From Mesorhizobium sp. BR1-1-16 (GTDB lineage: Bacteria; Pseudomonadota; Alphaproteobacteria; Rhizobiales; Kaistiaceae): a DNA stretch of 64,000 bases. The DNA is taken from assembly GCF_020165495.1 (NCBI RefSeq), contig NZ_JAIUIE010000004.1, positions 310,001 to 374,000 of the forward strand, given 5' to 3'. Shown here in pieces: positions 1 through 64,000 of this stretch. A program made the position numbers and the translations under genes. The stretch's first letter is position 1; each line of letters starts with the position of its first letter. The notes below the pieces were generated by a model, which had not been told where the DNA came from, ran no database searches, and saw only the letters and a list, made by a program, of their open reading frames with translations.

Positions 1-864
1 CAAGGCGCTGAAGGTCATCAGGGCAAGGATCGAGAGCGCGATCATCGGCATCACCCGTGCCGCGTGACGCACGACCGCCCGCGTGAAGCCGAGGCCGATG
101 CGCCAGCCGATCAGCGCATAGGCCAGCGAGAGCAGCCATTCCGGCAATGCGATCTGGATGAGGCCCAGCCCCTGCAGCGTGGCACCGGCGATCATCGGGA
201 CGATCATCGCGCCGGCCGAAATCGGCAGCCACCGGCCAACGATGGTCCCGATCACGGCCACAGCGATCGTCGCCGCGAAGGGCCCGGGCTCCAGCGGCGG
301 AAACCAGATGATCGGCGGCGGGTGGAGATCGCCGATGTCGAGCGCAAACCGCGCGACGATCGCCGCTCCGGCTGCCACCATGACGACGCGCATATATTGC
401 ATCAGCGCGACGAGGCGCGCATCGGCGCCGGCGGCTTCGGCCATCAGCACCATGGCGGAGGCGCCGCCCGGCGAAGAGCCCCATACGGCTGTTGTCCCGG
501 GCACGATCCGGCGGTGGCCCATGAACCAGCCGAGCGCACTGGAGGCGAGGATGGTCGCCAGCACCACCGCCACGAACAGTGGCCAATCGGCCAGGAACGC
601 GACCACGATCTCCGGCGTCATCGCCGAGGCGATCAACATCGAGACGATGGCCTGCGCCGCCAGCGACAGCGGGTTGGAGACGCGGATCGTCGCTCCGCTC
701 AGCCCGGCGGCGATGGCCGCGATCATCGGGCCGAGCAGCAGGGCAGCGGGAAGCCCGACAACGAACAGCCCGCCCCCGAGAACGAGGGAAACTGCGAGCA
801 CGATGATCCACTGGAGGACTCGCGGCGCGGCACCGAACATCGTGGCAGGAGTGGTTGAGATCAT
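1..864 (-). CDS. AbrB family membrane protein (partial, C-terminus beyond the left edge)
   Basis: The reverse strand is open from an ATG at 864 to base 1 (288 codons) with no stop, so the C-terminus is missing. The product is very hydrophobic, with about eight predicted membrane segments. The central stretch reads WGSSPGGASAMVLMAEAAGA followed shortly by LMQYMRVVMV, which is characteristic of the AbrB/AmoA-like family (PF05145), membrane proteins once annotated as ammonia monooxygenases or as regulators of aidB. The biochemical role of the family is not established. A second ATG lies eight codons in (840) and could be the true start. The gene is divergent from the LysE exporter at 981. The large forward open frame across this region is a shadow of this gene. 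Confidence 0.85.
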   Translation of the reverse strand, partial: MISTTPATMFGAAPRVLQWIIVLAVSLVLGGGLFVVGLPAALLLGPMIAAIAAGLSGATIRVSNPLSLAAQAIVSMLIASAMTPEIVVAFLADWPLFVAVVLATILASSALGWFMGHRRIVPGTTAVWGSSPGGASAMVLMAEAAGADARLVALMQYMRVVMVAAGAAIVARFALDIGDLHPPPIIWFPPLEPGPFAATIAVAVIGTIVGRWLPISAGAMIVPMIAGATLQGLGLIQIALPEWLLSLAYALIGWRIGLGFTRAVVRHAARVMPMIALSILALMTFSAL

Positions 865-980
865 CGGCCCCGAAATGCCTTGCGGAACCGATGATATCCG
901 AACGGCTCCAGCACGCCACCGCCATTGCGGCAACCGCTCGCCGCCGTGCTATAGCTCAGTGGCTTCGGAGAAGGCCGGCC

Positions 981-1622
981 ATGCTGCAATTCGTTCCCCA
1001 GACCTCGGTTCTCATCGCCTATCTGGTCGCGGTCGTCGCGCTGACGCTGACGCCGGGGCCGGACATGACGCTCTTTCTCGGCAAGGCGATCGGCCAGTCG
1101 CGGCTGGCCGGCTGCGCGGCGTTTCTCGGCGCGTCGACCGGGCTGGTCATCCATACCGTGCTGGTAGCAGTCGGCCTCTCGGCCCTGCTCGCCGCTTCCG
1201 TCACCGCCTTCACGATCCTGAAAGTGGTCGGCTCGCTCTATCTCGTCTATCTCGCGGTTCAGGCCATCCGCCACGGTTCGGCACTTTCGGTCGGAGGAAA
1301 GGGCTCGTCCGATCCGATCGGCAAGGTCTATCTCAAGGGTCTCGCGATCAATCTGCTCAATCCGAAGATCATCGTGTTCTTCGTGACCTTCCTGCCGCAA
1401 TTCGTCTCTCCCGGCGATCCGCATGCCGCGGGCAAACTGATGTTTCTCGGCATCCTGTTCGTGGTGGTCGCGACGCCGATCAGCCTCGCCCTGATCTGGT
1501 TCGCGGGCTCGATCGCGACATTCCTGAAGCGCTCGCCCAAAGCGACGCGGGCCGTCGACTGGCTGTTCGCCGGCGTGATGGGCGCCTTCGCCGTGCGGCT
1601 CATTCTGGCGCACGGAAAATAG
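981..1622 (+). CDS. LysE/RhtB family amino-acid exporter
   Basis: A 213-residue integral membrane protein of the LysE/RhtB family (PF01810), which exports amino acids or their derivatives across the inner membrane. The N-terminal helix ends in the family motif LTPGPDM near residues 25-31, and the central NLLNPKIIVFFVTFLPQF segment is also typical. About six membrane helices are visible. I chose the ATG at 981 over an upstream in-frame start because GGAGAAGG sits just before it (967-974) and the family begins here. Its 3' end overlaps the convergent gene ending at 1600 by 23 bases. The substrate cannot be told from sequence. Confidence 0.88.
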   Translation: MLQFVPQTSVLIAYLVAVVALTLTPGPDMTLFLGKAIGQSRLAGCAAFLGASTGLVIHTVLVAVGLSALLAASVTAFTILKVVGSLYLVYLAVQAIRHGSALSVGGKGSSDPIGKVYLKGLAINLLNPKIIVFFVTFLPQFVSPGDPHAAGKLMFLGILFVVVATPISLALIWFAGSIATFLKRSPKATRAVDWLFAGVMGAFAVRLILAHGK

Positions 1623-2025
1623 CGCGCTCACGCAGGCCGGCGCCGCGGCCGGCGACCACCCAATAGACGAAGCCGGCGGAGAAGCCCGCTGCGACCCGCG
1701 GCAGGAACTCCGTATTGCCCGGCAGGCCGACGAGCTGCAGCGCGAAGCCGAGCGCGCCGCCGAACAGCACCCAGGCGATCAGCGAACGGATGGCGAAGAT
1801 CTCGGCGGCCGCGATCGCGACCAGAAACGGGACCAGCGCGCCCTGAGCGAGGATGCCGGTAAGCACGAAGGCCGGCGCCAGCGCGCCCGGCGGCATGCCA
1901 TCCGGCGCGAACTGGAAGTCGTCGGCGTTGAAACCGAATGCCAGGAGATAGACCGCGACCGCGACGAGGATCGCCGCCATCAGTCCGAGCGGGATAACGA
2001 GGATGATGCGCAGGAACGTCCGCAT
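1600..2025 (-). CDS. Small hypothetical membrane protein
   Basis: A 141-residue protein that I do not recognise as a named family. It starts at an ATG at 2025, one base after the recQ stop codon, so it is probably translated as the last gene of the recQ transcript. Four hydrophobic stretches are visible: residues about 3-25, a segment after the PPGALAP sequence, one around the middle, and one near SAGFVYWVVAG. It has no signal-peptide cleavage site. The upstream extension of the frame is inside recQ and is not coding. Function unknown; an inner-membrane location is inferred from hydrophobicity only. Confidence 0.7.
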   Translation of the reverse strand: MRTFLRIILVIPLGLMAAILVAVAVYLLAFGFNADDFQFAPDGMPPGALAPAFVLTGILAQGALVPFLVAIAAAEIFAIRSLIAWVLFGGALGFALQLVGLPGNTEFLPRVAAGFSAGFVYWVVAGRGAGLRERAIFRAPE

Positions 2026-2026
2026 C

Positions 2027-3832
2027 TCACGAGGCCTCGCTGATCGCCTCGAGGAACGCATCGCCGTAGAGCGACAGCTTCTTCTCGCCCACGCCCTGCA
2101 CGGCCCGCATCTCCTCCCGCGTCGACGGGCGGAGCTCCGCCATCTCGATAAGCGTCCGATCCGGAAAGACCATATAGGCGGCGACGCCCTCGTCACGGGC
2201 GATCTCGCGGCGCAGCGCGCGGAGCGCCTCGAAGAGATTGGCCGCCTCGCCTTCGAGACCATCGGCCCGGCTCTCGCGCGCCGATGAGCGGCGGGCGCGC
2301 GGCGGCGCGTCCTCGACCAGGCGCAGTTCGATCGTCTCGCGACCGAACAGGATCGCCTCCCCCTTCTCGGTCAGGCGGAAGCCGCCATGCTCCTCGCTGG
2401 CCTCCGTGAGGGCGCCCGCTGCGAAGATCTGGCGGATCAGCGTGCGCCAGCCATTGGCACTGCGTGCCGTGCCGACGCCGAACGTCTTGATCTTGTCATG
2501 GCCCTGCCGCTGGATCGCCTCGGTGGCCTCGCCCCGCAGCACGTCGATCAGATGTCCGGCACCATAACGCTGGCCGGTCCGCGCCACGGCCGAAAGCACC
2601 ATCTGTGCCTCCCGCGTCGCGTCGGCGAGCGCCGCTCCGCCCTGGCAAAGATCGCAGGCGCCACAGGGGCCGCTCTCCTCGCCGAAATATCCGAGCAGGG
2701 ACTGTCGGCGGCAGGTGGCGCTTTCGGCGAGATCGATCATCGCGGAAAGGCGGCGATGCTCCAGGCGCCGCTGCGCTTCGGATACCGCCTTGTCGTCGAT
2801 CTGGCGGCGGCGAAAGGCCATGTCCTCGATGCAGTAGAGCGTCAGCGTATCGGCCGGCAGCCCGTCACGGCCGGCGCGGCCGATCTCCTGATAATAGGAT
2901 TCGACGCCGCCCGGAAGGTCGGCATGGATGACGAAGCGGACATCCGGCTTGTTGATGCCCATGCCGAAGGCGATCGTCGCGGCGACGACGACATTATCCT
3001 CCTGCAGGAAGATGTCCTGGTTCTTCGCCCGGAGCGCCGCGTCCATGCCGGCGTGATAGGCGACGGCGCGGCGGCCGGAGCCGTTCAGCCATTCGGCGAG
3101 CTTCTCGGTGCGGTCGCGCGAGGAGGCATAGATGATGCCGCTCGCCCGCTCATGGCGTTTCAGGAAGTCGGCGATCTGGCTTCGCGGCCGGTCCTTGGCC
3201 TCGAAGCGGAGATGGATGTTCGGGCGGTCGAAGGAGTGAACGACGATGCGCGGCGGCTTTTGAAACAACTGGCTGGCGATGTCGCCGCGCGTTGCCGCGT
3301 CGGCCGTCGCCGTCAGAGCCACGACCTGGGCATTGCCGAGCGCCGTGCGGACCGTGGCAAGCTGGCGATATTCGGGGCGGAAGTCATGGCCCCATTGCGA
3401 GACGCAATGCGCTTCGTCGATGGCGAGGCGGCGCACATTCGAGGCGGCCAGCAGCGACACCAGCCCATCGGAAGCGAGCCGCTCCGGCGAGACGAAGAGG
3501 AGCGACAAGTCGCCGGCGCGGACGCGGGCGAGCGCCTCGCGGTTGGCCTCATCGCCATTGCTGGAATTCAGTGTCGCCGCGGCCACGCCGACATGGGCCA
3601 TCTGTTGCACCTGGTCGCGCATCAGCGCGATCAGCGGCGAGACGACCACCGTCAGCCCGCCATCGACGACGGCCGGAAGCTGGTAGCACATCGACTTGCC
3701 GGAGCCGGTGGGCATGACGGCGAGCACGTCTTCGCCGGCCAGCACGGCGCCGATGACCTCTTCCTGGCCGGGGCGGAAATCGTGATAGCCGAAAATGGTA
3801 TTGAGCGCGGCACGGGCGCGCGAAAGCGTCAT
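2027..3832 (-). CDS. recQ: ATP-dependent DNA helicase RecQ
   Basis: A 601-residue superfamily 2 helicase that unwinds DNA 3' to 5' in recombination and fork repair. Near the N-terminus are the RecQ motif 0 ([14 protein letters not shown]) and Walker A (MPTGSGKS); next comes the DEAH box in [18 protein letters not shown]; then motif VI in [14 protein letters not shown]. The zinc-binding cysteines follow ([10 protein letters not shown] then CGACDLC), and an HRDC domain fills the C-terminus. The length fits the family. It lies downstream of recF and a LysE gene on the same strand, and the next small gene begins one base after its stop. Confidence 0.97.
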
Positions 3833-3927
3833 GGAGATCCTGGGCGAAAAGACTTTGGGGGCGGAGTGATTCGTTACCGGGATGCTAACGTCTCACCCCT
3901 CGCAATTCACGCCTTTCACGTGCAGCG

Positions 3928-4551
3928 TCAGCGCGCCGCGATGGCAACGGCGGCGCCGGCCATGACCGCGCCGCTTGTACGCTGAACGAGTTTCACCGCG
4001 CGCGGGCTGGTGATGAGGCTGCGGGCCCGAAGCGCGAGCACGATATAGAAGCCGAACACCACGGCCAGCACCGCCAGCGTCACGAGCGTCAACTCGACAA
4101 AGGCCAGCACGTCGATCCGCGCAAGATCGACAAGGCTAGGCAGCAGCGCGAGATAGAAGATCATGGTCTTCGGATTGCCCATCGTCACGGCAAGGCCGGC
4201 GAGAAAGAGACGCGCGTGGCTCTCGCGTCCCCGGGCCGGCGCGATCTGGCGCGCCTCGGCGGGGGCGGTCCACATCCTCACGGCGAGATAGAGGAGGTAG
4301 GCCGCGCCGGCATATTTGACCAGCATGAACACCTCGCGGAACGTCTCGGCGAGGACAGCGAGGCCGAGCACCGCGAGCGACAGCCAGACGACATCGCCGA
4401 CCGCCATGCCGGAAACGAAGGCGACCGCCCCGTCCCGCCCCCGTCCAAGCACCCGCCCGACGATCGCGGCAATGCCGGGACCCGGCGCAAAGGCGGCGAC
4501 GGCAAGCGCAAGGGCAAAGATCAGAAGGCCCGACGGCGACAATCCGGTCAT
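3928..4551 (-). CDS. LysE family translocator
   Basis: A 207-residue inner-membrane protein of the LysE/RhtB exporter family. The family signature is present as FAPGPGIAAIVGRVLGRG near residues 22-39, and MGNPKTMIFYLALLPSLV is the usual NPK-containing helix. Its ATG overlaps the recF stop codon (ATGA), so it is probably translationally coupled to recF, which is an unusual partner for an exporter. A 95-base gap separates it from recQ. It is the second LysE homologue in the first 5 kb but is not a close copy of the one at 981. Substrate unknown. Confidence 0.88.
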   Translation of the reverse strand: MTGLSPSGLLIFALALAVAAFAPGPGIAAIVGRVLGRGRDGAVAFVSGMAVGDVVWLSLAVLGLAVLAETFREVFMLVKYAGAAYLLYLAVRMWTAPAEARQIAPARGRESHARLFLAGLAVTMGNPKTMIFYLALLPSLVDLARIDVLAFVELTLVTLAVLAVVFGFYIVLALRARSLITSPRAVKLVQRTSGAVMAGAAVAIAAR

Positions 4552-5720
4552 GATGCAGGTTCCTCCCGCGCGAACGGCTCGATCCTACCAGCGCCGACCA
4601 TGAAAATCTCGGCGGATGATGGCAGCTCGCCGAAGAGCGCCGGGTCGGCGCCTGTCATGAAGACCTGGCTCCCCAAGGCGTCCAATGCGTCGAACAGCGC
4701 GGCGCGGCGGCGACGGTCGAGATGGGCGGCGACCTCGTCGAGCAGCACCAGCGGGGCGAGACCGCTCGCGGCCGCGACGAGGCGGGCATGAGCAAGCACG
4801 ATCCCGACCAGCAGCGCCTTCTGCTCACCCGTCGAGGCGCGCTCGGCCGCCACATCCTTGGGTCCGTGGCGGACCTTCAAATCGCTGGTATGCGGGCCGA
4901 TGAGTGCCCGGCCCGCCGCCGCATCGCGCGGCCGGGCGTCGCGGAGCGCTCCGCGGAAGCGCTCCGTCGCTGCCGCCTCGCCGTCCGCCAGCATCGCCTC
5001 GACGGTGCCCTCGATGGTAAGGTCTGCCCAGGGAAACGGCGCATCGTCATCGCGGGTCCCAGCCGCGAGCACAGCCAACCTTTCGACCGCGCCGCTGCGC
5101 ACACGGGCGATTTCGACGCCAAGCGTTGCGATCTCCGTTTCGATCCCGTCCAGCCAGGCTCGATCGGGTTGCGGCTCCTCAAGCAAGCGGTTGCGGCCGC
5201 GGAGCGCGCGCTCATAGGCAGAGACCCGGCTGCCGTGTCGGGCATCGATGGCGAGGACGAGACGATCAAGGAAGCGCCGGCGATCACCGGCAGCCCCGGT
5301 GAAGATGGCATCGAGCGCCGGCGTCAGCCAGACGACGCGGATATGCTCGGCGAAGGCCGCTGGCGAGCCGACAGGAGCGCCATCGATCCGGCAGCGGCGC
5401 GGCGAAAGCGCTCCGTCCGGAAGGCGTTCGATGCCCGTGCCGAGCCTGACATCACCGGAAGGGCCATCCAGCGCGATCGACACTGCAAAACCGCCGTCGC
5501 CGCCGGCCCGTGCCATCTCGGCGAGATCGGCCCGGCGAAGCCCGCGGCCGGCGGTGAACAGCGACAGCGCCTCGATCAGATTGGTCTTGCCGGCGCCATT
5601 CTCTCCGGTAAGCGCAACGAGCCGGCCGGCGACCGGCAGGTCGAGGCTCGGATAGGAGCGGAAATCAGAGAGGATGATCCGCGCGACGCGCGGCGCGGCG
5701 GACGGTTCGCCGACGCTCAC
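4548..5720 (-). CDS. recF: DNA replication and repair protein RecF
   Basis: A 390-residue SMC-like ATPase that helps load RecA at single-strand gaps. It has Walker A GENGAGKT (residues 39-46), the ABC-like signature STGEQKALLVG, and Walker B in PLVLLDEVAAHLD near the C-terminus. It starts at a GTG at 5720 that overlaps the dnaN stop (GTGA), which is the expected dnaN-recF coupling. The length is normal for the alphaproteobacterial protein. The start is supported by the downstream sequence ARIILSDFRSYPSLDL, the conserved RecF N-terminus; the first 12 residues are a poorly conserved extension. Confidence 0.96.
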   Translation of the reverse strand: MSVGEPSAAPRVARIILSDFRSYPSLDLPVAGRLVALTGENGAGKTNLIEALSLFTAGRGLRRADLAEMARAGGDGGFAVSIALDGPSGDVRLGTGIERLPDGALSPRRCRIDGAPVGSPAAFAEHIRVVWLTPALDAIFTGAAGDRRRFLDRLVLAIDARHGSRVSAYERALRGRNRLLEEPQPDRAWLDGIETEIATLGVEIARVRSGAVERLAVLAAGTRDDDAPFPWADLTIEGTVEAMLADGEAAATERFRGALRDARPRDAAAGRALIGPHTSDLKVRHGPKDVAAERASTGEQKALLVGIVLAHARLVAAASGLAPLVLLDEVAAHLDRRRRAALFDALDALGSQVFMTGADPALFGELPSSAEIFMVGAGRIEPFAREEPAS

Positions 5721-6844
5721 ACGCGCATCGGCATCAGGACATAGAGCGCGTCATCGTCGCCCTCGTCCTGGATCAGGGTCGGAGAGCCCGGATCGGCGAA
5801 GCGGAACAGCGCCGTCGCGGTCTTCAACTGCCCGGCGATGTCGAGCAAATAGCGCGAGTTGAAGCCGATATCGAGCGGCGATGCGCTGTAATCGACATCG
5901 AGCTCTTCGGTCGCCGAGCCGGAATCGGGATTGTTGACGGTGAGCGACAGGCGACCGTCATCGCCGAGCGAGAGCTTGACCGCGCGTCCGCGCTCGCTGG
6001 CAATGGTCGAGACGCGATCGACGGCGTCGGAGAAGGTGGCGCGGTCGACCTTCAATGCCTTGTCATTGCCTTGCGGAATGACGCGGGCGTAATCCGGGAA
6101 GGTGCCGTCAATCAGCTTCGACGTCAGCACGACAGGTCCGAAGGTGACGCGAATCTTGGTGTCGGAAATCTCGATCGCTGCCAGCGCCGCCGGATCGGGG
6201 GTGTCGAGCAGCTTCTGGATCTCGCCGACCGTCTTGCGCGGAATGATAATGCCCGGCATGCCATCGGCGCCTTCCGGCACGCTGGTCTGGGCGCGGGCAA
6301 GGCGGTGGCCATCGGTCGCGACCGCGCGCAGCAGCGTGCGGCCTTCGACAGTCGGCGTGTGCAGGTAGATGCCGTTCAGGTAATAGCGCGTCTCCTCGGT
6401 GGAGATCGCGAACTGGGTCCGGTCGATCAGCGTCTTGAAGGCTGTCGCCGGCAATTCGAACCGCACCGGGAACTGGCCGGTGGTCAAATCGGGAAAATCG
6501 GTCTCGGGCAGCATCTGCAGCGAGAAGCTCGACCGGCCCGAGCGCACCAGAACCGTCTGTCCGTCGGGCGCCGTCTCAAGCGCTACTTCAGCGCCGTCGG
6601 GCAGCTTGCGGACGATGTCGTAGAGCATATGCGCAGGGACGGTCGTCGCACCAGCGCGGCCAACCTCCGCCGGCACCGTCTCGAGGATCTCGAGATCGAG
6701 ATCCGTCGCCTTCAGCGTCAGCTCGGACCCGCTCGCCCGGATCAGGACATTCGAGAGGATCGGGATCGTGTTCCGCCGCTCGACGACGCGATGAACGTGG
6801 TTGAGGGACTTGAGGAGACTGGAACGCTCGAGGATCGCTCTCAT
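5717..6844 (-). CDS. dnaN: DNA polymerase III subunit beta (sliding clamp)
   Basis: A 375-residue sliding clamp that encircles DNA and tethers polymerase III. The N-terminus MRAILERSSLLKSLNHVHRV, followed by VERRNTIPILSNVLI, is the standard alphaproteobacterial DnaN start, so I use the ATG at 6844 and not the in-frame start 24 codons upstream. All three clamp domains are present and the protein ends in LMPMRV, matching the conserved C-terminus that packs at the clamp-loader site. It sits 183 bases downstream of dnaA and overlaps recF by four bases. Confidence 0.97.
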   Translation of the reverse strand: MRAILERSSLLKSLNHVHRVVERRNTIPILSNVLIRASGSELTLKATDLDLEILETVPAEVGRAGATTVPAHMLYDIVRKLPDGAEVALETAPDGQTVLVRSGRSSFSLQMLPETDFPDLTTGQFPVRFELPATAFKTLIDRTQFAISTEETRYYLNGIYLHTPTVEGRTLLRAVATDGHRLARAQTSVPEGADGMPGIIIPRKTVGEIQKLLDTPDPAALAAIEISDTKIRVTFGPVVLTSKLIDGTFPDYARVIPQGNDKALKVDRATFSDAVDRVSTIASERGRAVKLSLGDDGRLSLTVNNPDSGSATEELDVDYSASPLDIGFNSRYLLDIAGQLKTATALFRFADPGSPTLIQDEGDDDALYVLMPMRV

Positions 6845-7027
6845 GGAAACGCGGGAACCCTGGCAGTGAGCCGCGCGCGGCGCGGGGTCGATTGAGGCGA
6901 GCGCTGCCGCCTCCACGGACGAAGGAAGGTGGCGGTTTCCGCCGCGGAAGGCAAGAGCGCCGACACCAAGCGCGGCAGGGAAAACCCGCCGCGGAGGAGA
7001 AACGCGCTTTGCGGTGAGCGCTGCGCG
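6845..7027 (-). promoter_or_regulatory. dnaA-dnaN intergenic spacer
   Basis: A 183-base spacer between the dnaA stop and the dnaN start. In the transcribed direction it could hold a dnaN promoter, but I see no convincing -35/-10 pair and no hairpin followed by a T-tract. It contains no consensus DnaA box. An in-frame extension of dnaN runs into it but has no ribosome-binding site. Confidence 0.3.
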
Positions 7028-8551
7028 CTATTCGTCGATCATCCGCCGCAGGAGCTCGACCTCTTCGGCGAGGTTGCGGTCATCGCGCATCAGTTCCTCG
7101 ACCTTGCGCACCGCATGCAGCACCGTCGTGTGGTCACGACCGCCGAAGCGGCGGCCGATCTCGGGCAATGAGCGCGGCGTCAGCGTCTTCGAGAGATACA
7201 TCGCGATCTGGCGCGGCCTGACGATTGTCCGCGTGCGTCGGCTCGACAGGAGATCGGCCTTCGACACGTTGAAATGAACGGCGACGACCTTCTGGATGTC
7301 CTCGATCTTGACGCGGCGGGGCTCGCGCGCGCCGACGAGATCACGCAGCGTGATCTCGGCCGAGGCCATGGTCACCGGCTGGTTGGTGAACTGCCACTGC
7401 GCGACGAGGCGGTTCAGCGCCCCTTCGAGATCGCGGCCGTTGGAGACCACCGACTGGGCGACATATTCGATGACAGTGTCAGGGATCGCGACGCCGGTAT
7501 TCTGGCCTTGCGCGAGCCGGTAGCGGCTCTTCAGGATCTGGCGGCGAAGATCGAGATCCGGCGCATCGATCTCGAAGGCAACACCGCCGCGCAGGCGCGA
7601 GCGCACGCGCTCGTCGAGCGTTTCGAGATCCGCTGCCGGCCGGTCGGCGGCGACCACCACCTGCCTGGCGCCATCGATCAGCGCGTTCAGCATGTGGCAG
7701 AATTCCTGCTGCACCGATTTGCCCTGCAGGAACTGCAGGTCGTCGATCAGCAGAAGATCAATCTCGCGCAGGCTCTCCTTGAAGGCGATGGCCGACTGGT
7801 TCTTGAGCGAGGCGACGAAGCGGAACATGAAATGCTCTGCCGTCAGATAGACGACCTTGCGCGCGGGATCGGCGGCGCGGGCAGCCTGGGCGATCGCATG
7901 CAGGAGATGCGTCTTGCCGCGGCCGACGCCGGCATGGAGATAAAGCGGGTTATAGGCGGTCGGGCGTCCCGACGGCGTTTCGGCGATGGCGCGCGCCGCG
8001 GCATAGGCGACACGGTTCGCCGACCCTTCGCAGAAGGTCTCGAAGCTGAAGCGCGGATCGACCGGCGAGCCAGGGCCTTCGCTGTCCGCGCGCTGCGGCG
8101 CGGCGATGATCACCGGCGCGGCGGGAAGGAGGGTCGGCTGAGACGCGGCCGGCTCGGAAACGGCGACGACCGGCTCGACACGGGCCAGCGGACGGGCACG
8201 GATCGTGCCCCGCACCACGAGCTCGATGCGGCGGATGCTCTCGATCTCGGCCTGCCAGAGACCGAGCAGCTTCTCGATATAATGCGCCTGAATCCAGGAT
8301 TTCAGGAAACGGGTCGGGACCGTCAAATTCACGGAAAGGCCGTCGGCCTCGGCGAATTCGACGCGCGCGAACCAGCTCTGGAAAACGTCCTCGCCGAGTT
8401 CGCTGCGCAGGCGGCGCTTGACGCGGTCCCACAGGGCTGCATCGGCTGGGCCGGTAGTGGCAGAACCACTCACAACAATGCCCTCCGCATCGGCGATCGC
8501 CTTGAGCGCCGCCGTCCCGGAGCCGAAGTCTCCCGTCCTGTCATCGCGCAT
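7028..8551 (-). CDS. dnaA: Chromosomal replication initiator protein DnaA
   Basis: A 507-residue AAA+ initiator that binds DnaA boxes and melts the origin. Domain I is near the N-terminus (LWDRVKRRLRSELGEDVFQSW is cut here as LWDRVKRRLRSELGED), followed by a variable linker. Walker A is GVGRGKTHLL, Walker B is LLLIDDLQFL, and the C-terminal DnaA signature is RFGGRDHTTVLHAVRKVE. I place the start at the ATG at 8551 because AGAGGGG lies a few bases upstream; in-frame TTG, ATG and ATG codons at 8584, 8581 and 8569 are possible alternatives, and the first of these overlaps the stop of the rhodanese gene. It is likely cotranscribed with that gene. Confidence 0.95.
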   Translation of the reverse strand: MRDDRTGDFGSGTAALKAIADAEGIVVSGSATTGPADAALWDRVKRRLRSELGEDVFQSWFARVEFAEADGLSVNLTVPTRFLKSWIQAHYIEKLLGLWQAEIESIRRIELVVRGTIRARPLARVEPVVAVSEPAASQPTLLPAAPVIIAAPQRADSEGPGSPVDPRFSFETFCEGSANRVAYAAARAIAETPSGRPTAYNPLYLHAGVGRGKTHLLHAIAQAARAADPARKVVYLTAEHFMFRFVASLKNQSAIAFKESLREIDLLLIDDLQFLQGKSVQQEFCHMLNALIDGARQVVVAADRPAADLETLDERVRSRLRGGVAFEIDAPDLDLRRQILKSRYRLAQGQNTGVAIPDTVIEYVAQSVVSNGRDLEGALNRLVAQWQFTNQPVTMASAEITLRDLVGAREPRRVKIEDIQKVVAVHFNVSKADLLSSRRTRTIVRPRQIAMYLSKTLTPRSLPEIGRRFGGRDHTTVLHAVRKVEELMRDDRNLAEEVELLRRMIDE

Positions 8552-8580
8552 CACAGCCCCTCTGTTCATCGAAAGTGTCA

Positions 8581-9027
8581 TCAAGATTGAACCCAGGGCA
8601 GCCCGGCGGCCTTCCAGCCGTCAACTGAACCCCGGTGCCGCCCCTCATCGAGCGGCCCCTCGAACCCGCCCGCGATATTGAAGCAACGGTCGAAACCTTC
8701 CGCCGCCATCGCCCGTGCCGCCGCAAGGCTGCGCACGCCGGAGCGGCAGAGAAAATAGAGCGCGGTCTCGCGGCCCACGCCGCGCCGATCGAGCTCGCCA
8801 GCGAGCACCTCGGCGAAATCGGCATTCACCGCCATCGCCGGAAAGCTCTGCCATTCGACCAGCAGCGTCTCCTTGCCGAGGGCCGAGAGGTCGACGATGC
8901 CGACATAGCCCCACTCCGCCTTGGTCCTGACGTCGATCAGCATCGACTGCGGCTCGCTGGCGAGACCATCCCAGGCTTCGGCAGCAGAGACATCCCCGGC
9001 AAAGGTTCCGGCAGGCGATTGAGACAT
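8581..9027 (-). CDS. Rhodanese-like domain protein
   Basis: A 148-residue single rhodanese domain (PF00581). SMLIDVRTKAEWGYVG near residue 28 is the first conserved block, and CRSGVRS holds the probable catalytic cysteine C94 in the active-site loop. NIAGGFEGPLD is the usual third block. Single-domain rhodaneses transfer sulfur from persulfide donors; the acceptor here is unknown. The gene lies immediately upstream of dnaA on the same strand, and its stop codon overlaps possible upstream dnaA starts, so the two are probably cotranscribed from a promoter in the following gap. There is no signal peptide, so it is cytoplasmic. Confidence 0.9.
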   Translation of the reverse strand: MSQSPAGTFAGDVSAAEAWDGLASEPQSMLIDVRTKAEWGYVGIVDLSALGKETLLVEWQSFPAMAVNADFAEVLAGELDRRGVGRETALYFLCRSGVRSLAAARAMAAEGFDRCFNIAGGFEGPLDEGRHRGSVDGWKAAGLPWVQS

Positions 9028-9624
9028 AAATTACCCCTCATGCGGCCGCCTCACGGCAGCAGCACTATCGATCGTCGATGATGGTGCAGGACACAGGACC
9101 CTTCCAAAAGGAAGGCAATCAAATATGAAGACAAGCTACAGATTAATCAGACACAACTTCTCTATTCTCAAACACACACGCTCTTCTAATTCTACGGAAG
9201 CAACAACGCTGCTGCGAGACACATGAGAGCCCTGAGGGCGTCTGCGGCGAGAACTTGGGCCGCCGTCTCCATGAGGGGAAAATACACAGGGAGGGGTAGG
9301 GCCGCAACGGCTGAAACGGCCGAAGCGACGCCGCTGGCAGGCCCCGACGCCCCATTGCGACCGGGCCGGGCGATGACTCGTTCGGTAAGCCATTGCGAGT
9401 CAACGGATTCGGTTGGCAGGCACGGCCAAAGGCCATTCGATGCATAGCGGGCGAAAAATTTTAGCCGCTCTCCCCTTGACTCGCAGGGAATCTCCCCGCG
9501 CCAGAAGACCAATGGTCAAGCCATTGATATAGAAGCCATTTTCATGAGAAGCCGGCATGTCTGAAACGACGTCGATTCCGGTCGCAAATGCATTTTGCAG
9601 CGGGAACAGCCACTTACCCGCATA
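9028..9624. promoter_or_regulatory. Gene-free, GC-poorer region between the rhodanese-dnaA genes and rpsT
   Basis: About 600 bases with no credible gene. The part from roughly 9100 to 9200 is clearly more AT-rich than the surroundings. Between 9375 and 9578 there are six GANTC sites (9375, 9397, 9406, 9478, 9488, 9574), and the octamer AAGCCATT occurs three times (9387, 9518, 9533). A 7-bp inverted repeat TGACTCG-N15-CGAGTCA spans 9374-9402 with a GANTC in each arm. I found no match to the consensus DnaA box TTATCCACA. The region presumably holds the promoter for the rhodanese-dnaA genes; a role in replication control is only a possibility. Confidence 0.5.
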
Positions 9625-9625
9625 A

Positions 9626-9650
9626 CAAAAAGCCCGGCCAAAGCCGGGCT
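9626..9650 (-). terminator. Rho-independent terminator of rpsT
   Basis: Read on the reverse strand, an 8-bp perfect stem AGCCCGGC / GCCGGGCT with a TTTG loop (9631-9650) is followed at once by a run of Ts. It lies 28 bases after the rpsT stop codon, in the right direction to end its transcript. Confidence 0.9.
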
Positions 9651-9677
9651 CTTGCATCATCCCCAGAAAGGATTGAT

Positions 9678-9944
9678 TCAGGCAGACAGGGCCTTCACGC
9701 GGGCCGCCAGACGGCTGACCTTACGCGACGCCGTGTTCTTGTGCAGCACGCCCTTCTGGGCGGCGCGCATCAGTTCCGGCTGCGCCTTCTTGAGCGCCTC
9801 GGCAGCGGTCGCCGCATTGCCGGAGGCAATCGCTTCCTCGACCTTGCGGACCTCGGTGCGCATGCGGCTGCGGCGGTTACGGTTCACAGAGGCGCGGCGA
9901 GCGATCTTGCGCGCGGCCTTCTTGGCAGAGGGCGTATTGGCCAT
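9678..9944 (-). CDS. rpsT: 30S ribosomal protein S20
   Basis: An 88-residue, strongly basic protein that binds 16S rRNA in the small ribosomal subunit. The N-terminus [18 protein letters not shown] and the C-terminal segment [20 protein letters not shown] are diagnostic of S20. The length is standard. It is monocistronic here, with its own terminator downstream. The rpsT-dnaA neighbourhood is common in Hyphomicrobiales. Confidence 0.97.
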
Positions 9945-10094
9945 TCAGGGCCTTCCTGGTCCATCAACGTGTTCGGGGTTTCCGCGCCGGCGGCGTCTCG
10001 CCACGGCAGCACGGAACGGCGGTCTTGACCCCGCCTCGGTTCGAGGGCGCCTTATAGTCGCGCTGGAAGACGCCGTCAATCGCCGCAGGCCGAT

Positions 10095-10868
10095 TCAGCG
10101 ATTGCGAAATTGCGGCGGGCGCTTCTCGGTGAACGCGGCCATGCCCTCGCGCGCATCCTCGGTCGCGAATAGCGAGTGGAACAGCCGCCGTTCCGTGCGG
10201 ATTCCATCGGCAAGCCCACCCTCGAAGGCGCGGTTCACGGCCTCCTTCGCAAGCCGGACCGAGGGCTGCGACAGCCCGGCGATGCGTTCCGCGACCGCCA
10301 GCGCCGTCTCCATCAGTTCGGCGGATGGCACGACGCGCGAGACGATGCCGATCCTCTCGGCCTCTGCGGCATCAATCATCCGACCCGTCAGCACCATGTC
10401 CATGGTCTTGGCCTTGCCCACCGCCCTGGCGAGACGCTGCGTGCCGCCGGCACCCGGCATCAGGCCGAGCGTGATCTCCGGCTGGCCGAACTTCGCCGTA
10501 TCGGCGGCAAGGACGATGTCGCACATCAGCGCCAGTTCGCAGCCGCCACCAAGCGCGAAGCCTGCGACAGCCGCGACGACGGGCTTTGTCATGCGCGCAA
10601 GGCGCTCCCAGGCGGCGACGAAATCATTCTCGAGCAGATCGACATAGGAAAGCGGCTGCATCTCCAGGATATCGGCACCCGCGGCGAAGGCCCTGTCCGA
10701 TCCGGTCAGCACGACCGCGCCGATTGCGGCATCCGCCTCGAAGTCGTCGAGCGCCTGGTTCAGTTCGGCGACGAGGTGCTTCGACAGCGCGTTCAAGGCC
10801 TTCGGCCGGTTGAGGCGAATGATGCCGACGGCGCCCTGTCGCTCGACGATGACGGTCTCGAAACTCAA
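10095..10868 (-). CDS. Enoyl-CoA hydratase
   Basis: A 257-residue crotonase-fold enzyme, probably hydrating trans-2-enoyl-CoA to 3-hydroxyacyl-CoA. The oxyanion-hole segment AFAAGADILEM and the block GFALGGGCELALMCDIVLAA, followed by KFGQPEITLGLMPGAGGTQR, place both catalytic glutamates. The start is a TTG at 10868, chosen because GGGAGG lies six bases upstream and the protein then begins SFETVIVERQGAVGIIRLNRP, as expected. It resembles short-chain (fadB/paaF-type) hydratases. It lies between mutM and rpsT, an arrangement I recall from other Hyphomicrobiales. Confidence 0.92.
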   Translation of the reverse strand: MSFETVIVERQGAVGIIRLNRPKALNALSKHLVAELNQALDDFEADAAIGAVVLTGSDRAFAAGADILEMQPLSYVDLLENDFVAAWERLARMTKPVVAAVAGFALGGGCELALMCDIVLAADTAKFGQPEITLGLMPGAGGTQRLARAVGKAKTMDMVLTGRMIDAAEAERIGIVSRVVPSAELMETALAVAERIAGLSQPSVRLAKEAVNRAFEGGLADGIRTERRLFHSLFATEDAREGMAAFTEKRPPQFRNR

Positions 10869-10926
10869 GCGCAGCCTCCCTGATCGGATGCAGAAGGGGT
10901 AACGGACACCGGCGGCCCCGGCAAGC

Positions 10927-11790
10927 TCAACGCTGGCAGACGAGGCAATGGAAGGTGGAGCGGCCGGATTGGACGGTGCGCAGGATCATGCCATCGCAGC
11001 CGGGCGTCGGACAGGCTTCGCCCTCGCGGTCATAGACGCGGAAGGCATGCTGGAAATAGCCGAGTTCGCCATTTGCCTGGCGATGATCGCGCAGCGACGA
11101 GCCGCCGGCTGCGATCGCCTCGCCGAGTACGGTCCGGATCGCCTCCGCCAGGCGGTCGGCCTCGACTTCCGTCACGGTCCCCGCCGGGCGCAGCGGCGAC
11201 AGGCCCGACCGGTGCAGCGCTTCCGCCACATAGATATTGCCGAGCCCAGCGATGAGCCGCTGGTCGAGCAGCGCCGCTTTCAGAGGCGTGCGGCGGTCGC
11301 GCAGCAGCGGTGCGAGCGCCGGGCCGTCGAAGGCATTGCCGACCGGCTCCAGCCCCAGCGCGGCCAGATGCGGCGAGGCGGCATCGCCGGGCCCATCGGC
11401 GAGGTCCATGAAGCCGAAACGGCGCGGATCATTGTAGATGACGGCATGGCCGTTCGAGAGATGGAACACGACATGGTCGTGCGCCGCCTGCTTGTCGCGT
11501 GGATGGTAGAAGATGCCGGGCGTCGTGCTTGCGCCGCCCTCCTCGATGCGGAACGAGCCGGACATGCCCAGATGCATGATGAGCCGCGTGCGGTCGTCGA
11601 GATCGGCGAGGAGATATTTCGCGCGCCGTCCGAGGCTTTGCACCGTCCGGCCCGCAATCCGCTCGGCGAAACGCTCGGGAAAGCGGAAGCGAAGATCGGG
11701 CCGTCGCAATTCGACGGCCTCGATGCGGGCGCCTTCGAACACCGGCTGCAGGCCGAGGCGGACGGTTTCGACTTCGGGAAGCTCGGGCAT
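10927..11790 (-). CDS. mutM: Formamidopyrimidine-DNA glycosylase
   Basis: A 287-residue base-excision enzyme that removes 8-oxoguanine and nicks the abasic site. The start at 11790 is fixed by chemistry: the protein must begin MPELPEVE, with proline 2 as the nucleophile. HLGMSGSF and the C-terminal zinc finger (CPTPGC then FHCLVCQR) are intact. The frame extends 11 codons further upstream but that part is not family sequence. It is divergent from ubiE, with 98 bases between the two starts. Confidence 0.97.
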
Positions 11791-11888
11791 GGTGTCGCTC
11801 GTCCTGACTTGGGCACCCGCCACCGTGGCGCGGTGGAAGCGCTTCGGTTATCAAGGACCCTCAAGCGTCATATAAGGAGCCGCGTGCC

Positions 11889-12719
11889 ATGGCTACCCAG
11901 ACAGGAATGGCTACCCCATCAGGATCGGCTGCCCGAAGCGAGAGCGCGGGAGAAACTGTCGCCGAGCGCGCCGAGCGTCAGGCCTCGTTTGGCTTTCGCG
12001 ACGTCGCGGTCGAAGCGAAGCAGGGCATGGTCGACGCGGTGTTCCACAAGGTCGCCGCCCGCTACGACCTGATGAACGACGTCATGTCGGCCGGCATGCA
12101 TCGCATCTGGAAGGATGCCGCCGTGTCCTGGCTGGCGCCACCGCGTGGACGGCCTTTCGAGGTGGTCGACGTTGCCGGCGGCACCGGCGATATCGCGTTC
12201 CGCATTGTCGGCCGCTCGGGCGGGTCGGCCCATGTGACGGTCGCCGATATCAACGCCTCGATGCTCGATGTCGGGCGCGAGCGCGCCGAGAAGCGCCACC
12301 TCGCGGACAATGTCGACTTCACGCTCGGCAATGCCGAGGAATTGCCGTTCGAGAGCGGCCGGTTCGACGCCTATACGATCGCGTTCGGCATTCGTAACGT
12401 GCCACGGATCGAAAAGGCGCTGGCCGAGGCCTACCGAGTGCTGAAGCCTGGCGGGAGGTTCCTGTGCCTCGAATTTTCCGCCGTCGACGTGCCCGTGCTC
12501 GACAAGATCTATGACGTCTATTCCTTCAATCTCATCCCCGGCATGGGCAAGCTCGTCGCGGGCGATGCCGAGAGCTATCAGTATCTCGTCGAATCGATCC
12601 GCCGCTTCCCGCATCAGGAACGGTTCGCCGATATGATCCGCCGGGCCGGCTTCTCGCGCGTCAGCTATCGCAATCTGACCGGCGGCATAGCGGCGATCCA
12701 TTCCGCCTGGAAGACCTAA
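11889..12719 (+). CDS. ubiE: Ubiquinone/menaquinone biosynthesis C-methyltransferase UbiE
   Basis: A 276-residue SAM-dependent methyltransferase that adds the ring C-methyl group in ubiquinone synthesis. Residues from about 30 onward match the family: [20 protein letters not shown], then [19 protein letters not shown]. Motif I is [15 protein letters not shown] and the later block is [20 protein letters not shown]. The first 25-30 residues are a low-complexity extension. AAGGAG at 11874-11879 is a good ribosome-binding site for the ATG at 11889. It opens a rightward run with ubiB 13 bases downstream. Confidence 0.96.
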
Positions 12720-12732
12720 GGCCGCGACGGGA

Positions 12733-14307
12733 ATGACAATCGGCCCTGTCCAGCTCTTCCGCCTCGCGCAGGCGGGCTTCGTCCTCGCCCGCGAGGGCGC
12801 GTTCAGCATTGTCGAAATCGACGACCTTCCGCCCGGCGCAGCGCTCGGTGTGCGGCTAGGCCGACTGCTGGAGCGCCGCCGCGCCCGCAGGGAGGATCGC
12901 GGCGCCCGCATCTCGGCGGCGCTGAACCGCCTCGGGCCCTCCTATATCAAGCTCGGCCAGTTCATGGCGACCCGCGCCGATGTCGTCGGCGAGGACGTCG
13001 CTGATGCGCTTGGCAAATTGCGCGACGAGATCGCGCCATTCGGCGAGGCTGCGGCGCGGACGTCGATCGAGCACAATCTCGGGCGGCCCACCGATGCGAT
13101 CTTCGCAGCCTTCTCGCCGCCGGTCGCCGCAGCGTCGATCGCCCAGGTCCATAAGGCCGAACTGATCGAGGCCGATGGCACCCACCGGGCCGTCGCGGTC
13201 AAGGTGCTGCGGCCGGGGGTGCGCGGGCGCTTCCGCCGCGATCTCTCGACTTTCTATGCTGGCGCCGAACTCGCCACGCGGTTCGACCCGCAGATGAAGC
13301 GGCTGAAGCCGGTCGCGGTCGTCGATATCCTCGCCCGCTCCGTTTCGATGGAGATGGACCTTCGCCTCGAGGCGGCGGCGCTGTCGGAGATGGCGGAGCG
13401 GACCAGCGGCGATCCAGGCTTTCGCGTGCCCAAGGTCTATTGGGCGCAGACGGCGCGCGATGTGCTGACGCTCGAATGGATCGACGGCATCAAGCTTTCG
13501 GATCCGGCCGGCATCGCCGCGGCGGGTCACGATCCGAAAGAGGTGGCGCGCCGGCTGATGCAGGCCTTCCTGCGCCATGCGATGCGCGACGGCTTCTTCC
13601 ATGCCGACATGCATCAGGGCAATCTCTTCGTCGATGCGAGCGGCGACGTCGTGGCCGTCGATTTCGGCATCATGGGCCGGCTTGGCCTCGCCGAACGGCG
13701 CTTCCTCGCCGAAATTCTCTACGGCTTCATCCGCCGCGATTATCTCCGCATCGCGGAGGTGCATATCGAGGCCGGCTATGTGCCGCCGCGCCACGCCGCC
13801 GAGGACTTCGCGCAGGCGTTGCGCGCCATCGGCGAGCCGATCCATGGCCAGCCCGCGCGCGACATCTCGATGGCCAAGCTGCTGACGCTGCTGTTCGAGG
13901 TAACGGAACTCTTCGACATGCAGACGCGGCCCGAATTGCTGATGCTGCAGAAGACCATGGTGGTCGTCGAAGGCGTCGCCCGTTCGCTCGACCGCGATTT
14001 CGATATGTGGAGCGCCTCCGAGCCGGTCGTCCGCGACTGGATCGAGCAAAATCTCGGGCCACTCGGCCGCATCGAGCAGGCGGCGAGCGGGCTTGGCGAA
14101 TTCGGCCGCGCCGCAACGCGGCTGCCGGCGCTGCTGGAGCATGGCACGCGCGTGGCCGCCCAGCTTGACGCGGCAACGCGTGATGGCATTACGCTCGCGC
14201 CCGAGACCGTGGCGGCGATCGGCCGTGCTGAGGGGCGTGGCAATCGCTGGCTGGCGATCGGAGTCTGGGTGGTGGCGGCGCTGCTCGCCTATCTTGCGCT
14301 GCGATGA
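12733..14307 (+). CDS. ubiB: Ubiquinone biosynthesis protein UbiB (ABC1/ADCK-like kinase)
   Basis: A 524-residue membrane-associated atypical kinase/ATPase needed for ubiquinone synthesis. The KxGQ motif is in SYIKLGQFMATRADVVGED, the alanine-rich nucleotide loop is PVAAASIAQVHKAEL, the ion-pair lysine is in AVKVLRPGV, and the catalytic and metal sites are in FHADMHQGNLF and VAVDFGIMGRL. The C-terminus ends in a hydrophobic anchor (WLAIGVWVVAALLAYLAL). It is 13 bases from ubiE and 19 bases from coaBC, so these are likely one operon. Confidence 0.96.
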   Translation: MTIGPVQLFRLAQAGFVLAREGAFSIVEIDDLPPGAALGVRLGRLLERRRARREDRGARISAALNRLGPSYIKLGQFMATRADVVGEDVADALGKLRDEIAPFGEAAARTSIEHNLGRPTDAIFAAFSPPVAAASIAQVHKAELIEADGTHRAVAVKVLRPGVRGRFRRDLSTFYAGAELATRFDPQMKRLKPVAVVDILARSVSMEMDLRLEAAALSEMAERTSGDPGFRVPKVYWAQTARDVLTLEWIDGIKLSDPAGIAAAGHDPKEVARRLMQAFLRHAMRDGFFHADMHQGNLFVDASGDVVAVDFGIMGRLGLAERRFLAEILYGFIRRDYLRIAEVHIEAGYVPPRHAAEDFAQALRAIGEPIHGQPARDISMAKLLTLLFEVTELFDMQTRPELLMLQKTMVVVEGVARSLDRDFDMWSASEPVVRDWIEQNLGPLGRIEQAASGLGEFGRAATRLPALLEHGTRVAAQLDAATRDGITLAPETVAAIGRAEGRGNRWLAIGVWVVAALLAYLALR

Positions 14308-14326
14308 TCGGGAAGGGAGAAGCCGC

Positions 14327-15556
14327 ATGACCGACGCCACGCCAGGTCCGCTCGCCAGCCGCGCCATCCTTCTCGTCATCGGCGGCGGCATTGCAGCCTA
14401 CAAGGCGCTCGACCTCATCCGCCGGCTCAAGGAACGCGGCGCGGCGGTCACCGTCGTCATGACGCGCGCGGCCTGCCAGTTCGTGACGCCGCTCGCCGCT
14501 GGCGCGCTGGCCGGCGGTACCGTCTATACCGAACTCTTCGACCGCGAGGCCGAGCAGGATGTCGGCCATATCCGCCTGGCGCGCGGCGCCGATCTCGTCA
14601 TCGTCTCGCCAGCGACGGCCGATCTGATGGCGAAGATGGCAGCTGGCCTTGCCGACGACCTCGCCACCGCCGTGCTGCTCGCGACCAACGCGCCGGTCCT
14701 GATCGCGCCAGCGATGAACCCGGCGATGTGGAACCACAAGGCGACACAGCGCAACGTCGCACGCCTGATAGCAGACGGAATTGCTTTTGTCGGCCCGGCG
14801 AGCGGCGAGATGGCCGAGCGCGGCGAAGCCGGCACCGGTCGCATGAGCGAGCCGCTCGAGATCACCGCCGCCGCCGAGGCGCTGCTCGCGCCTGGCGAGA
14901 AGCCGCTCGCGGGCAAGCATGTTCTCGTGACGGCGGGGCCGACCCATGAGCCGATCGACCCGGTGCGCTACATCGCCAACCGTTCCTCGGGCAAGCAGGG
15001 CTTCGCCATCGCCGCCGCCGCCGCAAGGGCGGGCGCCCGGGTGACGCTGGTACATGGCCCCGTCGCGATCCCGCCGCCGGTCGGCGTTACCGCTGTCGGC
15101 GTCGAGACGGCGCGGGCGATGCTCGCCGCTGTGGAAGCGGCGCTGCCAGCCGATATCGCGATCTTCGCCGCGGCGGTTGCAGACTGGCGCCCGTCGGCCG
15201 AGGCAAGCGGCAAGATCAAGAAGGACGGCAGCGGCCGCGTTCCCCCGCTCACCATGACCGAAAACCCCGACATCCTCGCCACGATCGCCCATCGTCCCGC
15301 TGGGCGGCCGGGTTTCGTGGTGGGCTTCGCGGCCGAGACCGATGCGCTTCTCGACCATGCCCGCGCCAAGCTCGCGCGGAAGGGCGCCGATCTCATCGTC
15401 GCCAATGACGTCTCGCCAGAAAGCGGCGTCATGGGCGGCGCCGACAACGAAGTCGCTCTGGTGACCCATGAAGGCGTCGATCGCTGGCCGCGTCTCGGCA
15501 AGGACGAAGTGGCGCGCCGGCTCGTCGACTGGATCGCCGGGCGGATTCCACGATGA
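14327..15556 (+). CDS. coaBC: Bifunctional phosphopantothenoylcysteine decarboxylase / phosphopantothenate-cysteine ligase
   Basis: A 409-residue fusion enzyme making 4'-phosphopantetheine for coenzyme A. The N-terminal CoaC half is a flavoprotein with AILLVIGGGIAAYKALDLIR, the histidine in VGHIRLARGADL and the PAMNPAMW motif. The C-terminal CoaB half begins near VLVTAGPTHEPIDPVRYIAN. The start at 14327 has GGAAGGGAGA upstream; the frame runs 78 codons further back inside ubiB. In the substrate flap, E. coli Dfp has ACGDIGPGRM, whereas here the aligned segment is ERGEAGTGRM, so the usual cysteine is an arginine. The next gene overlaps its stop (ATGA). Confidence 0.95.
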   Translation: MTDATPGPLASRAILLVIGGGIAAYKALDLIRRLKERGAAVTVVMTRAACQFVTPLAAGALAGGTVYTELFDREAEQDVGHIRLARGADLVIVSPATADLMAKMAAGLADDLATAVLLATNAPVLIAPAMNPAMWNHKATQRNVARLIADGIAFVGPASGEMAERGEAGTGRMSEPLEITAAAEALLAPGEKPLAGKHVLVTAGPTHEPIDPVRYIANRSSGKQGFAIAAAAARAGARVTLVHGPVAIPPPVGVTAVGVETARAMLAAVEAALPADIAIFAAAVADWRPSAEASGKIKKDGSGRVPPLTMTENPDILATIAHRPAGRPGFVVGFAAETDALLDHARAKLARKGADLIVANDVSPESGVMGGADNEVALVTHEGVDRWPRLGKDEVARRLVDWIAGRIPR

Positions 15557-16581
15557 TCGTCCTGCGCGGGCTCGGCCGGCTCCTGTTCGCGCTGGTGATC
15601 CTCCTCACGGGAGGCTGGGTTGCGCTGGCCTTCTGGTTCCAGCTGCCCTTCGGCCAGCAGGCCGTCGTCATCGCCATCGTCATCTGGGCAATCTTCGTCG
15701 TCGCGATCGTGCTCAACGAAATCGTGAAGCCGACCTGGCGCTCGCGCATCGTCTATGGCCTCGCTTTCCTGGCCGTGCTCGGCTGGTGGTCGACCATTCG
15801 CCCGTCGAATGATCGTGACTGGGCCGACGCCGTCGAACACGGCGTGACCGGGACGGTCGCGGGGAACATCGCGACGCTGCAGAATGTCCGCGATTTCGAC
15901 TGGCGCTCGGAAATGGAGTTCACGCCGCGCTGGGGCACGCGGCGCTATGATCTTTCCACGCTCTCCTCGGTCGACCTGATCCTTGCCTATTGGGATGGCC
16001 CGGCGCTGGCCCATGCCATTGTCTCGTTCGGCTTCGACAATGGCGACCACATCGCCTTCTCGGCCGAAATCCGGCCAGAGGCGCAGGAGACGTTCTCGGC
16101 ACTCGGCGGCTTCTTCCGTGAATTCGAGCTTGTCCTGATCGGCGCCGACGAGCGCGATGTCGTCAAGCTCAGGACGAATGTCCGCGGCGAGGATGTCTAT
16201 CTCTATCCGCTGACGATGCCGAAACCGGCCATGCGGCAGCTCTTCCTCTCCTATATCGAACTCGGCAACGATCTCGCGGCCACGCCGCGCTTCTACAATT
16301 CGCTCACGGCCAACTGCACGACCGTCGTCTTCCGCCTCGTCCGCGCGCTCGACCCCGGCCTGCCGCTCGACTGGCGCATCCTCATCTCCGGCTATCTGCC
16401 CGGCTATCTCTTCGACCGCCAGAGTCACCCGGCCGGCATGACGCTGGACGAGTTCCGCAGCGCGGCCGCGATCAGCGAACGGGCGCGCGCAGCCGGCGCG
16501 GCGCTCGATTTCTCGACGCGCATCCGCCTGCCGACGCCGCCGGCACCGACGCCGGGCGACGGCGGGTCGCCCGCCCCTTGA
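15553..16581 (+). CDS. DUF4105 domain-containing membrane protein
   Basis: A 342-residue protein with two or three N-terminal membrane segments (within residues about 8-85), followed by a soluble part matching the DUF4105 family (PF13387). Recognisable blocks are FGFDNGDHIAFSAEIRPE, VYLYPLTMPKPAMRQLFLSY and YNSLTANCTTVVFRLVRAL, where the TANCT cysteine is a plausible active-site residue. The soluble part is probably periplasmic. Its ATG overlaps the coaBC stop codon, so it is coupled to coaBC, and dut follows 13 bases later. The family is sometimes described as papain-like, but I cannot support an activity. It ends in a proline-rich tail. Confidence 0.85.
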   Translation: MIVLRGLGRLLFALVILLTGGWVALAFWFQLPFGQQAVVIAIVIWAIFVVAIVLNEIVKPTWRSRIVYGLAFLAVLGWWSTIRPSNDRDWADAVEHGVTGTVAGNIATLQNVRDFDWRSEMEFTPRWGTRRYDLSTLSSVDLILAYWDGPALAHAIVSFGFDNGDHIAFSAEIRPEAQETFSALGGFFREFELVLIGADERDVVKLRTNVRGEDVYLYPLTMPKPAMRQLFLSYIELGNDLAATPRFYNSLTANCTTVVFRLVRALDPGLPLDWRILISGYLPGYLFDRQSHPAGMTLDEFRSAAAISERARAAGAALDFSTRIRLPTPPAPTPGDGGSPAP

Positions 16582-16594
16582 GCAAGAGACCTCA

Positions 16595-17074
16595 ATGCCA
16601 TCCGAACCCTCCATCGAGCTGAAGATCCTCGACCCGCGCCTCGCGAGCTGGGGACTGCCGGCCTATCAAAGCGCCTCGGCGGCCGCCATCGATCTGCACG
16701 CCTGCATCGACGCTCCGCTGACGCTCGTACCCGGGGCCCCGGCGGTGCTGGTGCCGGCCGGCTTTGCGATCTTCATCCGCGATCCCTTCCTCTGCGCCGT
16801 GATCCTGCCGCGCTCCGGCCTTGGCCATAAGCAGGGCCTCGTGCTCGGCAATGGCGCCGGGCTGATCGACGCCGACTATCAGGGACCGATCATGGCGAGC
16901 CTCGTGAACCGCAACCCGCCGGGGGGACCGCCCGTGGTTATCGAGCCGGGCGCCCGCATCGCGCAGATGATGTTCCTGCCCGTGGTGCGGCCACGCTTCG
17001 CCGAAGTCGAGGCCTTCACCGATGAGACAAGCCGCGGCGGCGGCGGCTTCGGCTCGACCGGCGGCGGCGGTTGA
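16595..17074 (+). CDS. dut: Deoxyuridine 5'-triphosphate nucleotidohydrolase (dUTPase)
   Basis: A 159-residue trimeric dUTPase that hydrolyses dUTP to dUMP and pyrophosphate, keeping uracil out of DNA. The motifs appear in order: motif 1 around [18 protein letters not shown], motif 2 [20 protein letters not shown] with the catalytic aspartate in DADYQGPI, and the glycine-rich motif 5 [11 protein letters not shown] at the C-terminus. The length is standard. It follows the coaBC-DUF4105 pair closely; coaBC-dut adjacency is widespread in bacteria. Confidence 0.96.
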
Positions 17075-17120
17075 ACTAGGCTCGCTCCAACCAACAACGC
17101 TTCGCAGCCGAGGAAAAGCC

Positions 17121-18095
17121 ATGACCGAGGAATCAACCGCCGCCCCGCGTGGCCGCGGCCGCATCTACGAATCCATCACCGACACGATCGGCGACACGCC
17201 GATCGTCCGGCTGAAGCGGATCGCCGAGGCGAAGGGCGTCAAGGCCAACCTCCTTGCCAAGCTCGAATTCTTCAATCCGATCGCCAGCGTCAAGGACCGC
17301 ATCGGCGTCGCCATGATCGACGCCCTCGAGGCGGACGGCCGCATCACGCCCGGCAAGACCGTGCTGATCGAGCCGACTTCGGGCAATACCGGCATCGCGC
17401 TCGCCTTCGTCGCCGCGGCGCGGGGCTATCGGCTCATCCTGGTCATGCCCGAGACGATGTCGGTCGAGCGCCGCAAGATGCTGAAGCTCCTCGGCGCCGA
17501 ACTCGTGCTGACCGAGGGACCGAAGGGCATGAAGGGCGCCATCGCCCGCGCCGAGGAACTCGTGGCCGAGATCGGCGACGCGATCATCCCGCAGCAGTTC
17601 CAGAACCCCGCCAATCCCGAGATCCATCGCCAGACGACCGCCGAGGAGATCTGGAACGATACGCATGGCGCCATTGACGTCTTCGTCTCGGGCGTCGGCA
17701 CCGGCGGCACGATCACTGGCGTCGGCCAGGTGCTGAAGCCGAGAAAGCCGGGACTGAGGGTCGTCGCCGTCGAACCGAAAGAAAGCCCGGTTCTCTCCGG
17801 CGGCGCGCCGGGACCGCACAAGATCCAGGGCATCGGTGCCGGCTTCGTGCCCGGCGTGCTCGACACGTCTGTTTATGACGAGGTGATCCAGGTCGAGAGC
17901 GCCGAGGCGCTCGATTATGCCCGCCTCGCCGCACGGCTCGAAGGCATCCCGGTCGGCATCTCCTCCGGCGCGGCGATCGCGGCGGCGGTTGCGATCGGAC
18001 AGCGTCCGGAAATGGCCGGCAAGAATATCGTGCTGATCATTCCCTCCTTTGCCGAACGCTATCTCTCCACGGCGCTCTTCGAGGGTCTCGACTGA
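17121..18095 (+). CDS. cysK: Cysteine synthase A (O-acetylserine sulfhydrylase)
   Basis: A 324-residue PLP enzyme joining sulfide with O-acetylserine to form cysteine. The PLP lysine is in [11 protein letters not shown], the substrate loop is TSGNTGIAL, the phosphate-binding loop is [12 protein letters not shown], and SSGAAIAA contacts the pyridine nitrogen. The start at 17121 follows GAGGAAAAGCC; the longer frame includes dut sequence. The residues before [15 protein letters not shown] are a short variable extension. It is not next to the sulfate importer at 49-53 kb, which would supply its sulfur. Confidence 0.95.
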
Positions 18096-18100
18096 ACGAC

Positions 18101-18493
18101 ATGATCCGCGTCGCGCGGCTCGACCATCTGGTCCTGACGGTCGCCAGCATCGAGGCGAGCCTCGCCTTCTATGGCGGGGTCCTCGGCATGGCGGTCGTCA
18201 CCTTCGGGGAGGGACGCAAGGCGCTACGCTTCGGCGCGCAGCAGATCAACCTGCACGAGGTCGGACGCGAATTCGAGCCGAAGGCCAGCCGTCCAACGCC
18301 CGGCTCGGCCGATCTCTGCTTCATCGTGGCGACGCCTCTTTCCGACGTTGCCGCGCATCTTGAAGCGGCCGGCGTGGCGATCGAACTCGGCCCCGTGCCG
18401 CGCGAGGGTGCCGCGGGCGCGTTCGCCTCGCTCTATCTGCGCGATCCAGACGGCAATCTCGTCGAGCTTTCGGAGCCCGGACGGCCCGACTGA
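18101..18493 (+). CDS. VOC family protein (glyoxalase fold)
   Basis: A 130-residue protein of the vicinal-oxygen-chelate superfamily. It begins ARLDHLVLTVASIEASLAFY, with the metal-ligand histidine in DHLVL, and ends LYLRDPDGNLVELSEP, with the matching glutamate. It resembles the small STM3117-like VOC proteins, whose substrates are mostly unknown. It lies five bases after the cysK stop and may be cotranscribed. Assignment to glyoxalase I, fosfomycin resistance or a dioxygenase is not justified by the sequence. Confidence 0.85.
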   Translation: MIRVARLDHLVLTVASIEASLAFYGGVLGMAVVTFGEGRKALRFGAQQINLHEVGREFEPKASRPTPGSADLCFIVATPLSDVAAHLEAAGVAIELGPVPREGAAGAFASLYLRDPDGNLVELSEPGRPD

Positions 18494-18496
18494 GCG

Positions 18497-19353
18497 CTAC
18501 GGCCAGCCGGCGCGGGGCACGGCGACCTCCACGGCGAGAACGCGTCCGCTCGGTCCGCCGCGTCCGATCGCCTCTGGTCCCTTCCAGTCGGCGGCGAGAA
18601 TGAACAGCGTCCTCCCGTCGGCGCCGCCCAGCATGCAGGCAAAGCAACCGCGATCGACATCGATGCGCTGGAGGAGCGTGCCATCCACAGCGACCCGGCA
18701 ACAGCAGCGGTTCGGCACATCTGCGAACCAGATCGCGCCTTCCGCGTCCATCGTGATGCCATCAGGATGAAAGCCGGGAAGTTCGGCAAGACGTCGCCGT
18801 GCCGTCAGCGCGCCGTCGCCGCCGATCGTGAATGCCGTCAGACAGCTCGCATAGGATTCGCCGAGCACGAGCGTCTGGCCATCGGGACTGATCGCCATGC
18901 CATTGGGGAAGGCGACGTCGTCTGCCTCGAGACGGACCGCGCCCTCTACGGAGATCGATGCGACGCGCCCCGGACGGAATTCACCGCCCGGAAAATCGAA
19001 GCCGATCGTGTTGACATAGGCGCGCCCCGTTCGTCGACGACGATCTCGTTCCATGGCTTCGGCGAGAGGCCGGAGAGATCGGCATGCGGCGCAAAGTGCC
19101 CGTCGGGACGGCGGATCGATAACATCGTGCCGGCGATCAGCGCCATTTCGCCATCGGGCATGAAGGCGAAGGAAAAGGGCAGCGCGTCGACGGACGCGAT
19201 CACCGTCACTTCCCCATTTGCTTCGATGCGCTTGATCTCGCCTGCGCCCCAATCCGACAGCCACAGCAGCCCGGCATGCCAGCGCGGCGATTCGGGCAGC
19301 AGCAGTCCCTCCGCCACGATGCGAAGATCACCGTCTCGAGCATGCTTCATCAT
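18497..19353 (-). pseudogene. SMP-30/gluconolactonase family protein, frameshifted
   Basis: Two overlapping reverse frames together make one SMP-30/gluconolactonase/LRE family protein (PF08450) of about 285 residues. The first begins at an ATG at 19353, with AGGAGG just upstream, and carries the metal glutamate in LLLPESPRWHAGLLWLSDWG up to PWNEIVVDERG. The second continues with AYVNTIGFDFPGGEF, FPNGMAISPDGQTLVLGESY and GFHPDGITMDAEGAIWFADV. The break is near 19020-19035, where one base is missing (or two are added) in a run of GC-rich sequence. Both halves are otherwise well conserved, so this is either a recent frameshift or a sequencing error. The intact enzyme would hydrolyse sugar lactones. 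Confidence 0.85.
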
Positions 19354-19564
19354 CGATTCCTCCTGCAATCCAGAGGACGAATGGCGAGACCACAGCCCGA
19401 CAGGCCGCGCGAAATCCACGTTCTGCCTCCCTCCAAGCGGTGATCACACCATCGCGATGACGTACGCACCGCAGGTGGCTGGAATCTTTCGGCTGACTGA
19501 CGTTAAGTGAGCCACCAGCCGACCACTGCAAGGAGTCGGCGATGATCTCATCGGGAGGAATTTG

Positions 19565-20611
19565 ATGCGACTGCTTATTCTCGGCACCGGCGGCATGGCT
19601 GCGGCCCATGCCCGCAATTTCGCCGCGATCGATGGCGTTACCCTGGTCGGCGGCGTGGATGTCGTGCCCGAACGCCTTGCAGCCTTCGCGGCTGAACATA
19701 ACCTGCCCCGGCAGTTCGGCACGCTGGAAGAGGCGCTGGCCTGGGGTGAATTCGACGCCGTCGCCAATGTGACGCCCGATCGGATCCATTATCCGACGAC
19801 GATGCTGGCGATCGCCGCCGGCAAGCATGTGTTCTGCGAGAAGCCGCTCGCCACCGACGCCGGCAAGGCGATGGAGATGACGGAGGCGATCGAAGCCGCC
19901 GGCAAGGTCGGCATGGTGAACTTCACCTACCGAAACTCTCCTGCCCTGCAGAAGGGCCGGCAGATGGTGCTCGACGGCGCTGTCGGCGCCGTGCGCCATG
20001 TCGAGGCCTCGCATCTGCAGAGCTGGCTGGTCGGCAACGCCTGGGGCGACTGGACGAGCGAGAGCAAATGGCTGTGGCGCCTGTCGAAGAAGCACGGCTC
20101 GAACGGCGCGCTCGGCGATATCGGCATCCACATCGTCGATTTCACGTCCTATGGCTCGGGCCTAGACGTCGCCCATGTGTTCGGACGCTTGAAGACCTTC
20201 GACAAGGCGCCCGGCAACAAGATCGGCGAGTACGATCTCGACGCCAATGACAGCTTCACGATGAATGTCGATTTTTCGAACGGCGCCATCGGGACGATCC
20301 AGGCAACGCGTACTGCGCCTGGCCAGCTCGACCAGCTCCGCCTGCGCGTTTATGGCGACAAGGGCTCGATCGAGATGATCTACGACACCGGCAAGTCGAC
20401 GCTCAGGGCCTGCATCGGCGAGGACGTGCACACCGCCACCTGGCGCGACATCGAGTTCGAGCCGGTCGAGACCAACTATCAGCGCTTCGTCAAGGCCGTC
20501 CGGGACGGCAAGACGCTGGAGCCCTCCTTCCGCCGCGCGGCCAACATCCAGAAGGTGCTGGACAAGGCGCTGGTCTCCGACGCGAGCCACAAGGACGAAG
20601 CCATCACCTGA
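19565..20611 (+). CDS. Gfo/Idh/MocA family oxidoreductase
   Basis: A 348-residue NAD(P)-dependent sugar or inositol dehydrogenase-type enzyme. The N-terminal Rossmann motif is ILGTGGMAAAHARNFAAIDG and the conserved EKP motif is in HVFCEKPLATDAG near residue 97. The C-terminal alpha/beta domain is complete. The start at 19565 follows GGGAGGAATTTG. It is divergent from the SMP-30 gene and 95 bases upstream of an aldose dehydrogenase, so a role in sugar catabolism is likely. The substrate is not identifiable. Confidence 0.9.
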   Translation: MRLLILGTGGMAAAHARNFAAIDGVTLVGGVDVVPERLAAFAAEHNLPRQFGTLEEALAWGEFDAVANVTPDRIHYPTTMLAIAAGKHVFCEKPLATDAGKAMEMTEAIEAAGKVGMVNFTYRNSPALQKGRQMVLDGAVGAVRHVEASHLQSWLVGNAWGDWTSESKWLWRLSKKHGSNGALGDIGIHIVDFTSYGSGLDVAHVFGRLKTFDKAPGNKIGEYDLDANDSFTMNVDFSNGAIGTIQATRTAPGQLDQLRLRVYGDKGSIEMIYDTGKSTLRACIGEDVHTATWRDIEFEPVETNYQRFVKAVRDGKTLEPSFRRAANIQKVLDKALVSDASHKDEAIT

Positions 20612-20706
20612 CGCCGGCAGGACCGGACGACCGTGACCGGCCGCATGCGGCGGCCGGTCGGCGCGCCTTTGCGCCAGCGAAACACGATCAAGGGAGGAAT
20701 GCATCC

Positions 20707-21468
20707 ATGCCGACCGGCGCCATCTATCCGAGTCTCAAGGACCGTACCGTCGTCGTCACCGGCGGCGGCAGCGGCATCGGCGAATCCATCGTCCGCCATT
20801 TCGTTGCCCAGGGGGCGAAGGTCGGCTTTCTCGACATCAACCGCGAGGCGTCCGAAGCGCTCGTCGCCGAGCTCTCGTCCCAGGGCAGCGTGCATTTCGA
20901 GCATTGCGACCTGCGCGACATCGCGGCGCTGCGCGCTGCGATCGCCAATATCCGCGCCGCCTTCGGCCCGATCACCATCCTCGTCAACAACGCCGCCCAT
21001 GACGAGCGCCACAAGCTCGAGGACGTGACGCCCGAATATTGGGACGACCGGGTCCATGTGAATCTGCGCCACCAGTTCTTCGCCGCGCAGGCGGTGGTCG
21101 ACGACATGAAGGCGGCGGGCGGCGGAGCGATCATCAATCTTGGCTCGACCAGCTGGATGATCGGCCTTGGCGGCATGCCGGCCTATACGGCGTCGAAATC
21201 GGCGGTGCTTGGTCTGACCCGCAGCCTGGCGCGCGACCTCGGCCCGTTCAATATCCGCGTCTGCTCGGTCGTGCCCGGCTGGATCATGACCCAGCGGCAG
21301 ATCGATCTGTGGCTGACGCCGGAGGCCGAGGCCCGCGTGATGGAAAGCCAGTGCCTGAAGCGCAAGCTCTATCCCGAGGATATCGCCAAGCCTGTGTTGT
21401 TCTTCGCCTCGGACGAGGCCAGCGGCTGCACCAATCAGGCCTATGTCGTGGATGGCGGCTGGATCTGA
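20707..21468 (+). CDS. SDR family aldose dehydrogenase (D-xylose/L-arabinose dehydrogenase-like)
   Basis: A 253-residue short-chain dehydrogenase. The cofactor motif is TGGGSGIGES, the serine of the triad is in INLGSTSWM, and the YxxxK pair is in AYTASKSAV. The start IYPSLKDRTVVVTGGGSGIG and the block RHKLEDVTPEYWDDRVHVNL resemble Caulobacter crescentus XylB, which oxidises D-xylose to xylonolactone, as far as I recall that sequence. With the neighbouring lactonase it would form the first two steps of an oxidative sugar pathway. GGGAGG lies upstream of the ATG. Exact sugar specificity is unproven. Confidence 0.88.
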   Translation: MPTGAIYPSLKDRTVVVTGGGSGIGESIVRHFVAQGAKVGFLDINREASEALVAELSSQGSVHFEHCDLRDIAALRAAIANIRAAFGPITILVNNAAHDERHKLEDVTPEYWDDRVHVNLRHQFFAAQAVVDDMKAAGGGAIINLGSTSWMIGLGGMPAYTASKSAVLGLTRSLARDLGPFNIRVCSVVPGWIMTQRQIDLWLTPEAEARVMESQCLKRKLYPEDIAKPVLFFASDEASGCTNQAYVVDGGWI

Positions 21469-21487
21469 GAGAGCAACCCCTCTCAGA
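21464..21487. terminator. Hairpin between convergent SDR and cdd genes
   Basis: A perfect 8-bp inverted repeat TCTGAGAG-N8-CTCTCAGA spans the two convergent stop codons. It has no T-tract on either side, so it is a weak candidate for a bidirectional terminator. Confidence 0.35.
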
Positions 21488-21911
21488 ACTGGGATTCGAT
21501 CGTGAAACCCGAGGGAAGCAGGTCGGCAATGCCAAAGGCGCTGCCGGCCCCAGCCGGATCTCGGCATTCGATGACCGTCGAGGCTGTCGAGAATTCGCGA
21601 AGGCGCTGGCGACAGCCGCCGCATGGCGTGCAGACGATGCCGCCATCGACGCGGTCGGCAACCACCGTGACGGCGGCGATACGGCGGCTGGCCGCATCGG
21701 TGCCGGCCGCGATCATGGCGCCGATAGCCGATGTCTCCGCGCACCAGCCCTCAGGAAAAGCCGCGTTCTCGACGTTCGCGCCAACGAAGACGCGGCCATC
21801 CTCGGTGCGGATGGCGGCGCCGACGGGAAAGCGGGAATAGGGCGCGTGGGCATTGTCGCGTACCGCACGCGCGCGTTCGAAGAGTTCGGCGTCCAAGAGC
21901 GGGTCCTTCAT
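21483..21911 (-). CDS. cdd: Cytidine deaminase
   Basis: A 142-residue tetramer-type cytidine deaminase that converts cytidine and deoxycytidine to uridine forms in pyrimidine salvage. Conserved blocks are HAPYSRFPVGAAIRTEDG, the catalytic site CAETSAIGAM with its zinc cysteine and proton-shuttling glutamate, and the second zinc pair in PCGGCRQ. The length is typical of the small class. It is convergent with the SDR gene. Confidence 0.95.
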   Translation of the reverse strand: MKDPLLDAELFERARAVRDNAHAPYSRFPVGAAIRTEDGRVFVGANVENAAFPEGWCAETSAIGAMIAAGTDAASRRIAAVTVVADRVDGGIVCTPCGGCRQRLREFSTASTVIECRDPAGAGSAFGIADLLPSGFTIESQF

Positions 21912-22121
21912 GGCCTGGCGCCACCTTCCGCAGCGCCTCGCCGAGATTGAAGCGCCCCGCGGGCAGGCCCGTCAAGCGCCGCGCCGCCGCCCCGACACAC
22001 TGCCGATGAATTGCGCCGCCCGCCGAATTTACGGGCATGGTGCGCACTTTCTGCTTTTCGTCGGACCCCGATCTTTCTATCACTTGCGGTCACGAGGTCG
22101 CCAGCGGGGGCAAATCCATTC

Positions 22122-22526
22122 ATGACCGAGACGCCGAACAAGCCGGCTTTGGCGCTGGTCGCCCATGATCAGAAGAAGGACGACATGGTTCGCTTCGCGC
22201 GGAGCCATGCCAAGCGGCTCGCCGCCTTCGAACTGTTTGCGACCGGCACGACAGGCGCGCGGATCGTCGAGGCGGCGCCGGAACTGCCCGTGACGCGGCT
22301 GAAGAGCGGGCCGCTCGGCGGCGATCAGCAGATCGGCGCCATGATTGCCGAAGGGCGTATTACCGCGCTCATCTTCTTCGTCGACCCGCTGACGCCGATG
22401 CCGCACGATGTCGATGTCAAGGCGCTGACCCGCCTTGCGGAACTCTATGACATCCCGATGGCGCTCAACAGCGCTACCGCCGAACTCATCATCACCCATC
22501 CTGGCGCCATTGCGCGACCGACATGA
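22122..22526 (+). CDS. mgsA: Methylglyoxal synthase
   Basis: A 134-residue enzyme that converts dihydroxyacetone phosphate to methylglyoxal and phosphate, a bypass of lower glycolysis. The conserved blocks [47 protein letters not shown] and [15 protein letters not shown] are all present, including the catalytic aspartate in GGDQQ. I start it at 22122; the frame is open 37 codons further upstream but without family similarity. Its stop overlaps the next ATG, so it is probably coupled to glk, linking it with glucose entry. Confidence 0.94.
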
Positions 22527-23590
22527 TCGCGCCTTCCAGCGCTGACCGAGGCACCATGGCCGAAACCACCACCGACCGCGATTTCGTTCGTTTTCCGACG
22601 CTGATCGGCGATATCGGCGGCACCAACGCCCGCTTTTCGCTCGTCTCCGACGGCGATGGTCCGACCCGTCGCTTCACGAATGCCCAGACGGCTGATTTCG
22701 CCACCATCGACGATGCCATCGCCGCCACCGTGCTGCCGGAAGCGCGGCCGCGCTCGGCGGTGCTCGCCGTGGCCGGACCCGTGCAGGGCGACCGCGTGCC
22801 GCTGACCAATTGCTCCTGGGTCATCGAGCCGCGGCGGATGATCGAGCGGCTCGGGCTCGACGAAGTCATCCTGCTCAACGATTTCGAGGCGCAGGCCCTG
22901 TCACTGCCGGGCCTTGGCCGTGACGACCTCGTTGCGATCGGCAGCGGAGAGGCTGTCCCCAACGCGGCGCAGGTCGCGGTCGGCCCCGGAACGGGGCTCG
23001 GTGCCGCCGCGCTTATTCATGCGCGCGGCACCTGGTTCCCGGTCCCCGGCGAAGGCGGCCATATCGATCTTGCCCCGGTCACCGAGCGCGATTTCCAGAT
23101 CTGGCCGCATATCGACGAGCCGTTCGGCAGCGGCCCCTATCGCCGCATCGCCGGCGAGACGCTGCTCTGCGGCGCGGGGCTGGTGCGGCTCTACAAGGCC
23201 GTCATCGCAGCCGACGGCGCCAAGGCCCGTTTCGACACCCCCGCCGAGGTGACGGCGGCGGCCATGGATGGTTCGGACGGCGCTGCAGAAGAGGCGCTGT
23301 CGCTGTTCTGCGTCCATCTCGGGCGGCTCGCCGGCAATCTCGCGCTCGCCTTCATGGCGCGCGGCGGCGTGTTTCTCGCCGGCGGCATCGCGGCGCGGAT
23401 CGCGCCGTTCCTGGCGCAAAGCGGCTTCCGCGACGCCTTCATCGACAAGGCGCCGCATCAGGCGCTCATGGACAAGATGCCGACTTCGGTGGTCATCCAT
23501 CCCGAGCCGGCGCTGGCGGGACTCACAGCCTATGCCCGTCACCCCGAGACCTTCGGCGTCGCGACGGAAGGGCGCCACTGGCGCCGCTGA
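22523..23590 (+). CDS. glk: Glucokinase
   Basis: A 355-residue glucokinase of the bacterial Glk family (PF02685), phosphorylating glucose at C6 with ATP. The phosphate-1 motif is [16 protein letters not shown], followed by [24 protein letters not shown] and [13 protein letters not shown]. The ATG at 22523 overlaps the mgsA stop (ATGA). A second ATG at 22556 has GAGG five bases upstream and would remove 11 non-conserved residues, so either start is possible. Confidence 0.94.
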
Positions 23591-23599
23591 ACCGAACTC

Positions 23600-26062
23600 T
23601 CAGGTGCCGCGCGGTTTCGCCCGCGCGGTCGGCGGCGCGGCAAGCGGGTCTTCAGGCCAGGGATGCTTTGGATAGCGTCCGCGCAGATCACCGCGGACGT
23701 CACGCCATGAGCCGCGCCAGAACGACGGCAGGTCACCGGTGATCTGGATCGGCCGGCGGGCCGGCGAAAGAAGATGCAGCGTCAACGGCACGCCATTGGC
23801 GATCACAGGATGGCGATCGAGCCCGAACAATTCCTGCACCCGCACCTCGAGCACCGGACCGTTCGGGTCTGAATAGTCGATCGGCAGGCGCGAGCCCGAC
23901 GGCGCATCGAAATGCGTCGGAGCGAGCCGGTCGAGCATCGCCTTGCGGTCCCACGGGATCAACGCGGCAAGCGCCTCATGCAGCAAAGCGGCATCGATCG
24001 CGTCGAGCCGCCGCTTGCCGAGGAGATGCGGCGCAAGCCAATCGTCGAGCGTCGCCAGCAACGCTTCGTCGGAGACGTCGGGCCAATCCTCGCCTGCCTT
24101 CCGGCGCAAAAAGGCGAGCCGTGCCCTCAGCGCTCCCGCCTGACCCTCAAAAGCGAGCGCGCCGATCCCCCGCCGGCGAATGGCCGCGACGAGCGCCGTG
24201 ACGACGGCCGCATCGGACGGACGGGCGGCAGCACCCTCGCTGAGCACGAGGCGACCGAACCGCCGGCTTCGCCGCGCGCGAACCGAGCCCGTCGCCTCGT
24301 CAAAGGCGACGGTTTCCTCCTCGACGATCGCATCGCCGAATTCAGCTTCGATCTCGGTGAGCGTCAATGGCGCCGCGCTGAGAATGCGGGCGTTCTCGGC
24401 AGCGCCCTGCAGGCTGGCCACGGCGAGAAAATCCTGACGCGCCAGCGCATCGGCGGGATCGAGCACCCCGCCACGCCCATTGGCCATCACGAAAGCGCCA
24501 GGTGCGCCGCGCGCCATCGCGATACGTTCAGGAAAGGCGAAAGCAAGCAGAAGGCCGGCCTGTTCGATCGCCGCGCCATCGATCGCCGGATCGGCGCCGA
24601 CGCGACGGGCGAAGCGCGCGCCAAGCGCGAGGGCGTCGCGGCTGCGCTGGTCGCGTGCGCCGCGCAGATTGCCAAGCCGGTCGCGGAGGTCGACGCCGTT
24701 GCCGCCAAGACCGGGTTCCGCGAGCAGCGCTGCGAGAGCGCCGGCGATACCGCCGAGCTCGAGGGCGGCCGCTTTCCGTAGCATATGTCCAAGGCGAGGC
24801 GGCATCGCGAGGCCAGAAAGCGCCCGCCCCTCGGCTGTCAGCCGCCTGTCGCCGTCCACCGCTCCGAGCCGCGCGAGCAGCGCCATCGCCTCATCATAGG
24901 CCGGACGGGGTGGCGGATCGAGAAAGGCGAGCCGCGCGGGATCATCGACACCCCAGGCGAGGAGATCGAGCACGAAAGGCGAGAGATCGGCGTCAAGGAT
25001 TTCCGGCCGGTCAAACGGCGCGAGCGCCGCGGTCTGACCCTCGTCCCACATCCGGTAGCAGACCCCCGGCTCGGTCCGTCCGGCGCGGCCCCGGCGCTGA
25101 TCGGCGCTCGCGCGCGAGACGCGGCGGGTCTCAAGACGCGTCAGGCCCGTCGCCGGTTCATAGAGCGGGACGCGCGCAAGCCCTGAGTCAATGACGACGC
25201 GAACGCCCTCGATGGTCAGCGACGTCTCGGCGATGGAGGTCGCCAGCACCACCTTGCGCTTGCCGGGCAGCGATGGACGGATGGCGCGATCCTGCGCGGC
25301 GAAATCGAGCGCGCCATAGAGCGGCGCAATTTCGACGCCGGATGGAAGCTTGTCGGCAAGCCGTTCGGCCGTGCGGCGGATTTCCGCCTGTCCCGGCAGG
25401 AAGACAAGCAGGCTCCCGCTTTCCTCGCCAAGGGCGCGGCGGACAACAGCAGCGGTCTCGTCCTCGATCCGGCGGCTGGCGTCGCGGCCGCAATGGCGCG
25501 TTTCGACCGGAAACATGCGCCCCTGGCTCTCGATGACTTCGGACTTTCCGAGCAGCCGCGCGACACGGGCACCGTCGATCGTGGCCGACATCACCAGCAG
25601 GCGGAGATCATCCCGCAGACCGGCCTGTGCATCGAGCGCAAAGGCGAGGCCGAGATCGCCATCGAGGCTGCGTTCGTGAAATTCGTCGAAGATGACCGCC
25701 GCGACGCCGTCGAGCGCGGGATCGTCAACGATCATCCGCGTGAACACGCCCTCGGTGACCACCTCGATGCGGGTTGCGGCCGAAACCCGCCGCTCCATGC
25801 GGACGCGATAGCCGACCGTGCGGCCGACCTCTTCGCCGAGTGTTGCCGCCATGCGCGCCGCGGCAGCACGTGCGGCGAGGCGGCGCGGCTCCAGCAGGAT
25901 GATACGGCCGTCGCCGCGCCAGGGCGCATCGAGCAGGGCGAGGGGAACGCGAGTCGTCTTGCCGGCGCCGGGCGGCGCGACGAGCACAGCGTTGCGGCCG
26001 GCCGCAAGCGCCGCCTTCAGCGCGGGGAGGGCTTCTTCAACGGGGAGGTTATCGTGCGACAA
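23600..26062 (-). CDS. hrpB: ATP-dependent helicase HrpB
   Basis: A DEAH-box superfamily 2 helicase of about 820 residues. Walker A is APPGAGKTTRVP, the DEAH-type box is FDEFHERSLDGDLGLAFALD, motif III is SATIDGARVARLLG, and motif VI is QRRGRAGRTEPGVCYRMW. The HrpB C-terminal domain is present. The cellular role of bacterial HrpB is poorly defined. The start is uncertain: a TTG at 26062 begins the conserved region (SHDNLPVEEALPALKAAL), while an ATG at 26119 would overlap the end of fabI by 41 bases. I prefer the TTG because the extra residues are basic and unlike the family. Confidence 0.92.
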   Translation of the reverse strand: MSHDNLPVEEALPALKAALAAGRNAVLVAPPGAGKTTRVPLALLDAPWRGDGRIILLEPRRLAARAAAARMAATLGEEVGRTVGYRVRMERRVSAATRIEVVTEGVFTRMIVDDPALDGVAAVIFDEFHERSLDGDLGLAFALDAQAGLRDDLRLLVMSATIDGARVARLLGKSEVIESQGRMFPVETRHCGRDASRRIEDETAAVVRRALGEESGSLLVFLPGQAEIRRTAERLADKLPSGVEIAPLYGALDFAAQDRAIRPSLPGKRKVVLATSIAETSLTIEGVRVVIDSGLARVPLYEPATGLTRLETRRVSRASADQRRGRAGRTEPGVCYRMWDEGQTAALAPFDRPEILDADLSPFVLDLLAWGVDDPARLAFLDPPPRPAYDEAMALLARLGAVDGDRRLTAEGRALSGLAMPPRLGHMLRKAAALELGGIAGALAALLAEPGLGGNGVDLRDRLGNLRGARDQRSRDALALGARFARRVGADPAIDGAAIEQAGLLLAFAFPERIAMARGAPGAFVMANGRGGVLDPADALARQDFLAVASLQGAAENARILSAAPLTLTEIEAEFGDAIVEEETVAFDEATGSVRARRSRRFGRLVLSEGAAARPSDAAVVTALVAAIRRRGIGALAFEGQAGALRARLAFLRRKAGEDWPDVSDEALLATLDDWLAPHLLGKRRLDAIDAALLHEALAALIPWDRKAMLDRLAPTHFDAPSGSRLPIDYSDPNGPVLEVRVQELFGLDRHPVIANGVPLTLHLLSPARRPIQITGDLPSFWRGSWRDVRGDLRGRYPKHPWPEDPLAAPPTARAKPRGT

Positions 26063-26078
26063 GAAAAGGCCAAACGGC

Positions 26079-26921
26079 CTATTCGGCCGCCTCGTTGGTG
26101 CTTTCGGCCTGCGCCTCATGCACCTTCAGATCATCGAGGCGCGGCATCGCGATGATGTTATAGCCGGCATCGACGAAATGGATCTCGCCGGTCACGCCGG
26201 TCGAAAGATCCGACAGCAGATAAAGGGCCGTGCCGCCGATCTCCTCCGTCGAAACCGTGCGGCGGAGCGGGGCATTCTTGCGCTGGAAATTATACATGAG
26301 CCGCGCATCGGCGATGCCGGCACCAGCCAGCGTGCGCACGGGTCCAGCCGAGATCGCATTGACGCGGATCTCATCGCCGCCAAAATCGGTGGCGAGATAG
26401 CGAACCGAAGACTCCAGCGCCGCCTTGGCGACGCCCATGACATTGTAGTTTGGCGAGACGCGCGTCGAACCGCCGAAGGTCAGCGTCAGGATCGAGCCGC
26501 CATTCGGCATCAGCGCGGCGGCGCGCTTCGCCACCTCGGTGAACGAGAAGCACGAGATCATCATCGTGCGCGTGAAGTTCTCGCGCGTCGTATCGGCGTA
26601 ACGGCCCTTGAGCTCGTTCTTGTCCGAGAAGGCGATGGCATGGACCAGGAAGTCGATGCCGCCCCATTCCTGCTTCAGCGTCTCGAACACACTGTCAACC
26701 GAGGCGAGATCCTCGACGTCGCAAGGGATCAGCAGCTTGGCGCCGATCGATTCGGCCAGCGGCTTGACGCGGCGGCCGAAGGCTTCGCCCTGATAGGTGA
26801 AGGCCATTTCCGCGCCGTGGCTTGCGAGCACCTTGGCGATGCCCCAGGCGATCGAGTGATCATTGGCGACGCCCATGACCAGGCCGCGCTTGCCGGCCAT
26901 CAGTGTTGTCGTCGTCGTCAT
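26079..26921 (-). CDS. fabI: Enoyl-[acyl-carrier-protein] reductase FabI
   Basis: A 280-residue NADH-dependent reductase for the last step of each fatty-acid elongation cycle. The cofactor segment GKRGLVMGVANDHSIAWGIA, the catalytic Tyr159 and Lys166 in YNVMGVAKAALES, and ATDFGGDEIRVNAISAGPVR are typical of FabI. The C-terminus is slightly longer than usual and ends acidic. It is the last gene of the leftward fabA-fabB-fabI set, 120 bases after fabB. FabI is the target of triclosan-type inhibitors. Confidence 0.96.
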   Translation of the reverse strand: MTTTTTLMAGKRGLVMGVANDHSIAWGIAKVLASHGAEMAFTYQGEAFGRRVKPLAESIGAKLLIPCDVEDLASVDSVFETLKQEWGGIDFLVHAIAFSDKNELKGRYADTTRENFTRTMMISCFSFTEVAKRAAALMPNGGSILTLTFGGSTRVSPNYNVMGVAKAALESSVRYLATDFGGDEIRVNAISAGPVRTLAGAGIADARLMYNFQRKNAPLRRTVSTEEIGGTALYLLSDLSTGVTGEIHFVDAGYNIIAMPRLDDLKVHEAQAESTNEAAE

Positions 26922-27041
26922 GCTCGGTCTCCCCGCCGGCTGGATCGCCCGCGTCCTGCCGGACGCGCAAGGCGCGATCCAGCTCGTTGTTTCTGCATCG
27001 AATGATTCCGAAAACCGGATTCCACTCTTCGGCCCGACGCT

Positions 27042-28265
27042 CTAGCCGGCATAGCGCTGGAAGACCAGCGAAGCGTTGGTGCCACCGAAGCCGAAGCTGT
27101 TGGAGAGCACGGTGTCGATCTTCGCGTCATCAATGCGCTCGCGCACGATCGGCATGTCGGCGAAGGCCGGGTCGAGCTCATCGATATGCGCCGACTTTGT
27201 GATGAAACGGTTGTTGAGCATCAGGAGCGAATAGATCGCCTCATGCACGCCCGTCGCGCCCTGCGAATGACCCGTCAGCGACTTGGTCGCGGAGATCGGC
27301 GGGCAGGCGTCGCCCGACCCGAACACCTCGCGGATCGCTTCCATTTCTTTCAGATCGCCGACCGGCGTCGAAGTGGCGTGCGGGTTGATGTAGTCGATCT
27401 TGCCGGCGCGAGTGATCGCCTGGCGCATGCAGCGCGCTGCGCCCTCGCCCGACGGCGCCACCATGTCGGCACCATCAGACGTGCAGCCATAACCGACGAT
27501 CTCGCCATAGATGCGCGCGCCGCGCGCCTTGGCGACCTCGAGTTCCTCGAGCACCAGCACACCGGCGCCGCCCGAAATGACGAAGCCGTCACGATTGGCG
27601 TCATAGGCACGCGAGGCGACCGAAGGCGTGTCGTTATAGCGCGACGAAAGGGCGCCCATCGCGTCGAAGAGGACGGTCAGCGTCCAGTCGAGTTCCTCGC
27701 AGCCACCGGCGAAAACGCGGTCCTGCTTGCCCCACTGAATTGTCTCATAGGCATTGCCGATGCAATGGTTCGACGTCGCGCAGGCGGAAGAGATCGAATA
27801 ATTGACGCCCTTGATCTTGAACCAGGTCGACAATGTCGCCGAGGGCGATGACGACATCGCCTTCGGCACCGCGAGCGGGCCGACCTTCTTGGACGAACCG
27901 GAGGCGAGTGCCTTCTGCGCCGACTCAACGATGGTCCGCGTAGAGGGACCGCCGGAGCCCATGATGATGCCGGTGCGCTCGTTGGAGATCTCGCTCTCCT
28001 CGAGCCCGGCGTCACGGATCGCCTGGTCCATGGCGACATGGTTCCAGGCGGTGCCGCCGCCATGGAAGCGCATGGCGCGGCGATCGACCACTTCGGCCGG
28101 ATCGAGCGTCGGCGCGCCGAAGACATGGCTGCGGAAGCCGTGTTCGGCCTGCGCGCCTGAGAAGGAAATGCCGCTCTTCGCCTCGTGCAGGCTCGCCAGC
28201 ACTTCCTGCGTGTTGTTGCCGATGGACGAGACGATGCCCATCCCCGTGACGACGACCCGCTTCAT
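27042..28265 (-). CDS. fabB: 3-oxoacyl-[acyl-carrier-protein] synthase I FabB
   Basis: A 407-residue condensing enzyme that elongates acyl-ACP and is needed for unsaturated fatty acids. The nucleophile Cys162 is in [20 protein letters not shown], and the two histidines are in [11 protein letters not shown] and [12 protein letters not shown]. The C-terminal [14 protein letters not shown] is the usual ending. It follows fabA by 50 bases and shares its direction, as in other bacteria that use the FabA-FabB route. Confidence 0.97.
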
Positions 28266-28315
28266 GGTCCGCTGTCCTTCAATTCGATCCGCCCGGTCCG
28301 GGCCGGTCCTGCCGC

Positions 28316-28843
28316 TCAGCCGACCGCTGGCACCGCATCGCCCTTGAACAGGCCGACGCGCAGGTCCTTGGCACGGTAGATGGTCTCTCCGTCGGCCTTA
28401 AGCCAGCCGTCGGCAATGCCGAGCACGAGCTTCGACCGCAGCACGCGCTTCAGGTCGACGCCATATTCGACAAGCTTCACATTCGGCAGCACCATGCCGG
28501 AGAATTTCAGTTCGCCCGTCGAGAGCGCGCGCCCGCGGCCCGGGGAGCCGGACCAGCCGAGGAAGAAGCCGAGCATCTGCCAGAGAGCGTCGAGACCGAG
28601 ACAACCGGGCATCACCGGGTCGCCCTTGAAATGGCAGGCGAAGAACCAGAGATCCGGCGTGACGTCGAGTTCGGCGCGGATGTGGCCTTTGCCATATTCG
28701 CCGCCTTCCTCGCTGATCGAGGTGATGCGGTCGAACATCAGCATCGGCGGCAGCGGCAGTTGCGCGTTGCCTTCGCCGAACAATTCGCCTCGCCCGCAGG
28801 CGAGAAGCGCTTCATAATCGTAACGCGACGGGCGGTCTGCCAT
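28316..28843 (-). CDS. fabA: 3-hydroxydecanoyl-[acyl-carrier-protein] dehydratase/isomerase FabA
   Basis: A 175-residue enzyme that dehydrates 3-hydroxydecanoyl-ACP and isomerises the product to the cis-3 form, the branch point to unsaturated fatty acids. The catalytic His71 and Asp85 are in [20 protein letters not shown], matching E. coli His70 and Asp84. The ATG at 28843 fits the family N-terminus ([18 protein letters not shown]); the frame extends 25 codons upstream without similarity. It is the first gene of the fabA-fabB-fabI operon. Confidence 0.97.
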
Positions 28844-29064
28844 TGCCGTCAGTCTACCTCTTCTCGGCGCCGGTCTGGCGCAATTGCCCGACGGATGCCA
28901 TATGCGACATGTCGGCATACCGGCGCCCGATGAGGGAACCGCCGCCGAACCGAGGCCTTCCTAACATAGGCTCCCCCCGATCGAAAGCCCGTGCAGCGGC
29001 GGCTTTCGACGCCGCGATCCGGCGCGGAGGGAATGCGAAGCAGTTTGCCGGCGGAGAACGAGGA

Positions 29065-29388
29065 ATGGTGTCAGATCGAAAAACAGCCTGGCTCGGCCGC
29101 GGATTTGCCCTGACGCTGGCGCTGCTTCAGCTCGGCTCCACCGCCTCGGCAGGAGAACTGTTCAAGCAGCCTTCGATCGGGCTCGATCCGCCGAAGATCA
29201 TCAAGAGCGTGCCGCCTTCGGTCATGCCCTCGCTCGATGCGAACCAGTGCCAGCTCGCAGCCGGCACCTGCCCGCTCGGCCGCCTGCAGCGCTCGGGCAC
29301 GCGCTGCTACTGCGTTTCGAATGGCGTCGCACGCCAGGGCGCAACACGGACAAAGCCGCAGACGGCCCGGCCCTCGATGGCCGAATGA
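29065..29388 (+). CDS. Small secreted hypothetical protein
   Basis: A 107-residue protein not assigned to any family. A basic start (SDRKTAWLGRG) is followed by a hydrophobic core and TASAGELF, a clear Sec signal peptide with probable cleavage after residue 28 or so. The mature part has a lysine/proline-rich stretch and four cysteines (NQCQLAAGTCPLG then RCYCVSNG) that could form two disulfides in the periplasm. GGAGAACGAGGA precedes the ATG. It is divergent from fabA and convergent with the ArsR gene. No function can be proposed. Confidence 0.65.
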   Translation: MVSDRKTAWLGRGFALTLALLQLGSTASAGELFKQPSIGLDPPKIIKSVPPSVMPSLDANQCQLAAGTCPLGRLQRSGTRCYCVSNGVARQGATRTKPQTARPSMAE

Positions 29389-29403
29389 CGCCCTGCTGGT
29401 GGC

Positions 29404-29724
29404 TCAGCTGGGCTCCTTCGCCCTGACGGCCGTCAGGACCGCCGGGAGCAGGCCCGGGAAACGCTGCTCGATATCGCCCGCCCGCACCGAGATCAGCCGA
29501 CGCGCGCCGTCGATCCGCGTGCGCGTCACGCCAGCCTCGCGCAGGCGAGCCAGGTGATAGGTGAGGTTCGTCTTCGACGAGAACGGGTTCATCGATCCGC
29601 AACTGTCCTCGCCGACCTCCGTGAGATGGGCGACGATCTCGCGACGCGTCGGGTCGCTCAGTGCATCGAGCACGGCAGAGAGATCGATCTGGTCGATATC
29701 GGGGTGGAGGAGCTCCTTGGCCAT
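29404..29724 (-). CDS. ArsR family winged-helix transcriptional regulator
   Basis: A 106-residue regulator with the ArsR-type winged helix-turn-helix: LSAVLDALSDPTRREIVAHL followed by SKTNLTYHLARLREAGVTR as recognition helix and GARRLISVRAGDI as wing. I start it at the ATG at 29724; the upstream frame covers the operator region. Only one cysteine is visible (in EDSCGSMNP), so the usual arsenic/metal CVC site is absent and the inducer is probably not a heavy metal. It is divergent from an MFS exporter, with two matching inverted repeats between them, implying that it represses both. Confidence 0.88.
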   Translation of the reverse strand: MAKELLHPDIDQIDLSAVLDALSDPTRREIVAHLTEVGEDSCGSMNPFSSKTNLTYHLARLREAGVTRTRIDGARRLISVRAGDIEQRFPGLLPAVLTAVRAKEPS

Positions 29725-29751
29725 GATGGAAGGATAGGCACTTCCATAGCA

Positions 29752-29773
29752 GAGTTCAATAAGTGTTGAACTC
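29752..29773. promoter_or_regulatory. Operator 1 of the ArsR/MFS pair
   Basis: A perfect inverted repeat GAGTTCAA-N6-TTGAACTC, 28 bases upstream of the ArsR start codon. Its core recurs 48 bases away in front of the MFS gene. The size and symmetry fit binding of an ArsR dimer. Confidence 0.75.
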
Positions 29774-29801
29774 ATTGACCGGCGGCCTGACACCTCCTAT
29801 T

Positions 29802-29819
29802 GTTCAATAAATGTTGAAC
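29802..29819. promoter_or_regulatory. Operator 2 of the ArsR/MFS pair
   Basis: GTTCAA-N6-TTGAAC, nearly the same sequence as operator 1, ending six bases before the ribosome-binding site GGAGG of the MFS gene. Occupancy here would block MFS transcription or translation initiation directly. Confidence 0.75.
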
Positions 29820-29833
29820 TCTTGGAGGCGCCC

Positions 29834-31039
29834 ATGCTGCGTTCGCTCATCTGGTTGTCGCTGGGCACCTTCGCCATCGGCACCGAAGGCTTCATGATCG
29901 CCGGTATCCTGCCGGCCATGGCGTCCGATCTTGATGTCTCTGTGGCGATGGCAGGCCATCTCGTGACCTGCTTCGCCCTCGTCTACGCGATCTCGGCGCC
30001 GCTCACCGCTGTCGCCACGGCGAGCCTGCCTCGAAAGCCGGTGCTGGCCGCCGCCATAGCCGCCTTCGCGCTCGCCAACCTCGTCGCCGCGGTCGCACCC
30101 GGCTATTGGTGGCTGATGGGCTCGCGCGTCTTGCTCGCTCTCGCGGCTGCCGCCTTCACGCCGGCTGCCACCGGCACCGCAGCGATGCTCGCCGCCCCGG
30201 AAAAGCGCGGCCGCGCCATCGCAATCATCTATAGCGGCATGACGATCGCGGTCGTCGTCGGTGTTCCCGCCGGAACCATTCTCGCCGAGCATCTCGGCTG
30301 GCGGGCAACCTTTGTCGGCGTCGCCGGGCTCGCCGCCCTTGCGCTCCTTGGAATCATGACGCAATTGCCCCGGGTTGCGGCACCGCCGGCCGTCTCGCTC
30401 GATACGCGGCTCGCCATGGCGCGCCGTCCGGAGGTGCTCTCGATCCTCGGACTGACCGTGCTTGCGATCGCGGGTGCCTTCACGGTGAGTACCTATGCCG
30501 GGGCTCTGCTGAAGGCTGTGTTTGGCGTCTCGCCATCGATGATCGCCTTCGCATTGTTCGTCGTCGGCATCGGGAGCGCCGCAGGCAATTTCTTCGGCGG
30601 CTACGCAGCCGATCGCTGGAATCAGCGCCGCTTCATCACGGCGGTCCTGGCGACGCTGGCCATCGATTTCATCGCGATCTCGCTGGCCGCGACCTTTGCC
30701 CCCAATGCCGCGGGGCTCGTCGTCGTCGTGATCGCGCTCGGCCTCTGGGGTTTGTTCGGCTGGGCGTTGCCCGCTGTGCAGCAGGTGCGCCTCGTCGCGG
30801 TCGATCCGCCGCTCGCCGCGGTCTCGCTGTCGCTGAACTCGTCGGCGATCTATCTCGGAACGGCGGCCGGAGCGACGGCCGGCGCCGCCGCGATCGATCT
30901 CTTCTCGGTGACGGCGATCGGCTGGACAGCCGCCCTCTTCGAGGTGGCGGCGCTCGTCCTCTTCGCGCTCACATCGCGGGCCGACCGGCGCGCCTGGCTC
31001 CGGCGTGACGGGGTACCGGCCTGCCCTGACGCGGCGTGA
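29834..31039 (+). CDS. MFS transporter (DHA1-type, arabinose-efflux/AraJ-like)
   Basis: A 401-residue, twelve-helix major facilitator. It begins SLIWLSLGTFAIGTEGFMIA, the usual N-terminus of the AraJ/YdhP-type drug:proton antiporters, and has a loop GYAADRWNQRR near the middle. GGAGG lies five bases before the ATG at 29834, which I prefer to the TTG at 29822. It is divergent from an ArsR-type repressor and has an operator-like palindrome touching its ribosome-binding site. Export of a small toxic molecule sensed by the repressor is likely; the compound is unknown. Confidence 0.9.
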   Translation: MLRSLIWLSLGTFAIGTEGFMIAGILPAMASDLDVSVAMAGHLVTCFALVYAISAPLTAVATASLPRKPVLAAAIAAFALANLVAAVAPGYWWLMGSRVLLALAAAAFTPAATGTAAMLAAPEKRGRAIAIIYSGMTIAVVVGVPAGTILAEHLGWRATFVGVAGLAALALLGIMTQLPRVAAPPAVSLDTRLAMARRPEVLSILGLTVLAIAGAFTVSTYAGALLKAVFGVSPSMIAFALFVVGIGSAAGNFFGGYAADRWNQRRFITAVLATLAIDFIAISLAATFAPNAAGLVVVVIALGLWGLFGWALPAVQQVRLVAVDPPLAAVSLSLNSSAIYLGTAAGATAGAAAIDLFSVTAIGWTAALFEVAALVLFALTSRADRRAWLRRDGVPACPDAA

Positions 31040-31070
31040 CGTGACGCGGCGCGACCCGGCTCCGGCCTGA

Positions 31071-32168
31071 TCAGGCGGCCTGCTCCGGATAGAGCCCGAG
31101 CAGGCCCTCTCGGCTCGCCTTGGCGACGCCGCGCTCGGTGACGAGGCCGGTCAGCAGCCGGGCCGGCGTCACGTCGAACGCCGGATTGGCCGCCTTGGTG
31201 CCCTTCGGCGCCAGGCGCACCTTCACGATCGTGCCATCGCCGGCGATGCCCGAGATATGCGTGACCTCGTCGCTCGCGCGCTCCTCGATCTCGATTTCCT
31301 TGACGCCGTCATCGACGCGCCAATCGATCGTCGAGCCGGGCATCACAACATAGAACGGCACGTGATTGTCATGCGCGGCCAGTGCCTTCAGATAGGTGCC
31401 GATCTTGTTGCAGGCATCGCCCGAGGCGGTGACGCGGTCGGCGCCGACGAGGCAGATGTCGATCGCGCCATGCTGCATCAGATGGCCGCCGGCATTGTCC
31501 ACGATCAGCGTATGCGGCACGCCATGCGAGCCGAGTTCCCATGTGGTGAGGCTGGCACCCTGGTTGCGCGGCCGCGTCTCGTCGACGAAGACATGCACCG
31601 GAATGCCGCTGTCATGGGCGCTGTAGACGACGCCGAGCGCGGTGCCCCAGTCGACGCAGGCGATCCAGCCGGTGTTGCAATGGGTGAGAATGTTCACTGG
31701 GCCCGAGCGGCCCTTCGCTTCCCAGATCTCGCGAATGAGCGCCGCGCCATTGGCCGCCATCGTGCCATTCGTGCGGATGTCCTCGGCATGCAGGCGGTCG
31801 GCGGTCGCGAAGGCAGTGGCCGCGCGCTCGCCCTCCGGCAGGCCGGCGACGGCCGCGCGGACGATGTCGAGCGCCCAGCGGAGGTTGACCGCCGTCGGAC
31901 GCGCCGCGTAGAGCGCCTCATAGGCGCCGGCGACATTGGCGTCGGAGGCATCGGCGGCCAGCGCCATCGCATAACCGTAGGCGCCGGTGACGCCGATCAG
32001 CGGGGCGCCGCGCACCACCATCCGCCTGATCGCGTCGATCGCCTCGGTGACGCTTTCGATCCGAAGCGTTTCGAAGCGATGCGGCAGCAGCGTCTGGTCG
32101 ACCACCGTCACGGCGGGCTCATTGCCGTCACGCCAGATCGAACGATAAGCGACGCCGTCAACTTTCAT
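31071..32168 (-). CDS. mtnA: S-methyl-5-thioribose-1-phosphate isomerase
   Basis: A 365-residue isomerase of methionine salvage, converting methylthioribose 1-phosphate to methylthioribulose 1-phosphate. The catalytic cysteine is in NILTHCNTGWIACVDWGTAL and the aspartate in VGADRVTASGDACNKIGTY. I use the ATG at 32168, preceded by GGAGAG, and not the one six codons upstream. It is divergent from mtnC, which works later in the same pathway. Other salvage genes (mtnK, mtnB, mtnD) are not in the window. Confidence 0.95.
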   Translation of the reverse strand: MKVDGVAYRSIWRDGNEPAVTVVDQTLLPHRFETLRIESVTEAIDAIRRMVVRGAPLIGVTGAYGYAMALAADASDANVAGAYEALYAARPTAVNLRWALDIVRAAVAGLPEGERAATAFATADRLHAEDIRTNGTMAANGAALIREIWEAKGRSGPVNILTHCNTGWIACVDWGTALGVVYSAHDSGIPVHVFVDETRPRNQGASLTTWELGSHGVPHTLIVDNAGGHLMQHGAIDICLVGADRVTASGDACNKIGTYLKALAAHDNHVPFYVVMPGSTIDWRVDDGVKEIEIEERASDEVTHISGIAGDGTIVKVRLAPKGTKAANPAFDVTPARLLTGLVTERGVAKASREGLLGLYPEQAA

Positions 32169-32320
32169 CACGAACTCTCCAGACATGCCGGCGCCGCCGG
32201 CGGAAAAGGGGGATGACCCCGCAGACGTAATCGAGTAGAGGCGAAGCCTCGGCTCTTCAACCCCGATCGGAGCCGCCGACAGCGCGATCCCGGCTGAGGC
32301 GGCCGCCTGGAGATGACGAC

Positions 32321-33034
32321 ATGACGAACCATCCGATCCGCGCTGTCGTCACCGACATCGAAGGCACCACCTCGTCGATCGCCTTCGTCAAGGACGTGCT
32401 GTTCCCTTATGCGCGGCAGCGGCTCGCCGGTTATGTCGCCGAGCATTCCGACGAAGCGGCCGTCCAGTCGGCACTGGCCGAAGCGCGGACGCTGGCCGGA
32501 CAGCCGACGCTGTCGCAGGACGAGACCATCGCGCTGCTGCAGGGATGGATCGATGCCGATCGCAAGGCGACCCCGCTCAAGACGCTGCAAGGCCTCATCT
32601 GGGAAGACGGATACCGTTCGGGAACCCTCAAGGGCGATCTTTATCCCGATGCGGCCGAATTTCTGGCCCGCTGGCGCAATGAGGGCCTGTCGCTCTACGT
32701 CTATTCATCGGGCTCCGTGCTGGCGCAGAAGCTTATCTTCGGCCACACCGAATTCGGCGATCTGACCATCCTGTTCTCCGGCTTCTTCGACACGACGGTC
32801 GGCGCCAAGACCGATCACGCCTCCTATGCGGCGATCGCAGAGGTTGCCGAACTGCCGCCTTTCCGCATCCTCTTCCTCTCCGACAACACAGCGGAACTTG
32901 ACGCTGCCCGCGAGGCCGGGATGATGACGATCGCGCTCGATCGCGGCGAGGCGGTGCTGCCGGAAGGTCACGGCCATCCCGTCGCCAGGGACTTCAGCGA
33001 GATCGATGCGCTCGCCGGCACGCTGAAGGCCTGA
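32321..33034 (+). CDS. mtnC: Enolase-phosphatase E1
   Basis: A 237-residue HAD-superfamily bifunctional enzyme of methionine salvage. It enolises and then dephosphorylates 2,3-diketo-5-methylthiopentyl-1-phosphate. The HAD nucleophile is in VVTDIEGTTSSIAFVKDVLF, a signature of this enzyme, with VYSSGSVLAQKLIFGHTEFG and LFLSDNTAELDAAREAGM further on. TGGAGATG lies upstream of the ATG. It is divergent from mtnA and is followed three bases later by a DMT exporter. Confidence 0.95.
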   Translation: MTNHPIRAVVTDIEGTTSSIAFVKDVLFPYARQRLAGYVAEHSDEAAVQSALAEARTLAGQPTLSQDETIALLQGWIDADRKATPLKTLQGLIWEDGYRSGTLKGDLYPDAAEFLARWRNEGLSLYVYSSGSVLAQKLIFGHTEFGDLTILFSGFFDTTVGAKTDHASYAAIAEVAELPPFRILFLSDNTAELDAAREAGMMTIALDRGEAVLPEGHGHPVARDFSEIDALAGTLKA

Positions 33035-33037
33035 CGC

Positions 33038-33949
33038 GTGGACAAGGCGCGGCGCATGGCCACGGCGACCGGAGCGCTCGCCATCCTGTTCTGGTCGTGC
33101 CTCGCGCTCCTGACCAGCCTGTCACGCGAGATCCCGACCTTCGAGGCGCTGGCCATCACCTTCGCGATCGGCGCGGTGACGCTTTTCCTGTGCTTCCTGC
33201 CGCGCCGCGGCGTGATGGGCATAGCGCGCGCCTTCGCCAGATGGCCGCTGCGGGCCTGGGCGCTCGCGATCAGCGGGATCTTCGTCTACCACGCGCTCTA
33301 TTTCATCGCGATCCGCCTCGCACCGGCCGGGCCGGTCACGATCATCAACTATCTCTGGCCGTTGGCGATCGTCATCCTTGCCGGCGTCTTGCCTGGCGGC
33401 GACAGCCGCCTCGGCTGGCCGCAACTGGTCGGCGGCGCCATCGGCTTCGGCGCGACCGTGCTGCTGGTCGGCTTCGGCGGCATCGCGCTCGGCAGCGACG
33501 CGCTGGTAGGCTATGGCTGCGCCCTCGCCTGCGCGCTGGTCTGGGGTCTCTATTCGGTGCTGAACAACCGGATCGGCGCCACCGGCAGCGAGCCGATCAT
33601 CGGGGTCTGCGTGGCCGTCGCCCTGCTTGGCGCGATCGGCCATTTCGCTGCGGGCGAGACCTTCGTCATGCCGGATGGCGGCGCGGCGCTGTCGCTCCTC
33701 CTTCTCGGCGTCGGTCCGGTCGGCGCCGCATTCGCGGCCTGGGATCATGCGACGAAGAGAGGCGACATCGCGGTCCTCGGCGCACTCTCCTATGCGACGC
33801 CGCCGCTCTCGATGATCCTGCTCGTCGCGGCCGGCACGGCCGAGCCGAGCTGGCGCCTTGCACTGGCCACCCTGCTGGTCGTCGCCGGCGCCGCCCTTGC
33901 CGCGATGCCTGGCGGTGCCCGAAAGCTGCGCATGCGTCCGGCGGCTTAG
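33038..33949 (+). CDS. DMT superfamily (EamA) transporter, YddG-like
   Basis: A 303-residue inner-membrane protein with about ten helices and two EamA repeats (PF00892). The first helix is GALAILFWSCLALLTSLSRE. The pattern ALYFIAIRLAPAGPVTIINY then LWPL resembles YddG-type aromatic amino-acid exporters, but the substrate is not certain. The start is a GTG at 33038, three bases after the mtnC stop; an ATG at 33056 is an alternative. Its stop codon overlaps the convergent dienelactone hydrolase stop by three bases. Confidence 0.87.
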   Translation: MDKARRMATATGALAILFWSCLALLTSLSREIPTFEALAITFAIGAVTLFLCFLPRRGVMGIARAFARWPLRAWALAISGIFVYHALYFIAIRLAPAGPVTIINYLWPLAIVILAGVLPGGDSRLGWPQLVGGAIGFGATVLLVGFGGIALGSDALVGYGCALACALVWGLYSVLNNRIGATGSEPIIGVCVAVALLGAIGHFAAGETFVMPDGGAALSLLLLGVGPVGAAFAAWDHATKRGDIAVLGALSYATPPLSMILLVAAGTAEPSWRLALATLLVVAGAALAAMPGGARKLRMRPAA

Positions 33950-34671
33950 CCGAGCGTTTCCTCGAGCACCATCAGCAGCCGCTTCCAGTGGCGCGCGTCG
34001 CCGGCCGCGTCATGGACGCCGTGGTCGGGAACGGCCCAGCCATGGCTCATGACGACATAATTCTCGATCATATGGTCGACCTCGGCCGTCCGCAGCGCCT
34101 CGGCGAGCCGGGCCGACTGTTCCGGCGGGAAGCTGTTGTCGATCCCGGCCACGCCGACATAGACGCGTCCGCGGACACTCCCCATGCGCCGATGCGGCGA
34201 ATCGTCAGCCTCGCTCGCGAGATTGCCGCCGTGAAAAGACAGCGCCGCCGCGACGCGGTCCGGATAGGCGGCCGCCGCAACCAGCGCCCGTCCGCCGCCC
34301 ATGCAATAGCCGAGGGTCGCGATCGGGCCGGTCGCGCCGGCTGCCGTGAGCGCCGCGATATAGGCGCCGCTGTCGGCTTCGGTCATCGTCTGGGTGGTGC
34401 CGCGGATCATGGTCATCAGTTGCTGACGCGATGTCTCGTGGCTGAAGGCGTCGGCTGCAAACGGACCATAGGCACCGAAGCGATAGAAGAGATCGGGGAC
34501 GAGCACGTTGTATCCGGCATCGGCCAGCCGCTCGGCCATGCCGGCGAGCGCCGGCCGCGGGCCGAAGGCGTCCATATAGAGGATGACGCCGGCGGTCGAC
34601 GGCGTCGTGGCTGAATGAAGGCTTGCCGGGCATACGCCATCGGCCGTCTCGATCTCAATCTGCTGCGGCAT
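33946..34671 (-). CDS. Dienelactone hydrolase family protein
   Basis: A 241-residue alpha/beta hydrolase (PF01738). The nucleophile is a cysteine in LGYCMGGGRAL, as in true dienelactone hydrolases, with the aspartate in GVAGIDNSFPPEQ and a histidine near HMIENYVVMSHGWAVPDHGV. There is no signal peptide, so it is cytoplasmic. The gene is not in an aromatic-degradation cluster, so the physiological lactone or ester is unknown. Confidence 0.88.
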   Translation of the reverse strand: MPQQIEIETADGVCPASLHSATTPSTAGVILYMDAFGPRPALAGMAERLADAGYNVLVPDLFYRFGAYGPFAADAFSHETSRQQLMTMIRGTTQTMTEADSGAYIAALTAAGATGPIATLGYCMGGGRALVAAAAYPDRVAAALSFHGGNLASEADDSPHRRMGSVRGRVYVGVAGIDNSFPPEQSARLAEALRTAEVDHMIENYVVMSHGWAVPDHGVHDAAGDARHWKRLLMVLEETLG

Positions 34672-34746
34672 CGGTTGTGGTCTTTCCTGGGAGGGGAGCG
34701 GCGGGGAGGCGCCGCCCGCTCAAAACTATGGCAGACTTATCAACTG

Positions 34747-35676
34747 TCAATCGCCAGCGCGGCCGAGCTGGCGCACGAGGACGGCGGCGAGAATGATCGC
34801 GCCGGTCATCAGGTCCTGCAGGAAGCTCGGCACGCCGAGAATGGTGAGGCCATTCGAGACCACGGCGATGATGGCGGCGCCGACCAGCGTGCCCGGCACG
34901 CTCGGCTCGCCCTCGCGAAAAGCCGTCATGCCGAGGAAGACGGCCGCATAGGCCGAAAGCAGATAGCCGCCGCCGCCAGTCGGATGGGCGCTGCCAAGCC
35001 GTGCGGCCAGCAGGAGACCGGCGAGCGCGGCAAGGCCTGCCGAAAGCGCGAAGGCGATGATCATGTCGCGCCGGACCGGCAGACCGACCAGCCGCGCCGC
35101 CTCGCGGTTTCCGCCGATCGCATAGAGCCGCCGCCCGAACTCGGTCGCATCGAGCAGCAGCCAGGCGATCACGGCCGTGCCGATCAGCCAGAGCGTCGGC
35201 ACGGGCAAACCGAGAACGGTGCCACGACCAAGATCGCGAAAGGCCGGCGGAATGCCGGAAAAGAGCGTTGCGCCGTCCGAGATCCAGAAGGTCAGCCCGC
35301 CGATGACCGTGCCGAAGGCCAGCGTCGCGATGAAGCTCGGCACAGCGAAGCGCGCGACGAGAAAGCCCGAAACAGTGCCCATCGCCAGGGCCGCGATGAC
35401 GACCAGCGCGAACACCGCCGCTATGCCATGACCGGCGCCGAACAGCGACACGGCGGCGATGCCGGCGAAGGATACGACGGCCGAGACCGAAAGATCGAAC
35501 TCGCCGACCACCATCACCAGCGTCGCGCCGATCGCCACGATCGCGAGCAGCGACATCTGCTGGGTGATGTTGACGAGATTGGCCACCGTCCCGAAGGCAC
35601 CCGGCGATGCGACGGCAAAGACAGCGACGATCAGGGCCAGCGCGAGAAGCGTGCCATAGCGGCGGAGGAGGGTCAT
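34747..35676 (-). CDS. Sugar ABC transporter permease (RbsC/BPD_transp_2 family)
   Basis: A 309-residue inner-membrane permease with about nine or ten helices (PF02653). TLVMVVGEFDLSVSAVVSFA is the conserved early block, and GLTFWISDGATLFSGIPPAF and GNREAARLVGLPVRRD are typical of RbsC-type proteins. Its ATG overlaps the stop of the ATPase gene (ATGA). As the only permease of the set, it should form a homodimer. It is the last gene of the kinase-binding protein-ATPase-permease operon. Confidence 0.93.
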   Translation of the reverse strand: MTLLRRYGTLLALALIVAVFAVASPGAFGTVANLVNITQQMSLLAIVAIGATLVMVVGEFDLSVSAVVSFAGIAAVSLFGAGHGIAAVFALVVIAALAMGTVSGFLVARFAVPSFIATLAFGTVIGGLTFWISDGATLFSGIPPAFRDLGRGTVLGLPVPTLWLIGTAVIAWLLLDATEFGRRLYAIGGNREAARLVGLPVRRDMIIAFALSAGLAALAGLLLAARLGSAHPTGGGGYLLSAYAAVFLGMTAFREGEPSVPGTLVGAAIIAVVSNGLTILGVPSFLQDLMTGAIILAAVLVRQLGRAGD

Positions 35677-37241
35677 GCGACGGCGGCGGCCCGGTTCGGC
35701 TGAGGGGGATGGCTGCGCGGTGCGTGTCCAAAGGCGGCGGCTACGACCGCCTCGCGCGTCAGCACGGCGCCGGCAAGATCGGCGACGATGCGGCCGCCAT
35801 TCATGACGAGCACGCGATCGGCGAGCGCCATCAGTTCCTCTATGTCGCTGGTCGCCGCGATCACGGCGGCGCCTGAAGCGGCGATGCGTCGGATCTCGCC
35901 GTGAATCTCCGCCTTGGCGCCGACATCGACACCGCGCGTCGGCTCATCGATCAGCGCGAGGCGGATCGGGCGGCCGAGCCAGCGGCCGAAGAGCAGCTTC
36001 TGCTGGTTGCCGCCGGAAAGGGTTAGTGGTGAGCTATCGAGACTGGCCGCCACGAGGCGGAGCCGCGTCCCGACATCGCGCGCGAAGGCGTGGATCTGGC
36101 CGCGCGCCGGCAGCGGCAGGCGCGGAATGCGCCGAAAATCGGAAAGATGGGCAAGCGCGAGATTGTCGGCGATCGAAAGCGCGCCGGCGAAGCCTTCGCG
36201 GCGGCGATCCTCCGGCACATAGACGGCGCCCTGCGCGATGCGGCCGGCCGGGCCGCCTGCAAGCGGGCGGCCGGCGAGACGGATGGTCCCGACGACTGGC
36301 AAGGCGCCCCACAGCGCCTTCAATAGCGCCGAACGGCCGGCACCGACAAGGCCATAGAGGCCGACGATCTCGCCGGCGCCGATCTCGATTACCGCGTGGC
36401 TGCCGGCGGGGCCGAAGGCGATATTGGCGGAAAGTGCTATGTCGCCGGAAGGCGCGAGGCGCGCCGCTTTCGGCAAAGTTTCAGCTGAGGCCGGTCCGCC
36501 CGACATCAGCCGCACGAGCCCGGCGCGGTCGATATCCTTGACGCGGCCGGCACCGACCGTGCGGCCACCACGCAGCACGGTGTAGCCGTCGGCCAGCGCC
36601 ATGACCTCGTCGAGCCGATGCGAGATGAACAGCACCGCCGTGCCCGAGACGGAAAGCTGCCGGACGACCGCGTGCAGCCGCTCGGCCTCGGCCTCGGCCT
36701 CGCTGAGGCTTGAGGTCGGCTCGTCCATGACGACGAGGCGGGCGTCCGTCATCAGCGCACGCACGATCTCGGCCATCTGGCGCTGCCCCGGCGTCAGCCG
36801 CGCGGCCGGCCGGTCCAGCGGCAGGTCGGGCGCGATGCGAGCCGCCACCGCCGCCACACGCGCGCGCATCGCGGCGCGGTCGATGAACGGCCCCCTATGG
36901 GGATGGCGGCGGCCGATCCAGGCATTGCCGACCGTGTCGAACTGCGGGACCAGATTGAGCTCCTGATGGATGAAGCGGAAGCCGAGCGCCTCCGCCGCGA
37001 GCGGCCCCGCAATCGAAGCCGCCGCGCCATCGACGAGAATCGCGCCGCCGCCGGGCTGGTGGAGGCCGGACAGCAGCTTGATCAGCGTCGACTTGCCGGC
37101 GCCGTTCTCGCCGACCAGCGCATGCACCTCGCCCGGCGCGATCTCGAGATCGGCGCCGTCGAGCGCGCGGGTGGCGCCGAAATGCCGGGAAACGCCGGCG
37201 AGAACCAGGAAGGGCTGGCGCCCTTCGCCCGCGTTCGTCAC
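35673..37241 (-). CDS. Sugar ABC transporter ATP-binding protein (RbsA-like, two ATPase domains)
   Basis: A 522-residue protein with two ATP-binding cassettes in tandem. Domain 1 has Walker A GENGAGKST, signature LTPGQRQMAEIVRAL and Walker B VVMDEPTSSL. Domain 2 has a degenerate Walker A (GLVGAGRSALLKA), signature LSGGNQQKLLFGRWL and Walker B LALIDEPTRGVD. The degenerate second site is normal for RbsA/MglA proteins. The GTG start at 37241 overlaps the stop of the binding-protein gene. Confidence 0.94.
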   Translation of the reverse strand: MTNAGEGRQPFLVLAGVSRHFGATRALDGADLEIAPGEVHALVGENGAGKSTLIKLLSGLHQPGGGAILVDGAAASIAGPLAAEALGFRFIHQELNLVPQFDTVGNAWIGRRHPHRGPFIDRAAMRARVAAVAARIAPDLPLDRPAARLTPGQRQMAEIVRALMTDARLVVMDEPTSSLSEAEAEAERLHAVVRQLSVSGTAVLFISHRLDEVMALADGYTVLRGGRTVGAGRVKDIDRAGLVRLMSGGPASAETLPKAARLAPSGDIALSANIAFGPAGSHAVIEIGAGEIVGLYGLVGAGRSALLKALWGALPVVGTIRLAGRPLAGGPAGRIAQGAVYVPEDRRREGFAGALSIADNLALAHLSDFRRIPRLPLPARGQIHAFARDVGTRLRLVAASLDSSPLTLSGGNQQKLLFGRWLGRPIRLALIDEPTRGVDVGAKAEIHGEIRRIAASGAAVIAATSDIEELMALADRVLVMNGGRIVADLAGAVLTREAVVAAAFGHAPRSHPPQPNRAAAVA

Positions 37242-38152
37242 GGGCAGGTGACACCGAGCGTCTCGGGCGTGATCAGCTTGGCGGGAGCATAGAGCTCGGC
37301 CTTTTCAGGCTTTTCGCCGGCGAGGATCTTGGTGAGGCCGTCGGCGGCAAGGCCCGCCATGGCATCGAAATCCTGGCTGACCGTGCCCTTGATATGGCTG
37401 CAGGACTTGATCAGCTCGACGGCCTGCGGATTGCCGTCGATGCCGGCGACGATGATCTTCGAATCGGGCTTGTCGGCCTCGATCGCCAGCTGGGCGCCGA
37501 TCGCCGGTTCGTCCCACGCCGCCCAGACCGCGTCGATCTGGTCGCCCTTGCTCTTCAGCAGGTCCTCGGTGGTCTTGCGCGCATCGTCGATCGGCCCGGG
37601 CACGACCATGTAGTGCTCGGCGATCACCTTGATATCGGGATTGGTCTTCAGCGCCGCATCAAGCGCCAATTCGCGCTGATGCACGCCCGGATGCGCCGAA
37701 TAGTAGAACTTGACGATGTTGCCCTTGTGGCCAAGCTTGTCGAACAGGAAGTCGCTGAGCTTGGTGCCGAGTTCGAAATTGTCGGAGGTGACGTTGAGCA
37801 TCACGCCGGGCGCCGTCGCGCCATCGATCGCGACGACCGGAATGCCGGCCGCGGCGGCGGCGCTGACCTGATCCTGGATCTGCTTCGGATCGACGCTGAC
37901 CAGCACGATCGCACCGACCTTGGCTGCCGTGACATCCTCGATGCGGCTGGCGAGCTGCCCCATGTCGCCGCGCGTGTCGACCACGGTGGCATTCCAGCCG
38001 GCGGTCTTCGCCTTTTCCTCGAACACCTTGATCATCTGGTTGGTGGCAACCGAGCTCTGATAGGGCGTGAGAACTGCGATATCGACGGCGCTGGCGGCGG
38101 AGGCTGTGGCGAGGAGGCCGGCGAAAGCGAGGGCAATGAGCGGAGCGCGCAT
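37238..38152 (-). CDS. Sugar ABC transporter substrate-binding protein
   Basis: A 304-residue periplasmic binding protein of the ribose/galactose family (Peripla_BP_4). The N-terminus is a Sec signal peptide ending LATASAASA before VDIAVLTPYQ. Conserved features are VVDTRGDMGQLASRIEDVTA, VSVDPKQIQDQVSAAAAAGI and IIVAGIDGNPQAVELI. The C-terminus ends TCP, and a second cysteine in KSCSHIKG could form a disulfide with it. It is second in the operon, 76 bases after the kinase gene. The sugar cannot be deduced. Confidence 0.92.
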   Translation of the reverse strand: MRAPLIALAFAGLLATASAASAVDIAVLTPYQSSVATNQMIKVFEEKAKTAGWNATVVDTRGDMGQLASRIEDVTAAKVGAIVLVSVDPKQIQDQVSAAAAAGIPVVAIDGATAPGVMLNVTSDNFELGTKLSDFLFDKLGHKGNIVKFYYSAHPGVHQRELALDAALKTNPDIKVIAEHYMVVPGPIDDARKTTEDLLKSKGDQIDAVWAAWDEPAIGAQLAIEADKPDSKIIVAGIDGNPQAVELIKSCSHIKGTVSQDFDAMAGLAADGLTKILAGEKPEKAELYAPAKLITPETLGVTCP

Positions 38153-38228
38153 GATTTCTTGTTGTTCCCCGTGAATGGCGCTCGATTGTTATCGCTTCGG
38201 CGGGCGGCAGCGCAAGCGGAGACCCGGC

Positions 38229-39674
38229 TCAGAGATCCGCCGTCAGCGACCGCGCGGCCTCGGTCGCGCCACGATAGGCAGTGAAGCGCCGTGCGGCCCG
38301 CCCGGCGCGTTCGGGCCGGGGCGTTACGATGCGGCTGCCGGCCTCCGGCGCCGACGTCGCGCCAATGACAGGCGCCAGCATGCGATAGGCGCCATAGGCG
38401 GTGACCAGGCGGCTTTCAGGCGGCACTTCGACCACGGCGCCGGTGACATCGGCGACGAGCTGCGCCACGACCGCGGCACCGGCCACGCCGCCGGCGAGCA
38501 CGATGGCGCGCGGACGCACAGGCAGCGCGTCGAGATTGTCGCGGATCGCGAAGGCTAGGCCTTCGAGCACCGCATAGGCGAGCGCCTCGGTCTGCTGGGC
38601 GCGATCGAGCCCAAGAAACGCGCCGCGCACGGCGCGATCGATGAAGGGGCCACGCTCGCCGATCAGGAAGGGCAGGAACAAGGCCGAGGGCGGCTCGGCG
38701 TCATGGGTTGCGGCGGCGCCATAAAGCTCCGGCACGCTGCGTCCGGCGACATGGGCGAACCAGTCGATCGCAAGGCCGGCAGCGAGGAAGGGCGAGATGA
38801 CGACGACGTCATTGCCGACCGGCGCCGCCAGCGTATAGGAGGCGCGCGGCGGAGCGGCGGTCTCCAGCGGCATGGCGGCGGCGATCCATCCGGTGGTGCC
38901 GAGATAGGCATGCGGCCGATCATGCGCCTCGCTGGCCGTGCCCCAGGCCGTGGCCCCGCCATCGCCGGCGCCGACATGGACCGGAATGCTGGCCGGCAGG
39001 CCGAGCGCCGCAGCCGCTCCCGGCAGCAGCGGCCCGGCCAGGGCGTCAGCCTCGAGAATATCGGGCAGAAGAGCCGGCGACAGGCCGATCGCGCCGAGGA
39101 TGGTCGCGTCCCAGTTACGGCCGGCGAGGTTCATGAGCCCCGTGGTGGTGGCCGTCGAGGGATCGACGACGGCGCGGCCGGTCATGGCGAGAATGACGGC
39201 ATCCTTGGCGCCGAACAGGATGCGCGATGCCGCCGCCATGATTTCGGGCTCGTGGTCATGCAGCCAGTCGAGCCGGTAGAGGCAGAGCGCCGGATCGATC
39301 CTGTTGCCGATACGCGCCTCGAAATCGGCCGGCAGGCCCTCTCCGACCGCCGCAACGCGCGACGCGTCGACACGGGCATCGCTGTAGAGGATCGCCGGGC
39401 GAAGCGGCGCGCCATCGCGGCCAAGCACGATGACGTTCTGCATCGAGCCGGACAGTGAAATGGCGTCGATGGCGTGATCGATGGCGAGCTCCGCCACGGC
39501 CTCGACTGTTGCCTGCCACCAGTCGCCGGATGCCTGCTCGGCAAAGCCCGGCTGTGGCGCCTCGGTCGCGACAGGCCGGTCGGCGACGCGCAAGGCGTGG
39601 CCATGACCATCGAAGAGCACCGCCTTGACCGAGGATGTGCCGACATCGACGATGAGAACCCGTTCTGCAGCCAT
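38229..39674 (-). CDS. FGGY-family carbohydrate kinase
   Basis: A 481-residue sugar kinase (PF00370/PF02782). The N-terminal phosphate loop is VLIVDVGTSSVKAVLFDG, the catalytic base aspartate is in HVGAGDGGATAWGT, and ALAYAVLEGLAFAIRDNLDAL and VLAGGVAGAAVVAQLVADVT are C-terminal FGGY features. It is closest in general appearance to xylulokinase or gluconokinase-type members. It is the first gene of the operon and would phosphorylate the sugar, or a keto form of it, after import. Confidence 0.9.
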   Translation of the reverse strand: MAAERVLIVDVGTSSVKAVLFDGHGHALRVADRPVATEAPQPGFAEQASGDWWQATVEAVAELAIDHAIDAISLSGSMQNVIVLGRDGAPLRPAILYSDARVDASRVAAVGEGLPADFEARIGNRIDPALCLYRLDWLHDHEPEIMAAASRILFGAKDAVILAMTGRAVVDPSTATTTGLMNLAGRNWDATILGAIGLSPALLPDILEADALAGPLLPGAAAALGLPASIPVHVGAGDGGATAWGTASEAHDRPHAYLGTTGWIAAAMPLETAAPPRASYTLAAPVGNDVVVISPFLAAGLAIDWFAHVAGRSVPELYGAAATHDAEPPSALFLPFLIGERGPFIDRAVRGAFLGLDRAQQTEALAYAVLEGLAFAIRDNLDALPVRPRAIVLAGGVAGAAVVAQLVADVTGAVVEVPPESRLVTAYGAYRMLAPVIGATSAPEAGSRIVTPRPERAGRAARRFTAYRGATEAARSLTADL

Positions 39675-39751
39675 TCCACCCGTCCGCTCGTGCCCTCGAA
39701 GGGGCGCAATCTAGCGGCGGCGCTCCGCGGAGGCCACCCCGCACCCGTCTT

Positions 39752-40537
39752 TCACGCCGCCGTTGCGGCCTGCGGCAGCACGAAGGGCACGCCATCCGCG
39801 GTCTTGCCGACGGGCAGCGTGACGCCGAACACCTCGGCGAGAAGCGCGTCGGTCAGGACGTCAGGCGGCGCGCCTTCGGCAGCGACCCGGCCGCGATCGA
39901 TGACGACGATCCGATCGGCGTGAAGCGCGGCAAGGTTCATGTCATGCAGCACCGCGACCACGCCGCCGCCGCCCTTCGCGAATTCCCGCGCAGCGGACAG
40001 CGTCATGAGCTGGTGACGGAGATCGAGGCTCGCCGTCGGCTCGTCCAGGAACAGGAAGGCCGGCCTTCCATCGGGACACGGATCGGGCAACTGGCAGAGC
40101 ACGCGCGCGAGATGGACCCGCTGCTGTTCGCCGCCGGAAAGCTCCTGATAGAGGCGACCACCAAAACCGCCGAGATCGACGCGGGCGAGCGCCGCGACGA
40201 CGCGGGCATTGACGGCGCTGCCGCCGCGCCGGTCTGAGGCGCCGAGGCGAACCACCTCATGCACGGTGAACGGAAAAGCGAGCGAGGAAGCTTGTGGCAG
40301 CACAGCCCGGCGCGCGGCAAGCTGGCCGAGCGGCAGGCGGCCGATATCGGTTCCGTCGATCGTGATCCGGCCCGAAGTCCGCTTGATCTCGCCGGTCAGC
40401 GCCTTCAGCAGCGTCGACTTGCCGGCGCCATTCGGCCCGATGATGGCCGTGACGAGACCGGGCTCGATGGTGAGACTGATGCCGTCGATGAGCCGCTTGT
40501 GGCCGGCGCGGATCACGAGGTCTTCGGCAATGATCAT
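39752..40537 (-). CDS. hmuV: Heme ABC transporter ATP-binding protein HmuV
   Basis: A 261-residue ATPase of the heme importer. Walker A is GPNGAGKSTLLKALTG, the signature is LSGGEQQRVHLARVL, and Walker B is FLFLDEPTASLDLRHQ. The insertion LCQLPDPCPDGRPAF between signature and Walker B is typical of HmuV/HemV. It is the last gene of hemP-hmuT-hmuU-hmuV, starting seven bases after hmuU. Confidence 0.94.
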   Translation of the reverse strand: MIIAEDLVIRAGHKRLIDGISLTIEPGLVTAIIGPNGAGKSTLLKALTGEIKRTSGRITIDGTDIGRLPLGQLAARRAVLPQASSLAFPFTVHEVVRLGASDRRGGSAVNARVVAALARVDLGGFGGRLYQELSGGEQQRVHLARVLCQLPDPCPDGRPAFLFLDEPTASLDLRHQLMTLSAAREFAKGGGGVVAVLHDMNLAALHADRIVVIDRGRVAAEGAPPDVLTDALLAEVFGVTLPVGKTADGVPFVLPQAATAA

Positions 40538-40544
40538 GCGAGCC

Positions 40545-41624
40545 TCACAGGTCGACGATGCCGCGGCGGCGCAGCAGGATCGAGACGAAGAACGGCGCGC
40601 CGATGATGGCCGTCACGATGCCGATCGGCAGCTCGGCGGGGGCAACCACCATGCGGCAGATGATGTCGGCGCCGATCAGGAGGCCGGCACCGAGCAGCGC
40701 CGAGGCGGGCAAGAGCGTCCGATGCTCCGGCCCTATGGCAAGGCGCAGCAGATGTGGCACCACGATGCCGACGAAACCGATGACGCCTGTGAAGGCGACG
40801 GAAACACCGACGACCACCGCGACCGCGAACACGATAAGCGATTTCAGCTTCTCGACATCGATGCCGAGATGACGGGCCTCGGCCTCTCCGAGCACGAGCG
40901 CATCGAGGCCGCGCGCTATGAGCGGGGATAGCGCCAGCACGGCGAGGATCGGTGGCGCGGCGATGGCAAGCTTCAGCCAGGTGGCGCCGGCAAGACTGCC
41001 CATGGTCCAGAAAGTCAGCTCGCGCAACTGCGCGTCCGTGGCACGATAGACGAGGAACGAGGTGATGGCGCCGGCGAAGGCGCCGAGCGCGATGCCGGCC
41101 AGCAGCATGGTGGCGACCGAGGTTCGGCCGCGCCGGGTGGCGATGGCATAGAGTATGATCGTCGTCGCGAAGCCGCCGAGAAAGGCGGCGATCGGCAGCG
41201 CGCCGATCGTGGCGATGGCCGGCAGCGAAGCCAGCATGGCGCCCCCGGTGACGATCACCAGCACAGCGCCGAGCCCGGCTCCCGAGGAGACGCCGACGAG
41301 GCCCGGATCAGCGAGCGGGTTGCGGAACAATCCCTGCAGCATGGCCCCGGCGATCGCGAGCGCCGCGCCGACCAGCGCCCCGAGCAGAAGGCGCGGCAGG
41401 CGGATATCGATGAGCACGATCCGTTCGGTAGTGTCGGCAGCCGGGCGGCCGGCGATCCAGTCAGCCATGATCTGCAGCACGCGGCCGACCGGCAGGCCAT
41501 ACGGCCCCGTGGCTAGCGCAGCCGCCATGACGACGACGAGCAGTACGGCCAGAAGGATCAGCGCCAGTTGGGCGCGGCCCCTGCGGTCGCCGTCTGGCGC
41601 CGCTGCTGACGCGAGCACGGTCAT
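40545..41624 (-). CDS. hmuU: Heme ABC transporter permease HmuU
   Basis: A 359-residue FecCD-type permease (PF01032) with about ten helices. The blocks DIRLPRLLLGALVGAALAIA, LADPGLVGVSSGAGLGAVLV and FTGVIGFVGIVVPHLLRLAI are typical. Its ATG overlaps the hmuT stop (ATGA). It forms the inner-membrane channel through which HmuT-delivered heme enters the cytoplasm. Confidence 0.95.
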   Translation of the reverse strand: MTVLASAAAPDGDRRGRAQLALILLAVLLVVVMAAALATGPYGLPVGRVLQIMADWIAGRPAADTTERIVLIDIRLPRLLLGALVGAALAIAGAMLQGLFRNPLADPGLVGVSSGAGLGAVLVIVTGGAMLASLPAIATIGALPIAAFLGGFATTIILYAIATRRGRTSVATMLLAGIALGAFAGAITSFLVYRATDAQLRELTFWTMGSLAGATWLKLAIAAPPILAVLALSPLIARGLDALVLGEAEARHLGIDVEKLKSLIVFAVAVVVGVSVAFTGVIGFVGIVVPHLLRLAIGPEHRTLLPASALLGAGLLIGADIICRMVVAPAELPIGIVTAIIGAPFFVSILLRRRGIVDL

Positions 41625-42604
41625 TGCGCGGGCGCAGCCTTGATGTCGAGGTCGGGATAAAGCGCCAGCGCCAGGTCGCGGGCCGCATCCGGCATGCGCG
41701 GGCCGAAACCGAGCAGGTAAAGTCCGTCCATCGCGATCAGCGATTTGGCGGCGGCTGCCGGGGTGGCGGCCAGCGCCGGCAGCGAGAACAGCGTCGCCGC
41801 CTCGGGCGCATCGGCGCCGGGTCGCGACATCATGACGATGCTCTGCGGCGCGGCCGCCACCATCGCCTCGGCCGAGGCCGGCTTGTAGCCCTCGACGGAG
41901 CCGAACGGATTGACCGCGCCGGCGGCGGCAAGCATCGCGTCGGCCGCGGTGTGATGGCCAGCGGCCATCAGGCGATCGCCGGCGCTGCTCATCAGGAAGA
42001 TGGCGCGCCGACGCTTCTCCGCGGGAATGGCGGCGATGGCAGCCTCGAGCGCATCGGCGCGCGCCTCGACGCCGTCCGCGAGGGCCTTGCCCTTCTCGGG
42101 CTCGCCGATCACATCGGCGATCATGGCGATCTTCTCGGCGATGCCCTTGGCGCTGTAGGGCTCCGGCAGGATCACGATCGGCACGGAGGCGGCAAGCAGA
42201 AGGTCGAGCGCTTCCTTCGGGCCGGACCCCTCGACGGCGAGGATGAGGTCGGGCTTCACCGACAGCACACTTTCCGCCGAGAGCGCGCGCATATAGCCGA
42301 CATCAGGCTTCATGAGCGCTTCCGGGGGGTAGAGGCTGGTCTGGTCGCGGGCGATGACACGGTCGCCGGCGCCGAGCGCATAGAGGATTTCGGTGACGGC
42401 GCCACCGATCGAGACGATGCGATCGGCGCTCTCGATCGCGACGGTCCGTCCCCGCGCGTCGGTAACCGTCCGGGGCGCCGCGATGGATTGCTGGATTGCG
42501 AACAGGGTGATCATGAGGGCCGCGGCGAAACCGAGGGCGAGGCGGACATGCCGGCCGGGCGCATGCGGAAGGAAGTGCAGGGACGAGGGGGACAGGGCGC
42601 GCAT
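41621..42604 (-). CDS. hmuT: Heme ABC transporter substrate-binding protein HmuT
   Basis: A 327-residue periplasmic heme-binding protein (PF01497). The signal peptide ends near QQSIAAPRTV. IVSIGGAVTEILYALGAGDR opens the binding fold, and DQTSLYPPEALMKPDVGYMR contains a tyrosine at the place of the usual heme ligand. A second lobe block is LYLLGFGPRMPDAARDLA. GGAGG precedes the ATG. It follows hemP by 27 bases and overlaps hmuU. Confidence 0.94.
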   Translation of the reverse strand: MRALSPSSLHFLPHAPGRHVRLALGFAAALMITLFAIQQSIAAPRTVTDARGRTVAIESADRIVSIGGAVTEILYALGAGDRVIARDQTSLYPPEALMKPDVGYMRALSAESVLSVKPDLILAVEGSGPKEALDLLLAASVPIVILPEPYSAKGIAEKIAMIADVIGEPEKGKALADGVEARADALEAAIAAIPAEKRRRAIFLMSSAGDRLMAAGHHTAADAMLAAAGAVNPFGSVEGYKPASAEAMVAAAPQSIVMMSRPGADAPEAATLFSLPALAATPAAAAKSLIAMDGLYLLGFGPRMPDAARDLALALYPDLDIKAAPAQ

Positions 42605-42631
42605 CAGGAGCCTCCGGTCACGCGTTGACAG

Positions 42632-42802
42632 TCACTTGTTGAGGATGAGCTTGCCGACCCGGGTCAGCCGCAGTCGGTAATCTTCGCTGCCATGGCGGAT
42701 GATCACCTCGCGGGATCCCTGCAGAAGGCTCTCGCTGGAAACGATCCGCGGTTGCGGCCGCGCCGCCTCCGCCTCGCCGTCTGCTCCGCTCTGCTCCTGC
42801 AT
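42632..42802 (-). CDS. hemP: Hemin uptake protein HemP
   Basis: A 56-residue protein of the HemP family (PF10636). The conserved part is SSESLLQGSREVIIRHGSED followed by YRLRLTRVGKLILNK at the C-terminus. The ATG at 42802, preceded by GGAG, is preferred to a longer start that would run through the promoter. HemP is a small heme-dependent regulator or accessory in several proteobacteria, where it activates receptor expression. It is the first gene of the leftward hemP-hmuTUV operon and is divergent from the receptor gene. Confidence 0.9.
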   Translation of the reverse strand: MQEQSGADGEAEAARPQPRIVSSESLLQGSREVIIRHGSEDYRLRLTRVGKLILNK

Positions 42803-42857
42803 CAGGTCACTCCAATGGGTCGGCCGCGCCAGGCGGCAGTCTTGAGGACTTCTAAAC

Positions 42858-42874
42858 TTGCGAACCATTCGCAA
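42858..42874. promoter_or_regulatory. Fur-family operator candidate in the heme locus
   Basis: A perfect inverted repeat TTGCGAA-N3-TTCGCAA, 56 bases upstream of hemP and in the divergent gap shared with the receptor gene. The symmetry and composition fit boxes of Fur-type regulators (Fur, Mur or Irr), which control heme uptake in this group. A TTGACT at 42883 could be a -35 element for the rightward receptor. Confidence 0.65.
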
Positions 42875-43053
42875 CTAATTACTTGACTGCCATAATCACC
42901 TTTTCTATGGATCGCAACGACCAAATTTCGAATCCGCCGTCGGCCGCCCTCAGCGGCGGGCGGCCATGCCGAGCCCGCCAGTTCGTCCGCAGCCATCGGC
43001 CGCGACCGCGACAGCCAGCCAGGCGCTTCCCGTCTTCCGTATTGGGGGCTCTG

Positions 43054-45342
43054 ATGAGCATCGCGCGACTGAACGCCCGGCTACTGGCCGGCTCGACCTT
43101 CCTCGCTTGCCTGGCCATGACACCAGGCAGCGCCATGGCGCAGCAGGCCAGCGCACAGCAAGCGCAGGCTCAGCAAACCACCGAGGATGGCGCGGTCCAG
43201 CTCGACGCCGTCGTTGTCCAGGGCGGTTCGGGCACCGGCACGGCGACCGGCGATCAGTCGCCCGCTGTCACCGCAAAGGCAGGAACGGCGCTCGTCACCA
43301 CGACGACGCAGCAGGAACTGACCAACCGGATGATCGATTCGTGGCAGGCCTTCGGCCAGCGCGCGGAACCCGGCGTCAGCTTCTCAACGCAGAACAACTC
43401 GATCAATGTGCGCGGCCTCGACGAGAACAACGTCCTCACGACCATCGACGGTATCCGCCTGCCCTGGCTCGGCTCGGGCGATGCCCGCACCGTGACCGGC
43501 GGTCTCTCGACCTTCGATTTCAACGCGCTCAGCGCGATCGACATCGTTCGCGGCGCCGATTCCAGCATCGGCGGCTCGGGCGCCATGGGCGGCCTCGTCG
43601 CGCTGACGACGCTCTCGGCCGACGACGTCATCCGCGAGGGGCGCAACTGGGGCTTCATCACCAAGAACATCTATGCCAGCGCCAACAACTCCTTCACCAC
43701 CAGCGATGCCGTCGCCGCCCGCTTCGGCGACACGTCGATGCTGGTGCAAGGCTCCTACACGACCGGTCACGAGACCGAGACGATGGGTGATGTCGGCGGC
43801 TACGGCACGACCCGCACCGAAGCCAATCCCGAGGATTTCGACCAGTACAGCCTGCTCGGAAAGTTGACCCAGCGCGTCGACGGTGGCCACACCTTCACGC
43901 TGACCGGCGAGATGTTCCACGCGAACTCGACGACCGACATGATGACGAGCCAGTCGCTGACCGGCAATTATCGCCCGGGCAACAACACGGCGGGCGAGGA
44001 AGCACGTCGCCAGCGCTTCTCGCTGACCTATGACTATCTGGCGCCCGAGCCTGGCGGATTCGCCGACAAGGCGCAGGTGATCCTCTATTGGCAGAATGTC
44101 GAGCTCGACAACACGACAGACGCCTATCGCTCGACCAGCGTCATCGGTCCTTATCAGCGCCAGAACAGCAACCAGGTCCAGGAATACGGGCTGAACGGCT
44201 TTGCCGAGAAGGCGCTGACGCTCGGCGGCTTCGAGAACCGCTTCACCTGGGGCGGCGAATTCTACATGACCGACACCAGCCAGTATTCGTATGGCGTCGA
44301 CAACTGCCCGCCGAACGCCACGACCTCGCCCTGCTCGATGCTGCACACCAACCAGGCCGACATGCCTGATGCGCAGGGCGCCAGCTTCGGCCTTTATGGG
44401 CGCGACGAGATCGCGCTCGGCCATAACCTCTTCCTGACGCCGGGCATGCGCTTCGACTGGTACCAGCAGGTGCCGCAGGAAACGGCCGGCTACGGCAATG
44501 GCAACGAGGCCTATATCGGCCTGCCGGACACCTCGTCGGGCTCGAAGTTCTCGCCGAGCCTGCTCGGCACCTGGAAGGCGACCGACAAGCTCTCGTTCTA
44601 TGCCCAGTGGGCACAGGCCTATACGGCGCCGACGCCGGGCCAGCTCTACCTGACCTATGGCGGCCCGGGCGCCTATCTCTCGATCGGCAATCCGGATCTC
44701 GAGGCCCAGTCGGGCACCGGCTATGAGATCGGCACCAAGTTTGGCGACGATCATCTCGGCGGCGGGTTCTCGGCCTTCACCAACTTCTACAAGAACTTCA
44801 TCGACAGCGAGCAGTTGACCGCCGCGGAAGCCGCGGAGCGCGGCTACGACCTCGCCGAATATCCCTTCGGCGTCAGCGAATATGTGAACATCAACAGCGT
44901 CAACATCTATGGCGTCGAGGCGCGCGGCGCCTGGAAGTTCGCACCGAACTGGAAGCTGTCGGGCTCGCTCGCATGGATGGTCGGCCAGAACCTCGACGAG
45001 GGCACCTATCTCGACTCGGTGCCGCCGCTGAAGGGCGTCATCGGCATCGGCTATGCCGATATCGAATGGGGCACCGACCTGATGCTGACGGCGGCCGCCA
45101 TGAATGCCCAGACTTCGAACAGCTTCCAGGCTCCGGCCTATGCCGTCGTCGACTGGACCGCATGGTGGCAGCCGGCGAAGCTGCCCGGCCTCCGCGTCCA
45201 GGCCGGCATCTTCAACCTGTTCGACGAGACCTATTTCAACAATCTCGACATCCCGACCTCGGTCACGGCGTCGAGCAGCAATCTCGACTTCTATTCCGAG
45301 CCCGGCCGGAACTATCAGGTGAACCTCACCTACCAGTTCTGA
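43054..45342 (+). CDS. TonB-dependent heme/hemoglobin-type outer-membrane receptor
   Basis: A 762-residue TonB-dependent receptor. The signal peptide is residues 1-30 or so, ending GSAMA. The plug domain has INVRGLDENNVLTTIDGIRL and DIVRGADSSIGGSGAMGGLV. The barrel ends in the aromatic NLTYQF. I start it at 43054 because GGGGG precedes that ATG and the signal peptide begins there; 57 extra in-frame codons upstream are not secretory sequence. Of the heme-receptor motifs, FRAP appears as YTAP and NPNL as NPDL, but the histidine normally found between them is absent. The position opposite hemP-hmuTUV supports heme as ligand. Confidence 0.9.
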   Translation: MSIARLNARLLAGSTFLACLAMTPGSAMAQQASAQQAQAQQTTEDGAVQLDAVVVQGGSGTGTATGDQSPAVTAKAGTALVTTTTQQELTNRMIDSWQAFGQRAEPGVSFSTQNNSINVRGLDENNVLTTIDGIRLPWLGSGDARTVTGGLSTFDFNALSAIDIVRGADSSIGGSGAMGGLVALTTLSADDVIREGRNWGFITKNIYASANNSFTTSDAVAARFGDTSMLVQGSYTTGHETETMGDVGGYGTTRTEANPEDFDQYSLLGKLTQRVDGGHTFTLTGEMFHANSTTDMMTSQSLTGNYRPGNNTAGEEARRQRFSLTYDYLAPEPGGFADKAQVILYWQNVELDNTTDAYRSTSVIGPYQRQNSNQVQEYGLNGFAEKALTLGGFENRFTWGGEFYMTDTSQYSYGVDNCPPNATTSPCSMLHTNQADMPDAQGASFGLYGRDEIALGHNLFLTPGMRFDWYQQVPQETAGYGNGNEAYIGLPDTSSGSKFSPSLLGTWKATDKLSFYAQWAQAYTAPTPGQLYLTYGGPGAYLSIGNPDLEAQSGTGYEIGTKFGDDHLGGGFSAFTNFYKNFIDSEQLTAAEAAERGYDLAEYPFGVSEYVNINSVNIYGVEARGAWKFAPNWKLSGSLAWMVGQNLDEGTYLDSVPPLKGVIGIGYADIEWGTDLMLTAAAMNAQTSNSFQAPAYAVVDWTAWWQPAKLPGLRVQAGIFNLFDETYFNNLDIPTSVTASSSNLDFYSEPGRNYQVNLTYQF

Positions 45343-45393
45343 TCCGAGCTGAACGCGAACGCCGGTCGGTGGTGTGGTGACTCCGCCTGGCGC

Positions 45394-45432
45394 GAGGAGG
45401 GAGTGCTCCCCGAGCCTCCCTCCTCATCTTTT
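45394..45432 (+). terminator. Terminator after the TonB receptor gene
   Basis: A perfect 10-bp stem GAGGAGGGAG / CTCCCTCCTC with a 12-base loop, followed by ATCTTTT. It lies 51 bases after the receptor stop and before the monooxygenase gene, so it should end or attenuate the receptor transcript. Confidence 0.75.
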
Positions 45433-45494
45433 CCCCAATCCCGGCGCATCACGCCGACGTACCCTCACGGCACGCAAAAAGAAGGTCATCGTCC

Positions 45495-45803
45495 ATGTTC
45501 ATCGCCATGAACCGCTTCAAGGTCAGCAAGGGTTCCGAGGAGGCGTTCGAGGAGGTCTGGCGCAGCCGCGACCGCCATCTCGACGAACTTGAGGGCTTCG
45601 TCGACTTCCATCTCCTGAAGGGCCCGGAAGGCGACGACCACACGCTCTATGCCTCCCATACCGTGTGGCAGACGCGCGACCACTTCGTCGCCTGGACCAA
45701 GTCGGAGCAGTTCCGCAAGGCGCATCAGGGCGCCGGCGACCGCAAGCCGATGTTCCTCGGCCATCCCGTCTTCGAAGGCTTCGAGGCGGTCATCGGAGCC
45801 TGA
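45495..45803 (+). CDS. Heme-degrading monooxygenase (IsdG/HmuQ-like, ABM fold)
   Basis: A 102-residue protein of the antibiotic-biosynthesis-monooxygenase fold (PF03992). The residues that mark heme-degrading members are at the right places: Asn6 (MFIAMNRF), Trp67 (HFVAWTKS) and His77 (FRKAHQGA), which matches the Asn-Trp-His triad of IsdG-type enzymes. It would open imported heme to release iron. The gene follows the heme receptor, separated by a terminator-like hairpin. No HmuS-type heme-degrading gene is present in the window, so this is the likely local heme-iron release enzyme. Confidence 0.88.
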   Translation: MFIAMNRFKVSKGSEEAFEEVWRSRDRHLDELEGFVDFHLLKGPEGDDHTLYASHTVWQTRDHFVAWTKSEQFRKAHQGAGDRKPMFLGHPVFEGFEAVIGA

Positions 45804-45883
45804 GGCCGGACGGCGCAAAGCGCCGCCATCCGGCGCGCTTTGTCGCGCTTGCCAGCCCGCGCGGCCTCGCTATATCCTGATGC

Positions 45884-45907
45884 AACGCTTTACTTATGAT
45901 AAGCGTT
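45884..45907. promoter_or_regulatory. Operator-like palindrome before the MFS pump
   Basis: An inverted repeat AACGCTT-N10-AAGCGTT containing the nested palindrome CTTATGATAAG. It includes TATGAT (45895-45900), a good -10 hexamer, so a bound repressor would cover the promoter of the MFS gene that follows. No regulator gene is adjacent. Confidence 0.6.
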
Positions 45908-45975
45908 ACATATCAAATTTCGGACGCATGACCCGCCCCCACCCCGGCGCGGCGGCGCTCCGGCAGGATAGCACC

Positions 45976-47733
45976 ATGGCCACCACAAGCTCCGCCCCGC
46001 AACCGGCAGCGCGCGACCCGCACTACAAGTGGGTCGCGCTCAGCAACACGACGCTCGGCATGCTCGCCGCCTCGATCAACGGCTCGATCCTCCTGATCAG
46101 CCTGCCAGCGATCTTCCGCGGCATCGGGCTGAAGCCGCTGGAGCCGGGCAACGTCAACATCCTGCTCTGGTCGATCATGGGCTATATGGTGGCGACCTCG
46201 GTGCTGGTCGTCACCTTCGGCCGCCTCGGCGACAGCCTTGGACGCGCCAGGATCTACAATCTCGGCTTCCTGATCTTCACGATTGCGGCGATCGCGCTCA
46301 GCCTGATGCCGGACAATGGCAGCTTCGCCGCCTGGTATCTCATCACGGTCCGCATCCTGCAGGGTGTCGGCGGCGCAATGCTGATGGCGAATTCGACCGC
46401 GATCCTCACCGATGCCTTCCCGACCGAGCAGCGCGGGCTCGCGCTTGGCATCAACACGATCGCGGCGATCGGCGGATCGTTCATCGGCCTGCTGATCGGC
46501 GGCCTCCTCGCCGATATCGACTGGCGGCTCGTCTTCTGGATCAACGTTCCCTTCGGCGTCGTCGGCACGGCCTGGGCCTACTGGAAGCTCAAGGACCGCG
46601 CCGCGCCGCGCCATCGCCCGATCGACTGGGCCGGTAATTTCACCTTCGGCATCGGTCTCATCCTGATCCTGATCGGCATCACCGAGGGCATCCAGCCCTA
46701 TGGCAGCCACGCCATGGCCTGGACCAGCCCGGAGGTGATGTCGCTCATCGGCGTCGGCCTCGTCCTGATCGTCGCGTTCCTCGTCATCGAGAGTCGCGTC
46801 GCCTTCCCGATGTTCGATCTGGCGCTGTTCCGCATCCGCCCGTTCACCGCCGGCAATCTCGCCAGCCTCTTCGCCGCCATCGGCCGTGGCGGCCTGCAAT
46901 TCATGCTGATCATCTGGCTGCAGGGCATCTGGCTGCCACTGCATGGCTATTCCTTCGAGGAGACGCCACTCTGGGCCGGCATCTTCATGCTGCCGCTGAC
47001 GCTCGGCTTCCTGGTGGCGACGCCGGTCTCGGGCTGGCTTTCCGATCATCACGGCGCCCGCCCCTTCGCGGTCGGCGGCATGCTGATCGGCGCGGCGAGC
47101 TTTGCCGCGCTGATGGAGCTTCCGCCGGACTTCAGCTATCCGGTCTTCGCGCTGCTGCTTTTCATGAACGGGCTCGGCTCAGGGCTCTTCATCGCACCGA
47201 ATTCGACGGCGATCATGAATTCAGTGCCGCCCGCCGAGCGCGGCCAGGCCGCCGGCATGCGCGCAACGACGCTGAATGCCGGACAGGTTCTCTCGATCGG
47301 CATCTTCTTCAGCCTGATGATCGTCGGGCTGACCGAGCAGCTTCCCGCCTCGATGGAAGCGGCGCTGATCGCGCAGAACGTGCCGGATGCGGTCGCGCGG
47401 CATGTCGCTTCGGCGCCGGCCGTGGCGAGCCTCTTTGCCGCCTTCCTCGGTTACAATCCGATGGGCGAGTTGCTGCCCCCCGGCATGCTGGCCACCCTGC
47501 CGAACGCCGCCGAGATCACCGGCAAGACCTTTTTCCCGCATCTCCTCGCCGGTCCGTTCATGCATGGGCTCGTGTTCGCCTTCTCGTTCTCGATGATTCT
47601 CAATCTCCTGGCAGCCGTCGCCTCATGGCTCGCCGGCGGAAAATATGTGCACGAGCATCACGCCGCGCTGCATGTCCAAGGCCATGTGCCGCGCCCGGCG
47701 GCAGACGCGGAGGCGTCGGTCGCGGCCCGGTGA
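45976..47733 (+). CDS. MFS transporter, DHA2 family (14 helices)
   Basis: A roughly 585-residue major facilitator of the EmrB/QacA (DHA2) type. The N-terminal half begins WVALSNTTLGMLAASINGSI, has VLVVTFGRLGDSLGRARIYN as the conserved loop, and AILTDAFPTEQRGLALGINT further on. About 14 membrane segments are visible. The ATG at 45976, with AGGA upstream, is preferred; an in-frame ATG at 45928 is also possible. It lies within the iron island, just before a siderophore-interacting reductase, so it may export or import a siderophore, but drug efflux is equally compatible. Confidence 0.87.
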   Translation: MATTSSAPQPAARDPHYKWVALSNTTLGMLAASINGSILLISLPAIFRGIGLKPLEPGNVNILLWSIMGYMVATSVLVVTFGRLGDSLGRARIYNLGFLIFTIAAIALSLMPDNGSFAAWYLITVRILQGVGGAMLMANSTAILTDAFPTEQRGLALGINTIAAIGGSFIGLLIGGLLADIDWRLVFWINVPFGVVGTAWAYWKLKDRAAPRHRPIDWAGNFTFGIGLILILIGITEGIQPYGSHAMAWTSPEVMSLIGVGLVLIVAFLVIESRVAFPMFDLALFRIRPFTAGNLASLFAAIGRGGLQFMLIIWLQGIWLPLHGYSFEETPLWAGIFMLPLTLGFLVATPVSGWLSDHHGARPFAVGGMLIGAASFAALMELPPDFSYPVFALLLFMNGLGSGLFIAPNSTAIMNSVPPAERGQAAGMRATTLNAGQVLSIGIFFSLMIVGLTEQLPASMEAALIAQNVPDAVARHVASAPAVASLFAAFLGYNPMGELLPPGMLATLPNAAEITGKTFFPHLLAGPFMHGLVFAFSFSMILNLLAAVASWLAGGKYVHEHHAALHVQGHVPRPAADAEASVAAR

Positions 47734-47768
47734 CGAGAGGGGATTGCAGTCAGTTTCGGCGATCTGTA

Positions 47769-47788
47769 TCTTACGACATATCGTAAGA
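47769..47788. promoter_or_regulatory. PadR-like operator before the siderophore-interacting protein gene
   Basis: A perfect inverted repeat TCTTACGA-N4-TCGTAAGA, 14 bases before the start codon of the gene at 47802. In E. coli a PadR-family repressor (YqjI) controls the homologous reductase gene yqjH, which suggests a similar switch. No PadR gene is in the window. Confidence 0.65.
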
Positions 47789-47801
47789 CATGGATCATTG
47801 A

Positions 47802-48578
47802 ATGACTGAAACGACACTTTCTTCTGAAGAGGCGGCTCCACCGCATGCGATCCGCCGCGTGCGGCACGAGACGCGGCGTCGCGCGCTGACCGTGACCGCG
47901 GTCGAGACATTGACGCCGCGCATGAAGCGCATCCATCTCGGCGGCGACATGGAAGGCTTTGCGAGCCTCGGCGCCGACGACCACATCAAGCTGTTCTTCA
48001 CGGACGCGACCGGCGCGTCGGCGATGCGCGATTTCACGCCGCGCGCCTTCGACGTCGCAGCCGGGACAATCACAATCGATTTTGCGCTGCACGAGGCCGG
48101 GCCGGCCACGCGCTGGGCCGCCACTGCGGCACCGGGAACGACGCTCGAGATCGGCGGACCGCGCGGCTCGGCGGTTGTGCCGGATGATTTCGACTGGTAC
48201 TGGCTGATCGGCGACGAGACGGCCCTGCCGGCCATCGGCCGCTGGGTTGAAGGCCTGCGATCCGGCGTACCTGTGCTTACAGCTGTCGCCATAGCCGACG
48301 CCGGCGAGCGTCAGTCCTTCAAGACGGCCGCCGACTGGACGGGCCTGTGGGCGGAACGCGATCTGAGCGGCGCCGACGACGCGGCCGCGTTGCTGGCACT
48401 CACCGACGCGCAGCCGCTGCCGCCGGGAGAAGGCTTCGTCTTGATCGCCGCCGAATCCTCGGTTGCCCGCGCGCTGCGCACCCGTCTCGCCGAACGCGGC
48501 CAGCCCAAGGCCTTCATGAAGGCCGCCGGATACTGGAAGCGCGGCGAAGCCGACGCGCATGAGCGCATCGAGGATTGA
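47802..48578 (+). CDS. Siderophore-interacting protein (ferric-chelate reductase, ViuB/YqjH-like)
   Basis: A 258-residue FAD-dependent reductase of the SIP family (PF08021/PF04954). The flavin-binding motif is MRDFTPRAFD, with GGPRGSAVVPDDFDWYWLIG opening the second domain, and the protein ends in the family-typical KAAGYWKRGEADAHE. It would reduce ferric siderophores to release iron in the cytoplasm. The first 25 residues are poorly conserved. A strong palindrome lies just upstream. It closes the rightward part of the iron island. Confidence 0.92.
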   Translation: MTETTLSSEEAAPPHAIRRVRHETRRRALTVTAVETLTPRMKRIHLGGDMEGFASLGADDHIKLFFTDATGASAMRDFTPRAFDVAAGTITIDFALHEAGPATRWAATAAPGTTLEIGGPRGSAVVPDDFDWYWLIGDETALPAIGRWVEGLRSGVPVLTAVAIADAGERQSFKTAADWTGLWAERDLSGADDAAALLALTDAQPLPPGEGFVLIAAESSVARALRTRLAERGQPKAFMKAAGYWKRGEADAHERIED

Positions 48579-48663
48579 GGGGGTCAGAACGCTGGAGGCA
48601 TTGTGAGCGCCTTCACCCTGACCCGCTCCCGCGCAGAGAGAGCCACAGGGTGACGACCCTGCC

Positions 48664-49353
48664 TCAGTCCTTCAGCCAGGTGCCATAGTCGGCGACGAGG
48701 AGATGGGTCGGCGCCTCGTCTTCCTCGATCTCGGCAAAGCGGCCGATCGGCTCGGCGAAGACATTGTCGGTCAGGTCGTCATTGACGGTCGAGACCTCGC
48801 CGATCAGGACGTCGGCCCCCTCGCCCCAGAAGGCGTGCCAGACGCCGGGCAGAAGCGTGACGCTCTCGCCGGGATCGAGCCGCAGCTTGCTGCCCGCCGG
48901 CATCGTGCGCATCACGCCATCGGTGGGAACGTGCACCTCGGCCTTGCGGTCGATATTGCCCTCGGCATCCGGCATCAAGAGCTCGAGCGTCAGCGTGCCG
49001 CCGCCGCGATTGATGATGTCCTCGGCCTTCAGATTGTGCCGATGCATCGGCGTGAGCTGGTCCTGGCGCGAGATCATGATCTTTTCGGCATAGAGCATGC
49101 CGCGGCCCGTCGCGAGATCGGCCTGGTTGCCGTTGCGCACCGTGAACAGGAAGAGACCGAGTTCATCGAACGTCTCACTGCCGAAATCGGTGATGTCCCA
49201 GCCAAGGCGCGCGTCGAGGATGCCCTTGGCCTGGGCCGTGTTGGCCTTGAATTCCGCGGGCGTCCAATACGCAAAGGGCGGGAGGAGGAAACCGAAGGAG
49301 CGGATGAATTCGTCCGCCTGCTCCATGATCTCGTTGACGCGCGAACGCTTCAT
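48664..49353 (-). CDS. D-lyxose/D-mannose ketol-isomerase family protein
   Basis: A 229-residue cupin-fold protein of the D-lyxose isomerase family (PF07385). The metal-binding residues are in QDQLTPMHRHNLKAEDIINR and in LLPGVWHAFWGEG. DELGLFLFTVRNG and the N-terminal blocks also fit. The enzyme would interconvert D-lyxose and D-xylulose or D-mannose and D-fructose. It stands alone between the SIP gene (convergent) and cysA, 89 bases downstream of the cysA stop. A link to the sugar ABC operon at 34.7-39.7 kb is possible but unproven. Confidence 0.88.
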   Translation of the reverse strand: MKRSRVNEIMEQADEFIRSFGFLLPPFAYWTPAEFKANTAQAKGILDARLGWDITDFGSETFDELGLFLFTVRNGNQADLATGRGMLYAEKIMISRQDQLTPMHRHNLKAEDIINRGGGTLTLELLMPDAEGNIDRKAEVHVPTDGVMRTMPAGSKLRLDPGESVTLLPGVWHAFWGEGADVLIGEVSTVNDDLTDNVFAEPIGRFAEIEEDEAPTHLLVADYGTWLKD

Positions 49354-49442
49354 TTGAAAGTCTCCTCCAAGGCCTCGGCCGGCGTTTGGCGCCAGCGGCG
49401 CGACTAGAGCGCATGGGCCCTGCGAGGTGAAGGCGAAATCGG

Positions 49443-50534
49443 TCAGGCCGGGAAGATTCGCCAGCGCTCGGGCCGGAAGGCGACGAGGCTGCCGAGCGTT
49501 CGGCTCGCCTCGACCTCGACATCGATCTCGGCCCGCAGATGCTTCGGGCCGACCTGCAATTCGAGGCGGCGGCGCGCGCCATGGCGGCGCTCGGCGACCA
49601 CGCGGCCGCGGATGGCCGGGCTGTCGTCAGAGACCAGCGTGACATCATGGGGACGGAAGCCGAGCGTCGCCGGGCGCGTGCCCGTCTCGCCGAAGGCAAG
49701 GCCGGACGGCGCGCCATCGACCAGCACCGCGCCATCGGCGATCTCGACCGGAAGCAGCGTCGATTCGCCAATGAACGAGAACACGAACGGGCTGCCGGGA
49801 CGGTCATAGATGTCGTCTGCGGACCCCACCTGCTCGATGCGCCCCTTCGACATCACCACGATGCGGTCGGCCAGTTCCAGCGCCTCTTCCTGGTCGTGCG
49901 TGACGAAGAAGGTGGTGTGTCCGGTGCGGTCGTGAATTTCGCGCAGCCAGCGGCGGAGGTCGCGGCGCACCTGCGCGTCAAGCGCGCCAAAGGGCTCGTC
50001 GAGCAGCAGCAGCCGCGGCTCGATGGCCAGCGCCCGCGCGAGCGCGACGCGCTGGCGCTGGCCGCCCGAAAGCTGAGCCGGATAGCGCTTCTCAAGCCCC
50101 GAAAGCTGGACGAGATCGAGCAGGTGCAGGACGCGTCGCCGGATTTCGGCCGAGGCCGGCCGGTCGCGGCGCGGGCGCACGGTGAGGCCGAAGGCGATGT
50201 TGTCGAACACCGTCATATGGCGGAACAGCGCATAGTGCTGGAACACGAAGCCGATATTGCGATCCTGCACCGGCAGGCCGAGCGTGTCCTCGCCGCCGAA
50301 CAGCACCCGGCCGGATGTAGGCGCCTCGAGACCGGCCAGGATGCGCAGCAGCGTCGTCTTGCCGGAGCCGGACGGGCCGAGCAGCGCCACGAGCTCGCCG
50401 GCATGGACGTCGAGCGACACGCCGTGCAAGGCCGGCGAATCGCCGAAATCCTTGGCGACGTTCTCGATCGTCACACCAACGGGCGCGCCGAGCGCAATGG
50501 ACTGGTCGTCCGCGAACTCTGTCATGGCGTTCAT
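49443..50534 (-). CDS. cysA: Sulfate/thiosulfate ABC transporter ATP-binding protein CysA
   Basis: A 363-residue ATPase of the sulfate importer. Walker A is [16 protein letters not shown], the Q-loop is [20 protein letters not shown], the signature is [15 protein letters not shown] and Walker B is [15 protein letters not shown]-terminal TOBE-like region follows. I start at 50534, preceded by GAGGTGATATCC; the frame extends 15 codons upstream into cysW. It is last in the sbp-cysT-cysW-cysA operon, which is the usual order. Confidence 0.95.
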
Positions 50535-50544
50535 GGATATCACC

Positions 50545-51417
50545 TCAGTGGCGGCGCGTGGCAGCGATCTCTTCGGCATAGCGCCACTCCAAGATCGTCT
50601 TGATGATGAGCGTCACGAGCGCCAGCAGCGCCAGCAGCGATGCGACGCCGAACGCCGCCTGGTAGCTGTATTCGTTATAGAGGATCTCGACCTGCAGCGG
50701 CATCGTGTTGGTCTTGCCGCGGATATGGCCAGAAACCACGGAAACGGCGCCGAACTCGCCCATGGCGCGGGCGTTGCAGAGCAGGACGCCATAAAGCAGC
50801 GCCCATTTGACGTTGGGCAGCGTCACCCGGAAGAAGACGCGCCAGCCGCTGGCGCCGAGCGAGAGTGCCGCCTCTTCGTCCTGCGTTCCCTGCGCCTGCA
50901 TGATCGGGATCAACTCGCGGGCAATGAAGGGAAAGGTGACGAAGACCGTCGCCAGAACGATGCCGGGCACCGCGAAGATGATGTGGATGCCGTGGCTCTG
51001 CAGGAACGGCCCGAGATAGCCATGCGCGCCGAAGAGCAGCACATAGATGAGGCCCGAGGTGACCGGCGAGACGGAAAAGGGCAGATCGATCAGCGTGATA
51101 AGGAAGCTCTTGCCGCGGAAATCATACTTGGCGATCGCCCAGGACGCGGCGAGGCCAAAGACGAGATTGGCCGGAACCGAGACCGCCGCCACAAGCACGG
51201 TGAGACGAACCGCGGCGAGCGTGTCGCGATCGCTGATCGCCTTCAGGAACACGCCGAAGCCCGAGCGGAACGCCTCATAGAAGACGCTGACCAGCGGCAG
51301 CAGCAGGAAGATGCCGAGAAAGGCCAACGCGATCACAGTCAGCGCGATGCGGACAGGGCGTTTCTCGGTAGCCGCGCCGGTGAACACGGCGCTCTGGGAG
51401 ACGGCGATATCACTCAT
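50545..51417 (-). CDS. cysW: Sulfate ABC transporter permease CysW
   Basis: A 290-residue inner-membrane permease with about six helices (PF00528). Recognisable blocks are [40 protein letters not shown] and the EAA loop [20 protein letters not shown]. It starts at an ATG at 51417, overlapping the end of cysT by eight bases. It pairs with CysT to form the channel. Confidence 0.95.
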
Positions 51418-52258
51418 GCGACAGCCTCCGGCGGCTCCAGGCCTGCAGCAGGTTGATGGCGAAGAGCAGCACGAAGGAGAGCGCGAGCATGATGCTCGCC
51501 ACCGCCGTTGCCGCTGCATAATTGAATTCGGTCAGGCGGATCACGATGAGCAGCGGCGCGATCTCCGACACATAGGGAATGTTGCCAGCGATGAAGATGA
51601 CCGAGCCATATTCGCCGACCGCCCTGGCGAAGGCGAGCGCGAAGCCGGTCAGCAGTGCCGGCACCAGCGTCGGCAGCACGACGCGGCGGACCGTGGTCCA
51701 GCGGCGCGCGCCGAGCGTCGCCGCCATCTCCTCGACTTCCCGGTCCATGTCTTCCAGCACCGGCTGAACGGTCCGCACCACGAAAGGCAGGCCGATGAAG
51801 ACGAGCGCGATGAACACGCCGACCGGCGTATAGGCGATCCTGATGCCGAACGCGGCCGCATATTGGCCGACCCAGCCATTCGGGGCGTAGATCGCGGTCA
51901 GCGAAATGCCGGCGACAGCCGTCGGCAGCGCGAAGGGCAGATCGACGACGGCGTCGACGATCTTGCGGCCTGGAAAATCGTAGCGCACCAGCACCCAGGC
52001 GACGATCAGGCCGAAGACCGTGTTGACCGCCGCGGCGATTGCGGAGGCGCCAAAGGAGAGCCTAAGCGCGGCGAGCGTACGCGGATCGAGCGCGATCGCC
52101 AGGAATTGCGGCCAGCCCATGCCGATCGTGCGCAGCACGAGGCCACCGAGCGGGATCAGCACGATCAGCGAGAGATAGGCCAATGTGAAACCGAGCGCCA
52201 ACCCGAAGCCCGGGATGACGCTCGGCTTGCGCCAGGCGGAAGCGGCCGTTGCGGTCAT
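51410..52258 (-). CDS. cysT: Sulfate ABC transporter permease CysT (CysU)
   Basis: A 282-residue inner-membrane permease, partner of CysW. The blocks PGFGLALGFTLAYLSLIVLI, DLPFALPTAVAGISLTAIYA and the EAA loop EEMAATLGARRWTTVRRVVL are characteristic. The ATG at 52258 is used; the frame continues 38 codons further upstream across the gap and into the binding-protein gene, without similarity. It is 34 bases downstream of the binding-protein stop. Confidence 0.95.
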   Translation of the reverse strand: MTATAASAWRKPSVIPGFGLALGFTLAYLSLIVLIPLGGLVLRTIGMGWPQFLAIALDPRTLAALRLSFGASAIAAAVNTVFGLIVAWVLVRYDFPGRKIVDAVVDLPFALPTAVAGISLTAIYAPNGWVGQYAAAFGIRIAYTPVGVFIALVFIGLPFVVRTVQPVLEDMDREVEEMAATLGARRWTTVRRVVLPTLVPALLTGFALAFARAVGEYGSVIFIAGNIPYVSEIAPLLIVIRLTEFNYAAATAVASIMLALSFVLLFAINLLQAWSRRRLSHE

Positions 52259-52292
52259 GGATGTCCGTTCTGGAAAGTCACGCGCAACTCCC

Positions 52293-53339
52293 TCATTGGC
52301 CGGGCTTGTAGATCTGGTCGAAGATGCCGCCATCGGCGAAATGAGCCGGCTGCACCTTGGCCCAGCCGCCAAACTGGGGATCGTCGATCGTCACCAGCTT
52401 GAGCGCCGCGAAGCGCTTCAGATCCTCGGGATCGGCGGCTTCCGGCTTCTCGGGGCGATAATAGTTCTTGGCAATGATCTTCTGCGCCGGGTCGCTGTAG
52501 AGATATTCGAGATAGGCCTCGGCGACCTTGGTCGTGCCCTTGGCATCGGTGTTGCCCTTGACGAGCGCCACCGGCGGCTCGGCCTTGATCGAGAGCGACG
52601 GCGTCACGATCTCGAACTGGTCGGGGCCAAGCTCATTGATGGCGAGGAACGCCTCGTTCTCCCAGGCGAGCAGCACATCGCCGATGCCGCGCTGGGCAAA
52701 GGTCGTCGTCGAGCCGCGGGCACCGGAATCGAGCACCGGGACATTGCGATAGAGCTTGCCGACGAAATCGCGCGTCTTCGCCTCGTCGCCGCCGAACTTC
52801 TCATTGGCATAGGCCCAGGCCGCCAGATAATTCCAGCGCGCGCCGCCCGAGGTCTTCGGGTTCGGCGTCACCACCTGGATGCCGTCCTTGACGAGATCGT
52901 CCCAGTCCTTGATCCCCTTCGGGTTGCCCTTGCGGACCAGGAAGACGATGGTCGACGTATAGGGCGTCGAACGAGCCGGCAGCAGGCTGGCCCAGTCGGC
53001 CGGGACCTTGCCGCTCTTCGCCGCGATGGCATCGATATCGGCCGCCAGCGCCAGCGTCACGACGTCGGCATCGAGCCCGTCGATCACGGCCCGCGCCTGC
53101 GCCCCGGAGCCGCCATGCGACTGGTCGACGCTCACGGTCTCGCCGGTCTTTTCCTTCCAGTAGGCCGCAAAGGCCTCGTCATAGGCCTTGTACAATTCGC
53201 GCGTCGGATCGTAGCTCACATTGAGGATCGTGACGTCGGCGAAGGCCGGCGCGCCCGGTAGGGCAGCGGCAAGCCCGAGGATCGCGGCGGCGGCGAGACG
53301 GCGGACCGGTCGTGCAAGATGGGTCGTGAAAGGCACCAT
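52293..53339 (-). CDS. sbp: Periplasmic sulfate-binding protein
   Basis: A 348-residue sulfate-binding protein (Sbp/CysP family). The signal peptide runs to GAPAFA before [20 protein letters not shown], the standard mature N-terminus. [20 protein letters not shown] and [20 protein letters not shown] form the anion site. First gene of the sulfate operon; it is preceded by an inverted repeat and by the Rrf2 regulator gene. Confidence 0.96.
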
Positions 53340-53365
53340 CAGAAGGCTCCCTCAATCGATGAGGA

Positions 53366-53383
53366 TCCTATCTCGACATAGGA
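53366..53383. promoter_or_regulatory. Operator candidate upstream of the sulfate operon
   Basis: An inverted repeat TCCTAT-N6-ATAGGA, 26 bases upstream of the sbp start codon and downstream of the Rrf2 gene. It may be the binding site for that regulator; the link is by position only. Confidence 0.5.
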
Positions 53384-53442
53384 ACTCGACAATTTCAAAC
53401 CAAGGCTGAGCCGTTCGGGAGGCCGCCATTGGAAAATCGTTC

Positions 53443-53913
53443 CTAGAAAACCCCTCGATCGGAAACCGCGTCTGATTCGGCGAGCGCGCCAGCCTCGTCG
53501 TCCCCCGCCACCGCATCGGCAAGCGTCGTCGCATCGAAGAGGACGAGCTGCGCGGCATAGGGCGCAGCAAACATGCGGCGGACGCCGCAGCTCGCTTCGT
53601 CCCGGCAGTCGGCGCAGGGCTGGTAGGCGGTGCGCGAGATGCAGGAAAGCGGCGCGATCGGCCCGTCGATGGCGCGCAGCACCTGGCCGATCGTGATTTC
53701 GGACGGCAGCTTGATCAGCGCATAGCCGCCAGCCCTGCCGCGGCGGCTGGCGATCATGCCGCGATGCTTCAGATCAAGCAGGATATGCTCAAGAAACTTG
53801 CGCGGAACACCGGCCTCGCGGGCGATGTCATCGATCTGGATCGTCTCGCCCTTAGGCTGGCGCGCCAGATGGATCAGCGCCTTGAACGCGTATTTGGCCT
53901 TTTGCGAGATCAT
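53443..53913 (-). CDS. Rrf2 family transcriptional regulator
   Basis: A 156-residue Rrf2-family regulator (PF02082). The winged helix-turn-helix begins MISQKAKYAFKALIHLARQP and includes DIAREAGVPRKFLEHILLDL and GGYALIKLPSEITIGQVLRA. Cysteines in LSCISR, QPCADCRD and ASCGVRR could bind an iron-sulfur cluster. The ATG at 53913 is correct by similarity; the upstream frame is not coding. Its position just ahead of sbp-cysTWA suggests that it senses sulfur or cysteine status and controls that operon. Confidence 0.9.
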   Translation of the reverse strand: MISQKAKYAFKALIHLARQPKGETIQIDDIAREAGVPRKFLEHILLDLKHRGMIASRRGRAGGYALIKLPSEITIGQVLRAIDGPIAPLSCISRTAYQPCADCRDEASCGVRRMFAAPYAAQLVLFDATTLADAVAGDDEAGALAESDAVSDRGVF

Positions 53914-54175
53914 GCGTCGTCCGGCTGCAGGGAGCGGCGTTGCTCGGAGATTTCCGTCATAGCGGATGCAGCCGCCGATGCAAACGGCGGCTGCGAACCG
54001 ACGGCGCGGGCGCGCCCTCACCGAGAGGGCCAGCGCCTTGTCGAATACATTGGCAAACGCCAAGGCACTCACAAGATGAGCGGGCCGAGCGGTTGACGCC
54101 GCGCGCCCGCCGCCCGATCATCAGGCACAACCATCAGTGCCGGCCAAGCCGGCAACCAATCCCCGGGGGAAACTC

Positions 54176-54607
54176 ATGCTGCGCGGCATCGATCCGATCA
54201 TCGGACCGGACCTTCTCTTCACGCTTCGTGCGATGGGCCATGGCGACGAGATCGTCATCGTCGACGCCAATTTTCCGGCGCTCGCCATGGCGAAGCGGCT
54301 CATCCGCATGGATGGTCACGACGCCGTGCGCGTCGCCGACGCCGTCCTCTCGCTAATGCCGCTCGACCGGTTCGCGCCCGACGAGACCGCGATCCGCATG
54401 GAAGTGGTCGGCGAGCCCGACGCCGTGCCGCCGGTCTGTGCGCTGTTCCAGGACGTGATCGACCATCGCGATCCCGGCTACAAGCTCGCCAAGCTGGAGC
54501 GCTTCGCCTTCTACGAGCGCGCCAAGCAGAGCTTCGCGATCATCGCGACGGGCGAACGGCGCCTCTATGGCAATGTGATCCTCAAGATGGGCGTCATCGA
54601 CCCGTAA
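54176..54607 (+). CDS. RbsD/FucU family sugar mutarotase
   Basis: A 143-residue protein of the RbsD/FucU family (PF05025). It begins MLRGIDPIIGPDLLFTLRAM, then GHGDEIVIVDANFPALAMAK, with the catalytic histidine in MGHGD, and ends FAIIATGERRLYGNVILKMG. FucU-type members convert alpha and beta anomers of L-fucose or similar sugars. GGGGGA precedes the ATG. It is divergent from the Rrf2 gene. Its partner sugar system may be the ABC operon at 34.7-39.7 kb, but nothing proves it. Confidence 0.9.
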   Translation: MLRGIDPIIGPDLLFTLRAMGHGDEIVIVDANFPALAMAKRLIRMDGHDAVRVADAVLSLMPLDRFAPDETAIRMEVVGEPDAVPPVCALFQDVIDHRDPGYKLAKLERFAFYERAKQSFAIIATGERRLYGNVILKMGVIDP

Positions 54608-54635
54608 GCAGCCTTCCAAAAGCTCAAGTTCGCCT

Positions 54636-55634
54636 TCAGCCGCCATCGGCTGGAGCGAGCTCCGGCTCCGATGGGGCGGGGTTCGGCAGGGTGATGGCCG
54701 TGCAGGTCATCGCCATGCCACGCAGGCGCTGGTTGTCGGCCTCGGTCATTGAGCCTTTCAGCAGCGACTGCGTCAGTCCGGCTTCGGCGATATCCTCGAA
54801 CACGCAGCGGCAATAGGCGTGACAGCCGACCGCATCGCCGCGCTGCTCGATGCAGCGATCGGCGCAGTCGGCCCGCGCGCCGTCGATCGCCGCGTTGGGA
54901 ACGAGGATCTGTGCCGCGAGAAACAGCGCGCCATAGATGATCGGCTGGTGGATCAGATAGACGGCGAGGCTGTGCCGGCCGCCAAAAGCAAGCAACCGCG
55001 ACAGTGGATTTGCCGGCTGCCAGCGCGCCAGGCGGCTGTCGAGGCCCGCGGCGACGCCGAATTTCGCCGCAGCGACGCCGGCCAGCACGACGCCCGTCCA
55101 TGGGAAGACCGGGACATAGTCGAACGAGGTTTTCGCAATCGGCGCGAGCCCGACCCACCAGAACCAGGGCGCCGAGAAGACATCGGCACGCACGAAATTG
55201 GGCAGGGCGATCACCAGCGCCGCCACAACCGCCGTGATCACCGGCGGCAGGCGGAGAAACGGCAGCGCCAGCACGCTCGCCAGCGCGATCTGGTGCAGGA
55301 TCCCGAAATAGACCCAGCCCTCCGGCATGACAAAGAAGGTCGCGACCGAGACCAGCGCCGCGGCGACGACGATGACGGCGAGGCGGCGGAGATAGGGCGC
55401 AAGGCGAAATCCGTTCCGCGTCGCCAGTACGAGGCTGACGCCGGCGAGGAACAGGAAGCTGCCCGCGATGACATGGGCATAGATGCGCCAGGGCGGCGAG
55501 CCACCGGGATCGAAGCGCAGGAGACGCAGATAAGCGACATCCCAGGCGCCGTGATAGGTCATCATCGCGACGAGCGCGACGCCCCGCCAGACATCGAGCA
55601 GGGCAATGCGCCGCGGCAACACTGCCTCATTCAT
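54636..55634 (-). CDS. DUF1624 / heparan-alpha-glucosaminide N-acetyltransferase-like membrane protein
   Basis: A 332-residue integral membrane protein with about eight to nine helices. IALLDVWRGVALVAMMTYHG near the N-terminus is the conserved opening of the DUF1624 (HGSNAT catalytic) family, and FFVMPEGWVYFGILHQIALA follows later. After the last helix (LAVYLIHQPIIYGALFLAAQ) comes a soluble C-terminal tail of about 85 residues with clustered cysteines (ADCADRCIEQ, GCHAYCRC). Such enzymes acetylate sugars from cytoplasmic acetyl-CoA; the acceptor is unknown. The start could be 55634 or 55640. It is divergent from the dioxygenase gene at 55721. Confidence 0.82.
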   Translation of the reverse strand: MNEAVLPRRIALLDVWRGVALVAMMTYHGAWDVAYLRLLRFDPGGSPPWRIYAHVIAGSFLFLAGVSLVLATRNGFRLAPYLRRLAVIVVAAALVSVATFFVMPEGWVYFGILHQIALASVLALPFLRLPPVITAVVAALVIALPNFVRADVFSAPWFWWVGLAPIAKTSFDYVPVFPWTGVVLAGVAAAKFGVAAGLDSRLARWQPANPLSRLLAFGGRHSLAVYLIHQPIIYGALFLAAQILVPNAAIDGARADCADRCIEQRGDAVGCHAYCRCVFEDIAEAGLTQSLLKGSMTEADNQRLRGMAMTCTAITLPNPAPSEPELAPADGG

Positions 55635-55720
55635 GTGCATGCACTGCCGATTGGCAGTTCCCAAGCGTGAGCTGCGCCCATAATCTTGTCTCGTTGATCA
55701 AGATCACTCCGGGACCGTCC

Positions 55721-56695
55721 ATGTCTGCCATTCCCCTCATCGACCTCGCCGATCCCAGCGGCAAGCACGCCGTCGCTGCGGCGATCGGACAGACCTGCGC
55801 AGACACCGGCTTCTTCCTGGTGACTGGACATGGCGCCGACTCCGAGGCGATCGAGCGCGGATGGAACGCGGCCCGCGCCTTTTTCGACCGCCCGCTCGCG
55901 GATAAGCTCGCCGCGGCGATGCCCTATCCCGGCTATCCCTATGGCTACAGCCCCGTCAAGGGCGAGACTCTGGCCGCCTCGCTCGGCGATGTGCGCCCGG
56001 CCGATCTGAAAGAGACCTTCTCGCTGGGGCCCTCGGCCTTCCGCAGGCTCGACCACAAGCCGGCCGATGATGCCGAGGCCTTCGTGTTCTCGGCCAATCC
56101 GTGGCCTTTCGAAGGCGACGAATTCCGCCGCGCGGCGATGGGCTATTATCAGGCGATGTCGGCGCTCGCCGGCCGGATCATGCGGCTTTTCGCCCTCGCG
56201 CTCGATCTGCCCGAGACCTATTTCGACCGCTTCATCGATCAGGAAGCCAGCGCGCTGCGCCTGCTCAATTATCCCGAGGTCGACGAGCCTCCGGCCGAGG
56301 GACAGCTGCGCGCCGGCGCCCATTCCGACTATGGCTCGCTGACGATCCTGCGCCAGGAGGATTCGCCCGGCGGGCTCGAGGTGAAAGGCGCCGACGGGAC
56401 ATGGATCAAGGTGCCGGCCGTTCCCGACAGCTTCGTCATCAATATCGGCGATCTGATGCAGCGCTGGACGAACGATCGCTGGAAATCGACGCTGCACCGC
56501 GTCGCCGTGCCACCGCCGCATCCCGGTCGGCCGACGCGGCGCCAGTCGATCGCCTTCTTCCACCAGCCCAACTGGGATGCATCCATCGCCTGTATCGAAA
56601 CCTGCCTCGCGTCCGGCGAAGCCCCGAAATATCCGCCGATCGGCTCCGGCGAATATCTCGCTGCCAAATTCCGTTCGACCGTCGTGAAGGCTTGA
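55721..56695 (+). CDS. Isopenicillin-N-synthase-like 2-oxoglutarate/Fe(II) dioxygenase
   Basis: A 324-residue enzyme of the 2OG-Fe(II) oxygenase superfamily with a DIOX_N-type N-terminus (TGFFLVTGHGAD). The iron ligands are in GAHSDYGSLTILRQE (His and Asp) and KSTLHRVAVPP (His), and the 2-oxoglutarate-binding Arg-x-Ser is in TRRQSIAFFH. Length is normal. No signal peptide. The substrate is unknown; members act on amino acids, peptides and hormones. It lies 104 bases upstream of the transglutaminase operon in the same direction and could be functionally linked. Confidence 0.9.
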   Translation: MSAIPLIDLADPSGKHAVAAAIGQTCADTGFFLVTGHGADSEAIERGWNAARAFFDRPLADKLAAAMPYPGYPYGYSPVKGETLAASLGDVRPADLKETFSLGPSAFRRLDHKPADDAEAFVFSANPWPFEGDEFRRAAMGYYQAMSALAGRIMRLFALALDLPETYFDRFIDQEASALRLLNYPEVDEPPAEGQLRAGAHSDYGSLTILRQEDSPGGLEVKGADGTWIKVPAVPDSFVINIGDLMQRWTNDRWKSTLHRVAVPPPHPGRPTRRQSIAFFHQPNWDASIACIETCLASGEAPKYPPIGSGEYLAAKFRSTVVKA

Positions 56696-56799
56696 GTTCC
56701 TTGCGGGCGCGCCGATGCGTCACGCCGGCCTTGGCGCGTTTGTTGCGTCTTCGTGTATCGTTCGGCGACGACCGCCGCCCAAGAGAGTTTCGCTGACCA

Positions 56800-59700
56800 A
56801 TGTCAATCCTCGCCGCGCTTCGCCACGTCACCCGCTACCGCTACGACAAGCCGGTCGCGCTGGGGCCGCAGGTCATCCGCCTGCGCCCGGCGCCGCATTG
56901 CCGGACCAAGGTGCCGAGCTATTCGCTCTCGGTGAAACCCGCCAACCACTTCGTGAACTGGCAGCAGGATCCGCACGGCAACTGGCAGGCGCGCTTCGTC
57001 TTTCCCGAGAAGACGCAGGAATTCGAGATCGCCATCGATCTCGTCGCCGAACTCGAGGTCTACAATCCGTTCGATTTCTTCGTCGAGCCCTATGCCGAGA
57101 CGTTTCCCTTCACCTATGAGCCTTCGCTCGCCGAGGAGCTTGCCGCCTATCTGAAGCCGGAGCCGTCGGGACCTCTGCTCGATGCCTTTGTCGCCAGCAT
57201 TCCGCGCGACACGATGCAGATCGTCGACTTCCTGGTCGCGATCAACCAGCGCCTGCAGGGCGACATCAAATATCTGATCCGCATGGAGCCCGGCGTGCAG
57301 ACGCCGGAGGAGACGCTCGGCAACGCCTCCGGCTCGTGCCGCGACACCGGCTGGCTGCTGGTGCAGGCGCTGCGTAAGCTCGGCCTCGCCGCCCGTTTCG
57401 TCTCCGGCTATCTCATTCAGCTGAAGCCGGACGTCCCGGCGCTCGACGGACCATCGGGAACCGAGGTCGACTTCACCGACCTCCACGCCTGGGCCGAGGT
57501 CTATATCCCCGGCGCCGGCTGGGTCGGCATGGACCCGACGTCGGGCCTCTTCACCGGCGAAGGCCACCTGCCCCTCTCGGCGACGCCACATTACCGCTCG
57601 GCCGCGCCGATCACCGGCAGCTTCGCGGCCGATCCCGACACGCGGACCGAATTCGATTTCGAAATGCGGATCGACCGCATCGCCGAGCAGCCGCGCGTCA
57701 CGCTGCCCTTCTCGGATGAGAGCTGGGCGGCGCTGGACGCGCTCGGTCACAAGGTGGACGAGGAACTGAAGGCCAACGATGTCCGCCTGACCATGGGCGG
57801 CGAGCCTACCTTCGTCTCGATCGATGACTACCAGTCGGCCGAGTGGAACACCGCGGCTGTCGGCCCGACCAAGCGGACACGCGCCGACGACCTCATCCGC
57901 CGCCTGCGCGACCGTTTCGCGCCCGGCGGCTTCCTGCATTACGGCCAGGGCAAGTGGTATCCGGGCGAGAGCCTGCCGCGCTGGACCTTCGCGATCTACT
58001 GGCGCAAGGACGGCAAACCGATCTGGCAGGATGCGAACTGGATCGCGGCCGAGGGCAAGGCGGAGCGCGCTTCGGCTGACGATGCCAAGGCGCTGCTGGA
58101 AAATCTCTCCGAGCGGCTCGGCATCCCCCCGAGCTTCGTCATCCCCGCCTATGAGGATCCGGCGCACTGGATCCTCAAGGAAGCCGAGCTGCCGGAAAAC
58201 GTGACGACGTCGGATTCGAAGCTGGAAGATGCCGAGGCGCGCGCCCGCATCGCCCGCGTCTTCGAGCGCGGCCTTGCCAATGCCTCGGGCTATGTACTGC
58301 CCGTGCAGCGCTGGCAGGCGCAGGCGCGCTCGAAGCGGCGCTGGGCGTCCGAGCGCTGGCCGCTGCGCCGCGGGCGCATCTTCCTGGTGCCCGGCGACAG
58401 CCCGGTCGGCTACCGCCTGCCGCTTTCCTCGCTGCCCTATGTCCCGGCGTCGTCCTATCCGTTCATCGTCCAGGCTGATCCCGGTTCGATCAACACGCCG
58501 CTGCCCGATCCGGAAGAGATCGCGGCGCAGCTTTCACGCCCCGGCACCGAGCGCGACGCCGAGCGGGCCGAGCAGATCGCCCAGTATTTCACCGGCACCG
58601 GCGCGGTGCGCACCGCGATCAGCATCGAGCCGCGCGATGGGCGGCTGTGCGTGTTCATGCCGCCGACCGAGCGGCTCGAGGACTATCTGGAGCTGATCGC
58701 CTCCGTCGAGGCAACGGCGCGCGAGCTCGAGCTTCCGGTGCATGTCGAGGGCTATCCGCCGCCGATCGATCCGCGCCTCAATGTGATCAAGGTGACGCCG
58801 GACCCCGGCGTGATCGAGGTCAACATCCATCCCTCCGCCGACTGGACGCAGTGCGTTGCGACGACTCGCGACCTTTATGAAGACGCACGGCAGGCGCGGC
58901 TCGGCACCGAGAAGTTCATGACCGACGGCCGCCATACCGGCACCGGCGGCGGCAATCATGTCGTGGTCGGCGGCGCCCATCCGGCCGACAGCCCGTTCCT
59001 GCGCCGCCCGGACCTCCTGAAGAGCCTCGTCACCTACTGGCAGCGCCATCCCTCGCTGTCGTTCCTTTTCTCGGGCCTCTTCATCGGGCCGACGAGCCAG
59101 GCGCCGCGCATCGACGAGGCGCGCAACGATTCGCTCTATGAGCTCGAAATCGCGATGTCGAAGGTGTCGCCGCCCGGCTGGGGCGCGCCGCCGCCGCCCT
59201 GGCTGGTCGACCGCCTGTTCCGCAACCTGCTCGTCGACGTCACCGGCAATACGCATCGCGCCGAGATCTGCATCGACAAGCTCTATTCGCCGGATGGGCC
59301 GACGGGCCGGCTCGGCCTCGTCGAGTTCCGCTCCTTCGAGATGCCGCCGGATTACCGGATGAGCCTTGCGCAGCAATTGCTGGTGCGCGCGCTTATTTCG
59401 TGGTTCTGGAAGCAGCCGCAGCAGGGTTCCCTGGTGCGCTGGGGCACGCAGCTGCATGACCGTTTCATGCTGCCGCATTTTGTCTGGGCCGATTTCCTCG
59501 ACGTGCTCGGCGATCTGCGCAATGCCGGCTATCCGTTCGATCCGGTCTGGTTCGAGGCACAGCGCGAGTTCCGCTTTCCCTTCTCCGGCGTCGTCGAGCA
59601 GCAGGGCGTGCGGCTCGAACTCCGGCAGGCGCTGGAGCCCTGGCATGTGCTCGGCGAGGAAGGGGCGATCGGCGGCACGGTGCGCTATGTCGATTCGTCC

Positions 59701-60123
59701 GTCGAGCGGTTGCAGGTCAAGGCCGAGGGGCTCGATCCGCGCCGTCATATCGTCGCCTGCAATGGCCGCCGCCTGCCGATGACCTCGGCCGGCACGGCCG
59801 GCAGCTTCGTCGCCGGCGTGCGCTTCAAGGCCTGGCAGCCGGCTTCCGGCCTGCATCCGACCATTCCGGTGCATGCGCCGCTCTTGTTCGACATCGTCGA
59901 CAGCTGGTCGGGCCGCTCGCTCGGCGGCTGCGTCTATCATGTCGCCCATCCCGGTGGCCGCAACTATGAGACATTTCCGGTGAATTCCTATGAGGCAGAG
60001 GCGCGTCGTCTCGCCCGCTTCGAGGCGATCGGCCATACCGGCGGCTCGTTCATGCCACCCGTCGAGCCCTCCTCGGCCGAATTCCCGCTGACGCTCGATC
60101 TTCGTCGTCCGGCCGGGATCTGA
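56800..60123 (+). CDS. Transglutaminase-like / DUF2126 putative amidoligase fusion
   Basis: A 1107-residue two-part protein. Residues about 1-270 are a bacterial transglutaminase-like domain with an N-terminal beta region ([20 protein letters not shown]) and an intact catalytic triad: Cys180 in [12 protein letters not shown], His229 in DLHAWAEVY and Asp245 in GMDPTSG. From about residue 320 on ([20 protein letters not shown]) it is DUF2126 (PF09899), described as a putative amidoligase. No signal peptide is visible. It opens a three-gene operon; the next gene starts five bases after its stop. The set has the parts for peptide cross-linking, trimming or ligation; the substrate is unknown. Confidence 0.9.
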
Positions 60124-60127
60124 GGCG

Positions 60128-62635
60128 GTGCCCCGCCGGGAATCAACGCGCAAGAGCCGCGCCGTCGCCGAAAGGGCCGCGCGGCTCGTCAGGCATTACA
60201 AGCCGTTGCCGGGCGTCGCCGACGAGCTGATCGGCAAGGACGGCCGCATCCGCCCGCATTGGCAGCGCTTCGTCGACACCATGGCCGAACTCGGCAGCCG
60301 CGAGGTGGCGCATCGCTTCGCGCTCGCCGACCGTCATCTGGCCGAATCGGGCGTGGTGATGCGCGTCTATGGCGCGGAGACCGGCGACGAGCGGCCCTGG
60401 CCGCTGGCGCATGTGCCCTTCCTGATCGAGCCCGAGGAGTGGAAGCATCTCGAGGCCGGGCTGATCCAGCGGGCGAAGCTGCTCGACGCCATCCTCGGCG
60501 ACACCTATGGCGACGGCACGCTGGCGGCCGATGGCGCGCTGCCGGCGGCGATCCTCGCCGGAAGTCCGGAATTCCTGCGCCCGCTGGTCGGCTCGCAGCC
60601 GGTCGGCGGCCATCACCTGCGCCTCTATGCCGTCGATGTCGGCCGCGGGCCCGATGGCGACTGGTGGGTGATCTCCGACCGCACCCAGGCGCCTTCCGGC
60701 GCCGGCTATGCGCTTGAAAACCGCATCGCGCTGTCGCAGGCGCTGCCCGACGTCTATCGCTCGTTCAAGGTCGAGCGCCTCGCCGGCTTCTTCCAGGATT
60801 TCCGCGCCGGCCTCAATGCGCTCAACCGCCATGAGGAGACGCGCGTCGCGCTGCTGACGCCGGGTCCGCTCAACGAGACCTATTTCGAGCACGCCTATCT
60901 CGCCCGCTATCTCGGCTTCGTGCTCGTCGAGGGCGAGGATCTCACGGTGCGCGACGACACGGTCTATATGCGCACCATCACCGGGCTGAAGCGCGCCGAC
61001 GTGCTGCTGCGCCGTCTCGACGCCGATTTCGCCGATCCGCTCGAGCTCAACCCGGCCTCGCGGCTCGGCGTGCCCGGCCTTGCCGGCGCTGTCCGCCATC
61101 GCAATGTCGCCATCGCCAATGCGCTCGGGTCGGGCGTCGTCGAGGCGCGGGCGATGATGGGCTTCCTGCCTGGCCTTGCGCAGCGCATCCTCGGCGAAAA
61201 GCTGATCCTGCCGAATGTCGCCACCTGGTGGTGCGGACAGACGCTGGAGCGCGATCATGTCGTCGAACACTTCGACCGCATGGTGATCGCGCCGGCGCTG
61301 GGCGCCACGCTGCCGGGCATCCTCGCACGCGGTCCCGTCCTCGGCGCCAATCTGTCGCCCGAGGAAAAGGCCCAGCTCATCGATGCGATCGGCCGGCGCG
61401 GCCAGGACTATGTCGGGCAGGAAGTGGTGAAGCTCTCGACGACGCCGGTGTGGCGCGGCGAGGGCGACGACGCCCGGCTCGAGCCGCGGCCCTCGATCCT
61501 GCGCCTCTATGTCGCGCGCACCGCCGATGGCTGGAAGGCGATGCCGGGCGGTTTCTGCCGCATCTCCGAACGCACGGATGCCCGCGCCGTCACGCTGCAG
61601 CAGGGCGGCGCCTCGGCCGATGTCTGGGTGCTCTCCGACGGCCCTGTCGCGGAAACGACGCTGCTCGGCTCGCCTGACAAGGTCGCGCTTCGCCGCGCCA
61701 CCTCGACGCTGCCGAGCCGCGCCGCCGAGAACCTTTTCTGGCTCGGCCGCTATGTCGAGCGCACCGAACAGGCGCTGCGCCTCGTGCGCGCCGTCGCCGG
61801 CCGCCTCGTCGATGCCGAGGGGCATGGCGGCGCGGTGGCACGGCTCGTCGGCATCCTCGTTGCGGCGGGCGCGGCCGAATCCGATCGCGGTCCGATGCAG
61901 CCGGCCCGCCTGGCGCTCGCCGCGCTGACCGACCGGCGCGCCTTCAACACCATTCCGCGCCTCGCCGAGGCGTCGCGCCGGGCTGCTTCCGTCATCCGCG
62001 ACCGCCTGTCGCCCGATGCCTGGCGCGCCGTGGCGGATCTCGAAATCCTGCTCAACCGGCCGCTCGCCGCCCATACCGGCAGCGACATGCATGAGCGGGC
62101 CAGCGACGCGCTCAGGATCGTCGCCGCCTTTTCGGGCCTCGCACAGGAAAACATGGTGCGCCACAATGGCTGGCGCTTCCTCGAGATGGGCCGCCGCATC
62201 GATCGCGGCCTCGGCGTCGCCCGCGCGTCGCGCTTCTGCGGCCTTGCCGGGACGAGCGCCGAGCTCGACGCCCTGCTCGAGATCGCCGACAGCCAGATCA
62301 CCTATCGCATCCGCTATGTCATGCAGGCGGCGCGCGTTCCCGTGGTCGATCTGGTGCTGCTCGATGGCGGCAATCCGCGCTCGCTCGCCTTCCAGGCCGA
62401 TCGCATCCGCCAGTCGCTCGCCAATCTGCCGGGACATGCGCCGGCCGGCATGCTCGCGCCTGCCGATCGTCTCGCCTCGCGCCTTGCCTCGGAACTGGAG
62501 ACGGCGGACGCATCCGCTCTCGATGCCGACACGATCATCGGCTACGAGCAGACCCTGATGCGCATTTCCGACGAGATCGCGCTGGCCTATTTCACCCATC
62601 GACGGCCGCTTTCGCCGCTCGAGGGCGGAGACTGA
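60128..62635 (+). CDS. Circularly permuted ATP-grasp protein fused to an alpha-E domain
   Basis: An 835-residue protein. Residues about 60-490 are a circularly permuted type-2 ATP-grasp domain (older names DUF404/DUF407), recognisable in HVPFLIEPEEWKHLEAGLIQ, LRLYAVDVGRGPDGDWWVIS and RTQAPSGAGYALENR. From about residue 530 a helical alpha-E domain (PF04168) follows, starting LPSRAAENLFWLGRYVERTE. In many genomes these are two genes; here they are fused. ATP-grasp enzymes ligate a carboxylate to an amine or thiol, so peptide-bond synthesis is a reasonable inference. The start is a GTG at 60128. Confidence 0.9.
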   Translation: MPRRESTRKSRAVAERAARLVRHYKPLPGVADELIGKDGRIRPHWQRFVDTMAELGSREVAHRFALADRHLAESGVVMRVYGAETGDERPWPLAHVPFLIEPEEWKHLEAGLIQRAKLLDAILGDTYGDGTLAADGALPAAILAGSPEFLRPLVGSQPVGGHHLRLYAVDVGRGPDGDWWVISDRTQAPSGAGYALENRIALSQALPDVYRSFKVERLAGFFQDFRAGLNALNRHEETRVALLTPGPLNETYFEHAYLARYLGFVLVEGEDLTVRDDTVYMRTITGLKRADVLLRRLDADFADPLELNPASRLGVPGLAGAVRHRNVAIANALGSGVVEARAMMGFLPGLAQRILGEKLILPNVATWWCGQTLERDHVVEHFDRMVIAPALGATLPGILARGPVLGANLSPEEKAQLIDAIGRRGQDYVGQEVVKLSTTPVWRGEGDDARLEPRPSILRLYVARTADGWKAMPGGFCRISERTDARAVTLQQGGASADVWVLSDGPVAETTLLGSPDKVALRRATSTLPSRAAENLFWLGRYVERTEQALRLVRAVAGRLVDAEGHGGAVARLVGILVAAGAAESDRGPMQPARLALAALTDRRAFNTIPRLAEASRRAASVIRDRLSPDAWRAVADLEILLNRPLAAHTGSDMHERASDALRIVAAFSGLAQENMVRHNGWRFLEMGRRIDRGLGVARASRFCGLAGTSAELDALLEIADSQITYRIRYVMQAARVPVVDLVLLDGGNPRSLAFQADRIRQSLANLPGHAPAGMLAPADRLASRLASELETADASALDADTIIGYEQTLMRISDEIALAYFTHRRPLSPLEGGD

Positions 62636-62637
62636 TC

Positions 62638-63519
62638 GTGCTCTACGACATCAAGCTGGTGACCGAGTATCGCTATGCGAGCCCGGTGCCCTTCGCGCGG
62701 CAGGTGTTGCGGCTGCTGCCCGTCGAACGGCCGGGCCAGCGCGTCATTGCCGCTGACCTTTCCATTCGCCCGGCCCCGACCGAGCGCACGGACAGCCTCG
62801 ATTTCTTCGGCAACCGCATCACGACGGTCGCCTTCGCGTTTCCGCACAGCGAATTGCGGCTGGAGACGCGGGCTCGCGTGCTCGTCGAGAAGGCCGAGAC
62901 GCGGGCGACGCAGAAGACGCCGCCCTTCGAGCAGATCCGGCGCAGCGCCGTCGCCGAAACCGATCTCGGGCCGAAATCGCCGGTGCATTTCCTGTTTGCG
63001 AGCCGCCTGATCGCCCTCGACGAGGCGATCGGCGACTATGCGCAGGAGAGCTTCCCGCCGGGAAAGCCGATCCTCGAAGGCGCCTTCGAGCTGACGAAGC
63101 GGATCAAGGCCGAATTCAAATACGATCCCGAGGCGACGGATGTCAGCACGCTGCCGGCCGATGCCTTCGCCAAGCGCGCCGGCGTCTGCCAGGACTTCGC
63201 GCATGTGATGATCGCCGGGCTCAGGACCATCGGCCTGCCGGCCGCCTATGTCAGCGGTTTCCTGCGCACAGAGCCGCCGCCCGGCCAGCCGCGCCTCGAA
63301 GGCGCCGACGCGACGCATGCCTGGGTCGCGGTCTGGTGCGGCCGCGAGGCGGGCTGGATCGGGCTCGATCCGACCAACGGCGTCCCCGCGGCCGAGGACC
63401 ATGTCGTGCTCGCGGTCGGGCGGGATTATTCCGATGCGGCGCCGGCCGACGGCGTCATCGTGATCTCCGGCGACCATTCGATCGATGTTGCGGTTGACGT
63501 CATCCCGGTCGGTGCATAG
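62638..63519 (+). CDS. Transglutaminase-like cysteine peptidase-fold protein
   Basis: A 293-residue protein with an N-terminal beta domain ([20 protein letters not shown]) and a transglutaminase-like core. The catalytic triad is complete: Cys184 in [11 protein letters not shown], His227 in [10 protein letters not shown] and Asp244 in GLDPTNG. It is a second, shorter relative of the N-terminal part of the protein at 56800. The GTG start is two bases after the preceding stop, with GGAG upstream, so the three genes are one operon. Such domains in bacteria act as peptidases or as acyl transferases. Cytoplasmic, by lack of signal peptide. Confidence 0.9.
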
Positions 63520-63719
63520 GTGGCGTGCGAGCCGTTCAAAGCTGCGGCACGCCGACAGGCTGGTATTTCGCGCCCGCACACGGTATCAGGACGGCAGCAA
63601 TTGCTTCGCTATCCGGCCTGTCGGACTGGCTCGATGGCAGCGCGCGCGGCCCCGTGCCGCTTCGACGCTGCCGGCGTCGCCACCCGGAAGCCCGCGAGAA
63701 CATAGGACCACTGACCGTC

Positions 63720-64000
63720 ATGTCATCCACGTTCGACATCGTTGCCGATGTGATCTCCGAGACGAGCGAAATCCCGCGCGAGAAGATCACGCCGGAGATG
63801 CACGCGATCGACGACCTCGGCATCGACAGCCTCGACTTCCTCGACATCGTGTTTGCGCTCGACAAGAAGTTCGGCATCAAGATTCCGCTCGAGCAGTGGA
63901 CGCAGGAAGTGAATGCAGGCAAGGCCTCGGTCGAGGAGTATTTCCTGCTGAAGAACCTCTGCGCCCATATCGACGAACTGATCGCCAAGAAGAACGCCTG
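63720..64000 (+). CDS. acpXL: Acyl carrier protein AcpXL (stop codon cut by the right edge)
   Basis: 93 codons are visible from the ATG at 63720; the window ends on TG, the first two bases of the stop. The phosphopantetheine serine is in [20 protein letters not shown]. The sequence [20 protein letters not shown], followed by [13 protein letters not shown], is specific to AcpXL, which carries C26-C30 hydroxylated acyl chains for lipid A in Hyphomicrobiales. The usual downstream genes (fabZ, fabF and lpxXL homologues) would lie outside the window. The 200-base gap to its left (63520-63719) holds its probable promoter and no convincing gene. Confidence 0.93.

Follow-up and report, generated by a model that had tools for sequence, protein, structure and literature searches.

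A DUF2126 gene trio with a fused, degenerate ATP-grasp domain as a widespread, biochemically uncharacterised bacterial set with a predicted role in the making and breaking of amide bonds

A peptide-tagging system composed of an ATP-grasp protein, a glutamine-synthetase-like ligase, an NTN hydrolase and an alpha-E protein is said to have been predicted by Iyer et al. 2009, with the ATP-grasp protein reportedly counted as a ligase. Related domain families are found in the Anbu operon, described for example in Yersinia bercovieri, which comprises genes for an ATP-grasp protein, an alpha-E protein, a transglutaminase and the proteasome relative Anbu. According to the available portions of PMC6376114, no specific interaction was detected between the proteins of this operon, and no peptidase activity was detected for YbAnbu. 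The same source describes the release of Pi by the ATP-grasp protein of an Anbu operon. Moreover, no established substrate of the system is named in the available portions of PMC5666114, PMC6376114 and PMC3597751. Here, a gene trio is described that represents a widespread, biochemically uncharacterised bacterial set for the predicted making and breaking of amide bonds, and that may act together with a sister set encoded at another place in the same genome. The trio is referred to as the B module and its sister set as the A module. In a literature search reaching few subscription journals, no paper was found on DUF2126, the predicted ligase domain of the trio, no publication on the activity of any B-module protein, and no account of the loss of the ATP-grasp site in alpha-E fusions.

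The window, i.e., the whole stretch of DNA analysed, comprises 64,000 nucleotides of Mesorhizobium sp. BR1-1-16 and carries on its + strand gene 1 (56800..60123; ATG start, 1107 aa), gene 2 (60128..62635; GTG start, 835 aa) and gene 3 (62638..63519; GTG start, 293 aa). The ORF coordinates confirm the tight packing read in the original prediction, with gaps of 4 bases between genes 1 and 2 and of 2 bases between genes 2 and 3. The transglutaminase, DUF2126, ATP-grasp and alpha-E domains named there were likewise found by Pfam searches. Gene 1 joins Bact_transglu_N and Transglut_core to DUF2126 (1351 bits for DUF2126, with a cut-off of 27), gene 2 unites CP_ATPgrasp_2 (PF14403, 473 bits) and Alpha-E (PF04168, 217 bits) in a single chain, and gene 3 encodes a stand-alone transglutaminase-like protein with Bact_transglu_N and Transglut_core. 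None of the three genes matched NCBIfam at E 0.001, and a promoter and terminator scan of the operon gave no signal clearly above shuffled sequence. The next gene (63723-63998) matches the acyl carrier protein family NF005079 of NCBIfam and is presumably acpXL. The genome (5.2 Mb, 29 contigs) carries the A module, with ATP-grasp, alpha-E, transglutaminase and Anbu genes, on contig C26, which is different from the contig of the B module. Genes for 2OG-Fe(II) oxygenases adjoin both modules (55667-56695 in the window and L010:3957-4844 on C26) and their products are 28% identical to each other; this family was rejected as a conserved partner, since among the other loci searched it is present only in L072.

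The transglutaminase-like cysteine hydrolase domain of gene 1 (residues 7-246 by Pfam and alignment) contains the triad C180/H229/D245, which is invariant in a 17-row alignment of the window and 16 relatives. The triad C184/H227/D244 of gene 3, whose product matches 3isr in a PDB sequence search (E 1e-10), occupies the same alignment columns, so that the two intact triads originally proposed are borne out. In an alignment of 211 transglutaminase domains, window included and hits of up to 600 bases dropped, Cys-His-Asp is present in 101/101 DUF2126-fused domains, in 83 of the 84 third-gene proteins (the remaining row is truncated at the edge of a contig), in 22/24 transglutaminases beside Anbu or A-type genes, and in both of two further paralogues. 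This genome's own Anbu-operon transglutaminase (L010:7672-8481, C26) has Pro at the position of the catalytic Cys, and the second of these 24 neighbours of Anbu or A-type genes to lack the Cys, in L125, has Gly. A further transglutaminase gene of this genome, on contig C12 (L011:3268-6450), overlaps the beginning of a gene for a glutaminase, after which a gene for a sodium/glutamate symporter lies in the same orientation; from this arrangement, a relative of these enzymes may be concerned with glutamine/glutamate chemistry.

The DUF2126 domain of gene 1 (57643..60120 on the + strand, residues 282-1102) is, by Pfam and model fold, a predicted glutamine-synthetase-like amidoligase. Its predicted structure, with a middling pLDDT of 77.7, shows a glutamine-synthetase/GCS-like fold, which lends support to the amidoligase assignment of the original prediction. 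The model had no Foldseek match at E <= 0.001, the DUF2126 part had no match in a PDB sequence search, and hhalign returned no usable alignment with glutamine synthetases, which are too remote for residues to be aligned. Since neither Foldseek nor hhalign provided a template, the candidate catalytic residues were assigned solely through motif order and invariance. These residues (E335, E673, N675, H720, N817, R820, E822, D826, E842 and R844) are kept in at least 97% of the covering rows of a 62-row alignment and in its most divergent row, a degree of conservation consistent with a role in catalysis.

Gene 2 consists of a circularly permuted ATP-grasp fold with a degenerate active site (residues 97-479, Pfam and alignments) and an alpha-E helical domain (residues 528-822, Pfam), both on the + strand. 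For the latter, a fold search gave only helical-bundle-like, uninformative matches (Z <= 9.2). The ATP-grasp fold itself is present, with a match to 3n6x in a PDB sequence search (E 1.6e-76), whereas the nucleotide/metal site is not. The window protein has S, R and A at the positions of E151, N153 and K358. The full seven-position site, made up of the ExN Mg ligands, the nucleotide Lys and the Gly-rich loop, occurs in 0/85 covered B-type fused proteins, window included, and E151, N153 and D418 are all three lost in 84/85, unlike in A-type ATP-grasps, which keep the nucleotide/metal residues (3/37 A-type rows and 1/86 B rows lacking active-site coverage were dropped from these counts). The two types form well-separated clades in a tree of 72 rows, from which rows shorter than 420 aa were left out and in which the B rows of L042-L121 were thinned to every third. 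Thus, the permuted ATP-grasp ligase of the original prediction stands as a fold, but its reading as an active ligase does not, and the loss of catalytic residues in close homologues, which had been named in advance as an argument against an active ligation system, was found for the ATP-grasp domain alone. Because the Mg-ligand-like pair and the Gly-rich ATP loop are lost while the glutathione-synthetase-like fold is kept, gene 2 is more likely non-ligating. Since the fused ATP-grasp domain lacks the ATP and metal residues, the ligase of the operon is probably the DUF2126 domain, as its modelled glutamine-synthetase-like fold would suggest.

It is unlikely that the fused ATP-grasp domain is instead a real but re-tooled ligase that relies on another nucleotide, another metal site or an activated substrate of a different kind. 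The domain is conserved and not decaying, and a B-specific signature replaces the A-type one (N153 -> R in 80/86 and R155 -> Q in 71/86), and between 76 and 86 of the 86 B proteins retain S158, E165, N166, R167, N301, G304 and R420. Moreover, K358 is retained in 5/85 B proteins, and Lys is also found at this position in Granulicella and Enterobacter plasmid copies, so that some B proteins may bind a nucleotide weakly or in an altered manner. Against these features stand the joint loss of E151, N153 and D418 in all but one of the covered proteins, the absence of the full site from every one of them, and the observation that substitution of ExN residues in Cp1B abolished or attenuated its activity. 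On balance and with moderate confidence, we regard the B-type ATP-grasp/alpha-E clade, as sampled in Pseudomonadota and an acidobacterial plasmid, as a putative conserved pseudo-ligase, a substrate-binding or regulatory partner of gene 1-type enzymes beside the canonical ATP-grasp/Anbu module. If this is true, the "two-ligase tagging system" would contain a single catalytic ATP-grasp beside a catalytic GS-like ligase, with the other ATP-grasp serving as a dead scaffold.

Relatives of the operon were collected by a profile scan of genome contigs based on the 17-row alignment, and the best 80 of at least 585 relative stretches were kept. Those of these 80 loci that carry a taxon name at class level or below are alphaproteobacterial, given the classes to which we take the genera to belong. 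Among the best 80 of at least 585, the ATP-grasp::alpha-E gene and then the transglutaminase gene follow DUF2126 in 68 of the 73 loci with at least 3.6 kb downstream, an arrangement far from chance, and gene 1 stands without adjoining genes 2 and 3 in the other five (L057, L098, L101, L105 and L113). Within this same best-80 set, a strict test places ATP-grasp and alpha-E in a single open frame at 65 of 70 loci, and the two appear as single ORFs in the ORF listing of the remaining five (L048, L060, L075, L078 and L089); A-type ATP-grasp and alpha-E are separate genes in 36/36 loci. It is highly improbable that the genes represent a decaying remnant of little functional importance: such a reading accommodates the active site lost in one domain and the Pro for Cys in this genome's Anbu-operon transglutaminase, but it is contradicted by the intact and ordered trio at 68/73 loci, by the near-invariant triads and highly conserved DUF2126 core, and by an acidobacterial plasmid carrying the same trio. 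One divergent DUF2126 gene (L161 in G267, 32% identity) has no ATP-grasp or alpha-E match in its 10 kb stretch.

Additional partners were sought among ORFs of at least 40 aa within 6 kb of 81 loci (the best 80 of at least 585 plus the window's own, L012), with the downstream side covered only at loci in which a third gene had been identified. No conserved tag, precursor or substrate gene was found among such ORFs common to at least 8 of the 81 loci. The 25 ORF clusters drawn from at least 8 loci include the own locus in 0/25 cases; only one of them exceeds 11 loci, with members from 23 loci on both strands and both sides at a median distance of 3.8 kb, and most of the remaining clusters are represented by Rhizobium-type loci. 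A conserved extra partner or substrate gene was rejected, given the scatter of these clusters and the absence of the own locus from all of them, and, with regard to a possible RiPP/graspedtide-type precursor, no ORF of at least 40 aa within 6 kb was broadly common among the relatives. The survey of the 81 loci thus agrees with the original remark that no obvious substrate gene is encoded locally.

Anbu is found neither in the window operon nor within the up to 10 kb covered on each side at the relative loci (best 80 of at least 585) and, therefore, the locus is filed as a DUF2126 module and not as an Anbu operon. The proteasome-type hydrolase that had been noted as missing is indeed absent locally, but Anbu is present on C26 in the paralogous set. 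A second PF00227 match of this genome, on contig C28, may correspond to HslV. Among 299 sampled Pseudomonadota genomes, the own included, the system is widespread and tied to a proteasome relative, with DUF2126 in 84, alpha-E in 156 and an Anbu match in 102. Alpha-E is present in 84/84 DUF2126 genomes and in 101/102 Anbu genomes, and an Anbu match occurs in 51/84 DUF2126 genomes vs. 51/215 genomes without DUF2126. An A-type ATP-grasp query matched 156/299 genomes, including all 84 with DUF2126 (best E <=3.5e-139, taken as A-type strength because this query is far less like B-type proteins), and at least two ATP-grasp matches were found in 78/84 DUF2126 genomes vs. 10/72 others (Fisher p 1.5e-25). 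Since an Anbu match is missing from 33/84 DUF2126 genomes and 6/84 have a single ATP-grasp match, both Anbu and gene 2 are non-obligatory. In 16 of 20 stretches from other classes of Pseudomonadota, hand-picked partly for closely spaced hits and thus not a random sample, DUF2126 and an A-type ATP-grasp lie in the same stretch, with Anbu in 8/20. In G095:C3 and G187:C6, Anbu is distant from the ATP-grasp and alpha-E genes of the same contig and, therefore, the Anbu operon can be split. In G194 and G197, both of genus g8, alpha-E and ATP-grasp are each matched twice and neither DUF2126 nor Anbu is matched; the six other sampled members of this genus all have DUF2126.

These data bear on the hypothesis, summarised in the available portions of PMC5666114 and PMC6376114, that the operon tags proteins with a small peptide or amino acid, and that this tag is taken off or broken down by Anbu or by the transglutaminase domains. 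The association of the genes with proteasome-like Anbu, as well as the two ligase folds and several cysteine hydrolases, fit this hypothesis, which we nevertheless consider doubtful in view of the lack of a conserved small tag or precursor gene at the 81 loci, the DUF2126 genomes with no Anbu match, and the YbAnbu results in the available portions of PMC6376114.

Possible regulation was examined by scoring sigma-54 motifs against a 12-position consensus, at a threshold of at least 10/12. A weak candidate promoter (56732..56747, + strand, 10/12) ends 52 bases upstream of the gene 1 start codon, and most relatives have no candidate before the equivalent gene. Motifs of this type precede the A-module ATP-grasp gene in 11/37 loci (L123-L159; binomial 5e-12), compared with background rates of 1.5% in 2460 random windows and 0.9% in 108 other upstream regions, and the own A module also has one (L010:5106-5121, C26). 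Before the DUF2126 gene they occur in 3/79 and 2/20 loci (binomial 0.01-0.08 and 0.01-0.04, respectively), which is marginal against 0.6-1.5% of windows. Sigma-54 control of the window operon is not claimed, since its upstream motifs are only marginally above background and the inner genes have them in 0/71 and 2/69 cases. The proteasome-type protease family COG3484 is, we assume, Anbu. In the available portions of the respective sources, COG3484 lies within predicted sigma-54 regulons (PMC12316311), Anbu is raised in Pseudomonas putida under N limitation (cited in both PMC5666114 and PMC6376114), and domains of urea metabolism in marine metagenomes are associated with alpha-E, the ATP-grasp DUFs and Bact_transglu_N (PMC3597751). 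Together with the A-module motifs, these reports make nitrogen limitation the condition of interest. They also favour the tentative possibility, short of likely, that under nitrogen limitation the system makes or salvages a small amide for N storage or as an osmolyte, e.g., a gamma-glutamyl or polyamine amide, an explanation for which no metabolite is known and with which the marginal motif counts before the DUF2126 gene are at odds.

We lean slightly towards an interpretation in which amide-bond chemistry is divided between two modules, with the window operon as the B module acting together with the A module on C26. The location of the two modules on different contigs and the lack of detected interactions among the Anbu-operon proteins of Yersinia bercovieri count against it. 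DUF2126 would activate a carboxylate with ATP and join it to an amine, as its fold and invariant residues suggest, and the fused cysteine domain would hydrolyse or transfer the amide; gene 1 would be bifunctional, with the amide made and broken in one chain. Gene 2 would be a pseudo-ATP-grasp partner serving in substrate binding or presentation or in regulation rather than in ligation, gene 3 would be a second cysteine amidase or transferase, and the canonical ATP-grasp, alpha-E, transglutaminase and Anbu on C26 would be the partners provided by the A module. We infer these activities, as well as direct cooperation between the modules and a substrate class of amino acids, peptides or polyamines. 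Overall, the original prediction is partly supported. As one of the two ATP-grasp clades is probably non-ligating, the biochemistry is narrowed to DUF2126 and the A-type ATP-grasp, and caution is advisable in annotating the ATP-grasp::alpha-E fusion as a ligase.

Among known systems, the Rlo operon of Pseudomonas aeruginosa (RloA/B/C) also brings a protease together with an ATP-grasp and a transglutaminase fold; as described in the available portions of PMC12239564, its ATP-grasp is RimK-related (24% identity to RimK) and its transglutaminase is an inactive membrane protein, and by annotation alone it belongs to a different family set. E. coli glutathionylspermidine synthetase/amidase (Gss) unites ligase and amidase in one chain, as gene 1 may do, an analogy of architecture only. 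The gene 1 ligase would be glutamine-synthetase-like, whereas that of Gss is an ATP-grasp, and hhalign of the ATP-grasp profiles with Gss gave no sequence alignment, the proteins being too remote. The system attributed to Iyer et al. 2009 is said to have the same domain set, which is here spread over two loci: the permuted ATP-grasp with alpha-E and the GS-like DUF2126 are present at the window, but an NTN hydrolase is not in the operon. Its ATP-grasp is reportedly a ligase, whereas the fused copy here looks non-catalytic. The Anbu operon, of which the own genome holds a full copy on C26, has domain families in common with the window operon, which differs in the presence of DUF2126, the absence of Anbu, and the fusion of ATP-grasp with alpha-E; moreover, the window ATP-grasp has lost the nucleotide/metal residues that A-type ATP-grasps keep. 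An Enterobacter roggenkampii IncFII plasmid, p1_120063 (L195), carries genes for an ATP-grasp, alpha-E, transglutaminase-DUF2126, an 803 aa ATP-grasp and a transglutaminase in a row, near arsC and flanked by IS6-family transposase genes, with no annotated Anbu. Finally, plasmid pACIX901 of Granulicella tundricola (ACIX9_RS19305/19300/19295) contains the trio in the same order as the window, with an 847 aa ATP-grasp protein in which ExN is lost; unlike the window operon, this trio is plasmid-borne, belongs to Acidobacteriota and has Lys at the K358 position.
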